Shown here piece by piece: positions 1 through 64,000 of a stretch of 64,000 nucleotides of DNA. The DNA comes from Rhizophagus irregularis (lineage: Eukaryota; Glomeromycota; Glomeromycetes; Glomerales; Glomeraceae). Both the position numbers and the translations under genes were made by a program. Every line of letters begins with the position of its first letter. Within the stretch, counting starts at the first letter, position 1. The stretch spans positions 248,001 to 312,000 of the forward strand of contig NC_089437.1 in NCBI RefSeq assembly GCF_026210795.1, given 5' to 3'. The notes below the pieces were generated by a model. It had not been told where the DNA came from and searched no databases. It saw only the letters and a program-made list of their open reading frames with translations.

Positions 1-180
1 GCGACTCAGACCTTGTAAAGCTAATATCTATTTTTTTTGTTTATAAAAAATCTTTAAAGTGCTAGTTTGTTATTGCCTATTGGATGGCGAGAAACCTCTT
101 TTTGAAATAATTAAATCACTCTTTTTGCAGTGAATAACTCTGATAATTCGCGCTTCTTCTTCCGTTGACTATTCAAACTT

Positions 181-650
181 TCGGAGTTTTACTAAGGTCA
201 ACCAAGCTCTTAGCTGAGATTTCCGAACTTTTCTGAGATTAAGATCGAGAATGATGAGCTTAAGGATAAGAATACTGAAATCCCTGAACTTAGAAGGAAG
301 TTCGCTGAGACTGAGGCTGAGAGAGCTGAACTCAAGGGCAAGGTTACCGAGCTTCCAAAACAGGGTGTGGAAGAAAGTAAGAGGCGTGATGCCGAGAATG
401 CCAAACTCAAGACCAAAATCAAGGAGTTGGAATCTGAAAATGTTGACTTTAGAGATAGAATCACAAAAGTAGAACAGAGACCGATGCTAAATGACCCAAC
501 AACAGTTCACCTAACTTCAATTTGGTTGCAGATCATATACCCATGGCAACGCATCATGAAAAACCATTGGTAGATACCTCATTACCCGAAAAACTAATAC
601 CAGAAGGTTACCAGAGGTATTGTATTGTAAAACCTATTCAGAAGTGATAA
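181..650 (+). pseudogene. Decayed coiled-coil ORF of a dispersed fungal family
   Basis: The forward strand reads as a charged coiled coil (TKLLAEISEL, then KIENDELKDKNTEI, then AENAKLKTKIKELESEN), with Glu/Lys/Leu heptads over about 80 residues. A tail follows in a different frame (HHEKPLVDTSLPEK, then EGYQRYCIVKPIQK). The pieces lie in three frames: a frame change with a stop near 234 and another between about 485 and 540. The gene is therefore broken. From memory, this HHEKPLVDTSLPE-type tail belongs to a large, often repetitive Rhizophagus family of unknown function; that placement is family knowledge, not a search result. No start codon or promoter can be assigned, and the 5' end may lie outside the window. 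Confidence 0.6.
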
Positions 651-679
651 AGTGGGCGTTTGGGTATGCTTTTGTGTTA

Positions 680-870
680 TGTCTATATTTAACTATTAAA
701 TATTTTTAAAATAACAAATTAGTTTAAATAATATATAGATATTATAACTTATAACTCACCAACTAAAAGAAATTACAAAATAATTTTGTAAATAGGGTTT
801 GATTAGTTTAAATTATGTAAATAATAGGAATATAGATAGCATGTAACCTACACCTAATTATTAATAATGA
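680..870 (-). pseudogene. Relic of a kinase-type intron/microexon array
   Basis: Read on the minus strand, this stretch has the unit seen in the array at 51.8-55.1 kb: a polypyrimidine acceptor ending in TTTTAG, the triplet TTG (760-762), then the donor GTGAGT followed by TATAAG. An upstream unit ends ATTAG, has a shortened GT in place of GGT, and then GTAGGT (near 850). One base is missing there, so this copy is probably dead. No kinase or N-terminal exon is attached. It shows that array fragments are dispersed in the genome. Confidence 0.5.
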
Positions 871-1954
871 TATTTATAATATTAAAAATTATTTAAATTG
901 AATCACGGGAAACATTAATATTAAATTTTAAAATTACTTTTTTTTTTCGTTCGAAATTAATCACGTGATACAGCTAATTTTATTGGCCATCAATATATGA
1001 TACGACTGATACGCGTCGTAATAATAATTTTATTGGCTTTTAAGCTAGAAACACTAATGCTAAATCGGCGGTTTCAGCAAAGTTTTTGGTAATTTCATGA
1101 TAGTAAATATTAACAATTTTATTACTATATTTCCATTAGTGTGGACAAATAATTTTTTCATACTAGAAACATAAAACATGGTTGATCGATCATGTTGCTA
1201 AAATAAAAAATCAGATGAAAATTTCATTTCCTAATCGGTTTTGTGCACCATAAAAACGTGTGTGACACAGCGGAATCAAGCTGAAATAAGTCACATTATG
1301 CTAATATAATATTCGCTTTATAATTTCATACTCTTCAATTTTTAAACATTGAAATGATACTTATTGAAAATTAGAATTTCATATAGCTGATCTATTAAAA
1401 CTTCTTACATGTAAACCTAACTTTAATTAAATGTGACTTTTAGGATTTTTTTGAAAAATTTTCAAAAATTGAAACTGATGGCATAACTTAGGAGAAATTT
1501 GTAGTGCCCAGCCAAAATTAATATTTATATAATCCAAACTAATATAAGGGATTATAATAAAGTTTATAATATTTAATTTTATGAATTCAAGTTTAAATAA
1601 TTAAAATTACCAAAATTTGTGAAGTTTATCATTTTTATTTTGAAAAATATTTGACTTTTTTTTATTAAAAAAAGAGAATGAATTAAAAAAAAAAAATTTT
1701 TAAATATAAAATTACCTCATCCAAATTGGGAGTTATGATTAAATCTAATTCATAAAAACACTACTATATTTCAGTCAAAAATTTATTCTAAATTAAATAA
1801 AATAATGAATGATTTACGCAAATATTTTATGAAAAAAATTTGTTTATAATACCATTAAATAATAAATTCACATGTCATAAAAATAAAGATAATTCTTATA
1901 AAAATAAAAATAAAATTTTTTGAAACAAGAAAAAATGCGAAATTGACTATAGAA
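871..1954. other. AT-rich stretch without a recognised gene
   Basis: Only short frames full of stops are seen. A TCACGTGA palindrome lies near 961. From about 1740 the sequence belongs to the duplicated unit described for 1760-5510. Nothing else can be supported. Confidence 0.5.
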
Positions 1955-3165
1955 TCACCATCTTACATTTAACTTTTCATTTATAATTTCTAATTCACTA
2001 AGAGGTGATAAACCATTATGTATGTTGTTTAGCCCATCAAGGAGACCATTTAATTTTATAACGATTACAATCAATACTGCAATAGCTCCTGCATGTGTTA
2101 ATAATTTTAGAATTTCAATAGTGGTTCTTTCATTATTTTATAAAGGACAGGTAATAAAAAATCAATAAGTTAGTAATCGTAGCATTACAAATAATATAAT
2201 AAAGAAAGGGCTTGATATATAAAATGTAAAATAACTCACTCCATGATGAATTTTAAATGATAGTCTAGCAATGAATAGAGAATTATTGTTTAAAGTCAGT
2301 CTTCCAGGATTTCTAGGTTCATAAATATAATATTATTGAGTAGTACAAGGGAGTTTCATATAGATAATACGTACAACTTTACAAAGTTTCTGTACCATGC
2401 TTGGCATTTCATTTTAAAATTTAATTTTAGTTTCTTTATACATTAGTTCCGGACTTTCTCATTTTATTTTGAGATTTTTAAAATAGAATGACATCTTATA
2501 ATCTATAGCCATTTTGATGTCTTATTAGAGAAATAAATCATTTTTTGTCTATGAATTTCTTAGTTAGAATTGGTAAATATTGTAGAAAACTGAGACAAAT
2601 CAAGTATCAATAAGAATCACAATAGGAAGTTCTCGTTCAAATGAAAGACAAATAGAAATACAACTAATTTGCACTTAATTTTGCAGGATTGACCATAAAA
2701 AAGTATGATACTATGATTTTCATATATTTAACCACTTTCATGATATTATAGACGTTAATTTAGTAGAATGATGCTTAGTAGTCAGTCATAATATATTTCA
2801 GTGTCATTCCGATGCATTTAATTAATAAATTAAAAGAAACTTGTAATTTTTCGGCTTCTTTTTTAAAATTGGATAATTTTGGCAAATATGAATAATATAA
2901 TTAGTAAATACTAAAGTAATCTTCCATATACAATTATACAGCTTGTCAATCATGTACTGTACATTTTTAACTAATAATAATATATGTTTACACTAATCAA
3001 AATATCCGAACCAGAAAAGTAAAACTAACAATTACATGTAATATTGTAAGGGGTATAATAATGTAATACAAAATCAATGACTCAAGCCAATCACGATCAT
3101 CCGGAAATTTCTCTATGTACATTATCCGATTCAAAAATTGGGACATTTTAAGCGAGTACTTGATT
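1955..3165 (-). pseudogene. Decayed gene with C-terminal membrane-anchor exon, copy 1
   Basis: On the minus strand a last exon (about 2126 down to the stop at 1955) reads TTIEILKLL, then a hydrophobic run HAGAIAVLIVIVIKL typical of one membrane helix, then a polar tail ending KLNVRW. Upstream, near 2250-2400, WYRNFVKLYVL and RNPGRLTLNNNSLFIARL are legible, followed by a GTGAGT donor at about 2240, but a frame break separates them. Further upstream, FERELPIVILID is followed by a stop. A short conserved ORF begins near 3147 (MSQFLNRIMYIEKF). The family is unknown to me. Copy 2 has the same exon order, so this was once a gene; stops and frame breaks suggest both are dead. Confidence 0.45.
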
Positions 3166-4072
3166 CAAATGAGGAAAGAGGAGACCTTATTATGGATTAT
3201 GTGCTTGAAATTGTGAGGCGTGAAATGTGTGAACTTACAAATAAAAAAAAAGTAAAAAAAAGAAAGATATTAAGAAACGCCTTCATTATGGGCATAGTGT
3301 AAAAAGGAGCTGCCATCCTCGATCAGTAAGCGGCTTTGAAGTCCCGCTTCTCTATTATTACTTTCATCTTTATTATCAATCACTTCACAAGGAAAATAGA
3401 CGGAGTGGTTCTTAAACATGTGTACATAAACTTAATAATTAAGTTTTCAATAAAATTGTTATCAATATAGCTTAGAATTTTGATCCAAAAAATGAATATC
3501 AAATTTTATTATTAAATTTATTATCAATTAGGTTTAGTTTTAAAATATTATATCAGCTAGAATTGTGAATTAGATTATTGTAACATAATTGAATCAATAC
3601 AGAATAATTGTTGTTAATGGTATAAAGATATAATACCAATATTATATTCATTTCATATATTTGTAGATATTTTTTCAGGACTTAATAAAAACATCAAATG
3701 TGCAATAGTCAAATTCATGTAATCACAAATAAAATACAGGTCCTTATCATTATTATGAAAAATATTGAGTCCAATAAGTTTATTATAAAAATTAATAATA
3801 GATAAAACATTTCTTTCCCATTATTTTTTTCCTAAATTAAATAAAATAATGATGATTTATGCAAATATTTTTATAAAAAAAATTGGTTTGTTATACAGTA
3901 TCATTAAATAATATGTAAATAATAAAGTTTGCATGTCATATAAAAAAACATACATATAGAGAATTCTTACAAAGACAGAAAATTTTTTTTGTAAATATTA
4001 CAAGGAACAAGAAAAATGCGAATATTGACTATAAATCACATATTTACTAAAAATTTATAGAATGCGCCTTAA

Positions 4073-5185
4073 TTACTGTAGACACTTAACATGTTCCAAA
4101 CTATCATTGATTTTAAATAATCCATTACTGATACTTTGTATTGCGCCAAGAGACCCTAGATGATCGTGTAAGTTATTTAGCGAATCAGGGATATTACTTA
4201 ATTTTATAGAGATTACAATCAATACTATGACAGCTGCAAATTGCATTAATAATTTTAGAAAATCAATAGTGGTTCTTTCATTATTTTATAAAGGATTGGT
4301 AATAAAAAAGTTAACAGTTAGTAACCATAGCATTACAAAAAAATATAATAAAGAAAAGTTTAACATATAAAACGTAAAAATAACTCACTCCATGATGAAT
4401 TTTTATAATAGTTTGGCAATGAATGGAGAACTGGTTAAAAACAGTCTTCCACTAGGTTCAATAAATATAATATTATTAGGTAGTACAAGGTGAATATGAG
4501 GTAATACATACAACATTACAAAGTTTCTGTACCAGGCTTGGCATTTCATTTTAAAATTAATTTAATTTCTTTTATTAATTTGGACTTTCTCATTTATTTT
4601 GAAATTTCAAATTAGAATGACATCTCATAATCCATAGTATCAAACTGAAATAAGTCATTTTTGTCCATGAATTTCTCAATTAGAAATTACATAAAAATAC
4701 TGAGATAAATTAAAAATTAATAAGAATCACAACAGGAAATTCTCGTTTAAGTGAAAGACAAAAAGGAATACAACTAAATTGAACTCAATTTACAGGATTG
4801 ACCATAAAAAAGTATTATACTCTATCTCTACTTTTTCTGATGATATTATGGACGTTAATTTAGTTTAGTAGATTGAAGTCAATCATTTTAAGTGTAAATC
4901 AAATAATTAATTGGCTTTTTTTTTAAAAAAAAAAATGGATAATTTAAGCAAATATGAAAAATATAATTAGTAAACTTACCAACCATATATATTTCTAACT
5001 AATAATAATATATGTTTGCACTAATCAAAATAACCGAACCAGAAAAGTAAAACTAACAATTACATGTAATATTGTAAGGGGTATAATAATGTAATACAAA
5101 ATCAATGACTCAAGCCAATCACGATCATCCGGAAATTTCTCTATGTACATTATCCGATTCAGAAATTGGGACACATTTTAAGCAA
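4073..5185 (-). pseudogene. Decayed gene with membrane-anchor exon, copy 2
   Basis: This is the paralogue of the unit at 1955-3165. The last exon (4274 down to the stop at 4073) reads TTIDFLKLLMQF, then the hydrophobic AAVIVLIVISIKL, then a polar tail of about 40 residues ending EHVKCLQ, longer than in copy 1. Upstream pieces match copy 1 (WYRNFVMLYVLPH, EPSGRLFLTSSPFIAKLL) but a stop interrupts the second. The 5' conserved block has a 2-bp insertion just after the first ATG relative to copy 1, which breaks that start and leaves the downstream MYIEKFPDDRDW in frame. Substitutions in the membrane helix are mostly conservative, so selection once acted on it. Function unknown. Confidence 0.45.
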
Positions 5186-5217
5186 GTATTTGATCCGAAT
5201 ATGGAAGGAGGTGATTC

Positions 5218-5451
5218 AGGACCCCGAGCAATACTGAAATAGGTAACAAGAAATAACGCGTAGAATAGGCTAAAATAATCATGAAAATCTTTCCTTTTTT
5301 AGATAAATTTTGATAACGTTGGTAAGAAATATATTACTTTATTTAGTAACTGACTGACATTATCATAATTCCGGCCCTGAAAAAATGCGTAGAGCCAATA
5401 GTAAATTTTTGCCAATTTCCTATGACCTATTTATATATTGTTCGGGGTCCT
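5218..5451. mobile_element. MITE, 234 bp, 8-bp target duplication
   Basis: Imperfect terminal inverted repeats of about 27 bp start with aggaccccgagcaatact at the left; the right end reads attgttcggggtcct. The element is flanked by the direct 8-bp duplication ggtgattc (5210-5217 and 5452-5459). The paralogous unit near 3180 lacks it. It encodes nothing. An 8-bp duplication fits hAT or KDZ mobilisation; no autonomous partner with these ends is in the window. Confidence 0.85.
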
Positions 5452-5843
5452 GGTGATTCTATGGATTATGTGTTTGGAATTGTGAGGCGTGGAATGTGTA
5501 ACTAGTAGTTACATTTTTTTTTGTCGCGTTCAAGTCTTTTAAATGTATTTGAACTTTGCTAAAGAAAGAAAAAACAACATTGGCGATTTTATTTCAATAT
5601 TTATGATAAAAAAATCAATATCTAAAAACCTTAATGAAGTTTATTTTAATAAATTTTTAATAAAGAAATAAGCTATTATTGCCAAAAATATTTTTATTAT
5701 TTTTTAATTTTCTTTAATACATATTTTAGAATAGTACTAAAATAAAATAATACGTTAAAAACTGATCTAAGAAAGCCAAAAATGCACTATTATGAAATTT
5801 TGGCAATACTTGGTTCTCACTAACAATAATCTATTATTAAAAC

Positions 5844-6487
5844 TGTCAACATAGTTTCACAAAAATATATCAAGTCCTATGATAAAACTTACTATGAAAT
5901 TTTTTATCCGTATTAAACTATGAAGTATTATAGTTTCAATCAACTTATAAGAAATCTAAAACTAAATAGGTGCACTTTTATACCTAAATAACGTTGAAAC
6001 TTTCTCTTATTTTGTTTCAAATTTCATGAAAGTGTTCCAAATACTTATCTTTTTTATAAAATATCTTGCTTTTTAAAAAATAAAAAAAGAATCCATTTTT
6101 ATAATAAAAATTGATACCTTTGAAGCATACTAGCTTCATAGGGAAAAAATTTTTTATTCAAGATTTGCAAAAAACGAGGTATTTTAAGTTTCTTAAAGTT
6201 ATCATGAATTTGGTTAAACTTTTAGTATTTCATAAATATTAATAGTTGGTGAATTATTTATTAAGTCTTATATTTTCAAAAAATTTAATGGGGAAATGCT
6301 TCATATTTTCGAAACAAGCCCAACATTTAGTATAATATTATAGAAATCATAAAGTGAATTTTATAAATAAACCTTGATTTCGGAAATAAAACCGGTTTCA
6401 AAATATATAATGATAATGATCATAAAAAAAAACAATAGTAAATTTTACTATAGGACTCGACATAGTTTTGTGAAACTATTTTGACAA
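5844..6487. repeat. ~640-bp segment bounded by ~50-bp inverted arms
   Basis: The left arm 5844-5895 (tgtcaacatagtttcac, then tcaagtcctatgataaaac) matches the reverse complement of 6434-6487 with scattered mismatches. The interior is AT-rich and non-coding. No clear target duplication was found outside the arms, so it may be an old non-autonomous DNA element. Confidence 0.5.
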
Positions 6488-6599
6488 ACATCTCAACGTC
6501 ATGTCGTCGCGTATCAAAAGTTATAGACTTTGAGACCTGTCGTTCCTTGAATATATTATGATCGTCATTCCAGGGGTGGACCCTGATAGTTACACAAAT

Positions 6600-6735
6600 T
6601 GCGTGACAAAGTAAGTTGGACCCTCACCTACTTAATTTATATTATATAAACGAACCTACAACTTACAAAAATTATTATTTTTTTTTTTCTTCTCCAACTT
6701 TCGAAAACACAAAAATGTCAACCCAATCATAAGTG
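6600..6735 (+). pseudogene. Orphan promoter/leader and start of a BTB gene
   Basis: This forward-strand segment closely matches the leader of the BTB-TLDc gene at 8335-9856: a TATATAAAC box, then acaacttacaaaaatt, a T tract, then aactttcgaaaacac, then ATG at 6715. It reads MSTQS and stops (6715-6732), whereas the intact gene reads MSTQF. Nothing downstream resembles the BTB domain. It is a truncated copy that kept only the promoter, the leader and four or five codons. Confidence 0.7.
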
Positions 6736-8334
6736 TTGAAACTTGACCAAAAATAAAAAGGTTTAGCAATTATTAGTATATATAATATTATGTTTTACCT
6801 AAAAGTAAACACCCGGTGGAGAAATGGAGATTAATAGTAAGCAGTTTATAGAGTTAATGTGTTGTATTTTATAGTATTTTACATAAAATTATGAAAAAAC
6901 TAACAAAATCTGTAGTTAAATCCACATAATCGTAGTCTGATGATCAATAAAAATTGCTTGATGAGTTAAGCTACAATTAAAAAGCAATTAAAACAATTTA
7001 AGTATTTCATAGAAACATGTATGTAACTCTCACATTTAACCAGATTTGAAATGGATTATTTTATCGGAAATTATCTTTCTTTATGGGAGGAAAAGGTTGA
7101 TTTCTTGAACAACTATCAAGACCAATAACTTCAAATAGTTATATTGTTTGATAAAAGGAAAAGGTTGATTAGTTACTTTGAATTACATAACAACCTAATC
7201 TTAGGAAATAAAAAAAAACAAGGGCGTGAGAATATCTTTATTGTAATATTTGCCAAAATTTAGTGATCATGAAAATTGTATTTGGTGTTTTTAAAAAAAA
7301 ATTTCCACAAATATATGAGAGCGTAAAATGTGCAGTATGTAACTTTCAAGTTATGTTGATAATGTATTCTTTTTTTTCACAAAATAAATTATTAAAAAAA
7401 TTGTGCTGTAAGTAACAACAAAATTCTAAGCCGTACTGATCACAAATTAATTGGAAACTTGATAAATTTATGCAGACGTGTTTAAAGAATCAGAATGAGC
7501 CACATCGTTTCTTTATTATATTTTTCGTTAAGTAGTGCAGTACATCTGGCTGACTATTGAATGAAAGTAATAATAAAGAAACAAGGCTTCAAGGAAAAAC
7601 TGAATTTCCCGCTTACTAAACAATGGCAGTTTCTTCCCCATTACTCAATATTGCTGAACTAACAGTATTTTCTTTATTATTTAATTAATTACTAATTGTT
7701 ATACTTTGATTATAATAAAGGCTTTTCTTGGCGCTCTTTAAAGCTTTGTTCTTAATGGGCTGAGTTTTTTAATTGCAGGGGTATTTTCTTCATTGATCAT
7801 TATATTTAGTATGCATAAATTTAATAAAATAGACAAATAAAATATTATGATCTTATTATCATTAAAAAAATTATGAAAATTGCAAAAAAAGGGAACCAAT
7901 GATTATAATAATATGTAAATAATATCATACATATTACAGTTTAATCCTAGAGTTTATAGTACATTATGTCATACACTTTGTGTTTATTTATGCTGATGTC
8001 GTACATTTTTATTTAACTGTACACTTTGTAAAGTATATTCAGGCCCTGTTGAAGTATATAGTTTCCTGGAAGGGTTAAAAACTTCTTAGTGTAAAATCAT
8101 ATTATAGATTTCATGATAAAAAATTTAGTGATTAATATTTTAAATTTCTAATGTTTTCTGATTTATCAAACAGGATTAAGGATTATTATACCTAGTTTCG
8201 ACTGTATATTTAATTTATATATATTAAATAAAAAAGAAATTATGTGGCTAATTTTAAAATCAAAAAACATAAATAAATAAATAAACTAATCTTTGAAAAT
8301 AAATAATTTAATTATTATAACTTCATTAATAATG
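6736..8334. other. AT-rich intergenic stretch
   Basis: No reading frame, RNA gene or bounded repeat could be supported. A 3'-region for the minus-strand BTB gene lies directly left of 8335. Confidence 0.5.
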
Positions 8335-9856
8335 TTAAGCCTTCTTTATAATTTGAAATACTTCATAGTCTTCTATTGAAAACGAATTTTTTACATTTCT
8401 TATTCCTTTTTCATAACATTTTTGTATACAACCATTATAATTATATTCGATTAAATCATCATTTTCTTCCACACTTAAGCAAAGATCATCATTAAATGCG
8501 GGACCAAATTCGGAATGATAATATAAAGCTATATCAATACTATGATGAATTATATGGCTTAAAATTGGGTTTTTAAAATCATTCTTACTTTTAAAAGAAA
8601 ATATGAAACTATCTTTTGTTTTACCCAATTCACCTGTATCATGCGATTTCCATACAAAGGGATTATATCCTCCAAGAATTTCTTCTGTTCCTTTTACTTT
8701 AATTAATGTAACAGTATAAGGTATATTATCACATAATTCATGGAACTTTTTAGGAGTAAATCCATCTTCACTTCCTCTTAATAATAGTTCAAACTCATAA
8801 GGTAAATATAATTCTCTTGTATAAGCATATTTGCTTTTAATATCTATTTTATCAATCCATCTCGAAATTAGAGAAACAATATTTAAATTAACAATTTTTG
8901 AATCAATAATTCCATCAACATTTCTGTATCTAGGAAGTAATATATCATTACTTGGTTCAGCATTAGGATTCAAATAAGATTTAAACAATTCATCATAAAG
9001 TTGAGATTTCAAAAGTTTTTTATAAGGATGAACTTTTTGTAAAAATTCTTCAGATGATAAACTAAAAAATCTAATTAAAGGTAAACAATTTTGTAAGGTA
9101 GTCTCCATTGCTTTAAAATCATTATCCGTCCAAATATCAGGATCTGAAACAAGAGTTGGATTTTGTGCAAGACCCCATTTTAATACATGTTCCCAAATTT
9201 CAATTTCTTTCATTTGTAAATCATCTCTTTTAATAAGTGAAGTCAACGATTTTTCAGAAAATATAGTAACATCAAATGATTTGAATATTTGAGGAGATTT
9301 AGTTATGCAATCTATACAAAATTGCTGAAGTTCTAATAAAGAATTAGATTGAAAACTTGTCCGATAGGCAAGTCCAAAATGTTGTTCCATCCATTTAACT
9401 TTATTATTAATCAAATATTTTTGTAAATAATCAACTAGTTCTTGAAGGTGAAGTTGATCAGCAGCAGCCAATATATGTAAAATTTCCGAAATTTCATGTT
9501 CGTTTAACGAAATGATACCACCATAAATATATCTATATTATAAAATTATCTTAAATACAAAATATTTATTATAATTATTATAAAAAATTAAATAATACTT
9601 ACTTTAAAAGAATTTGAAAAATTTCTGGTGAAATATTTGGCAACTTTATGTGAGCCAAGGTACCGACATTATTCTTTTTGTTTGAAGACAAAGTTCGTCG
9701 TAAAAATGGAGAACGGTAACACAGGATAATCATGTGTGCACGGAATATTTTTACATTTGGGTCTTTACCAGTTTCAATAGTAATATCATAATATTCATCA
9801 TCATTTAAAATTTCAATATAATTTTGACTCAGTTTATTAAAAAATTGGGTTGACAT
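8335..9856 (-). CDS. BTB-BACK-TLDc domain protein (483 aa, 2 exons)
   Basis: Coding exons are 9603-9856 and 8335-9532 on the minus strand, joined across a 70-bp intron (donor GTAAGT, acceptor ATATAG) that restores the reading KYIYGGIISLNE. The BTB/POZ fold spans about residues 20-125 (YYDITIETG, FRAHMIILCYRSPFLRRTL, NISPEIFQILLKYIYGG). The BACK region spans about 130-245 (KRDDLQMKEIEIWEHVLKWG). A TLDc domain spans about 295-480 (ELLLRGSEDGF, then GGYNPFVWK, DSFIFSF and the final IEDYEVFQIIKK). In the family, BTB-BACK modules recruit substrates to Cullin-3 ubiquitin ligases; TLDc is linked to oxidative-stress responses and V-ATPase binding. That role is inferred. Full length and no disruption suggest it is functional; it belongs to a greatly expanded fungal family. 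A leader copy lies at 6600-6735. Confidence 0.93.
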
Positions 9857-9921
9857 TTTTGTGTTTTCGAAAGTTAGAGAAGGAAAAAAAAAAAAATAAT
9901 AATTTTTGTAAGTTGTACAGT

Positions 9922-9940
9922 ACGTCCGTTTATATGTCGA
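9922..9940 (-). promoter_or_regulatory. TATA box of the BTB-TLDc gene
   Basis: On the minus strand an ACATATAAACGGACG box lies about 75-80 bp upstream of the ATG at 9856. The same box, spacing and leader recur in the orphan copy at 6600-6735, which supports its being part of the conserved promoter. Confidence 0.55.
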
Positions 9941-10306
9941 TCGATGTACAATATCCAGATACAGATAGATTAAGTATAAATAGGGATTAGTGAATAACTT
10001 AATTTATTTGTCATGATTTTATTTCGGAAATGGTATATAAAAATTCTAAAATGTGTATGTCAGAATTACTAATATTTTTTCTTAATCGAAGATAGTCAAG
10101 ATGATTTGTCTTATATAGAATCTGGATGATTGCATACATTATTAGACATATCACGTGATGAGTAAAATAATATAAAAGCCGATCACACAATGATAAATAA
10201 ATTACAGCCACACGCTCTCTCCCGTTACATTCATTTCACTAGCAAAACAAAAATAAAATTTAATTTTCCAGAAAGACTTTTTCTGCAGTGACAAGAACAC
10301 ATTTTC

Positions 10307-10621
10307 ATGGAAATTTGTATGAAAAATATTGTAATCATTTTCAGTATAAAAGGAAGGATGGATGAATATTTTGATTATTTTGATAGGATAGATTTGATAA
10401 TATTAACTGTTATAACTTTGTATGAAATTTTTATATACGAAGAATTATCTAATAAGTTGTTTTATAAAATTATTACATTGTTTTATAATGTTAAAATTTT
10501 TAAAGATTTTATTATCAGTGGAGATATAATTGGTTTATTTTTTAATGCATTTTTTATTAGAGGAATGTTAAAAGCTTGTGCAGAAATGGCATTTGGAATA
10601 GATGAATTGGTAGATTTTTGA
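10307..10621 (+). CDS. Small hypothetical protein, 104 aa
   Basis: An open frame starts at ATG 10307 (MEICMKNIVIIFSIKG; a second ATG is four codons in). It is rich in Ile, Phe and Asp with hydrophobic stretches at about residues 28-40 (RIDLIILTVITLYEIFIY) and 75-90 (IIGLFFNAFFIRGMLKA), so a small membrane-associated protein is possible. A TATAAAAG box at about 10170 supports forward transcription. I recognise no family. Downstream (10,640-10,800) a separate frame reads YQCKICKEWFK, a stop, then HTCIQYEECG, which looks like a decayed zinc-binding module. The 104-aa frame may therefore be a remnant of something larger. Confidence 0.35.
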   Translation: MEICMKNIVIIFSIKGRMDEYFDYFDRIDLIILTVITLYEIFIYEELSNKLFYKIITLFYNVKIFKDFIISGDIIGLFFNAFFIRGMLKACAEMAFGIDELVDF

Positions 10622-10835
10622 ATTATAAAGGACATGAAGAAAAAGGAAAGCAGATTTTGAAGGAAAAATTTTAGTATTTTACCAGTGTAAAATATGTAAA
10701 GAATGGTTTAAATGAAGATATAACCATATTTTAAGGAAGAATGCTTTGGAAGGAAAAAATATACATACATGTATTCAATATGAAGAATGTGGTATAACCC
10801 CTAATATGTATTACTCCCTTACTAAATATTAATAG

Positions 10836-11085
10836 CTATTCTTTTACTTCTTTCGCAACTAATTAAATTGATTTTTTACTTTTTTAAGTTTAATTGAGAC
10901 TTTATATATAATTTTTAATTTTACCTGAAACTTCTACTAATAACCATCCAAGAGTATAGGCAAGCGGTGGAAGTACAACAGCATTTCCTATTTGCCTGTG
11001 CATATCTTTAGAATAAGTTCAATCGTTAATTTTTGGATAAAATAAAATAGGACTATGGTTCTTGCTTTTTTTTAAATTATCTGTT
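10836..11085 (-). pseudogene. C-terminal end of a cytosine-5 DNA methyltransferase
   Basis: The minus-strand frame from about 11,085 reads KNHSPILFYPKIND, a TGA stop, TYSKDMHRQIGNAVVLPPLA, then YTLGWLLVEVS, reaching a GTAAAA donor at 10,925. A last exon 10,836-10,858 adds VAKEVKE and a stop in frame. The RQIGNAV-x-PPLA string is the hallmark of motif X of C5 cytosine methyltransferases, which closes the AdoMet-binding fold. Motifs I-IX (including PCQ) are not seen upstream, where only AT-rich sequence follows, and the single in-frame TGA marks it as broken. It is a remnant of a DNA methyltransferase gene. Confidence 0.7.
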
Positions 11086-13064
11086 ATGGTGTTTTTTTTT
11101 TCGTCTTTAATATTAGTATAAAAAGCAGTATTTGATAAATCGGTTTGATTGTGCAAATCACCGATCACACCAATTCTTTAAAAAAAAAAGCCCTACGACC
11201 AGAAAATTTGCACTGCAGCTACGAGCACATGTTAAAGTTTGGCATACCAAATAAAAGTAGTACGAATTTATTCTATAAAGAAAAAAAAAAACTTTTTAAA
11301 ATATTCAAATATGGGAGTTTTTAAAACACAAGATGGTTTGTTTTTTTTTTACATAATAATTTTTTTAAGAATTTTTTAAACCCAATTTTCGAATTTTAGA
11401 ATTTTTAAATTCGTGTGACTTTGAGATGAAACTAAATTAAAAAAAAAAAACATTCCAAAAAATAAATTCTTTTTTTTTAAAATATTATTCAAGTTACTTT
11501 TAATTTTCTTTGTACAGTACAATAGTTCGGAAGTGATTTATTGAAAATTGCTCTCCAATTATAATATTAGTAATAATAATCTTTTAACCCAGTTTAAACA
11601 ATTCAACTTGTCCATAATGAAAATCAATATTTTTAGTTGTTAGGAGAAACCGATTCGGTAATTAATTCGAAGCAATTGCTCATTTTGGAGATCATTTTTT
11701 TCTTTATTAGCAATTAACTAAATTTATCGGCATCAATTTTTAAAGATCTTATTATAGTAGTAAAGTAATTCGGCTCATCTGTATTTAATAATTTCAAAAT
11801 GTCAACCTACTTAACATCCTCATATGAGTGTCATTTTGGTGACCCTTCTATAAATTAATAATTAATTGATATTTTATAACAATATAAGAACTTTTTATCA
11901 CGAGAAAATGTTTTATATAATTTTTGTATGTGCATGATGCGAATCTATTTTATCAAGTTTTAATATTTTTATAAATTAAAAAAAATACACATTTTTACGT
12001 ATTCTTTACAAAGTAAACAAATTAATAAATTTATTATTCCACATTTGCTTATCTTTCCAAATATACTGTATATCCCCGATATGAATAATAAAATACAAAT
12101 AATCTCTATTTACATTTATTGAAAAATCAAACATCTTAGTGCAATGTCCACTTTGTATAAATTATTTCATTATACTAAGTAACCCTATTCTAAGACTTGT
12201 CATTGCAATTACCCTTGATAAATTTTAACTTAAAGAGCAATTTGATGTTAATTTTCATGAAATTTCTTCATTAAGCAAACTTAGAAAATCTTATTGTAAG
12301 ATACAGGATTTCTTCAGAAGTTCATCTTGGAAGATTTTGAATGAAAATGAATTCCATCAAAGAATATATCAACTAGTCGTGCATTGAGAGACATAATATT
12401 ATGGCACAGTTGAATTAATAATTCAGTTTTTTGCTCTCTTAAAATAGTTATTAGTGCCTATGTGACAACTCTTGATATACAATAAATTAAACACTTTAAT
12501 AAAATATACTATGTACTGTTTCGATTATTGTATCTAAAAATGAGCAAATAGAATTTCTCATCTATACGAGCCAGCAACATGTTAAAATTCAAATAAGTAT
12601 TATATTATGACATCATAAAATTTTCATTATTATATCAAAAACAAGATAAAGATGTACAGTAATCAAATATGGTAAAGTTTTAAAAAAAAAATTCAAAAAA
12701 ATATTAGCATCGGCGTTTATGCATCTTTATGTTCATTATGAGCGTTATATGGTCACGGCCAAGAAGTCTTCAAAAAATTTAGATGGTAAATGAAAAAATG
12801 TACTCGTATATTGAATACATGAAGGGACATTTAAACAACTAATCAGTATTTATGCAGTAAAGTTATCTTTTATTTCGTTTATTTTTTATTTTTTATTTTT
12901 TATTTTTTTTTTTGATTCCTGCGCAGAAATTGAAAGTAAAATCATCCGTTACACCAAATTTTTTTTTAAAGAAACAATCAAACAATGTACATTATGCATA
13001 TTAGATAATGTTCACTTGAATAAATTCCATATGAAAAATGTTTATACGGTTTGTACGGCTTTAA
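11086..13064. other. AT-rich flank left of the KDZ element
   Basis: No gene found. Poly-T and TTTTTA runs occur at 12,870-12,915. The stretch ends at the target duplication tttgactg (13,065-13,072). Confidence 0.5.
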
Positions 13065-13072
13065 TTTGACTG

Positions 13073-13258
13073 CACCCCAGCCAAATGATCGACATAGTTT
13101 ATAAGCTGGATGTTCGTGCGCTAACTTATAGCTTATAAACTGCCCATGGGCATATGTAGCCCACGGGATCTGATTGGTTCAGAATGAGGACAATAATGTC
13201 CCCGTAATTATGGACTATGTTGCGCCTTCAGTTTAAAAATGAGGACAATAATGTCCTC
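13073..13258 (+). repeat. Left terminal inverted repeat of the KDZ element
   Basis: It matches the reverse complement of 31,424-31,609 without a mismatch for 186 bp. The first difference is cctcA against cctcG within an array unit. It contains an inner palindromic tract (agtttataagctggatg, then cttatagcttataaactg) that can form a hairpin. Confidence 0.9.
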
Positions 13259-14660
13259 ATAATTATGGACTATGATGCGCCTTATTCAGCTTAAAAATGA
13301 GGACAATAATGTCCTCATAATTATGGACTATGATAGTTCTTTAGTTTAAAAATGAGGACAATAATGTCCTCGTAATTATGGACTATGAAGTGCCTTCAAT
13401 TTAAGAATGAGGACAATAATGTCCTCGTAATTATGGACTATGATAGTCCTTTAGTTTAAAAATGAGGACAATAATGTCCTCGTAATTATGGACCATGATA
13501 GATCTTCAGTTTAAAAATGAGGACAATAATGTCCTAATAATTATGGACAATGATGTGCCTTCAGTTTAAAAATGAGGACAATAATGTCCTCGTAATTATA
13601 GACTATGATAGTCCTTTAGTTTAAAAATGAGGACAATAATGTCCTTGTAATTATGGACTATGAAGTGCCTTCAATTTAAGAATGAGGACAATAATGTCCT
13701 CGTAATTATGGACCATGATAGATCTTCAGTTTAAAAATGAGGACAATAATGTCCTCGTAATTATGGACTATGACAAGCCTTTAGTTTAAAAATGAGGACA
13801 ATAATGTCCTCGTAATTATGGACTATGATAGACCTTCAACTTAAAAATGAGGACAATAATGTCCTCGTAATTATGGACTAGTATGAAGTGTCTTCAGTTT
13901 AAAAATGAGGACAATAATGTCCCTGTGATTATGGACTATGATAGATCTTCAGTTTAAAAATAAGGACAATAATGTCCTAATAATTATGGACTATGAAGTG
14001 CCTTCAATTTAAGAATGAGGACAATAATGTCCTCGTAATTATGGACCATGATAGTCCTTTAGTTTAAAAATGAGGACAATAATGTCCTCGTAATTATGGA
14101 CAATGATAGATCTTCATTTTAAAAATGAGGACAATAATGTCCTAATAATTATGGACAATGATGTGCCTTCAGTTTAAAAATGAGGACAATAATGTCCTCG
14201 TAATTATGGACTATGACAAGCCTTTAGTTTAAAAATGAGGACAATAATGTCCTCGTAATTATGGACTATGATAGACCTTCAACTTAAAAATGAGGACAAT
14301 AATGTCCTTGTAATTATGGACTAGTATGAAGTGTCTTCAGTTTAAAAATGAGGACAATAATGTCCCTGTGATTATGGACTATGATAGATCTTCAGTTTAA
14401 ATATAAGGACAATAATGTCCTAATAATTATGGACAATGATGTGCCTTCAGTTTAAAAATGAGGACAATAATGTCCTCGTAATTGTGGACTATGATAGTCC
14501 TTTAGTTTAAAAATGAGGACAATAATGTCCTCGTAATTATGGACTATGATAGACCTTCAACTTAAAAATGAGGACAATAATGTCCTCGTATTTATGGACT
14601 ATGATGTGCCTTCAGTTTAAAAATGAGGACAATAATGTCCTCGTAATTATAGATTATGAT
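13186..14660 (+). repeat. Left subterminal array, ~27 palindromic units
   Basis: I counted 27 units of 55-58 bp. Each carries the hairpin GAGGACAATAATGTCCTC, or a near match, followed by gtaattatggactatga and a variable linker ending tcagtttaaaaat. Linker variants recur in the same order: the stretch from about 13,772 (gacaagcctttag, then gaccttcaactt, then ctagtatgaagtg) is repeated from about 14,214, a higher-order period near 440 bp that indicates unequal exchange within the array. Likely transposase-binding sites, by analogy with subterminal repeats of other DNA transposons; this is inference. Confidence 0.92.
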
Positions 14661-15319
14661 AGTCCTTTAGTTTAAAAATAGCTCTCATAATTACAGACTA
14701 TATTGGACCTCTCATTTAAATTATATTCAGCTTCTGTATTCATATATAGATTATAGGAACCTCCTAATTAGTAAATGGACAATCATAGTGTCTTTATAAT
14801 TATAGATCTCATTTAAAATAATAACAGTAGTATACTCATATAACTTACTATTAACAGGTTATATTATAAATAGCATGTTCTTTTTGTTTAAAATGTATTT
14901 TCATATTTGATTGTCTATTTAAACCACTTATGGACTGTTCCCTGACAGGACATTTTTCCAATAACCTAACGCTGGCCGTTTGATCACGTGTTCATGCATA
15001 ACCTGCATAACACTGGCCAAATCTTTCAGGCAAATGTAATCCCGTCAGGAAATTGTGCCATAACCATTTAAACTAAAAGGTAATAATATGGCAGAAAATT
15101 TAGAGAAATAAAAATATATTTTAATTGCAATATTTTTTTACCGCTTTAAACTCCTAATCAAATTGTTAGAAAAGTTATTTTTAAAGTAAAATAGGTTTCT
15201 TCTATTTATTTCAAAGTTGTTATAATAAATATTATATCATATATGACTAATTTTTTTAAGTATCAAAATATTTGTCAGATTTATTAGATATTCAATTCAT
15301 ATTGCTCCTTTTGGATCGA
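14661..15319. other. Inner edge of the array and spacer to the transposase gene
   Basis: Decayed array units (agctctcataattacagac) run to about 14,830. A CACGTG-containing stretch lies at 14,990. The 3' flank of the transposase gene follows. No other gene was seen. Confidence 0.5.
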
Positions 15320-18300
15320 TTATACTATTTTATAATCCATACTTTCACCTTCTGTTATTATTTCTTCTTCACAATCTTTACTTTTATCTACTATTTCCCC
15401 TTCATATTCTATACATTCTTCATTATCACAAATTTCTAATTCAGTTAAATTTTCTGCTAAATCTCCTTTTAAAAGATTATCTTCCTCAATCTCATTAATT
15501 AAATCATAAATTGGAACATCTACTACTTGTACAGTATTATTCACTTTGTAATTTTCAATTTTGTTTAAAGCTATCTGACAATTTTCTAAATTTTTACTTA
15601 CATTTTTATAATATTTCATCAAAATACAAATCATTCCATACTACAAACAAATTTTTTATTTAGATTATTAATAGCTTGTTCAAAATAATTACAAGATAAA
15701 AATGAATAATACTTACATTTTTTGTAGTTTTTTCATTAAATTGTTGTAATTGTTGTAATTTATTTTCAATTTTAATTTTATAATTCATCCAGAAATCATA
15801 TAATCTTTTTAATTCTTGCACAATTAATGATATTTCTTCTTTAGACCGTTGTAAATTATTAAAATTTTTAATTGAATTGAATATAACTATTCGAGGTATA
15901 TTATCCATTTTATCATTAATTGATATATCTAATATTTGCCAAAAATCTGACGTATGATTAACTATTTCATTAAATATTGCTTTTGGATAATCTTTACAAA
16001 ATGAATTTTCTTGTGCAAGTAATCTGAAATATTCATAATATGAAATGTTTATTTCAATTTGTTTTGAAATATCTTTAATACTTGATTTAATTTTTAATGT
16101 TAACTTATGACCTAATAAAAATAAATATGGTTAAATAATATTTTAATAAATAAGTTAAGATTACAAATATATATAATTACCTATATGGTCTTGATTATAT
16201 AATTGTGAATTTTTAAATATATATTCATTACGAAATTTTCTAAGCTTATCAGAAATTAAATCCAAATTACGTTCACAATAATCATGAAAATATTTGGAAT
16301 ATATAGGATTAAATGGATTCCATCTTTTTGATTCAGGTATATCTAAATCTGATTCACATTTTTCAACTTTTTTTATATATAATGAGCGAGATCTTTTTAA
16401 TGATTCCAACTGTCTTTCAGAGTTAGCTTTTGATATTTCAATCCTAAAAAAATAATATTAGTATTTAGTAATATTAAAATAATTATTACTTGAATAAAAT
16501 TAGTACATACTCATATCGATGTAATTCCATTAGGTTTAAGAAATACAACTCTTTTCCAATTAAATGTTGCCTAAAAACTAAAAATCTCATATATTAAAAC
16601 TAATTTTTAAAAAATTAGCATAATAAAATACATAATATTTACCAAAATTGGATTCATACTGGCACTGAATATAATAAAGTATTTTACTTTCATCAATTCC
16701 ATGCATTTGTTCCATTTCTTTTAATATTTTTACTGATACATTCATTATTTTATAAGCATTTTTAAACCTTTTAACTAAGTTACATGCTGATATAAAATAA
16801 AAATATAAATTAAAATATAAATATTTTAAATTATCATAAATTTAATTGAACATTACCTAAATTACTAATCATTTTTCTACTTATATGCTGAATTCCTTTT
16901 TCTAAAATATCCAATCTATGATGTGGTCTCATATATCTTGTTGTAGAAGAAAAGCGTCCTAAATATGACCACAGTCTTTCTAAACTTTCCCCATCAGTTA
17001 ATCCTATGGAATTACAAGCCCTTGGGTGGTAATTTAATTGGCATTTCATTGAATGTGCATAGGCATGAAATATTGAAACACACCAATTAAATCGAGATTT
17101 GAATGGAAAAAGTCTACTTTCACTTTTTTCTACATGTGAATGAAGATTGCATGCAATATCATATAAGACAATAAATGTAGAAGAATCTTCATAAAACATA
17201 TTATGTAAATCTGATAAAATATATTCTGCTAAAGAAAATCTATAAAAATGTAATTATATAATATGAATAACTAATGTTAATATCAAATGTTAATATTACA
17301 ATAATATATAAATTACCTTTCACCAATTCCTTTTAAATTAATAAATTTTAAAGGAATGCCGTGCCTACATGTACTTCCAAATATTCCTGTATCGTCCAAA
17401 TAATTGGATTTAAGGTTTGCTTTTGTTTGATTAGCCGCTTTAAAATGGCTGTCACATACATTTATTTGCTTAATGAAATAATAAATAATTAATAATTAAC
17501 AAATTAAAATAATAAATGAAGTTAAATAAACAACAAATATATATATAGAATACTTACCGCATTATTATTATTTATATTTAATGTATTTAATGAACTTAAA
17601 TTAATCGAATTTTGTACCCATTCATCATATTTATTTTGGTTTAAAATAAATGATTCTTCAATTATTCTTTCACCAATATTAGAACCAGCACTTTTCATTC
17701 GTTTAAGTTGAAAATTAGCATCCAATGCAATTATAATTTTAGAGTTTTTCTCTTCTGGCTATAATTAAATTTGTTTATTAATTCAAAATATAATGTAAAA
17801 AAGTTTTTAAAAATATAAATGGGAAGTAAATCAAGCAAAAAATAAAGTTACCTGTGGACAAGCTGGACAATTAAATTGTGATTTACTACTAAATAACTTA
17901 TTAATAGTATTTTCAATCATAGTTTTTAATCCTAAATATTGATGAAAAGCAGATTTAAAAAGATAATATATGTTCTAATAATAATAAAAACATATTAGTA
18001 AACTATATAACATTAATATAATGAAATTTTTTAAAAACTTAACTCTAGTTATATCTTGATCAGAGAATAATGATTCTAATACTCGACAAAATGAAAGATA
18101 TGATACATGTGCTTCGAGTAATAATTCTTGATAAATATCAAATAATTCAAATGAGAAAGCAACTTGTGGATTTATAGGGGTGGAAGGAAATAATTTATGC
18201 CTGATTAATGTTTCGACCAAACCTTCACAAGTTGGAAATTTTGCTTTAAATATTCCTATTTAATGCAATATTTATTTAATTGAAAATTTTATTAAAGTAT

Positions 18301-18964
18301 AACAAATAAGATTTATACTTTACCTTTTAAATTAATGATTGATATTTCCTTAATTTCATGCTCACAAAATCCTGTACATAATTGTGGTAGTTTTATTTCT
18401 TCTTTATCAAAAATATTACTTATAAAAACTTTTCTATGAAATAAATTTATATCCTTATGATATAAAGTATTACACTCTAAACACAAATAAGTATTAAGAC
18501 CACAATCTAAACAATAACAAATGGCAGGTGAATTACATTTGAAGCATTTGGAGTCCTTATTAATTGCATTATTTTCTATCATAATGTCAAATAATTTTGG
18601 TGAGATTTTTCTCCAATTTTCGGACAAATTTTTTTGAGCATTTTTATATGTATTTTTAGCAGAACTATAGTTTTCATCTTCTTTTATAATATCAATATCT
18701 ATCCATTCATCATTGTTTCTATCTTCATCCACTATTTCAGTAGATTTATATATATTTTCAGATAAATTTTTGGCTCGATATTTGTTACTTCCTTTTGCAT
18801 ATCGATTAATAACTACTTTTTTTGCATTTTTTTTATTTGAAGAAACTAAATAAGGCCTGTAACTAATTTTACCTAAAAATAAAAGATATTAAGTAACAAT
18901 TTAAATATATTTCTTTAATAACAATAATATAAATACCTTTTTTATTCAAATTTCCTTTATTCAT
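15320..18964 (-). CDS. KDZ transposase, 945 aa, 12 exons
   Basis: Minus-strand exons: 18937-18964, 18324-18872, 18044-18255, 17852-17974, 17558-17758, 17317-17468, 16857-17239, 16643-16786, 16511-16577, 16181-16443, 15717-16111 and 15320-15640. Every junction keeps frame and has GT-AG ends. A cysteine cluster of the CxC type lies at residues 119-155 (C119, C122, C128, C130, C133, C140, C143, H148, H155). The RNase H-like core follows: ALDANFQLKR (D317), CDSHFKAA, LDDTGIFGSTCRHGIP (395-409), YDIACN (D449), FHAYAHSMKCQ and LTDGESLERLWS (E506, E509). These are the characteristic KDZ strings; D317, D449 and one of the glutamates are the likely catalytic acids. The last 300 residues are largely helical with an acidic tail. 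It should cut the element at its terminal repeats. No disruption was found. Confidence 0.95.
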
Positions 18965-19500
18965 ATTAAATATGTAAAAAGAATAAATTTACAAAAAAAA
19001 ATTTTTCGGGATTGATCAAACTAAATTAGCCAATTAGACTACTTGCTGCAGATCAAATCTATTTATAAAATAAAAGCAGATTAGCAGATATTACCATAAG
19101 TACCTTATAACACTGCCTAATACCTTAGGTATAAATCAATTTACCAGGTTTAAAACATTTAATTAGATCGGGTGTATACATACATCCTGCTGTATTAAAC
19201 AAATTTAATGTACGAAAGATTTCATTCAACTTATAGTAATGGTTTAATGGTTTAATATTCTTAATTTAAGAAAATAAAAAAAATCTATATATTATGATAT
19301 TTTGGGTCGGTATTAAATATAGAAGCTAAAATGGGCCTTTTAAGCAATGCACGGTAACTTTAATTTATACTGAACTATTACTTTAAGAATCTTTTATTTC
19401 AATAATTTTAATAATATTTAGTAAAGATTTTATAATAATTCCCTACTTCAAAAAAAAAACAATACAAATTTAACTAAAAATTAATAAATGCTAAAACTCA
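18965..19500. other. Spacer between the two minus-strand KDZ genes
   Basis: 536 bp of AT-rich DNA. It should hold the transposase promoter and the 3' end of the 555-aa gene. No convincing TATA box was picked out. Confidence 0.4.
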
Positions 19501-21491
19501 TTAATCTAGTTCCATTATTTCATATGCTGACAATTTATCAAATAAAATTTTTGTATTTAATGGTCGTACTCCTTCATTTAAATTTTCTATTGAATTGATA
19601 TCAAGTGCTTCCATAAATATTTCATAAAAATGGTTGGTGGATTCAAAATCAGATACGTGCATTCCTACTTTAATTATCTGATTAAAGGATATTCCTGCAC
19701 TAACGATATGTTGTAACCTCATTGCACTTGTTTTAAAACGTCGTTCTGAACGTTCTGAAATGCCTTCTTGAATACAAATAATCTCTTTTACAAATGTCCT
19801 TTGTTTACCCTTCTGATTTGGAAAATTTGATTCTGCCACAACATTAATTTCATTATAAATATCAATCAAGGACATCCTATGATAAAACTTGAATACATTG
19901 AACGCTATTCCAATTTTTTCTATTTGGTTCTTTTGGAGGGCCCACTGCTTGACTCTTTGTATACCACTTGTTTTATCTATAATCTTAATTGGTTCAGCAG
20001 TTAAAAGATTAAGGGAGTGCGTTAAATTATTATTTTGTAAATCCGATTCATTAACCATATCTTTATCTGCCAATTTTTGAACTGGTGAATCATGAGTATT
20101 TGATTGAAGATCATCCATAACTAGTTTTCGGAGTTTTTCACCAAATTTTTTGAATTTCTTCTCTTTTAATTCTTTAGCTTCAAGGTTTTTTTTTGCTTTA
20201 TCTATTGATTTAAGAAATATAATAGATTATATAAATATAAATTAATAATAATTATATTTATTAGTTCAATAAAAAACAGAAATACCTTCAGTTTCTTCAT
20301 TTTGTATATCGTCATTTTCTACATCAATCTCCATAATTTCTACATCTTCGTCCACTTCATTTTTATTATCTACATTAATTTTTACAACTTCTATGCTTTC
20401 ATTTACATTATCTCTTACTTTCTTTCCTTTAATTAAAGAGACAAATGATAATGGAACTGATGTTGAAGATGGTGATGGTTGAATTAATGTTGAGAACGAA
20501 GATGAAGATGAAATTAAAGTTGGGGACGACGATAACATATCATTTTTCTGCATATATTCGTTGATTTTAGCGATCCATTTTTCTATTAAACATTTAAAAT
20601 CTTTTAGTTTTTTCCATTCTGCATAAATAGGTAGAATATCAGCCCCCCATTTTATATCCTCTCTTGTAGGTTGTTTGATTTCGTTATTATATCCAAATTT
20701 TTTGTGGCATCTGGAATTTAATTTCTCCCAAATTTCATCAGAATCATCTTCAATTGATTGATTAACGGTATTTAAATCATTATTTAAAACTGTAATATAA
20801 TCTTCTAATTTAAAAGGTTTAGAAGAAGTTGATATAGACGGGGATGACATTGATGGCAAATTATTAGATGCAGTAGAAGTTGTAGATATGTTATCAACTA
20901 GACTAGTTTCGTTATTATAATTATCTGATGATACGACTGTTGAAAATGATCCATCAAAACGCGCCAGGGTTTCAAACTTCTTCAATTCAGACTAAAGTAA
21001 ATTTTAATATATTAAATAAAATTTTAATAAAATGTAAATTTTAAAATTAAAACACATTTGTATTATATATAACACTATTTACCAGCAAATTATTATTTTC
21101 AGCTTTAAGTGCTTCGAGTTTTTCCTAATATGCATATAAAAATATAAATATAAATTATAGAGAAAAAAAAGAATTTAATTTTAATAATCTTACTTCTAAA
21201 TTTTCATAATAATTATTATCCTTCAAATCGATCATCAATCTATCTTTATGTTTTCCATATATGACGACAGCTGTACGATCGTTGATGACAGAAATGTTTT
21301 TAAGGCGGCCTTGAAGTTTATTACGAATAAAAGATAAAGCTTCTGAAATTTTTATATTGTCATTATCAGATAATGATAATGAAACTTTATTGTCCTTAAA
21401 GTTAAATAAATAAACATATTAAATACATTATAAATAATTTTATTTAACTATAATAACTAAAAGTACAATTTACCTTTATATTATTTGACAT
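19501..21491 (-). CDS. Unknown 555-aa protein carried by the KDZ element
   Basis: Minus-strand exons 21474-21491, 21194-21394, 21083-21124, 20286-20991 and 19501-20201 join in frame (1668 nt) with GTAARW-type donors and TAG/AAG acceptors. The N-terminus (to about 75) is a compact region ending IYGKHKDRLMIDLKDNNYY. A short coiled coil follows (residues 74-95, EKLEALKAENNNLLSELKKF). Then comes a Ser/Thr-rich linker, a conserved-looking block around KKFGYNNEIKQPTREDIKWG, an acidic stretch and a C-terminal domain of about 150 residues (AFNVFKFYHRMSLIDIYNEI, ISERSERRFKTSAMRLQHIV). I recognise no domain. Intact splicing and position inside the element suggest an accessory function in transposition or silencing evasion; this is inference. 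A repeat with six ACGCGT boxes sits directly upstream. Confidence 0.85.
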
Positions 21492-21585
21492 TGTAAAAGT
21501 TTAAAATTTCGTAAACGTTAAAAAAAAAGAAAAATAGGGATTGTTTATGTTATTTTATTCTAGTACATTTGTAATTAATTATTTT

Positions 21586-21885
21586 TAGAATTAAACGCGT
21601 AATGGTAAAATGTTTTACTATTTTTAGAATTAAACGCGTAATGGAAAATGTTTGAAATGTTTTCTATACTATTTATAGAATTAAATGACTTAAACGCGTA
21701 ATGGGAAAATGTTTTACTATTTTTAGAATTAAACGCGTAATGGAAAAATGTTTAAAATGTTTTCAATACTATTTTTAGAATCAAACGCGTAATGGGAAAA
21801 TGTTTGAAATGTTTTCTATACTATTTTTAGAATTAAACGCGTAATGGGAAAATGTTTGAAATGTTTTCTATACTATTTTTAGATT
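21586..21885. repeat. Minisatellite with six ACGCGT boxes upstream of the 555-aa gene
   Basis: Six units of about 40-52 bp read agaattaaacgcgtaatgg, then gaaaatgtttgaaatg, then ttttctatactattttt; three are shortened. ACGCGT occurs at about 21595, 21634, 21694, 21733, 21785 and 21833. It begins 95 bp upstream of the minus-strand ATG at 21,491. In yeasts ACGCGT is the MluI cell-cycle box bound by MBF for G1/S transcription. Such a role here is a hypothesis. Confidence 0.8.
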
Positions 21886-22303
21886 GTAACTCAAAATAGA
21901 ATAATTACTTTAATTACCTGTTAAAAATTATAGAAAACTTATTTATAGTTTGTACTCCGATCAAATGGGGGCTAAAATAATAAAAAAAAATCTATACATT
22001 TTATTTGAATTTTTTTAATTAGTAACTATAATACAATTTAAATTACAAAGGATTATTTAATCATAAACGGTCAATTGAAAATAAAATGTAATATATCATC
22101 AATCAAATTTAAATTAATGATTACTAAATAAAAAAAGATAGTTATAGGGTTTTTGTGTAAAAATTATTTTCTTGTGCAAATTTATATATTAAATCAATCA
22201 CAAAAATGATGCAAATTTATTGTGGCATAAAATTCTTCATATTAGGCGAAAAAATTTAACTTCATTTGCGATTATTTTTTCAAGAAATAAATATTACTGA
22301 TTA

Positions 22304-22570
22304 TCATCATTGCAGCAGATTTATAAAGATTTATGAAATTTGGAAAAAGTCCTGCTGCGCCCTTGGGAATTAAAATTGACTTACAGAAATTTTTCCTAAA
22401 AAAATGTCAAATAATGATGCGCCTTTAACACTGGAAAAAAAAATTTTTAAAGCTCATTTTTGACTGTTCACTAATAAATTTGGGACTTAAATAGAAATTT
22501 GGTGATCAAACATATAATTAATTTGACATGACAGACAAATTTTGGGGTATTTCATAAATCTGCCATGATG
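22304..22570. mobile_element. MITE-like repeat inside KDZ, copy 1 (267 bp)
   Basis: The ends are catcattgcag(cag)atttata at the left and ataaatctgccatgatg at the right, an imperfect inverted repeat of about 20 bp. It is strongly similar over its length to 29,724-30,056, sharing for example tgactgttcactaataaat and gacatgacagacaaatttt. It has no coding capacity. The target duplication could not be fixed. Confidence 0.7.
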
Positions 22571-23089
22571 TTAATTTTAATTAAGTTGTTATATAAATAT
22601 TATATATTTATTATGAAACTGAATATTAAACTTTTAATAATTATTTTTATATTTATTATAATCAAATAAAAAAATTCTGATTTTTCGATTTTTCCAATAA
22701 CTTTTATTACGTCATATTTTGTATTGATTGTCTGATTTCACATGGTATAAAAGTAAATTTGGTTTCGGCTTTTAATGATTATCCTAATTAACGCTAATTA
22801 AATTGTTAAAATTCCAATTTTATTTTAAGATTTCTTTGCAAATATTTCAGTACTCTACACCTGGCTTCTATCAACTATTTATAATATAATCCAGTACCAT
22901 CATTTATTATAGCTAAATTTGAGATAATCAAAATCTTTACTTGTATAATAAAACATGAGACAATAGAGAATACTGTATAAATGAAATATAAATTTAAAGT
23001 TTTTCAAAGGGTGCCATTAAACAAAGAAGGTAGACACTTATAGGAGATAGAGCTTTTTCTTTAATTTAATTGTTTTAAAGAAATGTTTC

Positions 23090-26000
23090 TGAAATTTCTT
23101 ATTTTTTTTATAGAGATGCCAGCACGCAAAAAATAATAAAGCTCCAGATATTAGTGGGAATGTGGGATTCCATATGACTATTGGAAATATTGTAAAAATT
23201 TAACAAAAGGTTTTTGTTAGGAATAATTAATGAGGGTATGGAGTGTGGAGTAATTTTAGGAGAATGGAAAAAAGGTCTAATTTATCCGACTGGAATCAAG
23301 ATTTGAAATTGATACAACCAATTACTTTAATAGAGACAGCGAGAAAATTATTTTTGAAAATTCTGGTAAATGACTAAGTAAAATTCTAACGAAGGAAAAA
23401 TTTTGATGGGGACAAATTATGAAAGCTTTAAAAAATGATTTTATATGAGAAAGATTTTATGGGTTAAAAAATATTTACGATCTGCAACTTGAAAGTTTAA
23501 GTAAGAATGTTATTTATTTAGCAAATGGTAATGAAAAATTGAGTACTTTATTTAAAATCAAGATAATGCAAGAATAAATGAGATTGTGGACCGCAGTGTG
23601 CATAGGAGATATAAATGGTAAAGCAATAAAAGGACGCAATTGTTAGATTAACGATGCAATTAACTTGTTGAAATCAGAAACATGAGTTTATGCAATCATG
23701 AGATTTTAGACGAAAATGCAGGGCATAAGATTAAAGGTGGTAATATAGAGATAATAGATCTGTTACCTGATTCAGAAATTTAAAGAAGTGCATTATCACG
23801 AAGAAAGAAAGAAATTCTCTTTTTAGAACAATTATTGGAAGCAAATCAATTTAGAATAATGAAGTGGAAACATGTTTTATAGGAAATGATTTGAGTTTTA
23901 GAGGTAAAATACCTAATTGGTTTAAGATTGTAGAAAACGAAGTGAGAGAAAATAAAGAGATGAGAAATTTAATATAAAAATAAAAATTTTGATAGAAATA
24001 ATATTCATATGAAAATTTTTGATGAAAATGAGAAAGTGTCAAGAAATAATTTAATAACATGGAATGATGAAAAAGGATTTCCTATCTTTGGAGAAGATAG
24101 GAAAAAATCAAGAAATAAAAATTATAAGAGGATAGGGATACATTGGATCATGATAAATGAGAATATAAATATAGATGATTCACCTACTTTAATTAAATGT
24201 AAGGGTTGTAAAAAGAATATAGGTAAAAAAAAATATGAATAAAGAGAGTAAAATTGAATGTTTAATTTATTTAAAATGAAGAAAGTAGGATTATTAGAAA
24301 ACGGAACGAAGGTTGGAATATCAAACCTTATGAGACATTCCGAAATATTAAAAATAAATGATCTGGTGGAAAAATATTTAAGAGAAGAATAAAAAGAATA
24401 AAGATTTAATACAAGAATTGAGATGATAGATAATTTGGTTAATACAAATAAAAATCTGATAGAATTTTAAAGAATAGTATTTTAGAGAAAGACGATTTTA
24501 GTTTTAGGAGGAAGGTAAATTTTTTAATGATAGAGGTTATGAAACTAAAAAGTAAAGTTAAGGAAAATGGGAAAAAATCGATTGAATATTTAGTAATGTG
24601 GAAGATAAGACATGAAGAATTCGTTACAAAGAATGAGATTAATTTTAACAGAAAATTTAAAGTATTGTTTGAGAATGAATACAAAATTTTATTAAGATGT
24701 TTGATAATAGGTATCATTTTATTAAATAGTAATAGCGAATTAATTTTAGGTTTAGATGGGAAATTTTGTGAATTATCAAAGAATTATAGAAAATTTAAGT
24801 ACAAGACGAAGGTTAGATAATGAATACAATATGGAGTTATTGGTAATAGAAAAGTTTTGATCGCAAATGAATATAAGAACGATTTCGTGTACGGAGAAGG
24901 AGGCGAACGATATAAAAATATGTAAAGAAGAAATGGATAAATTCTATTGCAAATGAAAGAAAGCAAAAATGAAACATATATGATAGACTTTAATGAAGGG
25001 GGATTAGTGACCAACGAATTCAATTTATATTGGAAATATAATTTGATTTTAGGAGATTTAAGGGGATGGCGAAAGAAAGTTTCAGAAGTGATATGGAAGA
25101 ACGAAATTTTAAATAGTAAAAAGATTGAAGATTTATTTTCCTATAATTACAGAAATAAATTCGATTGGGTAAAGTCTTTAAAATTTATAAGCAATGGAAC
25201 AAATTTACATTTTGGCAATGTGCGCAAGAGGACACAAAAGAAAGAGCGTATAAAATTAAAAATTGGATAAAAGAATTACTAACATATAGTGTACTTTTTA
25301 AAAGGAAAATATTTGGATTGATAATGATACCTGCCCAAGATGCAATAAGGAAGAAGAAGATTGGTATAATTAATGGAAATGTGAGTGTAATGAATTTTCT
25401 GTAAGAGAAATTATAGAGAATTCGATAAAAAGTTGGAGGATGAAAAAAAGATTGATGATTCGACAATATTATGAGATATTAATAGGATTTTGTTCAAGTA
25501 TTAGAAAAGCCTACAAGAATTTTATTAGGTTTTAGTAGAGAATGGGAGATGCTTAGAGGATTATATAATAACAATTTCAATCTTATTTTGAAGAAAAAGA
25601 ATACAATATGATTATAGAAGAATTGTGGTGTTTTTGTTATGAGAATATAAGATTGAAAATATGGGATAAAAGATGTAAAGATGTAGTGGCGATAGAAGAA
25701 AAGAAGGATTTAAAGAAAGGTGAGAAAAAGAAACGTAAAAAAGATCAAAAGAGCAAAAGGAGGAGGTAAAGCGAGAAAAAATACAAAACAGCAGATAATA
25801 TAGAAAAAGATAAAGAAAAAATATAGAAAACAATATTAGAAATAATGGAAGGTATATCAATTACGAAATCATGGGGGTATTAAAATAAATTAGTATAAAA
25901 AAATTTTTTAGTATAAAATGCTTTTAGTTATAGAAGATAATTAAAATTTTTAATTATTTTTTAGTGTTTTAAAAATTTTTTTATGTAATCTTTTTGTAAT

Positions 26001-26470
26001 TGATAATAAATGCATTATTAAAATTAAAAAAATAAAAAAAAGGGATAAGTGGATTATAGGTGATGGAAGTTGGAAAAGAGGTGTGATAATTCTGGGCGAG
26101 TGGTCACTAATGAAAGTTTCGTTTGGTTTTAAACACATTTCCGTATAATGGAAGTTACTTGTAATCTTACTTTAGTTAAATTTTAGTTTTCTGTTAGGTC
26201 TAGAGTTTTTATATATGTTATGTGTGAAAGTTTTTTGTTTTTCTTTTTTTATTTTGTATTGTTTCTTTTGGGTTGAGTGACATCGATTATATATTGTTGT
26301 TAGTTCTTTTTGCACGCTCAGGTATATATAATTATATATGCTCTTTGTATTTAAATAGACTGGTTTGCTATAGGGTCATGTGCTTTTTCACATGCCTCTA
26401 GGTATTTCTGACGTTAATATGTATATCTATGGTATTGTTTAATAAAGAAATGCAGTGCAAATTTTTTTTA
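23090..26470 (+). pseudogene. Dead LINE-type retroelement inside the KDZ transposon
   Basis: The forward strand carries scattered frames of a reverse-transcriptase ORF. EWKKGLIYP and LKLIQPITLIETARKLFLKIL (about 23,260-23,370) match the RT strand preceding the catalytic core in non-LTR elements. Further on, FNLYWKYNLILGDLRGW, WKNEILNSKKIEDLFSYNY, DTKERAYKIKNWIKELLTYS and a C-terminal zinc knuckle near 25,325 (DTCPRCNKEEEDW) are legible. Many stops and frame changes make it dead. The 3' region has T-rich stretches and ends at about 26,440 with AATAAAGAAATGCAG and an A/T tail. The inverted relic at 60.4-62.4 kb is the same family. Confidence 0.75.
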
Positions 26471-26499
26471 AAAAATAAAATATGGAAGGTTGTTATAGA

Positions 26500-27300
26500 A
26501 ATGGGCCAAAGACCTTAGTAGTCTTAACAATAAGAAAGAAATTATGTTATTAAAATAATTAGAACAGCTATTTGTAACTAATATAAGTTAACATCAATTG
26601 GCCAATTTTGTTTATGATAATTCGTAATGAAACAAGTGTATCAAAATCATCAACTAATGCGATGGATACTCAAATTAGAGCTTTTAGGATCAAAAAGTTT
26701 CTTTAAACATTGCCAACATATGAAATATTATATCAAAGGAAAGTTTTTGGAACTTCTTCAGAGAAATGTATAAGATGTAATGAAGAAACAGAAACATGGG
26801 ATCATACTACTATATAGTAGCATTGTAACAAGATTCTTCTATTAATTTATGGATAGATGCAGTCAATGTAATTACAGAAGATAATAAAGAAAGAGAAAAG
26901 CTTTACAACATAGTAATGTTAAATCAAGATTATTTACATTAAGAATTTACTATATGAGATAATGCGTGGACTTTCTAACATCAAGATTTGGCAATATAAA
27001 CATTGTAAAGTAGATGATTCAAAGATGTTGAAGATATGTTGTGACTTATATTTGACGTATATATATGAAAAAATTTGGAAAATGAGATGTCAAGAAGTAG
27101 TAAGTTCTGAGAAGTCTCAAAGCATAGGTAAATTGGATTAAAAGATAAGGGGATTCTTGATTAGAGAAGGATAAAAGAAGTGATAGAGAAACAGAGGAGT
27201 TAAGTATAAATAATAAAAACAAAAAAATTCAGAAAATAGTAAAATTATTAAAAAAATAAAATGAGAAAATATTAGAAATGGTAATGAGTTAAATACCCTA
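26500..27300 (+). pseudogene. Second, shorter LINE relic
   Basis: It reads MDTQIRAFRIKKFL, a stop, then TLPTYEILYQRKVFGTSSEK and CIRCNEETETWDH. This is the C-terminal region with zinc knuckle of the same broad LINE family, here from a different copy. Stops interrupt every frame. It directly follows the tail of the LINE at 23,090-26,470 in the same orientation. Confidence 0.6.
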
Positions 27301-27566
27301 ACAGTGAATAAGTAAGCTTTCTAAAAATTCAGTAAAGAGAAGCAATTTGATAAGTTAGTAATTAAAAGTATGTCACCAAAACTTTGAATCATATTTTTTT
27401 CGTTATTTATTGTACAAATGATTGTTTGTTTGTTTCAGGTGATTATTAGCCAATCATAATTCTTGATCAAAATAGCTGACAGCCAATTAAAATAACATTT
27501 TCATGCTTTTTTCATCACAATCTTTTCATCTTTTTGATCATTTAATCTCTTTACACCCATCTCATA
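27301..27566. promoter_or_regulatory. Upstream region of the 320-aa KDZ gene
   Basis: Short AT-rich spacer with a pyrimidine-rich stretch (catctttttgatcatttaa) just before the ATG at 27,567. No clear TATA box. Confidence 0.3.
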
Positions 27567-29031
27567 ATGGATATTTCAACGTAAAGTTTTTTTGATATAC
27601 TGTTTAAAAATTATTTACCTTGTATTAATATCTCATATCTGATTCTTTTAGTGATCAACTTTTCAAAGAAAAAGGCGATGGTAATTACAATATAATGTTT
27701 TAAATATTAAAATACTTTATACTTTCAGTTTATATTTAAGTTAATTAATTTAATTTAGGTCTTACACAGGAAAAATATGAAAAGATTATTGCTTTACAAC
27801 AAAAACATGATGCAGAAATCCAAATGTTATCTGATGAATGCCAACTTGAGCTAGCATTTATAAAGGTTAAAAATTTTGAATACAATTCAAAGAATAATTT
27901 ATTTTGATTTGACCAAATTTTTTATAAATTATAGAGTATCATGAAAGATAATCGAGAACCAGCACCAAAAAAGACTCGCAGTATTAGTTCATGGAATACA
28001 TTTCAAACTGAATGGTTCAAAAAAAATAGTATGTTCTATAAATATTATTGGTTTAATTTATCATAAAATATTTACTTATTAAAAGAATTATATATTTACT
28101 AGAAATTAAAGTTACTACTCCAGGAGCTCAAAAACAATGTGCTGAAGAATATGCATTGCTTAATAAAGAACAATTGAATTCTTTTAAAAACAGAGCTGAA
28201 GAATTATCTGAAAATAGATTCAATAAAGAACCAAAATTAATAGAAAGTATAAGACTTCGCAAAGCTGAATTAAATAAACAAATTTGTGAAATTAGAAAAT
28301 TGGTATGTATATATATTATTAGATTATCAGTTAAAATATAAAATTCTATATAATTAATTATTAAATGCTTGATTTCTAGTATCGAACTTTACAAATTACC
28401 TGTGATGTAGAATTTTTGACACTTGTGATTCCTTTAAGCAAAGAATTGAACATCTCTTATTTTGGAACTCCAGTTGGTGAAGAATTTTACAAGTCCTGCT
28501 TAAAACTAGACGAAATTCATAACAGTTTTTATCATTTTTCTTGTTTAAAAAAATCAGGTATAATAATATTATTTTATACAAATGTTATAAAAATTAACTA
28601 ACTTTTTATATTATTCTGTATCAGCTAAAAATGAAATTATTAAACAAGTTACATTTCAAAAAGATATAGAGGATATAACTATGATAGAAAGTGCAGATGA
28701 TCAATTATCTATTATTGATAAAGAATGTCCAAATAGTAAGAATGCACGTGATAAAGTTAGAAAATATTTACAAGAGAAATTTAGTAAGTAATAATTATAA
28801 TTTTAAATATAATGGAAAGTTAATAATAATTATACTTAATTAATTATAGATTTGATAACAAAAGAAAGAATACCCTATAAAAATTGGTATAACCAAACTA
28901 AATATACTATAATAGGATGGCCTGAAGATGTTTTATTCTGTAATTATTCTGATTTAAGTACTGAAGATAAGAAAAAGATATTAAGTAATTTAAATAACAT
29001 ATATTTTAAGATAAATAATTTGAGTGAATAG
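27567..29031 (+). CDS. Unknown 320-aa protein of the KDZ element, HMG-box-like
   Basis: Plus-strand exons 27567-27580, 27652-27680, 27759-27865, 27935-28028, 28103-28302, 28380-28557, 28625-28783 and 28850-29031 join in frame (963 nt). The start has a 14-nt first exon (MDIST). Residues 17-50 form a helix. Residues about 66-125 (SWNTFQTEWFKKN, TTPGAQKQCAEEYALL, EQLNSFKNRAEEL) show the Trp/Phe and Pro spacing and the final AEEL helix of an HMG box, so DNA binding is plausible. The C-terminus (268-288, RIPYKNWYNQ then IIGWPEDV) resembles a WPE/WPD-containing module I associate with fungal transposon-borne proteins; that is memory, not a search. It is transcribed outward, toward the right array. 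No breaks. A DNA-binding accessory factor is the best guess. Confidence 0.85.
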
Positions 29032-29723
29032 TAGAATAGTTAGCATTATAGTTGGTAATAAAATAATTTCCCCAGTTCTAGAACTGGTTATTATGGTCTT
29101 TAATCCAAGGTTATAAATTTTTCATCCAATAAAATGATTTAATTTCATTATCATATAATATTAAAATTTCATATTTCAAATTTCATATCAGTTTATTACA
29201 AATTAGATATAATTAAATAATGACTGTTAAGTTATGACTGATAATTTCATTGTCTTTCTGATTAAGTCAAAGCTACATACATATAGCAAAATAATTTCAG
29301 TTTTATACCAGTCTAAAGAACAATCTTTAAAATGGCTCAAAGGCTGATTTGATCCAGTTCTAGTTAAAAGACTAGTTTTGTTAAAACCAGACTGGATCAG
29401 AACAGAACAGACCAATTCATTATATACCAGTAAGCTAATTGTACATTTTAAATCATGTATATTATCATTATATAAAAATTGAAATTAAATATATTAAACC
29501 ATATGCAATTAATTAAAGAACTTTACAGTTGAATTTGCAACTTATTTAATACTTAAACTCTGGACTATAATTTTGATTGGATAATTAAAAATACTAGTAC
29601 TAGCTAGTAAAAAAAAAATTTAAATAAGCAACTAAAGTTATACAGTCAAAGCTCGTCATAGTGAACTTTCCGTTCCACTATATAATTTTTTCCTTTATTT
29701 TTAAACTGAAGTCCATCATAGTC
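29032..29723. other. Spacer left of the right array
   Basis: Non-coding. A perfect 16-bp palindrome, CCAGTTCTAGAACTGG, lies at 29,072-29,087, and several aactggt/accagt motifs follow up to 29,430, perhaps the remains of an inverted-repeat element. Decayed array units begin at about 29,690. Confidence 0.5.
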
Positions 29724-30056
29724 CATCATTTATTGCAGCGGATTTATGAAATTTGGCAAAAATCCTGCTGCGCCCTCAGAAATCAAAATTGACTTACCAA
29801 AACATTAAGCTTTTTCCTAAAAAATGTCAAATAATGATGTGCCTTTAATACTGAAATAATTGGTTAGATAATGGGAAAATTGGTTAGATGCAAGATTTAA
29901 GGTACAAAAAAATTTTTTAGAACTCATTTTTGACTGTTCACTAATAAATTTGGGACTTAAATAGAAATTTGATGACTAAAATAATACCTCATCTAATATT
30001 TATTTAATTTGACATGACAGACAAATTTTTGGGTATTCTATAAATCCGCCATGATG
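29724..30056. mobile_element. MITE-like repeat inside KDZ, copy 2 (333 bp)
   Basis: Second copy of the repeat at 22,304-22,570, with ends ttgcagcggatttatgaaa and tataaatccgccatgatg. It carries an extra stretch of about 50 bp with two ttggttagat motifs. It interrupts an array unit: catagtcca on its left and tagggacattattgtcc on its right are the two halves of one unit, so it inserted after the array formed. Confidence 0.7.
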
Positions 30057-31500
30057 TATAGGGACATTATTGTCCTAATTTTTAAACTAAAGCCCAACAT
30101 AGTCCATAATTATGAGAATATTATTGTCCTCATTTTTAAACTGAAGGGTCTACCATAGTCCATAATTATGAGGACATTATTGTCCTCATTTTTAAATTGA
30201 AGGCGCATCATAGTCCATAATTATGAGGACATTATTGTCCTCATTTTTAAGCTGAAGGCGCATCATAGTCCATAATTATGAGGACATTATTGTCCTCATT
30301 TTAAACTGAAGGCGCATCATAGTCCATGATTACGAGGACATTATTGTCCTCATTTTTAAACTGAAGGTTTATCATAGTCCATAATTACGTTAGGACATTA
30401 TTGTCCTCATTTTTAAACTGAAGGTCTATCATAGTCCATAATTATGAGGACATTGTCCTCATTTTTGAACTGAAGGCGCATCATAGTCCATAATTACGAG
30501 GACATTATTGTCCTAATTTTTAAACTGAAGGTTTGTCATAGTCCATAATTACGTTAGGACATTATTGTCCTCATTTTTAAACTGAAGGCACATCATAGTC
30601 CATAATTATGAGGACATTATTGTCCTCATTTTTAAACTGAAGGCATGTCATTGTCCATAATTATGAGGACATTATTGTCCTCATTTTTAAACTGAAGGTC
30701 TATCATAGTCCATAATTATGAGGACATTGTCCTCATTTTTAAACTGAAGGCGCATCATAGTCCATAATTACGAGGACATTATTGTCCTCATTTTTAAACT
30801 GAAGGTTTGTCATAGTCCATAATTACGTTAGGACATTATTGTCCTCAAGGCACATCATAGTCCATAATTATGAGGACATTATTGTCCTCATTTTTAAACT
30901 GAAGGCATGTCATTGTCCATAATTACGAGGACATTATTGTCCTCATTTTTAAACTGAAGGCATATCATAGTCCATAATTACGAGGACATTATTGTCCTCA
31001 TTTTTAAATTGAAGGCACTTCATAGTCCATAATTACGAGGACATTATTGTCCTCATTTTTAAACTGAAGGTTTGTCATAGTCCATAATTACGTTAGGACA
31101 TTATTGTCCTCATTTTTAAACTGAAGGCGCATCATAGTCCATAATTACGAGGACATTACTGTCCTCATTTTTAAACTGAAGGCATGTCATTGTCCATAAT
31201 TACGAGGACATTATTGTCCTCATTTTTAAACTGAAGGCATATCATAGTCCATAATTACGAGGACATTATTGTCCTCATTTTTAAATTGAAGGCACTTCAT
31301 AGTCCATAATTACGAGGACATTATTGTCCTCATTTTTAAACTAAAGGACTATCACAGTCCATAATTATGAGGACATTATTGTCCTCATTTTTAAACTGAA
31401 GGACTATCATAGTCCATAATTACGAGGACATTATTGTCCTCATTTTTAAACTGAAGGCGCAACATAGTCCATAATTACGGGGACATTATTGTCCTCATTC
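30057..31500 (-). repeat. Right subterminal array, ~27 palindromic units
   Basis: Counted 27 units, in the orientation opposite to the left array: gaggacattattgtcctc, then atttttaaactgaagg, then a short variable linker, then catagtccataatta. Three recurring variants are a cgtTAggac junction (30,389; 30,553; 30,828; 31,090) and a shortened gaggacattgtcctc (30,446 and 30,720). Blocks of linkers repeat in order (for example 30,420-30,560 against 30,690-30,840), again showing higher-order duplication. Equal copy number at the two ends is notable. Confidence 0.92.
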
Positions 31501-31609
31501 TGAACCAATCAGATCCCGTGGGCTACATATGCCCATGGGCAGTTTATAAGCTATAAGTTAGCGCACGAACATCCAGCTTATAAACTATGTCGATCATTTG
31601 GCTGGGGTG
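31424..31609 (-). repeat. Right terminal inverted repeat of the KDZ element
   Basis: Mirror of 13,073-13,258. It ends ggctggggtg, directly followed by the target duplication tttgactg. Confidence 0.9.
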
Positions 31610-31617
31610 TTTGACTG

Positions 31618-32251
31618 AGTGTCCGGATTAAAATATTGAATCGGTTTTTATTCCAGCCACACCCAAGATCCGAGTAATTTAATATCGATATGTGTAGAAG
31701 TAAGCAAGCCACATCCGCCATAGATAATTTTAGAAAAGGCAATAATGGGCAAGTCAAATTTATATAAATTCTTCCAATTGTTACAGATGCCATGAAATCG
31801 AATAATAATAATAACAAATAAAATAAAATAAAAATGAATAAGTAAATAATTATCATTATAGGATAAAAAAAAATGTATTAATCTATCTTTTTTAGCTAAA
31901 CAAATGAACAATAAACAAATGATTCACATGTAAAATAAAAAACGCTTATGATTCTTAAAGAAGTTGTTTTTACTCTGATAATTAATTTATTTAACATCAT
32001 TTGATGTAAGCTTGAAAAAAATGAACCTTTTTGCGGTTCTTAGTGCTTTTCAAAAAGAATCTTTTCAGTTCTAAATGCGTTTCAAGGAGATAATAATTTT
32101 TATTTTTATGCTCTTTTGGAAATATTTTACTTGGAAAAAATGAATTATAAAAGCAAATAAGTTACGAACGATAATCATTCAGAAAATTTTATTAAAAAAA
32201 AAGAATTAACTACAAGAATTACAGGATTAATATTTTAATCTCTTTAAAATA
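31618..32251. other. Right flank of the KDZ element
   Basis: AT-rich. No gene could be supported; the frames present on the minus strand (31,578-31,911) are short and partly lie in the terminal repeat. Confidence 0.4.
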
Positions 32252-32431
32252 ATGGCACGTCAAAAAAAAATAAAGTCCGCTAAAAAAATGTTCCAAAATG
32301 CTTTTCTGTGTTTTACGGAGGCATATCATGATATGCATTGTGAAGTAGAAAAAATTGAACACACCCTAGCAATGGAATTAGCATCACCCGTATGGGCCAA
32401 AATGAAGGATGAAGAAAATTCCATGGTTTAG
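32252..32431 (+). CDS. Small hypothetical ORF, 59 aa
   Basis: ATG at 32,252 opens a Lys-rich N-terminus ([18 protein letters not shown]) followed by a helix-like [18 protein letters not shown], ending ENSMV. A second acidic frame (NNDEEYVEIFNEFIDEYMVD) follows after a stop at 32,520-32,590, so this may be the first piece of a decayed gene. No family recognised. Confidence 0.25.
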
Positions 32432-32600
32432 ATTACATAATAAAAAAAAATTAAATGATTGAAAAAGATATGACATTACTTAATAAGTCAAATTTTGAAT
32501 TGATGATGGAACCAAAATGAGAATAATGATGAAGAATACGTGGAAATTTTTAATGAATTTATAGACGAATATATGGTGGATTACTTGTATAAGGAGAACC

Positions 32601-33573
32601 TTGATGATAATAATCTAGAAATAAAGAGAAAGGTTATCCTATGATCACTCAGATAAATGAGTTATTGAATTACTATGCTGATATCAGAACGCTCATCCAC
32701 GCTTACTCAGGCACATATACCAGATTTCATCTAGACTCACAAAGAATCCTGACAAATAAGCTTATAAGCAAATTTGGAAAACCTTAGACATATGCATACG
32801 TGAGCAGACCCATGAACTAAATCGTAAAAAAGCCTTCATTGCAATTAAAGCCTAAACTTTTTAAATTTAAACACAACAACTCACCAAATGTACCAAATGT
32901 GATAAATAAAATTAAATCCGATTTCTTGTGCAAGGAGAATAATAATCTAGAATAAAGAGAAAGGTTATCCTATGATCACTCAGATAAATAAGTTATTGAA
33001 TTACTAGGCTGATATCAGAACGCTCATTCACGCTTACTCAGGCACATATACCAGATTTCATCTAGACTCACAAAGAATCCCGACAAATAAGCTTATAAGC
33101 AAATTTGGAAAACCTTAGACATATACATACGTGAGCAGACCCATGAACTAAATCGTAAAAAAGCCTTCATTGCAATTAAAGCCTAAACTTTTTTAAATTT
33201 AAACACAACAACTCACCAAATGTACCAAATGAGATAAATAAAATTAAATCCGATTTCTTGTGCAAGGAGAATAATAATCTAGAATAAAGAGAAAGGTTAT
33301 CCTATGATCACTCAGATAAATAAGTTATTGAATTACTAGGCTGATATCAGAACGCTCATTCACGCTTACTCAGGCACATATACCAGATTTCATCTAGACT
33401 CACAAAGAATCCCGACAAATAAGCTTATAAGCAAATTTGGAAAACCTTAGACATATACATACGTGAGCAGACCCATGAACTAAATCGTAAAAAAGCCTTC
33501 ATTGCAATTAAAGCCCAAACTTTTTAAATTTAAACACAATAACTCACCAAATGTACCAAATGTGATAAATAAA
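32601..33573 (+). repeat. 332-bp direct repeat in three copies
   Basis: Landmark aggttatcct at 32,631, 32,962 and 33,294 gives periods of 331 and 332 bp. Copies 2 and 3 are nearly identical; copy 1 is slightly more diverged and the third lacks the last part. Each contains gctgatatcagaacgctc and acatacgtgagcagaccc. Non-coding. It adjoins the small ORF at 32,252 and may derive from its 3' region. Confidence 0.9.
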
Positions 33574-34860
33574 TTCCTGTTGGTTTTGTTATAGAACCTG
33601 GGTCTTGATGACAATGATTTAGAGATGTTATCCTTTGGTTGACTTCACTTGAGTAGGTTAGTCTAGTCTAACGTTTCTCACCTTTCTAGACTTTATCTCT
33701 ATGTTGATATATTAGGAGTAATACTCATTTCTTGTTCAACATTTTTTGTCCTGATCTTGGAATAAATGGTATACCCTAGACAATTATTTGTGTAAAAAAA
33801 AAATATTTATTTGAATGAATGAAAAAAAATACGTATATGAAAATAAAAATATTTGAGGAAAGAATATTTATTTCTTTGCGCAATAAAAAAATAAGAATAT
33901 TTATATGTGCAAAAAAAAAGTTTGTTACCTTTCTCAAGAATAATAGAAAGGAAGAATATTATTTTTTCGCGTAAAAAAAAAATAAAAATATTTATTTGCG
34001 CGAAAAAAGGGTACCTTTCTCTAAAAAAGAATAAGTGGATGTGTATGTGTAAAATAGGAGGATGTTTGGAATAAGAGGATGTGTAATAAAAAAAAAAAAA
34101 AGAAAAAAGGACTGTATAAATATTTTTTTTGTTGCACAAGCTTTTCATATAAAAAGTATAAATGATATTAATATCTGTAAACAACTCTTGCGGACTCGCA
34201 AAAATAGAAAAATAGTAAAAAATAGTCTATTGTTGATATTTTAATTGATTTAATAAAAAAAATACTTTATACTGCGCATCAATACATCAATAACAAAAAA
34301 TTATTACAGTATAAGTTTGTAAGCAAAAAAAATATTTTATTTGATATAAAAAGTACAATTAAACTGTAATAGTCTATATTTAAATATCAGATAATTATGA
34401 GTCATCACTTACATATTATTTTATTACCATATAACAATTTAAACTGCGCATCAATAAAATCAGTGGCTTGTGTTATAAAAAATATTTGACATAAAAGGTA
34501 TAATTAAACTGTATATCAGTCCGTCAAAATCACTAACCAATATCATTTCAGAATTTTAATAAGTTAAATTACATCTTTTACGCAAACTTATAAAAGACGC
34601 GTTACATGTTATAAGACAATTTATGTTAGACTATACTGTAAAGTTGACTACCATCCTGATTTTCTTTTAATAATACTCAACTTTTCTTTACAACTTAATA
34701 ATAAAAATTTTATTTTAATGTAAAACATTTAATTTTCTTTTAATATAATCAGGGATAAAAATGTTTTATTGACAAGTTATTTCTCAAACTAGATATTTTT
34801 CATTTTACACCTAAAAATCATGGTTAAAAAAATTTCATCTTGAAATAAAAAATGATATTA
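33574..34860. other. AT-rich stretch with A-rich degenerate repeats
   Basis: At 33,800-34,100 a loose repeat of about 40-60 bp recurs: aagaatatttat, then tgcgc, then an A run, twice followed by acctttct. The segment 33,590-33,790 (ending ggaataaatggtataccc and an A run) resembles a transcribed 3' end. Beyond 34,240 nothing is recognised. Confidence 0.4.
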
Positions 34861-35892
34861 TAGCGAAAAAATAATAACTAAAAGAAATTACAAAATAATT
34901 TTTTAAATCAAGAATTTAGTTAGTTTAAATTATATGTAAATATTATATAATTAAGTAATAATAGAATTAAATAAATAACTTATAACTTACCGACTGAAAG
35001 AAATTACAAAATAATTTTTAAATAAAGAATTTAGCTTAAATTATATAAGTAATAGAACTGAAATATAGATATTTACTTACACCCTAGTATTGTTAAATAA
35101 TTATAAGTTAAATACAAAAGTATTTACTGTAAATTAAATATATCACTTACAGCCTCATTATTTAAATTAAGAATATAATTAGTTGAGTTATATAAAATAA
35201 CAACAAATAAATATGATATTATGACTTGACTTACCATCTGCAATACAATTAATTATTAAATAATTAATTAAATAAAGAATTTAGTTATTTGAATATTATG
35301 TAAAAATAAATAAAATAAAGTAAAGAAATTGATATTTAAGTAACTAATAACTTACTGACTATAGTATTATATTAATCATTAAATAAAATTATTTAATTAC
35401 ATGAAATGTAATAAAAATGATAAGTAATTTTATTATTATTCAATTATAAGATAACCTATTTATTAACTTACGATCTAAATCATTTAATGTAATAATAATA
35501 ATATAATTATATTTATATATGGTGTAAGGTATAAAAATAAAAATTTAATATTTAGCATGTTTAATGTACCTTCAGATTCCTTGATACTACTTTCTTCAAA
35601 TTCTTCAGAGTCACTTCCTTTGAATTCCTCAGAGCCACTTTTTTCAAATTCTTTAGTGCTGCTTCCTTCAAATTCAATATTACCAGAAACTTGTTTTATT
35701 ATATTATAAATTTGTTTAAAAATATTAGAATTCTAATTGTATTAAATATTTATACCATACATATGCTATTACCTTTATCATTATTGAGAGCCATTACTAT
35801 ATAATATTAAAATTCTCTCTGACTGGAACGCCTTTATTAGTATAGGTAATAATATTTATACAAAATGCATTATGCGCAAAAATGTTGATAGG
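34861..35892 (-). pseudogene. Inverted 5' copy of the microexon kinase gene
   Basis: Read on the minus strand it repeats the start of the gene at 51,568: exon 1 (35,773-35,794, MALNNDK), exon 2 (35,570-35,689, SGNIEFEGSSTK, then SGSEEFKGSDSEEFEES), then six microexons at 35,472 ATC, 35,356 TCA, 35,235 ATG, 35,161 GCT, 35,081 GGT and 34,991 TCG, each between an AG and a GTAAGT. Spliced, these give DLNGWF after SE; the other copy gives ALNDWF. After the sixth triplet the next acceptor-like AG (near 34,880) has no donor behind it and the kinase exons are missing. It is a truncated copy, but its exons carry mainly conservative changes. Upstream homology continues to about 35,892, where a LINE has inserted. 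Confidence 0.8.
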
Positions 35893-36645
35893 GCAAGGTG
35901 TTGCTCCAACAAAACGTTGTGAGAAGGTGATAACAGAAGCTTGGAAAGATACAAAGAAAACTAACCTTTGGGTAGTGGAGTATAGATCGAAAGGCTTGAT
36001 TTATAGTGGTTTCTTGGGAATTTTTCGTCGCAAATTTTTTCGTTCGGCGCAACAAAATTTTAGCACGCGGATGGAATCCAAAAGTAGCAACGGAAGATTC
36101 AGCGAGGAACATTTATTGTGGAACAAATTGCGGCAACAAATTTTATCCGAGGAGAGATCAGCCATATCCGCAGTAAATCACGTGCCAAGACGAGGACGAT
36201 AGAAACTTTATTCTCAAGTCTCTTGCTTGCAAGATAAAATTTTTTCGAGAAATAAATTAGAAGGCTCTGGTTTTGGTACTAACTATCTGATTTTGTAGGA
36301 CGTTTGGGATTACAGGGATTAGACGTGGGATCCGGTCTGGCTATACGCTAGTCAGTGGAGAATTTTGTCTAGACATAGCAAGTGTTTCTTATGTCGTATC
36401 TTTGTGGTTCTAATTTTTTGTAATAGATATAGAGATAGTTAGTGATTTAGTTAGGAATAGTGTGTAGAGGTAAGATCTTTTTTTATTTATCTTGTTTTTT
36501 TCTTTTTGTTGTTTTGATTTAGTAGGATAGATTCCTTTTGTTATAGAGCCATATCGTGTTGCACGTATGGTTCTAGATATTTCTGTATTTGGATTTTCTA
36601 TCCTTAATAAAATGAAATGCGTTACAAAAGTTAAAAAAAAAAGGA
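35893..36645 (+). mobile_element. 5'-truncated LINE in the upstream region of the kinase copy
   Basis: The flanks are continuous in the paralogue: minus-strand homology to the 51.2-kb upstream region stops at about 35,892 (atgttgat) and resumes at about 36,650 (aacaaattttgcacatt). The insert starts in a GC-richer frame (GQGVAPTKRCEKVITEAWKD to NHVPRRGR, ending at 36,202), followed by a 3' untranslated region and the tail TTAATAAAATGAAATGCG plus an A run. About 30 bp of the target seem to have been lost. It is a 5'-truncated, dead-on-arrival copy; the ORF is a C-terminal piece whose family I infer from the tail only. Confidence 0.65.
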
Positions 36646-37004
36646 AAAATGAACAAATTTTGCACATTTGGAATAATATCTCTCATTGTTATAGAGATTA
36701 GAACCGGTTAATGTTAATTGGTTAATTAACCGGTTAAGAACGGTTAACCAGCTAAGACATCGGTTAAAAGTTAAAACTATTTTGACCATAATTCCATAAT
36801 TCTGGTCAGATTTACTTAATGCGTCCCGGAGACGGTAATTTCAGTCATGTGTTCCCAAACTCAAGTTTTATAATAATGGTATTGATGGAAAATAATCTTC
36901 TTTCGACTAAATGTATTAGTAAAATAAAATCAAAAATCGGTACAATTTTCAGCAAAAAGTTTTTAAAATATTTTTGATATTAACTGGTTAGGCCCTTTGT
37001 TAAT
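36646..37004. other. Spacer with ggttaa-rich repeats
   Basis: The first 35 bp continue the kinase-upstream homology. At 36,700-36,770 accggttaa motifs recur in both orientations (inverted repeat ttggttaattaaccgg), related in style to the element at 50,701-50,941. No gene. Confidence 0.4.
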
Positions 37005-37500
37005 ATGTTACGTAAAAAATTTAGTTATAAAGATACTTCACTATTCGAAATCATTATTCTCGATAATGATTATATTGGTAATACAGTTAATTCACATCTG
37101 ATTTATTCAACTATCAAGGAACCAATACTAAACCATTCTCGAAGAGCAAATTCATCTACTAATGAGGATATTCCTAATGAATTGATAATATTCACAAAGA
37201 TTCATCTGATGGAATAAATTATTTGTTAGAACGGTTACAAAATGAAAGTGTATAGGAACGAAATATAATTGATGATGCTTTAGACCTTTCTAAATTGCCA
37301 AATAATTTAGGCAATTTTTCACCATATTTTGATAATACAACATCAGCTTTATTATTTTGTTGGATACAAAAACACAATATATGTAAGTAAACTGTTCGAT
37401 TGCTGCTGTTGTAGGAGTACTATATTTATAAACTTTTCATTCAATATTAGCTACTCATGCATATGATGACCTTGTAAGCATCATTCATTCATTCACATTC
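37005..37500 (+). pseudogene. Decayed ORF of a transposon-associated family
   Basis: A 70-aa frame (MLRKKFSYKDTSLFEIIILD) is followed, after frame changes, by NYLLERLQNES, DDALDLSKLPNNLGNF, SPYFDNTTSALLFCWIQKHN, an apparent intron, and THAYDDLVSIIHS near 37,455. The string with a Phe/Trp-rich FCWIQKHN followed by an AYDDLV motif recalls a common Rhizophagus transposon-borne ORF (ending in AYEDLV); that is recalled, not searched. Stops make it non-functional. Confidence 0.45.
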
Positions 37501-38049
37501 ACAATTCAATAGTATTATACAAAAAAAATTAAGCGAGACGTTTGCAGGAAATCTAGGATGGCTTACATAATAGAGGCGTAAGTACTGCGTACTACGTATA
37601 CTAATTAAATTTATCGTGCCCATGTTCTTTAGGTGATCTTTTTTTGCTTTTATTTTTTGATTTATTTTCATTTTAGTGATATCATTATAAAGGATTGGTT
37701 TCAATGCTAAACCTAAAAAGAGATAATTATTTTTTGTAATTCCATAAATCTGTAAAATAAATCTGTAAAAACGTTAGTTAGATTTTTTTTGTGCAGAATC
37801 GCGTAACATTGATAAACAGATAAAGCTTTAATTAACTAATTTAATTTTTATTTTGATAAAATCACTAATCAAAATATGATTTTAGTGTCGAAAAAAGATC
37901 AAATTAAAAAAAAAAGAAATCTACTTAAAACAAAGAATGTAAAATTTCACCTTCCAAAAAATTTCAGCTTCGTGTATAAACAGAAAAAAAAACCAAATAA
38001 TTAAATCGTTTCAACTTGTTTCCTTAATCCTTTTCCTTTTCTGAAAATT
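37501..38049. other. No gene recognised
   Basis: AT-rich. A pyrimidine-rich ctcttttcctttt-like leader sequence near 38,020 precedes the next decayed frame. Confidence 0.4.
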
Positions 38050-38420
38050 CTTCTATTGACTCCATTAAAAATGTCAAATCCAAAGCTCCAAAATCTGCGC
38101 TCACACCAAATCCTGCTGAAGACGATAATAATGATGTTGAAGCTCAATTCGGGTACTATTTTACTATCAAGTTGGCAAAATCGTTATTTCTTAACGATTT
38201 ATTACTAATGTTTAAATACGTACACATATACATAGATTTCATGGATACTATCCTTACTATCCTAGATGTTACCCGAGTACTACTCTAGGTCCTGGTTATA
38301 GTTGGTATGGCCTTATTCCTATTATCCACATGGACGCAGAATTATAGGATTCGAATACCTCGGTATCCTGGTTTCCCATATTCAAGATTCCAGAATGAAA
38401 GAGGATTATTAATCGTGAAA
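38050..38420 (+). pseudogene. Remnant of an unknown Tyr/Pro-rich protein gene
   Basis: Frame pieces read NVKSKAPKSALTPNPAEDDN with DVEAQFGYYF and, after a possible short intron, GYYPYYPRCYPSTTLGPGYS with WYGLIPIIH, then stops. The Tyr/Pro/Gly composition is unlike the surroundings. No family can be named, and the frame is broken at about 38,340. Confidence 0.3.
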
Positions 38421-39153
38421 TTTACTCATGATCAGTGTGATTTTGATTATCCCTTTTTTGTAACTTTTCTTTTAGTAAAATGATCGTTTGAATGTTATTT
38501 GTCACGTATGCGACCTCCAATTGCGGTTCCATCATTTTAAAAATCAAGTAAATTTTCTAGATTTCCAAATTTCCTTAAAAATTGTTTATTTAAATTATTC
38601 AAATTGTAAAAATTGATTGACTGTGTTTAGAATTTACGTAATCCGCAGTTACATGACAGTGTAATGCCGTGACTTAACTAGTGAATTTAGTAATTAGTAG
38701 GCGCAGTATTATATTTAAATTAGATGTATAAATTTTTTAGTATTATTATAATTGTGTAATGTTACAAGTGTTACATCCGCGATGTATAACTATGAAAATA
38801 AGGTTCTATATTTAGATTATTGAGAAAGGAACTAAGATCGAGAACTTGATATTTTTGGAAAGAGATTTGAAGATCAAAAAGAAGGAATTTCGTGAAGAAC
38901 ATATTTTTCAATAGTTGGAAATAATATTTTTGACAAAAAATATAATTCAGAGTTCAAGGTTGACTAAAGTCAAAAGTTGGAAAAATCGAAATTGAAAAGT
39001 AAAATGGATTTAATGAAAAGTCAGGAAATTTATTTTTATTTTATATATTTTAGTTATGATAAACCAAGCATGTTATTTTATTTATTTATAAAGTATTCTT
39101 TTGATAAGACTGCGGTGGCAACGTGACTTATCACGGGTACAACAGCCATGTGC

Positions 39154-39392
39154 AGTTGCACCGTAACAAAAGTTAAAGTCACGTGACTGCAATTTTATTC
39201 TTCACATCCGTCACACCCCACTGCGTTTCTATTTTTTATATTTATCTGAGGGACGTTTTTTCGAGTAAGTGAAATCTTATTTGTCACACCTTATTTGTCA
39301 CTGTTTATTTTCACATGTTAGTGCATTAAGCCGTAATGCGGGCCAAAAATCACGTGACTGTAACTTTTCGTTACGGTGCTCTAGGGGTAGTT
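39154..39392. mobile_element. MITE, 239 bp, probable 9-bp target duplication
   Basis: The 9-mer gccatgtgc flanks it (39,145-39,153 and 39,393-39,401). Subterminal inverted repeats gcaccgtaacaaaagtta and aacttttcgttacggtgc lie inside. The core (cgtcacaccccactgcg, then tctgagggac) is shared with the element at 39,662-39,903, 270 bp away. The outermost bases of the two ends match poorly, so the boundaries are less sure. Confidence 0.6.
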
Positions 39393-39661
39393 GCCATGTG
39401 CTACGTTTTCACGTCGCACAAAAAAATATATAAAAAATGATGTTATAATGATAATGGATGATTAATTAGATCATACCGTACCTATATATGGCTAATAAAT
39501 TATCCAGTATTTTATAATTGATGATGGTCAGAATATCATGTGTATGAGTACAGGTAAAGTTTAAAAAAGTTTGATGGTTACACCGGATAAATCACTTATT
39601 CGGCACTTCGAGCCGAATAACAAATGCTGCCTAAAGGTAGCTTGAATCAGTTGATCTCGGG

Positions 39662-39903
39662 GACTTTCCCAGCGTAACCTGAAAAAAATGTCACGAAAAA
39701 TCACGTGACTTTTTTTGTCACAACCGTCACACCCCACTGCGTTTCCATTTTCTATAAGTATCTGAGGGACTTAGTTTTTTTCGAATAGGTAAAAACTTAT
39801 TCGTCACACATTATTCGTCACAAGTGCGCCACACTTAATTTCAGTCAAGTTGCGTAATGCCGGCCATTTCGTGACATTTTTTTCAGGTTACGCTAGGAAA
39901 GTC
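39662..39903. mobile_element. MITE, 242 bp, 9-bp target duplication
   Basis: Terminal inverted repeats of about 37 bp start gactttcccagcgtaacc; the right end is ggttacgctaggaaagtc. The direct repeat gatctcggg (39,653-39,661 and 39,904-39,912) flanks it. 9-bp duplications are typical of Mutator-like (MULE) elements. It shares its interior with 39,154-39,392. Several TCACGTGA boxes are inside. Confidence 0.85.
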
Positions 39904-40307
39904 GATCTCGGGCTCCTGCGGAGCCCAGATCAACCAATCAAATTTAATTTACCAAATATCGCTGAATAACTCATACTACTTTACTATATACTCTGTTAAT
40001 GATATATTGTATAATGAGTTTGACCTTGATTTATAAATTTTTTGTTTTTATTTTCACACCTTTTTTCTCATTTTATATCTTTCCTGACTATTTTAACTAA
40101 AATCATTTAATACGAGCGAACATAATTAGATATGTAAATTTAGTTTGATTAAAGTATTTAATTTAATACAATCATGGTGTAGTTCGAAAGCTTATGAAGC
40201 AGTCACAACATATCGACAATTCGTTTATTAATTCCTTCGAAAAGATTAGCTCCAGCTAGTCCGGGTGTTGATCACATCGGATATACCTTACCGAAATCGG
40301 TAGTTCT

Positions 40308-40586
40308 GTGCGACAGGCTTACGTATGCCGATTTTTTCGTGGGGTTGAAGATGTCGCAGAGTATACAACGAATGAACTTATCTTGTTTCTGCAGAGATGG
40401 AATCCGGAGCAGAACCTGGAGTTTATACAAGAAGATTACGATATACTTAGAGCGGAGGGGATTGATGGAGAAGCGTTCCTCCTTTTAAATTTGATAGAAT
40501 ATAGAGAAATAAGTCTGAAGTTTGGACCTGCGAAACGTCTAACAATGTTGGCTGAGGAAATAATGAGTGACGACATTATTTCCTAA
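40308..40586 (+). pseudogene. SAM-domain coding fragment
   Basis: The frame (no ATG; it opens before codon GTG at 40,308) reads EYTTNELILFLQRWN, EFIQEDYDILRAEGIDGEAF, LLLNLIEYREI and KFGPAKRLTMLAEEI. The W-x-F/I spacing, the EGIDGEAFLLL turn and the final FGPAKRL helix are the pattern of a sterile alpha motif (SAM), a protein-protein interaction fold. An acceptor-like cggtag at 40,299-40,304 suggests it was an internal exon. GC content is clearly higher than the background. It lies 200 bp upstream of a second SAM gene, so it is either a decayed tandem copy or an upstream exon. Confidence 0.55.
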
Positions 40587-40762
40587 GTCATTAACCGCAG
40601 CGATCTGACAACATTTTACAATGGTGTACGACAGAAAGGGATCGTATTATGTTTTGAGAGTGTCGATCTAACCTGACAAAGGGACCATATTTGTCTGAAG
40701 GCGTATTTGTGCGCAACGTATAACAGGTTTATCGTGGGAAAGGGGGTACTTTGGAATTTGAA

Positions 40763-40770
40763 ATATAAAT
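40763..40770 (+). promoter_or_regulatory. TATA box upstream of the SAM gene
   Basis: The ATATAAAT box is 26 bp before the ATG at 40,789 but 71 bp before the ATG at 40,834, which favours the second ATG as the real start. Confidence 0.4.
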
Positions 40771-40788
40771 ACGATTATATCTTCAAGG

Positions 40789-41612
40789 ATGGATTTGTTC
40801 GTATGCGAAGAAACTGTACCTTCCACTAAAAAGATGGCTTCACAATTTCCTTCCGTCGAAGAAATTAAGACCTTGAATACGCCTTCTCTTGTTCAACGTT
40901 TAAAAGAGGCAGTGCCTTACATAGACGAATGTGCTCTTGTGTTTCTTGAAAAAGAGCGGGTTTCCGGTAGGCATTTTCTAGGATTAACTCGATATGATCT
41001 TGACTCTCGTGGGCTAGAGTTGGGACCGACAAAAGATGTTTTACAAATAATTGATGAGATAAAGAGTGGACAGCCAGAAGTCCTCTCAAGTGAGTAAAAC
41101 AGACGAAAACGTTTTTATTATTTTTTTTCTTATCACCATGTGTCTGACCTTATTCTGCTATAGACGTCAAATATACTAGCGGGACTGACAGCGAAGTCGA
41201 AAATATGACCACGAGGATGGATAGTTTGGCAGTAGGAGATAATGCGGACTCACCATCTCGAAAGGCTGGCAGGCAACCATCCGGAAAATTGCTAAGAAAA
41301 CTATGTGAAAAGAATAAAATTCAAGTTGATGATACCTTGCGTTTTAAGGAAGGAAAACTTCTTTTTGACGGCAAGGTTGTAGAAATTGATGAAAATTGGG
41401 AACCCTTGTTCTCTTTTACGTATAAAGAGCAAGAGTATAAACAAAAATTCAGTGAATTGGAACCGTTGGCGAAGTGGATGCTGAAGTCGAAGGATCCCGA
41501 AAGAGTTATTTCTAGACTAAGAGATGTTTATAATAAAACCAAACTTATTCGTGCTGAGGAGGTGATCGGGAGTCTTAGAGATTTTGTAGACGAACTTGAA
41601 AATGTTGCGTAG
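40789..41612 (+). CDS. SAM-domain protein with unknown C-terminal domain
   Basis: Exons 40789-41089 and 41164-41612 join in frame across a 74-bp intron (donor GTGAGT, acceptor CTATAG), giving 249 aa. Because of the TATA position the in-frame ATG at 40,834 (MASQFPSVEEI, 234 aa) is the more likely start. A SAM-like fold covers about residues 25-95 (SLVQRLKEAVPYIDE, FLEKERVSGRHFLGL, LGPTKDVLQIIDEI). The second half is charged and helical (PSGKLLRKLCEKNKIQVDD, LEPLAKWMLKSKDPERVISR) and I do not recognise it. An AATAAA signal at 41,652 follows 40 bp after the stop. GC-richer composition than the rest of the window suggests a separate origin or a transposon-borne gene. Likely a scaffold or signalling protein; function inferred from SAM only. 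Confidence 0.7.
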
Positions 41613-41651
41613 TAGCGATGTAATATCTTCTACTGTATGTCTCCGGCGTTA

Positions 41652-41657
41652 AATAAA
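41652..41657 (+). terminator. Polyadenylation signal AATAAA
   Basis: It lies 40 bp downstream of the SAM gene stop codon, followed by AT-rich sequence. Confidence 0.5.
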
Positions 41658-41799
41658 GTATAATATATTGAACGAGTCTTTTTTTCGTGTTTCATATCTA
41701 GTGTCTCGCAAACCGCATAAATTTCAGACATAAATATCTCTCCCTAACTTTTTCCTCTCTCTTCCCTTAGTTTATAGGTTTTGGTATATATATGACAGA

Positions 41800-42000
41800 A
41801 CTAGGGATAGCCGCCCCTGTAGGGGGCTTATAACGCTATCTGGTATCGAGGGAGCAGATAGGTACTGTGAGGCCCAGGCGGAGAACACTACCAGCCCGAC
41901 GACACACCTGTCACAATCAGGCGCTACTGCCGCAACACCTGCTGTGCCTGCTGTACCTGCTGCGACATCTGCCGCGATACCTGCCGTACCTCCGTAAAAT
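41800..42000 (+). other. GC-rich island with Ala/Pro-type repeat
   Basis: About 200 bp with composition unlike any neighbour. The forward frame is open and ends EAQAENTTSPTTHLSQSG, then ATAATPAVPAVPAATS and AAIPAVPP, before a TAA at 41,996. The repeat unit is cctgctgtgcctgctgtacc-like, 12 bp. No ATG precedes it in frame. It may be the end of an exon of a lost gene or a transferred fragment. CACGTG-type boxes follow (42,035-42,050). Confidence 0.4.
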
Positions 42001-42011
42001 GCGGCATACTG

Positions 42012-42783
42012 AACTGTCATTGAATTTCTAAATCACGTGAGTCACGTGAACCAAAGAAATCGTAACATAATTTGAAAATTTACACACAGGATTTGTACGT
42101 TTATTATTGCAAAATATAAGTGAACAAACTAGTGAGAATTTCTGTTATAACTTGATTTATATCAAATGAGATCATGTTCAAACAAATCCTGATTTTTAGA
42201 CAAATTACGGTTTAGTAAAGTAGTTGGTGCTTCAAATTGAGCAATTATAACATTCGAATTAATTATAAAAAAACAATTCACTGTCGACTAATAAGGTACC
42301 ATGATTTGAAGTTAAACAAGTCGTACACGTGTCCCACTACATCATAACTCTATATAGTATCGTTGTCATGCTTTATATTGTTTCTGTTATATTACAAAAT
42401 TATAAAATAAATAATAAATTGGAAGAAAAAAGATTTGCAAATTTGTTTATAAAAAAGGTACGTCAAAAACAGAGGATCAGTGAAAAAAAAAATTTGTTTT
42501 TTTTATTACGCAAAAAAATTCAAAAAAAATAATACGAATTTTAAAAATAGATGGGAATTATGAACTATCAGAACTGCGCCATATATACCAATTACCAAAT
42601 CACGTGTACTGAATCACGTGCCTGAGCTTTTTTGATGATGGATAATAGATATAATAAAAAACATGACTTAGTTATTAATTATTCCGATGCTTTTATAATT
42701 AAGATATTTAAGATAATCTTGCTAATATATTGTTTTATTTTTATTTAATATAGATTACATTACATAATAAAGGAAAAATAAAC
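42012..42783. other. AT-rich spacer
   Basis: A 67-aa frame at 42,329-42,532 (MSHYIITLYSIVVMLYIVSV, then Lys-rich) has a hydrophobic start but no other support. Two CACGTG boxes lie near 42,601 and 42,615. Nothing else. Confidence 0.35.
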
Positions 42784-43850
42784 AATGCTTTTATTATTAG
42801 ATTTTATGGAATAACTCAGGATTAGAAACAAAAAGTTGTATGACAGTTTTAAATTATGCGGAAATGGAAGTTTACGAAATTATTTAGATAAAGAATATAT
42901 CAAATTAAATTGGAATAGAAAGATCGATTATAAAAGCACATACCCATTCGGAGGATGAACAATTTGTAGATGCGTTAACGAGTCCTAAGGTATCCCCGGT
43001 ACCGAGTAAAGAAGTGGTCGAAAAATTTAATAATTAAATTCGGAATTTAGCAAACGTATTGCAAAGATTAGTGGGAAAGAAGACTCAACCAGCAAAGAGA
43101 AAAAGTTGGGAATCAGAAACCGAAAAATTGAACGAAAATAATAAACACGTAGTGACAGTTCAGGGACAAAGAGACGACTCTGATTGCGAATAATAAACGT
43201 TCAATGACGTAAACAAATTTGAAAATAAGGTTGTATTTTATTTTCGTTGGAAAAAGGTTGAAGATTAGTTTAGTCAAGTGAAGAATTTTTGGCTATTAAA
43301 ATTTTTATTTTTAGTGTGTCCCACAATTTAAAGCTAGAAAAATACAAAACACATGAAAATATTAGTAAAATCCAAAAAATTATTAGTTTTTAGATTAGTG
43401 ACCAATGAACAATAATTTAGATTCAATTATTTAAATAGTTATAAGATTATTGATAATTTATTATCAATACTTCTAGGTATTTTATAAAATTATGTAATCT
43501 TCGGATTCTAAATAATTAATAAAATGCGTTACTAATTTTTTTTAAAAAAAGAAAGAAAGATCGATTATATTTATGATATTATAATTGGACTTGAACGTAT
43601 TCATGAAAGGAATTAATTCATTAAGATTTACATATTGGAAATATATTAATGATACTGCTATAACTGATATAACAGATATGGGATTAGGTAAACTCGCAAA
43701 TTACATTGTTTCAGAAAATGCAAAAAAGTAAAATATATTGTGTTTTACCTTGTATAGCTCCTGAAATTTTAAGAGGACAAACTATACAAAGGCTGCTGAT
43801 ATTTATACTCATTATAGTTTGAGTATAATTATGTACATTTAAGCCATGAT
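42784..43850 (+). pseudogene. Protein kinase pseudogene split by a LINE
   Basis: Pieces of a kinase of the local family are legible: FYGITQD, then GNGSLRNYLDKEYIKLNWNR and KIDY up to 42,932; then after a 620-bp insert DYIYDIIIGLERIHERN, ADMGLGKLAN-like MGLGKLANYI, CIAPEILRGQ and KAADIYTHYS. Order and spacing match the kinase at 55,093-56,279 (GNLRGNLTRI, YGLNGIHSRD, LIHCDF, MAPEILRGK). Stops and frame changes occur on both sides of the insert, including loss of the HxD loop. It is dead. Confidence 0.8.
42933..43553 (+). mobile_element. 5'-truncated LINE with 16-bp target duplication
   Basis: It is flanked by the exact direct repeat agaaagatcgattata (42,917-42,932 and 43,554-43,569), which is kinase coding sequence. 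The insert begins inside an ORF (HTHSEDEQFVDALTSPKVSP, one stop, then LANVLQRLVGKKTQ and ending QRDDSDCE at 43,192), has a 3' untranslated region and ends AATTAATAAAATGCG TTACTAA plus T/A tail. The same 3' end occurs at 60,455-60,490 (reverse). Variable-length duplication plus 5' truncation is diagnostic of LINE target-primed integration. Confidence 0.85.
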
Positions 43851-44126
43851 AAGAATTTAGTAATAAGAATATGCCAAGGGTTCAATATTAAAGTAACTCA
43901 ATTAATTGTAACATCCTAGTTAATGATAAATTGTATAATGAGTTTGACTATTTTAACTAAAATCATTTAGTACGAACATAATTAGATATGTAAATTTAAT
44001 TTGATAAAGGTACTTGTATTAAAAAAATAAATTTGGATTGGACGACTTGTATGGTGTATCAGCTAGCTATATTGTATATAGAAGAATAACCTATAGAGAC
44101 GTACAGTAGAACGGAACTTTATTATT

Positions 44127-45726
44127 CCCTATAAAAAAATTGGATACGTTTTTTATAAAGTTTTTATACGATTTTTTCCCTTAGAAATAACGTATCATAA
44201 TAGGATACGGAAAATTGCACAATTCCGTATCACTAAAAATACGGTTTGGATACGGAATTTGCACGGGATTCATATGGAATTTACATGATTTGATCATTGA
44301 TTTTATCACGAAATTTATACGATTTGGTCACTGAATTTACTAGTTGTATTACAGTTTACTATAATTGTATTTTCATAAATCTAATTTTACTTTATTAAAT
44401 TAAATAAAAAATAAAAAATAAACAAAATACAAATACATTATGAAAATTCCCTCCTTATTAAAACCACCTATTGCAACCAAAATTATCTATAAGTTCAGGT
44501 TCATTTGGAGTCAAACAACCTAAAAAAACAAAAAAAAAAGAAACATAAGAACGTCTAACTTAATTGGAAACAAACCCCCCCCTCATATAGTATCTGCAAT
44601 CGTCCAAGTCATCAAAGGTTAGCATTCCTACAAAAAAAGAAAGAGAACTCCAGAATGTCTGACCTACGTAAAAGAAAAGAATTATGAAGCGTGTGATGAA
44701 AAAGAAACCAAAACAAAAAAATAAATCCAAAACTGGCCTACAAAAAAAGAAGACTCTGAAGCAACAAAACTGTAACAACCTACAAAAAGAAAAGAATCTG
44801 AACCAAACTTACAAAAAAAAAAAGAAAATTTGAACTGACCTAAAAAAGAAAAAATCCTGAACCATCCTACAAAAAGGAAAGGACTCCCAAACTGATCTAC
44901 AAAAAAGAAAAAAAAAACTGAATCTTCTCACAAAAAAAAATCTGCTGGCCTATGAAATAAAAAAAGGGATAAATATAAATAAAAAAGAAAGGGGAATAAA
45001 GAATAAATAATTGAAAGTTGTTCGACGTGGAATACCAAATGAATCTTTTACTTTTAAGAAGGATTGTGTTTTATTGTCTAAGTGAGATAAAAGAATTGTG
45101 ATAATTTTTAAAAAGAGGGGTAACGAAGTTAGGATAGTTAAAAAAAATTTTTTTTTAAAGGGAGGACGTCAAAGTTAGAAAAATAAAAAATTTTTTATAA
45201 AGAGGAAATAGAAATAGAAAGAAGAAATTTTTTTTTAAAAAAAAAGAAGAGTGGGAATAAAAGAATAAAATCAAAAAAATTTTTTTTTTTAAGGGAGAGT
45301 GACGAAAAAAAAACTTTTTTAAAGTGAGGTACGAAAAAAAAATTTTTTTTAAAAGGGGGGTGACGAAGAAAGAAAAAAATTTTAGAAAAATTAGACACGA
45401 GAAAAGAGAAAGGAAAGGAAAGACAGAAAGGAAGATCGGAAGATCAAACTCATCAAAGTAAGGGTTTATATAAAAAACAATATAACAATCACGTGATCTC
45501 GTGTTATGATACGGGATTTTTGTAAAATTATCTTCTAAAAATATTAAGTTCAAAAATTCCGTATACATTCCGCATGATTGATTTTTTCCGTATACATTAG
45601 TTTTTTTAAAAAATGTTCAAAAATGAATTGCTTATTAAATATACGGAATTTGTATACGGAATCTATAGAAACGTACATAAAATGTATACAAAACGTATCC
45701 TTTCCGTATACATATTTCTTATAGGG
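44127..45726. mobile_element. 1.6-kb TIR element with ATACGGA-type subterminal repeats
   Basis: The ends are ccctataaaaaaattgg at the left and atatttcttataggg at the right (inverted). A 3-bp duplication att flanks it (44,124-44,126 and 45,727-45,729). Near both ends ccgtat/atacgg motifs recur about ten times in both orientations (44,160-44,260 and 45,540-45,720). The interior holds two purine-rich degenerate repeats: cctacaaaaaaagaaa-type units of about 40 bp (44,570-44,960) and gggagtgacgaaaaaaa-type units (45,110-45,380). No transposase frame, so non-autonomous. A 3-bp duplication suits CACTA or Harbinger-type mobilisation. Confidence 0.7.
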
Positions 45727-45729
45727 ATT

Positions 45730-46195
45730 AAATAATAAAATTGAAAACATATTTTTGTGATAATTATACATATACTTTTTCAAAATATAAAAGTATATTT
45801 ACTTTTAAATTTAATAATTTCCATTTATAATTATCAATCTTATTATTAACCGAATGAGGAAATGGTTCGGGTAGCTTAGATAACGCGACAAGCCTTGCCA
45901 TCTGTTCAGGCGTCAGTCTAAAAAAAAAATAAAAAAAAATAATTGTCTAATCCAATTTAAAGTAACCTCAAAAAAATTTTTTTTCAATTAAAAAAAAAAT
46001 TACTTTATATAAATTATAAATAATTACTTCTATTAAATTTCCGATATTATAAACTAAAATTTTCCAATTTTTCATTTTTTGCAGTATCCGCAACAACTTG
46101 ATCGCGACATCCTGATTTTGGATCAGAAAGTGTTTCTTTCGTTCGTATACTGTATTTTCTCGAGAGAAACCTATTTTATAAAAATATTATTATAT
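45730..46195 (-). pseudogene. Gene truncated by the 1.6-kb TIR element
   Basis: On the minus strand an exon near 46,080-46,185 reads ENTVYERKKHFLIQNQDVAI, then KLLRILQK (alternative frames exist). A second exon after a TTTTTTTTTAG acceptor (45,921 downward) reads LTPEQMARLVALSKLPEPFP with HSVNNK and runs toward 45,730, where the TIR element begins. No coding continuation was found beyond the element at 44,126. The family is not recognised; LTPEQMARLVALSKLPEPFP looks like genuine, conserved-type coding sequence with higher GC than its surroundings. Confidence 0.4.
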
Positions 46196-47130
46196 TGCAA
46201 TGTACAGGTTAGATATAAATGATCACCCTCTGCAATGGATCCCAGATACATCAAGTTCAGCACAAGCAGGTTGTAAGTCAACTTCCAATCAACGATTTAA
46301 CCAAACATAATTGATTAAATATGAAATGTAGGGTTTCGATCCTTTATCCGGATTAAAATCCGGATAAAAATCCGGATTAAAATTTTTTACAGCTGATTTC
46401 ATAATATACAGGACACCTAGTCACATACCGACGGTACGGACGAAATATTCGAAATTATATTACATATGGCCAGCAACCTTAGAATTAACTACAAATCCAA
46501 TACTCCTACCTATTAACAACTGGTTGTGCGACTAAAATACGGTTGGTACAACGGTACAACTTCCTATTTTAGTACTGATTAGTAAAAAAGGCCGTGCTTA
46601 TTTTTAATCATTTACATTGAACAAGTGCGTTGCACATGTTACACGATCGTCTATTATGGGTTTCTATAACCAAACTTTTTTTAAAAAAAGGACTCTTAGT
46701 ATTTATTTTTTACTAAATTCGATTTTACTTTGAGAACAAAGGTTTAAGTTTTAATAAAAACAATAGAAATATTAATAATAATGACTTATTTAGATTTGTA
46801 ACATACTTTTACTGTAATTTTTTTCAAAAATGCATTCAATAAGAAAAAAGAATTCATCGACACATTGAGTACGTAATTATAGAAACCCATAAATAGAATA
46901 ATATGGCTGATTGACGTAATTCACATTGTAACTAAACCTTAAATAGTATTTAATATATAATTGAATTTGATAACGCAGTCAGTTGAAATTCAAGATATAT
47001 ATATATATGCAACCGTTTACCGTACGCCTAACGGTCACTTTTTTTTTTAAAAAAAAAATCAAAACTTTTTAATTACATTTTAAAAACCTTTCACTTCGCT
47101 AAAAGTTTTCAATTTTTTTAAAATTTCAAA
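46196..47130. other. Spacer left of the F-box gene
   Basis: A short forward frame at 46,200-46,308 (MYRLDINDHPLQWIPDTSS) ends at a GTAAGT-like site and may be a first exon of something lost. At 46,330-46,370 atccgga motifs repeat three times, the signature of the hAT-like MITEs at 57.5 and 63.4 kb. An ATATATATATAT run at 46,996-47,008 probably serves as TATA region for the F-box gene. Confidence 0.4.
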
Positions 47131-48585
47131 ATGTCTCAACTTTCTGCTGATTGCCTTTTCGAAATTTTTGAATATTTGGCAAATGATAAAAGAAGTTTAT
47201 ATTCTTGCTTATTAGTAAATAAACTCTGGTGTAACATATCTGTAAGAATTTTATGGAGAGATAGTACAAACTATAGTCCTCGAACGTTTATAACTTTAAT
47301 AAAATGTCTTCCAAACGAATCAAAAAAAATTATATCCAAGAATATAATTATTCATCCATTTCCAATTTCAAACCCTATGTTTAATTACGCATCATTTTGT
47401 AAATTTCTATCAATTTATGAAATTCAACTCAAATTTAAATTCCTCGTTCGTTCACCAGAATATTTCATTAGAGATTATATAATTTTGATTGAAATATTAA
47501 AATTATTTATGAAACAAATTTCTTCTTTAAAAAAATTAGATATTCAATTGCATAAAAATCTTCCAAATACAAATTTTACTTCATTCCCTGGAGCAGAAAA
47601 TTGTTTAAAATATATCACAGAATTACAACTTTTTTCTTATATTAATTCCGAATTTTTTTATAATTTATCACAATATTGTCATAATATAAAATCACTTATT
47701 ATAGAATTTTGTGATAATATTATTTCGGATGGTTTAAAAGATTTTTTATTTTCTATTCAAAAAAATTTAAAATATTTTTATATTATACAATCTGATAAAA
47801 GTCCTGACCTGACAGATTTGATTTCTTCATTTACAACAAAACTTTATAATACTGTAAACAAATTTTATTATAGTACTTTTAATGTTTCATTCTCATTTAT
47901 CAATAATTTTACCAATTTACAATTACTCGAAATAGAACATTTTGATACAACAGATGTTTTTGAAAAATTAGCATATTTTATTTTTCCTTATTTAAAAATT
48001 TTAAGAATTGATATTTATACAATTAATACTAAATTAGCAATCAAATTTTTAGAAAATAATGGAAAGAACTTGGAAGAATTTACTTTTTGTGAAATGACAG
48101 GTGAAAGCGATAATTTATTAAATTTAGCGATAGCAAAGTTTTGTGTTAATCTTAAAATTCTTTCTACTGGGTTCAAAAATAATGAATTGGAGTCATTGAA
48201 AACTGTTTTAAACGCTTGCAAACATTTAGAATTTATTAAACTTTGGATTGGAGAAGTCGATTTACTAAACGAGAAGATAGCATTGGAATTGGTTACAAAT
48301 TACTCTCCTAAAAATTTGAATAGAATAGAATTATTATATCGACATCAGTCTTATACGGAAAAATTACATCCAGAAGTGTTAGATTCATTTTTTATAAGTT
48401 GGACCAAACGTTTACCATACTTTCCGATCAATATAATTATTAAAAGACTTGATGTTACTGAAAGCTTAGATACTAATGAAGAAAATATGAATATAATTAA
48501 CAAATATATTAAATTAAATGTTATTAAGAAATTTATAATTTTAACAGAAATGGGTGGGTTTTATTTGGAGAATGTCATCAGGTAA
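47131..48585 (+). CDS. F-box protein, 484 aa, single exon
   Basis: ATG at 47,131 after an A/T-rich leader (aaaatttcaaaATG). The F-box covers residues 4-45 (LSADCLFEIFEYLANDKRSL, YSCLLVNKLWCNISVRILWR), the Skp1-binding helix set. The rest is an alpha/beta pattern of irregular leucine-rich repeats (for example CHNIKSLIIEFCDNIISDGL, NLQLLEIEHF, YLKILRIDIY, HLEFIKLWIG). In the family such proteins are substrate receptors of SCF ubiquitin ligases; here that role is inferred from the F-box. The length is usual for the expanded fungal family, and no stop or frameshift interrupts it. The C-terminus ends ENVIR. Confidence 0.92.
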   Translation: MSQLSADCLFEIFEYLANDKRSLYSCLLVNKLWCNISVRILWRDSTNYSPRTFITLIKCLPNESKKIISKNIIIHPFPISNPMFNYASFCKFLSIYEIQLKFKFLVRSPEYFIRDYIILIEILKLFMKQISSLKKLDIQLHKNLPNTNFTSFPGAENCLKYITELQLFSYINSEFFYNLSQYCHNIKSLIIEFCDNIISDGLKDFLFSIQKNLKYFYIIQSDKSPDLTDLISSFTTKLYNTVNKFYYSTFNVSFSFINNFTNLQLLEIEHFDTTDVFEKLAYFIFPYLKILRIDIYTINTKLAIKFLENNGKNLEEFTFCEMTGESDNLLNLAIAKFCVNLKILSTGFKNNELESLKTVLNACKHLEFIKLWIGEVDLLNEKIALELVTNYSPKNLNRIELLYRHQSYTEKLHPEVLDSFFISWTKRLPYFPINIIIKRLDVTESLDTNEENMNIINKYIKLNVIKKFIILTEMGGFYLENVIR

Positions 48586-50700
48586 ATTTACGCGGAAATT
48601 TACCGATTTCATTTCCGACGATATACAGTATGCTAGTATGCTAATTTGTGTTGATTTGCGATGTGAATCTTAACATTAAAGAGAGAAATAATTTTTTTTT
48701 TATTATTTACATATAAATTACGATATAATTCTTTCATTTTCTTTACATAGATATTTTATAGTTTATTTATTTTATATATATTTATATTCTTTATAAATAA
48801 AATATATGACATTGTACGCTTTATTGATTTTTATAACATAATATTAGTTTTCGTTATTTTGTATTTTCGCGTACTGTAGAAAGTGATATTGTTATAATTA
48901 AATTGATACACCGATCATAGATATTCAAATACAAAGAAATTTATTAGAAAAAGAGATGAAAATTCTCTATATAAATGTCCTTCGATAAATATCACGAAGG
49001 ATATTTGACCTTTTTCTTACAAATACCTAAAAAATCGTCCCTTGTAAATATAAATCAGTTATCATTTAACTTCCAATAAAGCATACACTGTTTCTACATA
49101 AATTTCGTATTTCCTAGTGTTGATATTATTATTATGAATTCGATGATAAATTATTTTTGTTATAAAAATAAAAAATTTGAAGAAATATTGTAATTATATC
49201 TTTAAAAAAGAAATGTTGAACAAAATTTAATGACAAACGAAAAAAAAAGAATGAACATAATGTAAGTATTCTTCCGAAAATCAGTATCACCTTTATCACC
49301 TTTTGCGCACAATGCTGGCCCAAAGTCATCATAATGTTGCCCAAAATCTACATTTATATTTCAAAAGGTTCAACCTCGAATACATTCTTGTTACTGATAT
49401 TTTTGTCGCAGTAAAAGATTTTAAAAATTTCCCATTATTGACTAATATCTATAGGATCTAATAATTGTAGTAATAATTAAAGATTGGCGCATTGAACGAA
49501 TAGACTAAAAATTTGTAATTACTGTCATGTTGATTCAACTCGCTGATTATATTAGATAATTGATTAAATAAACTTATATCATGTATATATAGGCCATTCT
49601 CAAGCATCTCTTTCAATTTGATCAGATAGCGATGTCATTGTGCTCAAGTATTAACGAAATTATAAGCTTAAGCACGCCTTTTTGACATAAATTTTAAACA
49701 ACGGACAATGATAACTCAAGTAAAAGTTTGCATATTTTTATCAAATCTCTAATATTTATTTGCATTAAAAGTAAAATAATAATTTTTCTATGTGGAAAAA
49801 AAAAATCTTGCTAAGAATTGTTCTTTAACTAATGATATAAAGATAAAAAAAATTATAGAAATGATTGGATGGACAATACACTCACGTGCATAAATATTTG
49901 TATAATAAGCGTACGTGAGATTTCAAAAAATTCATAAATTTTGGCAACCTAATATTTAAACCAAACAAAATTATGCTTAAGAATCTAAATAAAATTAGAA
50001 TTAATATTAGTTATTCATTTTTGTAATATATTTTTCAAAAAAAAATTGTAATTTATGATTCAAATCAAATGAAATTATACCAAAATAAAGCTCTTATTAA
50101 GGTGATTCTAACGATATTAAAATAAAAATTATTCTTGATAAAGTTAAAAAGGTCACACGCTCTTCACCTATTATCCCAAATATTTTACCCAACTATAATA
50201 AAATAAATAATGATAAAATATTAGTATCACTTAAAACTCTTCAAATACTATATGTTATAATAAACAAATAAAATCATACCAAATTTTGCTTAAAATACTA
50301 AGCTTTTAGAATTTTTATTTCAACACATGCTAAAAACAGTAAAATAATAACTTATTATATTTATTGTTATATTGATTAATATACAAATAACATGAATATC
50401 ATAAACACATCGTAACGTTAAAAACCCATCGAACTTCACGTAAGTAAAAAGTAAACTCAAAAGTAAACTCAAAGTAAACTTTAAGGAGGATTAAGGAGGA
50501 GTCTTTAAGGGTAAAGATTCCATTTTTTTTTATCAGTCCGCACATGTAACGCAATTGAAATTAGGGGGCTGTGAAACAAATATCACGTTTTTCAAAATTA
50601 AAATATTAAATCCATGATTTAGGCCGATTCTGCAGATCGGTGGATATGACTAACGTAAATTAAAGTACAAAAAAATTGTGGTCGCACCACATGAATAATT
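48586..50700. other. AT-rich intergenic stretch
   Basis: The F-box 3' flank is followed by 2 kb without a supported gene. A short direct repeat aaaagtaaactc/aaagtaaactt occurs at 50,445-50,485. The minus-strand frame at 49,132-49,344 is low-complexity and unsupported. Confidence 0.45.
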
Positions 50701-50941
50701 AGGGATGCCAACGGTCGGTTATGGTCGGTTATAATAGGTTATAGAAATTTAAACGGTCAGTTATGATTGGTTAAAAATTGGTTAAACGGTCGGTTAAACG
50801 GATGATTATACCATTTTACTTAAATAATTGGTTAAGTGGTCGGTCAAATGGTTAAAAATGGTCAGTCAAATGTTATATGGTTGGTCAAACGGTCGGTTAA
50901 ATGGAGGTTAAACGGTTATGATCATAACCGTTGCCATCCCT
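50701..50941. mobile_element. MITE-like element built of ggtcggttaa repeats
   Basis: Inverted ends agggatgccaacggt and accgttgccatccct. Between them ggtcggttaaacgg-type motifs recur about ten times. No clear target duplication. Related ggttaa repeats lie at 36,700-36,770. Confidence 0.6.
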
Positions 50942-51323
50942 TGACATGATCGTTCACTCCATGATAAACCATAACAGCCTTCTCATTATTCGCATCCTTC
51001 GTAATGTAATACCTGATTTATGGTCACAACTAAAAAATGTGGTTAAAAATACAATTCAATAATCTTTACACCATGTTTAATTTATTCGATCGTATTCATC
51101 AATACTTTACATCATGTTTTAATAATAAAATATCTATCGTATAAATATAATTTATCAAAAATTAATAGCCTTATACCATGCATGTTTTAATTTTTATTGT
51201 CCGGAGATATTCTAGTTATTATTCCGAATGTGCAAAATTTGTTTGTCATACATGCAATGCTTGTACTTATGATTATGATCAACATTTTTTGCGCATAATG
51301 CATTTTGCATAAATATTATTACC

Positions 51324-51493
51324 ATATGGGAGGCGGTCAGTAGAAAAGGGGGAAATTCAAAAATTTTAAGATTTTTGGTTATTAAGCTAATTTTGTTCCC
51401 ATGATCATGATTGGCAAAGTAAACTGATAAAAAAAATTTTGACTAAAATTTGGATTTCCCCCTTTTCTACTGACCACCTCCCATATATATAAA
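51324..51493. mobile_element. MITE (~170 bp) upstream of the kinase gene
   Basis: Inverted arms of about 40 bp: gggaggcggtcagtagaaaa at the left and ttttctactgaccacctccc at the right. The inverted kinase copy has the uninterrupted site (tattattacctatactaa near 35,850), which proves insertion after the two copies separated. The flanking duplication is short, probably tacc. Confidence 0.8.
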
Positions 51494-51567
51494 TACCTAT
51501 ACTAATAAAGGCGTTTAATAAGATTATTATCTTTTCTAGTCAGAGAGAATTTTAATATTATATAGGA

Positions 51568-54500
51568 ATGGCTCTCAATAATGATAAAGGTAATAACATA
51601 TGTATGGTATAAATATTTAATACAATTAGAATTCTAATATTTTTAAACAAATTTATAATATAATAAAACTAGTTTCTAGTAATATTGAATTTGAAGGAAG
51701 CAGCACTAAAGAATTTGAAGGAAGTGGCTCTGAGGAATTCAAAGGAAGTGACTCTGAAAAATTTGAAGAAAGTAGTATCAAGGAATATAAAGGTATATTA
51801 AACATGCTAAAATATTAAAATATTATTTTTAAATAGTACTATCTATAATTATACCTTACATAAGATATAAACATAATTTAAACTAACTATTATATAAAAA
51901 TAATATTAAATAATTTAGCTCGTAAGTTAGTAGATTATTTTATAATTGAATAATAATAAAATTACTTATCATTTTTATTACATTTATGTAATTAAATAAT
52001 TTTATTTGATGATTAATATAATACTATAGTCAGTAAGTTATTAGTTATTTAAATCTTTATTTCTTTACTTTATTTATTTTACATAATATTTAAATAACTA
52101 AATTCTTTAATTAATTAATTATTTAATAATTAATTGTATTACAGATGGTAAGTTATAAGATCATATTTATTTATTTAATATTTTATATAACTCAACTAAT
52201 TATATTCTTAATTTAAATAACTAGATTGTAAGTGATATATTTAATTTACAGTAAATACTTTTGTATAATACTTATATTTAACTAATAATTAATTAATAAT
52301 ATTAGGGTGTAAGTTATAGTAAATATCTATATTTTTATTACTTATATAATTTAAAGCTAACAAATTCTTTATCTAAAAATTATTTTTTAGTTAGTAAGTT
52401 ATAAGTAATTCTATTATTACTTATTTATATAATATTTACATATAATTTAAACTAACTAAATTCTTTATTTAAAAAAATTATAAAAATAATGTAGTTCGTA
52501 AGTTATTTATTTAATTCTATTATTACTTATTTACATATAATTTAAACTAACTGAATTCTTTATTTAAAAAATTATAAATATAATATAGTTCGTAAGTTAT
52601 TTATTTAATTTTATTATTACTTATTTATATAATATTTTACATATAATTTAAACTAACTAAATTCTTTATTTAACAAATTATTAAATAATAGAATGTAAGT
52701 TATTTGTTTAATTCTATTATTACTTATTTCATATAATTTAAACTAACTAAATTCTTTATTTTAAAAAATTATTTAATAATATAAATATAGTTCGTAAGTT
52801 ATTTATTTAATTCTATTATTACTTATTTCTATAACATTTACATATAATTTGAACTAACTAAATTCTAAATTCTTTATTTAAATAGATGGTAAGTTATAAG
52901 TTATTTATTTAATTATTTTATTACTTATTTATATAATATTTACATATAATTTTAACCAAATAATTCTTTATTTAAATAATATAGAGTGTAAGTTATTTAT
53001 TTAATTCTATTATTACTTATTTAAATAATAATTACATATAATTTAAACTAACTAAATTCTTTATTTTAAAAAATTATTTAATAATATAGGGAGTAAGTTA
53101 TTTATTTAATTTTATTAATATGATATATTCATATAATTTAATTCTTTATTTAAAAAATTACTAAATTTTTTATTTAACAAATTATGAAATAATATAGAGT
53201 GTAAGTTACTTATTTATTTAATTCTATTATTACTTATTTATATAATATTTACATATATAATTTAAACTAAATAAATTCTTTATTTAAATAGATCGTAAGT
53301 TATAAGTTATTTATTTAATTCTATTATTACTTATTTATATAATATTACATATAATTTATTAAACTAATTAAATTCTTTATTCAAAAAATTATTTAATAAT
53401 GTAGCAAGTAAGTTATTTATTATTACTTATTTATATAATAATTGCATATAATTTAAACTAACTAAATATCCAAAAAATTTTTTAACAATATAGAGCGTAA
53501 GTTATTTATTTAATTCTATTGTTACTTATTTTATATAATATTTATATATAATTAAACTAACTAAATTCTTTATTTGAAAAATTATTTTGTAATTTCTTTT
53601 AGGTGGTAATTATAAGTTATTTTTTAATTCTATTATTTATTTATTATATAATATTTACATATAATTTGAACTAACTAAATTCTTTATTTAAATAGATCGT
53701 AAGTTATAAGTTATTTATTTAATTCTATTATTACTTATTTATATAATATTTACATATAAATTGAACTAAATAAATTCTTTATTTTAAAATTATTTAATAA
53801 TATAGGGAGTAAGTTATTTATTTAATTCTATTATTACTTATTGTTATAATATTTACATATAATTTGAACTAAATTAATTCTTTATTTTAAAATTATTTAA
53901 TAATATAGAGAGTAAGTTATTTTATTTAATTCTATTATTACTTATTGTTATAATATTTACGTATAATTTAAATTAACCAATTTCTTTATTTAAAAAATTA
54001 TTTTGTAGATGGTTAGTTATTTATTTAATTCTATTATTACTTATTTGTATAATATTTACAAACTAATTTCTTTATTTAAAAAATTATTTTGTAGATGGTT
54101 AGTTATTTATTTAATTCTATTATTACTTATTGTTATAATATTTACATATAATTTAAACTAACTAATTTCTTTATTTAAAAAATTATTAAATAATATAGGA
54201 TGTAAGTTATTTATTTAATTCTATTATCACTTATTGTTATAATATTTACATATAATTTAAATTAACTAATTTCTTTATTTAAAAAATTATTTTGTAGATG
54301 GTTAGTTATTTATTATTTATTTAATTCTATTATTACTACTTATTGTTATAATATTTACATATAATTTAAACTAACTAATTTCTTTATTTAAAAAAATATT
54401 TTGTAGATGGTTAGTTATTTATTATTTCTATTATTACTTATTGTTATAATATTTACATATAATTTAAATTAACTAATTTCTTTATTTGAAAAATAAATAA

Positions 54501-56279
54501 TATAGGGTGTAAGTTATTTATTTAATTCTATCATTTACTTATTGTTATAATATTTACATATAACTTAAACTAACTAATTTCTTTATTTATTTAATAGATT
54601 GTAAGTTATTTATTTAATTCTATTATTACTTATTTATATAATATTTACATATAATTTAAACTAACTAAACTAACTAAATTCTTTATTTAAATAGATCGTA
54701 AGTTATAAGTCATTTATTTAGTTCCATTATTACTTATTTATATAGTATTGAATATAATTTAAACTACTAATTAAAATCTTTATTTATAAAAATTATTTAA
54801 TAATATATAGCTTGTAAGTTATTTGTTATTTCTATTGTTATATATTTTATAAATATTTAATTTAATTCTTTCATATAAAATTACTGTTACTTTAGTTGGC
54901 AAGTTGTGAAATATGAGTTATTATTATATATATTTATATAAAAACTAAGATATATATTATATTAAATTTCTATTTAAATTTTAGTGTAAGTATTGATTTT
55001 AATCTTGAATTTTAATGCAATTTTTAATAAAAACTTCCATAATAATTTTAATTATTTAAATATATAGATTTGGAAAAAGTGGAAATACAATTATGGATAA
55101 TTTTATTTGGGAAAAAAATTTAAAATGGATTCCTTATGATAAATTTAGAAATATTGAATATCTTGATAAAGGAGGATTTGGTACTATATACAAAGCTATT
55201 TGGTTCTATGGTAATAAAGATAATAAAGTAATCCTTAAATGTAATAATAATTTAAGTGAAAATTTAAATGAATTTTTAAATGAAGTATGAAAATATATTA
55301 TTATTTTTTTAATTTAAATTATAATTTAATTCACTTATATTAATATATTGTTATTTTATAGTGGAAATATCATGAAAGTTGTTTAGATTCATATGATATT
55401 ATTTATTTTTATGGTTTTACAAAAGATCCAGATACTTTGAAATATATGGTGGTAATGGATTATGCAAACAAAGGTAATTTAAGAGGAAACTTAACAAGAA
55501 TAATCAAAAGAGATTGGAATCAAAAATTGTATATGTTATTTGAAATTATTTATGGACTTAATGGCATACATAGCCGAGATCTTATTCATTGTGATTTTCA
55601 TGATGGTAATATTTTAAATCATAATGAGAATAAAATTTATATTAGTGATTTAGGATTATGTAAACCTGTAAAATCATATTTGAAAAAATATGATATTTGT
55701 GGTGTTATACCATTTATGGCACCTGAAATTTTAAGAGGCAAATCTTATACTCCAGCTAGTGATATATATAGTTTTTCTATGATTATGTGGGAATTTTCAT
55801 CTGGAGTACCACCATTTAATGATAGAGAGCATGATATTCAACTTAGTTTAAGTATTTGTAAAGGTGAACGTCCTGAAATTATTGAAAATACTCCACAATG
55901 TTATGTAGATTTGATGAAAAAATGTTGGAATGAAGATTCATCAAAAAGACCATCATCTAAAGAAGTGTTGGATATTATTGGTAAATGGATTTTTCGTCCA
56001 GATGAAGTGAAAGTTGAAGATATTAATGAAGAATTAAAATGCAATATTATGGAATTTATAAATGCACCAATTGGGCATAACAATAGTCTTACTACTAAAT
56101 CTCATCCACAGGCATGTTATACAAGTCGCTTACTTGATTTTACTAGTAAACAATTGAATGAAATTCTTGAAAGTGAAGTTTCACAAGCAAGTGTAAAAGT
56201 AAATGAAATGCTAGTAAGTAAAGATTTGGATGATTATATAGTTAATTTTAAGTCATTAGGTATGCAATATAGTATATAA
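51568..56279 (+). CDS. Protein kinase with array of 3-nt microexons (456 aa, 36 exons)
   Basis: Exon 1 51568-51589 (MALNNDK); exon 2 51673-51792 (acidic Ser/Glu repeats EFEGSSTKEFEGSGSEEF); 31 exons of 3 nt and one of 1 nt (listed under 51793-55067); then 55068-55284 and 55362-56279. Total 1371 nt, in frame. The microexon-encoded stretch runs ALNDWFILQF to YYPFVFGKSGN with no stop. Kinase domain from about residue 105: glycine loop LDKGGFGTIY (111-120), VILK (K136), HCDFHDGN (D229, N234; HCD replaces HRD), DLG (247-249, for DFG) and MAPEIL. Catalytic Lys, both Asp and Asn are present, so it may be active. It is close to the large Rhizophagus kinase expansion, where sequences just before the kinase end in SGN-xx-D-x-FI, as here; this supports the final junction. 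If microexons are skipped, the shorter start at 55,093 is the alternative. Confidence 0.75.
51793..55067 (+). repeat. Tandem array of ~33 introns separated by 3-nt microexons
   Basis: Each unit of 80-116 bp has a GTAAGTTA donor, an AACTAACTAAATTC branch-like site, an A/T tract and an acceptor AATATAG. Microexons: 51919 CTC, 52030 TCA, 52145 ATG, 52225 ATT, 52306 GGT, 52391 TTA, 52495 TTC, 52589 TTC, 52692 AAT, 52791 TTC, 52886 ATG, 52985 AGT, 53090 GGA, 53198 AGT, 53292 ATC, 53405 CAA, 53494 AGC, 53603 GTG, 53696 ATC, 53806 GGA, 53909 AGA, 54009 ATG, 54095 ATG, 54199 GAT, 54298 ATG, 54407 ATG, 54506 GGT, 54598 ATT, 54695 ATC, 54811 CTT, 54896 TTG (GC donor), 54985 T (1 nt). Exon 2 ends in phase 1; the triplets keep phase 1; the single T shifts to phase 2, exactly what the next exon needs. 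Four donors are GTTAGT and one GTAATT. Splicing itself is not shown by DNA alone. Confidence 0.85.
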
Positions 56280-57498
56280 AAAGGATTGATTTTGCAAATT
56301 ATTTATGTGAATTAATTTTATTTATTCAATTATTTAGATATTAAACAGATGAAAAATAACGTGTTTTTATAAGAATTTATAGTTTTTTGAGTCAAACAAT
56401 TAACAGAAATTGTTTAGATTTATTTAAACACTAAGGTTAGAGTAGTAAAATATTTGCAAGATTAATTTAAAATTTTAAATAATTCCTTTTTTCATAGCAT
56501 AGTATCTTTTATATTCTCTTTTTATTTACTTAGAATTATTTAAACACTAAGACTAGAGTAGTAAATATTTTACAAGTTTCTTAGTTTGTAATTTAAATAA
56601 ATCTTTTTTTTTAACTTTTCCGATTATTAAATATAAATTATCAAAATAATAATATAAGTATATAAACCATTTCCAATGCATAAATTAAAAATAAATAATA
56701 TAAAATTTTTTATACTCATTTCATTGGCTAATTGATTTAATTTATATTGTTGAGTGTTGACTTTATTTTTAGTATTATTTTAACGTTCACCAGAGGTGAA
56801 ATTCACCTGTGGTGATTTTTACTGTATCATGTAATTTATAATTATTATATTAAAATTTAAATTTTTTCATTTTGAAAAAAGTAAAAAAAAAACAAAAAAA
56901 TATTAAAAATTATTTACAATTTTTAACATGGCATTGTATAATTAAAAATATAATAAAAGTACAAATATAAATGAACAAAATTGTGTAGAATTGACTTCTC
57001 TTTCTATTTTCTAATAAATATGTTACATTAATGTTAACATTAACATTAACATAAGATGAATTATTTTATTACAATTATTAAGTAAAAAATAATCAAATTT
57101 CATTAGAAGTAAATATACTATTGAATTACACTTTTTATATCTATGTATGGAATGCATGTGAGTCTTCAACTGCACATGGTTTTGCATGGGCTGCACATGG
57201 GATTTTTTTACTGCACATGGGTTTTTTATAAAAAATCTTATCTGAAATTAGAATCTTTATTTTCTTTTCAAATCTCCCTAAATTCAAAACTTTCCACCCA
57301 TTAGGGTTTTCAACCCTTAATAGAATGCATTGCAACATTGCATTATTTCACATTGCTCTAATTAAGTAATAAATAACAGCAGTGTTTTGAAGTGATATGA
57401 AATGATACAAATGATCTAAATAATATGTCATATATCATCATGTCATTTTGTAGAGCAAATGACAGATAATATTTGTGCTGGGATTTGGCTGCGCCCAA
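56280..57498. other. Intergenic stretch with short repeats
   Basis: cactaaggttagagtagtaaa is repeated in part at about 56,430 and 56,550. A palindrome-like tcaccagaggtgaaattcacctgtggtga sits near 56,788 (hairpin). ctgcacatgg recurs three times at 57,170-57,220. No gene. Confidence 0.4.
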
Positions 57499-58397
57499 TA
57501 GTGCTTCAATCCGGGTAGAAACCGTTATCCGGATAAATTAAAAAAATTATCCGGGTTTTATCCGGATTATCCGGTTTGGATATAAATCTGGATATATCCG
57601 GATAGAAACTGAAACCCGGATAAGATTATATATAAATAATTTTTTTCATTGATCGATCTTAACAAATAATATCAGTGGCATTAACTTTTAATTAAATTTT
57701 GACTTAATATTTTTAACGAAATTAGTGACATTTTATTAATTTTAAATAAAATAAAATTTTAATTTCGGCCGGCACTACGAATTTTGCCTGAATTATGTCA
57801 ATTTTTTGAAAATTTGAGAAACGTAAAATTTTGCAATAAATACATTATTATAAATATAAAAACACATTAAAATCGTAAAATAATGGAAGATTAGGCATAA
57901 ACTAATTATTTTTATTATATTTATATACCATTTTGTAACATAAAATTAATCAATTCAGCCTGACTATTAGAAAAAATCTTTTTTTTTAAATCATGGATCA
58001 ACAGTAATTTGGGCCAAACATATAATGGCGGCCAAAATTACAAAAATCCCAAATTTTGTTAAGCTGGGCCGGATACTGCTGCCTCTTGACAAATATCAAT
58101 TTCACAAAATTCTGGCTGGCATTATAGATGGCCTGAATTACTACCGACCATTGAATATTCTACTAGTAATTTTAGTGAGATAGATTATGATTTTAACAAA
58201 TGGTAATTTAATAGATAATAATTTCAATAAATAAGGTAATTTAAATGATTAAAAAAAATATTTTATAATTTTTTTTATCCGGATAACGGTTCAAACCGGA
58301 TATTTTCTATCCAGATAAAACCGCAGTATCCGGACAGCTATTTTTTTTTCGGATATCCGGATACCACGGTTTTATCTGTGCACGGATCGAAGCACTA
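57499..58397. mobile_element. hAT-like non-autonomous element, 899 bp
   Basis: Ends TAGTGCTTCAATCCGGG and (right) CGGATCGAAGCACTA form inverted repeats beginning TAGTG, which fits the hAT end consensus. A perfect 8-bp duplication gcgcccaa flanks it (57,491-57,498 and 58,398-58,405). Subterminal regions hold many ATCCGGAT motifs. No transposase frame. The interior has gccggcactacg/ggccaaaattac motifs also seen at 59.6-60.0 kb. Confidence 0.87.
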
Positions 58398-58405
58398 GCG
58401 CCCAA

Positions 58406-60445
58406 GCCAATTTGTAGTGAGTTTAATCAAAATTGACGGCCAAAGTTGATTTGATTGGAAATAGGAATTGGCTGTTGCTCAATTAGAATTATATCATGTG
58501 TTCTATAATGCTAGCCAGAAAAATTCAGCATTTTGGTGTTACACCATTGCTATTATCTGTGATTTGTGGTTTTTTAAAAAATTTTTAGTTCTTTATTTTT
58601 TTATGTTTTAACTTTAGCATTAAACCCATTATATGTAGTAATTTATAATATTTAACAATCATATAATATTATTTATTTTGTAACAATGTAACATTATTTG
58701 TTTAATAACAAATTTAGTCTAAATTTATCATTGAACTAACATAAACTGGTGCCTCCAAAGACTCATCAAATAAATCAAGTAATTTCCATTTAGCCAATGG
58801 GCCTAGTCTAATGCTTCAATCCATATCCAGATCGATTCAGATCGATCTGGATATTTTTTTTTTGGATATCCAGATTTTGCGGTTTTCATCTGGATTATAA
58901 TCCGGATGAAAAATATACGGTTTAAACCAGAATCTGGATGAATCTTTATATAAATTTTTTTGCATAGCACCATAACTTTATATAATTAAATTATTATAGA
59001 AATAAGTATATTTTTTTTTTCATTAAAGTGCGATCATAGACAAAATTTCAAATACTGAAAAGTGGAAACACCAAAAATACTTGCATTACATGTTGGTCAA
59101 CTGAAGTTTAAAACGTAATAATTTACTAAACAAAGAATCATTTTTCACATTCAAATGTTCAAAAGAAAAAAAATTTTATTATTATTTTTTTTACAATGAA
59201 ATAATAATTATTATTTTTAAATGGAAAATTATTCAGATCAAATTACAAAAAATTGAGATACTATAAAATTTATATAATTATAATAACTTTTTTTAGAAAT
59301 TAAAATCTTAGTGTTGTATAATTTGATTCAAATAATTCTTTAATTTTTGAAAGAAGAAACAAACCTCATTTTAACATTTTAAAAATTGCCTTACTAACTC
59401 AACACATCTATCTATAGTAATCTTTAGCTGTATATAAAAATATCTTGTTTATCAAAAATTTCATAATTATAGTTTATACAAAGAAATGCTAAACAATAGT
59501 CTGAGACAATGCTGAAATAATATGAAATGTTTTAAAAAAAAGTATTGAATAAAAATTGGATTATTGGAATTATGAAAATTTCGCGGTCTTTATAGATAAT
59601 TTTGGCCAAATTTGTAATTCTGGCCGAAATTAATATTACGTGACACCGGAAAAATAGTTTAGCCACCGGGTAAAAAATTTTTTATTGGCTAAGCATAATG
59701 GCACGAAAATTTTAAGGTTACATGAATTTTTAATTCCGGCCGGCATTATGAATACTGGCCAGAATTGTTGTCGATCAGTTGTAAATCCAATCTGGATCAT
59801 CCGGATTATTTGACCCAGATAAGAATCCTGATCAATCCGGATAAAATCCGGGTCTTTTTTTGTGTAACCCAGGTATTATGCAAGATTTCTTTAGAAATAC
59901 AATCAAGTAGAGGGATCTGGAACCTGAAAACCAGATCCAGCCCAAACCCGGATCTGGGTTTGGGCTGGCAAATTTTCTTTCCAGACCAGCACATGATTTT
60001 TGTTACCTGGATTTTCGTAATTTTGGCCAAAATCGCCTTAATTCCGGCCAAAATTAAACTGGTCAAAATTTAAGTTGCCCGATTTTTGTTTTTACAACAA
60101 AATGAACAAATTGATATAATAATAGTCCAGGTTCAGACCAAGCAATTGGGCCAGGCTGGGTTTTTAATATATTTAGTTTTTAATATATTAAGTCTGGATT
60201 GGACCGGGCTGGGCACTTTAAGTTAATTTCCAAGTGCGGGCTGGATCAGGTTGTAAAATAGGAGTCAATGCAGACCTCTAGTCTGAAGACTAGTTTATAA
60301 AAAAAATATGATAATAAAATAATTAAAAAAAAAAAAGAAAGAGAAGTAGACAAACGGGTATATTAAAGGGAAAAAAACTACTTTAAGAATAGATGAAAAT
60401 AAAAAATTGACTGGTCACGCATCAGAAGACGACGATATACAGTAT
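58406..60445. other. Repeat-rich non-coding stretch
   Basis: At 58,812-58,935 a left end of the same hAT-like family is visible (taatgcttcaatcc, then atccgga/agatcgatctgg motifs) but its right end was not found. A strong hairpin lies at 59,937-59,968 (stem ccagcccaaaccc, loop ggatct). ggccggcattatgaatactgg-type motifs occur at 59,735-59,765, and gggctggg repeats at 60,140-60,250. The paired long frames at 59,765-60,073 lie on these repeats and are not genes. Confidence 0.45.
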
Positions 60446-62400
60446 ACCTTTTTTTTAAAAAAAAAAATTAGTAACGCATTTTATTAATTATCTGAATCAT
60501 AATAGATTACATATTAAAATACTTAGAGGTATCAATAATATCAATCCTACTTCTCTTGTCTATTTTACCAATTCCTCTTTTCCTTTCTATTTCAGCTACT
60601 TCCTCACATCTCTTTATCTAAAAATCATCTTTTTCTCTTCCTTATCATTTGTTATCTTATTGAATCCATTATTATAAACGCCTCTTAATAATTTACATTC
60701 CCTTGTTTTACCCAATAGAATTGATGATTTTTCAAATAAAATACTTGTAACGGCTATATTTACATTTCTCACTATCGCTGCTTGATCGAAATCTCCTAAA
60801 ATATGATCCCAATCCTCAAATTCTTTTTCACATCGTATACATATCTCGGAATCTATCATATTTACCTCTCTTTTGAACAAAATAGCATATGTCAGAAATT
60901 TTTCAAAAGATTTTTAATTTATATGCACGTTTTAATGAATCTTGATCGCATGTTTGCTGTTTACAATAATTATTTAAATTGCTAACAAAAAATAGTGACT
61001 TATTCCAATCCAATTCGTAAGTGAAATTATAATAAAATAAATCCTCTAATAATTCACTATTTAAGATCTCGTTTTTATACTTCGCAATTGTTTTCAATTT
61101 ACCCCATTTCTCTAAAGTCTTCTTAAATTAATAATTTGTTCCAATACAGCTCGAATTCGTTAACTAATAATCCGTTTATCATGATAGAACAATCAGGAAA
61201 ACTATCCAGTGTGAAATCATTCATTCGAACTCATATAATTCACTAATTGAATCCTAATTTTATTAGCTTTAACATAGTATTCATTATTATTAAATACCCC
61301 AATGTTATATTCATTCTTTTTAACCAATCTGCTACATCAGTTCCGTAAAATAACGTTCGTCCAACCTCTTTCTTTACTCGCTAAATTAATAAAATTAAAA
61401 ATCATAGATTCCACTTTTTGTGTATAAACAATTATTATTATCTAGCAATAGGACCGCCATTATTAATCCATGTAATATGTCACTAACTGTATCCCTTGAT
61501 TAATAATTAAATTTACTCTAATTTCGTTATTGTCATTATCTAAATCTTCTCTAATTATCCATGAAATTAGATCTTTACTTTCTCATTTACCTCCCATTTT
61601 ATTTTTGATTGTTTTATGCGCTATAATTAAAAATTTATTCTTTACGAAATAATCTTTTTTGCCTCTTTCTATCAAATTATTTTTCAAAACAGTTTAATAT
61701 CCTTACTAATTTATCTATTTTATCGATTTGATCATAATCTTCATCTATCTTTTTTCTATTAAAATTTTACTTACTAATTCATTCTTATATTACTTAAAAG
61801 TTTCAAAAGGTTTAATCCATGCGTCTTTTAATAACGCTACTTTTAGAATTATTTATCATAAATAATACACGTTTCATCTGTCGCATTTTTCTTCCTAATA
61901 TTTCCTTTACATTTAGTCAATCTAGGTGATACATCTTTATCATTAACATCAGATTCTAGGATCAAGCGATAACTAATCCTTTTGAATTTCTTACTCTGTG
62001 ATTTCTTTTTACCATAAAAAACTTATATTATCATTTTCATTTCACGTTATAATTTCACCCTTACCACCCTTGGAATCTTCATCAAATAATCTCATATTAA
62101 TCCTACCCCTTAAGAAATTTTTATTCAAATTCTTCCTTTAAATTTCTACTATTTTCTATTGTTATTTTATTCTCTAAACTTTTAAACCACTTTGGTATTC
62201 TTCCTTTAATACTCTTGTTATTTTCCATACAGAAATATTTCCATTTCATTAATCTTAAACAATCCGCCTCTGATAACTGTTCCAAATATAAAACTTCTTT
62301 ACTTTTACATGGTTTCTTTGCCCTATTATATTCCTTATTCGATAAAATATCTTATTCTACATTTCCACCTTGTATTTTATGACTCGTTACTCGTTTAAAA
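60446..62400 (-). pseudogene. Dead LINE, inverted relative to the copy in the KDZ element
   Basis: On the minus strand, from high to low coordinates: SKEVLYLEQLSEADCLRLMK, SIKGRIPKWFKSLENKI, many stops, then YKNEILNSELLEDLFYYNF, DSLKRAYKLKIF, MIDSEICIRCEKEFEDWDH (zinc knuckle) and KLLRGVYNNGFNKI. These strings align with the LINE relic at 23-26 kb (LFLEQLLEANQFRIMKWKH, WKNEILNSKKIEDLFSYNY, DTCPRCNKEEEDW, MLRGLYNNNFNLI). The 3' end, AATTAATAAAATGCG TTACTAA plus T/A tail, equals that of the LINE at 42,933-43,553. Dead by multiple stops. Confidence 0.78.
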
Positions 62401-62676
62401 TCTTTAATGCATCTGCAATATAACTACTAGGAAACGGGAACCGTTGTAAGTCCGGAGCGAGGTACAATAAATAAAGATTTAGCGATATTCTACTAATTAG
62501 CAGCATAACGCCTTGGAATTCCGGTAATTTTCTGCTGATTAGCAGCATTACGCCTTGGAATTCCTGGACAGAGAAACTCACGTGATTGAAAATTTACACG
62601 TTATTTCCATAGATCATCATAGTGCGTAGACATATATAGTCCTTCGCTTCGCTCCGGACAATTACGATTTAATTTT
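62401..62676. other. Spacer with a short direct duplication
   Basis: gcagcataacgccttgg and gcagcattacgccttgg (62,499 and 62,542) are two direct copies of a unit of about 43 bp (ttggaattcc, then tctact/tctgct aattagcagca). A CACGTG box lies at 62,580. It is GC-richer than the background. Confidence 0.5.
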
Positions 62677-62724
62677 ATGACAAAACGAAAAGTTATTAAA
62701 CTAAAAATTATTGTAAAAAAAACC

Positions 62725-62913
62725 ATGGGTGAATTTCTTTCAGAGCCAATTGAAGATAAAAACACTAATGAAGGTATCTGCTGTCAACAACATGACTTAA
62801 TATATGTTACTTCAACAATGCAAGGTTGGCGAAAAAATATGGAAGATATGCATACTGTTGAGTGTAATATTCTTAAATTTCCTGATTATAGTTTTTTTGG
62901 AGTTTATGATTAA
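62725..62913 (+). pseudogene. First exon of a PP2C phosphatase, truncated
   Basis: From ATG 62,725 (context aaaccATGGGT; an upstream in-frame ATG lies at 62,677) it reads MGEFLSEPIEDKNTNEG, then STMQGWRKNMEDMHTVEC, then DYSFFGVYD and a stop. This is the N-terminus of a PPM/PP2C serine/threonine phosphatase: M-E-D-M-H carries a metal-binding acid of the first motif, and GVYD normally continues GHGG, the second metal site. Gly-2 could be myristoylated, as in relatives. The stop falls exactly at the GVYD/GHGG boundary, where repeat-like sequence (agatggtcatcggtcc) begins, so the rest was either displaced by an insertion or lost. It cannot be active as it stands. Confidence 0.75.
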
Positions 62914-63383
62914 AGATGGTCATCGGTCCTAAAAAAGACCGTGGTCCTACGGTCTTACACTGAATTTATTAATTGTGGGCGCAGTATTATATTTAGTTTA
63001 GACGTATAAATTTTTGAAGTGTTTTAAATGTACTGCGTCCGTAATCGACGTTAAACTATTATTGACATTATTTTTATAATTTTATTTTATTTTTAGTTAT
63101 GAAGGGGAAGAATATTGTTCAATTGGTCACGAGTATTAAGTTAAGGATTACTAAAAAGGAATTATAATAAAAGTAGCGAATTAAGGAATTGTAACGAAAA
63201 TAGTTAATTAAGGGATAATATAGGAAGATTATTTCAACTGAGGAGGTCGGAGATGAGGGAAAGTGATGCAAATCAAATTGGAGATTTTAGGGATTGAATA
63301 GTGGGAAAATCAGGAAAAAGGGGATTTATTAGTTGAACAATGGTAACAATAGTAACGTGAAAGTATTAATAATGACCGAAATT
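62914..63383. other. Repeat-like sequence after the truncated PP2C exon
   Basis: It begins with nested palindromes (gaccgtggtcctacggtc). The last 60 bp of the window (gatggaccgtcggactgg, then tccgtcttggtgtagg) have related motifs, which may be the two ends of one element running off the window. gcgcagtattatattta at 62,980 also occurs at 38,702. No gene. Confidence 0.4.
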
Positions 63384-63587
63384 TAGTGCTTCGATCCGGA
63401 TTGATCCGTTGATTAGCATCACAACATTTTTCTATTATTTTTGTCAAACTATAATTTTTGTCAGATTTAAAAAAATTATTCTTCTACAAATTTTATTAAT
63501 TTTGACCAAACTTATAGCTTCAACCGTTGCCAAACCGTAGTAAACCGTGGATTGATCCGTTAAAAACCCATCCGGATCGAAGCACTA
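63384..63587. mobile_element. hAT-like MITE, 204 bp
   Basis: Perfect inverted ends TAGTGCTTCGATCCGGAT and ATCCGGATCGAAGCACTA, flanked by the 8-bp duplication ccgaaatt (63,376-63,383 and 63,588-63,595). Same family as 57,499-58,397, shorter and with more regular ends, hence probably younger. Confidence 0.92.
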
Positions 63588-63595
63588 CCGAAATT

Positions 63596-64000
63596 GACTC
63601 AGAAATGAGGGTTGAACTTTTTTTTACAGAAAATTAATTTTTTACATTGTAGTTTAGTTATTTCGATTCTTTTCGCGCTTTTCTTATGATGAAAAGACGC
63701 CACTTTAATTATCTCAATTAAAGGTTATTGGGAGTATTGATAAAAAAGGGGGAAGCAAGCTACTATCGCAGTTTAATTATAGGAATTATATTAATTTAGA
63801 ATGATTTTTTTATTATATGTTACTAATATTATTATCAATCAAGCATGAACTCAGGATATATTATTGTATTTTGTCATTAATAAAGTATTAATTTTTGTAG
63901 CTAGTGGTGGCACTACTTACAACACCTTAAAAAGATGGACCGTCGGACTGGTCCGTCTTGGTGTAGGATTGCAGTCTGTATTAGTGTACATACAATGAGA
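63596..64000. other. Window end without a recognised gene
   Basis: AT-rich sequence, then the gatggaccgtcgg-type motif mentioned under 62,914-63,383. Confidence 0.4.

Follow-up and report, generated by a model that had tools for sequence, protein, structure and literature searches.

A Rhizophagus protein-kinase gene very probably encodes, one codon per exon, the stretch of protein lying between its acidic N-terminal repeat and its kinase domain. Upstream of the kinase exon lies an array of short introns separated by single triplets. Such arrays recur throughout a genome-wide gene family that is not visible from one window, and selection acts on the phase-1 reading of adjacent triplets.

A run of 3-nt exons precedes the kinase exon

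The gene lies on the forward (+) strand of the window, by which we mean the whole 64,000-nt stretch of Rhizophagus irregularis DNA analysed. Exon 1 (51568..51589, 22 nt, ATGGCTCTCAATAATGATAAAG) and exon 2 (51673..51792, 120 nt, encoding acidic 8-residue repeats EFEGSxSx) both end in phase 1. The same exon 1 is present with one or a few changes in paralogues L012, L013 and L014 and in a more diverged form in L047; exon 2 is conserved in the paralogues and in deposited proteins P0001 and P0002. For the interval separating exon 2 from the kinase exon (51919-54985), the coordinates bear out what the first-pass annotation had described, namely 31 consecutive 3-nt exons and one 1-nt exon. The 3-nt exons, which make up 31 of the 36 exons of the gene, follow one another in the form AG/NNN/G(T/C), each exactly 3 nt long, from CTC at 51919-51921 to TTG at 54896-54898. 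They start at 51919 (CTC), 52030 (TCA), 52145 (ATG), 52225 (ATT), 52306 (GGT), 52391 (TTA), 52495 (TTC), 52589 (TTC), 52692 (AAT), 52791 (TTC), 52886 (ATG), 52985 (AGT), 53090 (GGA), 53198 (AGT), 53292 (ATC), 53405 (CAA), 53494 (AGC), 53603 (GTG), 53696 (ATC), 53806 (GGA), 53909 (AGA), 54009 (ATG), 54095 (ATG), 54199 (GAT), 54298 (ATG), 54407 (ATG), 54506 (GGT), 54598 (ATT), 54695 (ATC), 54811 (CTT) and 54896 (TTG). Read in phase 1, the array (51919..54898) gives the peptide ALNDWFILQFHEWKYPKRDRKNDGYDGYYPF.

The phase bookkeeping proposed earlier proved correct: exon 2 ends in phase 1, all triplets keep that phase, and the 1-nt exon (T, 54985..54985) restores the frame of the first kinase exon (55068..55284, FGKSGNTIMDNFIW...GGFGTIYKA...VILK). 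As had also been claimed, the concatenated microexons are open, in a spliced frame of 456 codons that runs into the kinase exon; the CDS of 1371 nt has a single terminal stop, at the end of the last exon (55362..56279; HCDFHDGNIL, DLGL and APE). The kinase domain matches PF07714 with 142.2 bits against a cut-off of 23.1, and its translation contains GGFG, VILK, HCDFHDGN, DLG and APE, which we take to be the kinase catalytic motifs. The spliced model predicts the tryptic peptide ALNDWFILQFHEWK.

The 33 array introns (51793..55067) measure 77-126 nt. Each of them ends in AG; 32 of the 33 start with GT and one with GC (at 54899), so that every unit (33/33) has the GT(GC)-AG borders of a spliceosomal intron, and 26/33 start with GTAAGT. 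Thus, the donor and AG that had been noted for each intron are present, but an ACTAAC in each is not: CTAAC occurs in 15/33, only a near variant (CTAAT, CTAAA or TTAAC) in 14/33 and none of these in 4/33, the 29/33 introns with some listed form being scored against a loose list. The window contains TAGNNNGTAAGT 27 times (24 in the array and 3 in a second copy) against 0.28 expected, a number reached in 0/100 shuffles, and TAGNNNNGTAAGT occurs once against 0.40 expected. Rfam and tRNA scans of the 64,000-nt window found nothing.

The conserved second copy reported in the first-pass annotation is real but truncated. It lies on the minus strand (34895..35859) and consists only of exon 1, exon 2 and six 3-nt exons, followed by unrelated sequence. 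Its triplets, ATC TCA ATG GCT GGT TCG, read by eye as DLNGWF in phase 1; a motif search of the window located three of its exons. Among the kinase matches listed, there is no second kinase exon within the window.

Equivalent arrays precede kinase exons across the genome

Arrays were found before the kinase exon in 29/29 Rhizophagus irregularis kinase paralogues examined (L010-L038), and each of the four arrays that we checked from a genome-wide pattern listing is likewise followed by a kinase exon. At 3-nt spacing, the paired pattern matched 2,349 times genome-wide, vs 2 in a reversed control and 8 at 6-nt spacing. The longest runs comprise 56 single-codon exons (L047+L043) and at least 53 (L011). 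Array edges are conserved, while the length and codons of the middle vary among paralogues. The final two triplets are CTT-TTG in 22/30 arrays, and the opening five are CTC-TCA-ATG-ATT-GGT in all five complete arrays of the subfamily of the window gene, which contain 11, 18 or more, 30, 31 and 37 triplets.

The spacing is equally regular. Across 30 loci, the exon preceding an exact GTAAGT donor was 3 nt long in 308 of 358 cases and 1 nt long in 44; of the latter, 26 occupy the position of the final 1-nt exon and 17 correspond to the nested AG of an AGN triplet. A candidate 1-nt exon occupies the pre-kinase place in 26/26 loci, including the window's own (L009), and is A in 24, T in 1 and G in 1; this count covers the loci with a kinase acceptor recognised by our script, which 4/30 loci lacked. 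Spliced models of L010, L012 and L014 are open as far as they extend, 200 nt into the kinase exon. We profiled 470 units; since AG and GTAAGT were the motifs by which units were selected, the profile is no evidence of their conservation. A comparison of near-identical units used 458 units; many pairs were gapped, and only those with <=4 gaps were relied on.

Deposited protein models render the arrays poorly. The model of P0001 misses the array, connecting exon 2 to the kinase exon via 'DG', and that of P0015, an OCT59-tagged member, begins within the kinase exon. P0041 and P0012 resemble incomplete chains of triplets translated in phase 0. Gene finders appear to have included pieces of such chains in deposited proteins. 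When the array peptide was searched against 5.8 billion proteins, none shared three words with residues 40-84, as would be expected of a variable, unannotated segment, and also of one that does not exist.

Adjacent triplets avoid stops in one frame

If the triplets are translated in order, junctions between neighbours should lack stops in phase 1, the frame that fits both flanks. The sample comprised 34 arrays with 635 triplets and 580 adjacent junctions, after 21 of 601 possible adjacencies had been dropped for spacing outside 60-145 nt; triplets with a donor more than 1 base off GTAAGT were left unscored. No phase-1 stop occurred at any adjacent junction (0/580), whereas shuffling the triplets within arrays predicted 24.7 +/- 3.7 (a count of zero was reached in 0/50,000 shuffles). 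A separate set, the four arrays from the pattern listing, had 0/150 vs 9.6 expected. The acceptor is ambiguous at AGN triplets (29/635) because of the second AG, where the inner AG could yield a 1-nt exon instead; with all junctions touching them removed, the count was 0/525 vs 17.1 expected. The controls were not depleted in this way, with 11/428 and 11/150 stops in reversed order and 11/340 at i,i+3 junctions.

Phase 2 showed no depletion (66 stops in 580 vs 60.9 expected) and was rejected on these stops. The first-pass annotation had rightly cautioned that the triplets read in their own phase also lack stops: phase 0 has 1 stop in 635 triplets, and stops are uninformative there because TAN and TGN triplets together number only 2/635. 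A TAA triplet of L014 was discarded as an overlap artefact, 4 nt off the true exon and in no adjacent pair; it was one of 2 phase-0 stops in an earlier count and is also in the 470- and 458-unit sets. Synonymous codon usage, scored against kinase exons as a log-likelihood ratio to uniform, was neutral in phase 1 (+3.0) and very poor in both other phases (-276 in phase 0, -228 in phase 2). G is the third codon letter in 26% of phase-1 codons vs 6% in kinase exons; codon usage therefore prefers phase 1 over the other phases without matching kinase exons well. Phase 0, with the triplets themselves as codons, was rejected for its poor codon usage and because it does not join to the flanking exons.

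Phase-1 stop avoidance over 34 arrays, together with the open paralogue models, upholds the earlier proposal of a coding run of single-codon exons. By this sequence evidence, the array triplets are very probably spliced in and translated.

Discussion

The same stop test bears on how the triplets would be used. The first-pass annotation had suggested that they are skipped in many combinations to give a combinatorial linker before the kinase, and indeed the frame survives whichever triplets are included, and each unit carries splice sites of its own. Productive skipping should, however, also have been selected against stops, and stops at skip-one junctions (21/529, 4.0%) are at about the chance rate seen in shuffles (24.7/580, 4.3%), whereas adjacent junctions have none. 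Only ordered, full inclusion is under detectable selection, and we regard combinatorial skipping as unlikely.

Two further readings would deny most arrays a present coding role. The triplets might have been coding in the past, or be so in few paralogues, with most present arrays belonging to decaying pseudogenes. Pointing that way are a frameshift in exon 2 of L013, the truncation of the window's second copy, and a stop in a minority of the kinase matches listed. Most of the kinase exons listed have none, and the lack of any phase-1 stop over all junctions of the 34 arrays makes widespread decay highly improbable. Slimmer still is the chance that the array does not code at all, either as a satellite whose units only resemble introns or as a single large intron excised in its entirety (recursively, without keeping the triplets), and that translation starts at 55093 in the kinase exon. 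In favour of this, the units are tandem repeats, the MDNFI methionine is where several deposited models begin, and a direct joint of exon 2 to the kinase exon is out of frame, which suits a start within that exon. Against this stand frame-specific stop avoidance between triplets ~95 nt apart, the exact 3-nt (or 1-nt) spacing before GTAAGT donors and the conserved array ends.

For a segment encoded one codon per exon, we propose that each array unit of ~95 nt would comprise a short intron, bearing the usual GT-AG signals, and a single exonic triplet, the units being spliced in order. Neighbouring triplets would all be joined in phase 1 before the 1-nt exon brings back the kinase frame. Splicing would probably proceed stepwise by intron definition, because the 3 nt from acceptor to donor cannot hold two assembled spliceosomes at once; every joining would leave NNN/GTAAGT as the next donor, as in recursive splicing. 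Arrays may lengthen and shorten by unequal exchange of whole units, each exchange inserting or deleting complete residues and leaving the frame intact, and the outcome would be a variable linker or binding segment particular to each paralogue. More tentatively, and with considerable doubt, the arrays could together make up a genome-wide means of altering proteins one codon at a time: similar array introns would be the repeat substrate for unequal exchange, every insertion or loss would be in frame, and single-codon exons would diverge faster than the introns around them. The kinases would thereby acquire hypervariable segments rich in aromatic residues and arginine, 11 to >50 residues long and used like a recognition loop, put together in dozens of successive recursive splicing steps per transcript.

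If transcripts confirm the arrays, coding sequence can be split so finely that as many as 56 successive codons each have an exon of their own, in at least dozens of genes of one family in a plant-symbiotic fungus. Such genes would test the lower limit of exon recognition, with two splice sites 3 nt apart, repeatedly, and their tandem intron repeats would be a frame-safe means to lengthen and vary a protein. Variable single-codon exons amid similar introns would reverse the usual pattern, and the arrays would explain the segment that is missing or garbled in the deposited kinase models seen.

A long run of this sort had been called undescribed, and our literature search did not find a gene of this kind described. 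The micro-exon genes (MEGs) of Schistosoma, as far as the available text of PMC10526429 describes them, are made up mainly of tiny exons whose lengths are for the most part divisible by three, so that inclusion or loss of an exon keeps the frame; their exons span 6-81 bp (3-81 by the abstract), most often 15 bp, their introns 100 to almost 5000 bp, and their products are secreted. The window gene is likewise built mostly of very short exons in multiples of three. Unlike in MEGs, all array exons are 3 nt, up to 56 stand in a row and the introns are similar, at ~95 nt; as a fungal kinase (PF07714), it is not a member of the trematode MEG family of secreted proteins. Aphid bicycle genes are fast-evolving putative effector genes with many small exons, ~17 on average and nearly all of one phase, and a megacycle gene has >100 microexons (PMC9168663, in the portion available). 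The kinase genes resemble them as a rapidly evolving family with many small single-phase exons, but that portion of the source describes neither codon-sized exons nor a tandem repeat of intron plus one codon, and the kinase arrays have both. Single microexons of 1-3 nt appear in the accessible parts of reports on Arabidopsis APC11, plant VPS55 and Fusarium CYP621A (PMC4674806, PMC8831610, PMC12940212), and RPS24 has a single microexon of this class (PMC12686416, PMC11162997, likewise in part). Spliceosomes, in a fungus too, can thus include 1- and 3-nt exons, but in these partial accounts such exons are isolated or have two to three neighbours, whereas the kinase genes have long arrays. A mechanistic parallel is offered by recursive splicing and stwintrons, where, in the partial accounts at hand, abutting introns are removed stepwise and joining at the acceptor regenerates a donor. 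Ratchet points of recursive splicing leave no nucleotides in the mRNA. The array steps are not such zero-nucleotide points, since 3 nt lie between acceptor and donor and behave as though read in frame; and whereas stwintrons are nested, the kinase array keeps three nucleotides per step.

Results

Array anatomy in the window gene

We re-counted the exons that separate exon 2 from the kinase exon in the window gene (51568..56279, plus strand) and found, as proposed in the first-pass annotation, 31 exons of exactly 3 nt (triplets) and one of 1 nt. The gene model consists of 36 exons of 22, 120, 31 x 3, 1, 217 and 918 nt (1371 nt in total) that splice into a single open frame of 456 codons. All 33 array introns end in AG and 32 start with GT, of which 26 with GTAAGT; one starts with GC. 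The branch-like motif that had been described at every intron is less regular, with an exact CTAAC in 15/33, only variants in 14/33 and none in 4/33. The window contains 27 copies of TAGNNNGTAAGT versus 0.28 expected. The closest proteins to the predicted product are Rhizophagus irregularis kinases, and the assembly is that of this plant-symbiotic fungus; the window covers positions 248001-312000 of its contig C9.

The array family across the genome

When the genome (146.7 Mb, 32 contigs) was searched with the first 151 residues, at least 151 matches were obtained. We inspected the ~1.5 kb upstream of the 29 best-scoring loci besides the window (L010-L038). In 29/29, 3-nt exons were arrayed ahead of the kinase exon, with 8 to 15 triplets per locus found within this stretch. 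With the window included (30 loci), the exon preceding an exact GTAAGT donor was 3 nt long in 308/358 cases, 1 nt in 44/358 and of other lengths in six; the 44 1-nt cases correspond to the place of the last 1-nt exon (26), the inner AG of an AGN triplet (17) or neither (one). More upstream DNA gave 11 triplets in L010, 37 in L012, 30 in L013, 18 recognised triplets with one 332-nt gap in L014, and at least 53 uninterrupted triplets in L011, whose array starts beyond the stretch reached. L047 and L043 together contain 56 consecutive triplets with one spacing of 144 nt. The first five triplets are CTC-TCA-ATG-ATT-GGT in 5/5 complete subfamily arrays (window, L010, L012, L013 and L014), and the final two in the 30 arrays are CTT-TTG (22), CAT-TTG (4), CTT-TTA (2), TTT-TTG (1) and ATT-TTG (1). 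A second possible 1-nt exon (AG-T-GTAATTTT) lies ~31 nt after the first in several paralogues (L010, L012, L014); given this putative exon, their final splicing step before the kinase exon may have alternatives.

Genome-wide, a paired pattern with 3-nt spacing had 2,349 matches (1,121 and 1,228 by strand) versus 2 for the reversed pattern; with 6-nt spacing there were 8 versus 0. The pair CTT...TTG had 62 matches versus 0, some of which are array starts as judged by eye. Four arrays among the 3-nt-spacing matches listed, without an obvious partner among the kinase exons matched by the 151-residue search, were traced downstream (contig C1, 4.55 and 2.29 Mb; contig C2, 0.02 and 0.33 Mb), and a kinase exon belonging to a second subfamily was found within ~1 kb in 4/4.

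Stop codons at triplet junctions

In phase 1, the frame fitting both flanks, each codon joins the last base of one triplet to the first two of the next, ~95 nt apart in the DNA. If the arrays were non-coding, triplet order would be free, and we therefore compared phase-1 stops with those in shuffled orders. There were none at 428 adjacent junctions of the first 30 arrays (15.3 ± 2.9 expected) and none at 150 in a separate set of four arrays (9.6 ± 2.3 expected), namely three of the traced pattern arrays and one at C1 1.38 Mb, among the matches listed. Pooled, this amounts to 0/580 versus 24.7 ± 3.7, a count reached in 0/50,000 shuffles (lowest shuffle, 9). Omission of junctions touching AGN triplets (29/635), where the acceptor is ambiguous, left 0/525 versus 17.1 ± 3.0 (0/20,000 shuffles). 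Excluded before counting were 21/601 possible adjacencies whose spacing was below 60 or above 145 nt, as well as units (short intron plus triplet) whose donor was more than one base off GTAAGT.

As controls, AA, AG and GA following A, C or G showed no depletion in the first 30 arrays, and phase 2 contained 66 stops versus 60.9 ± 4.8 expected. Reversed triplet order produced 11/428 stops in the first 30 arrays and 11/150 in the four-array set, skip-one junctions 21/529, and i,i+3 junctions 11/340. The depletion of phase-1 stops is specific to adjacent, ordered junctions and shows that selection acts on the ordered phase-1 reading of the triplets.

Codon usage is a weaker test of translation than stop avoidance. 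When synonymous choice was scored against the family kinase exons, phase 1 came out neutral, at +3.0 log units relative to uniform usage, and phases 0 and 2 very poor (-276 and -228, respectively). Phase-1 third letters resemble those of kinase exons in T (60%; kinase exons, 53%) and C (2%; 3%), and are unlike them in G (26% versus 6%) and A (12% versus 38%). Models of L010, L012 and L014 built by the same splicing rule stay open over their length, which takes in 200 nt at the start of the kinase exon, the L010 model borrowing the window's exon 1 and the L014 model using recognised triplets only; in L013 the 30 triplets alone are open and exon 2 is frameshifted. Translated by eye, array starts keep residues despite differing triplets: A-L-N-D-W in the window, D-L-N-G-W in its truncated second copy (34895-35859, minus strand; exons 1-2 and six triplets) and, presuming an exon 2 ending in G, A-L-T-N-W in L049 (CTC TTA CAA ATT GGT) and A-F-E-N-W in L048 (CTT TTG AAA ATT GGT). 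L047 starts A-L-G-R-K, without the motif of the other starts.

Proposed splicing route and deposited models

The introns would be removed by intron definition, one after another, and every joint would leave NNN|GTAAGT to serve as the next donor. A comparable mix of intron definition and recursive splicing is proposed for an Arabidopsis 1-nt exon in an excerpt of PMC4674806. We infer that complete inclusion of triplets is the rule because skip-one junctions have roughly the chance rate of stops; the same rate argues against the combinatorial linker, generated by triplet skipping, that the first-pass annotation had envisaged.

Deposited R. irregularis kinase proteins are gene models. In P0001, exon 2 is linked to the kinase exon by 'DG', and P0015 starts within the kinase exon. 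P0041, for which L051 is the best genomic match, ends ...RLILSSKFGKSGN; judged by eye, this end agrees with some L051 triplets (CGA TTG ... ATC CTT TCG) in phase 0. P0012 resembles it, and the N-termini of both look like phase-0 chains of single-codon exons. In these two, gene prediction seems to have caught pieces of triplet chains, yielding partial array models; phase 0 is used there without support from the phase tests. OCT59 locus tags, as carried by P0015 and P0062, presumably denote the published R. irregularis assembly. In the excerpt of the assembly report, 2,533 kinases and an annotation refined with Nanopore reads are described, and microexons are unmentioned (PMC10234402); an SP7 effector study, as excerpted, deals with other genes (PMC11333574).

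Variability of the triplets

Across 470 units, exon letters 1 and 3 had the highest entropy of the positions printed (1.89 and 1.99 bits) and the middle letter a not unusual 1.39 bits; units had been chosen by their AG and GTAAGT, which are hence uninformative on conservation. Unit pairs from the same array were compared over 150 flanking bases. With ≤5 mismatches and ≤4 gaps, the triplets differed in 7/18 pairs, and their per-site change was 8- to 17-fold that of the introns, a ratio of 4 to 6 in pairs with ≥6 mismatches; the pairs have units in common and do not count as independent. Exons thus likely change faster than introns. Intron homogenisation could yield this pattern as well, and positive selection is not established. 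Near-identical units within the L020 and L035 arrays point to block duplication. TA- or TG-initial triplets are nearly absent (2/635), and letters 1-2 are AT, TT, GG or CT in 311/395 triplets of the upstream survey. R, F, Y, D, N and W are abundant in the array peptides and M is absent; that this composition serves recognition is a guess.

Other elements in the window

A 55-bp unit with GAGGACAATAATGTCCTC forms two arrays in opposite orientation ~15 kb apart (13183-14679, ~27 copies; 30062-31499, ~26 copies), with a KDZ transposase fragment between them (16834-17199, minus strand; PF18758, 105 bits). Together they probably represent one large transposon whose inverted ends are satellite-like. 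Strong plus-strand purine skew covers most of 23000-27500 (GC skew as high as 0.62; AT skew ~0.2 for the most part), where the one ORF tested had no Pfam match; this region may be a decayed mobile element. At 32607-33573, a 332-bp unit is present in approximately three copies with 98% matches.

Discussion

A triplet array was present in every family member inspected. Our verdict is that the window gene family is an extreme form of microexon gene, as predicted from genomic sequence, and this rests on a strong frame-specific test together with weaker ones. Among the papers listed in searches of the open-licence literature, we found no tandem array of single-codon exons. The nearest known systems, as described in excerpts of the cited papers, are the micro-exon genes (MEGs) of Schistosoma (PMC10526429), the bicycle genes of aphids (PMC9168663) and 1-nt exons (PMC4674806, PMC8831610, PMC12940212), together with recursive splicing.
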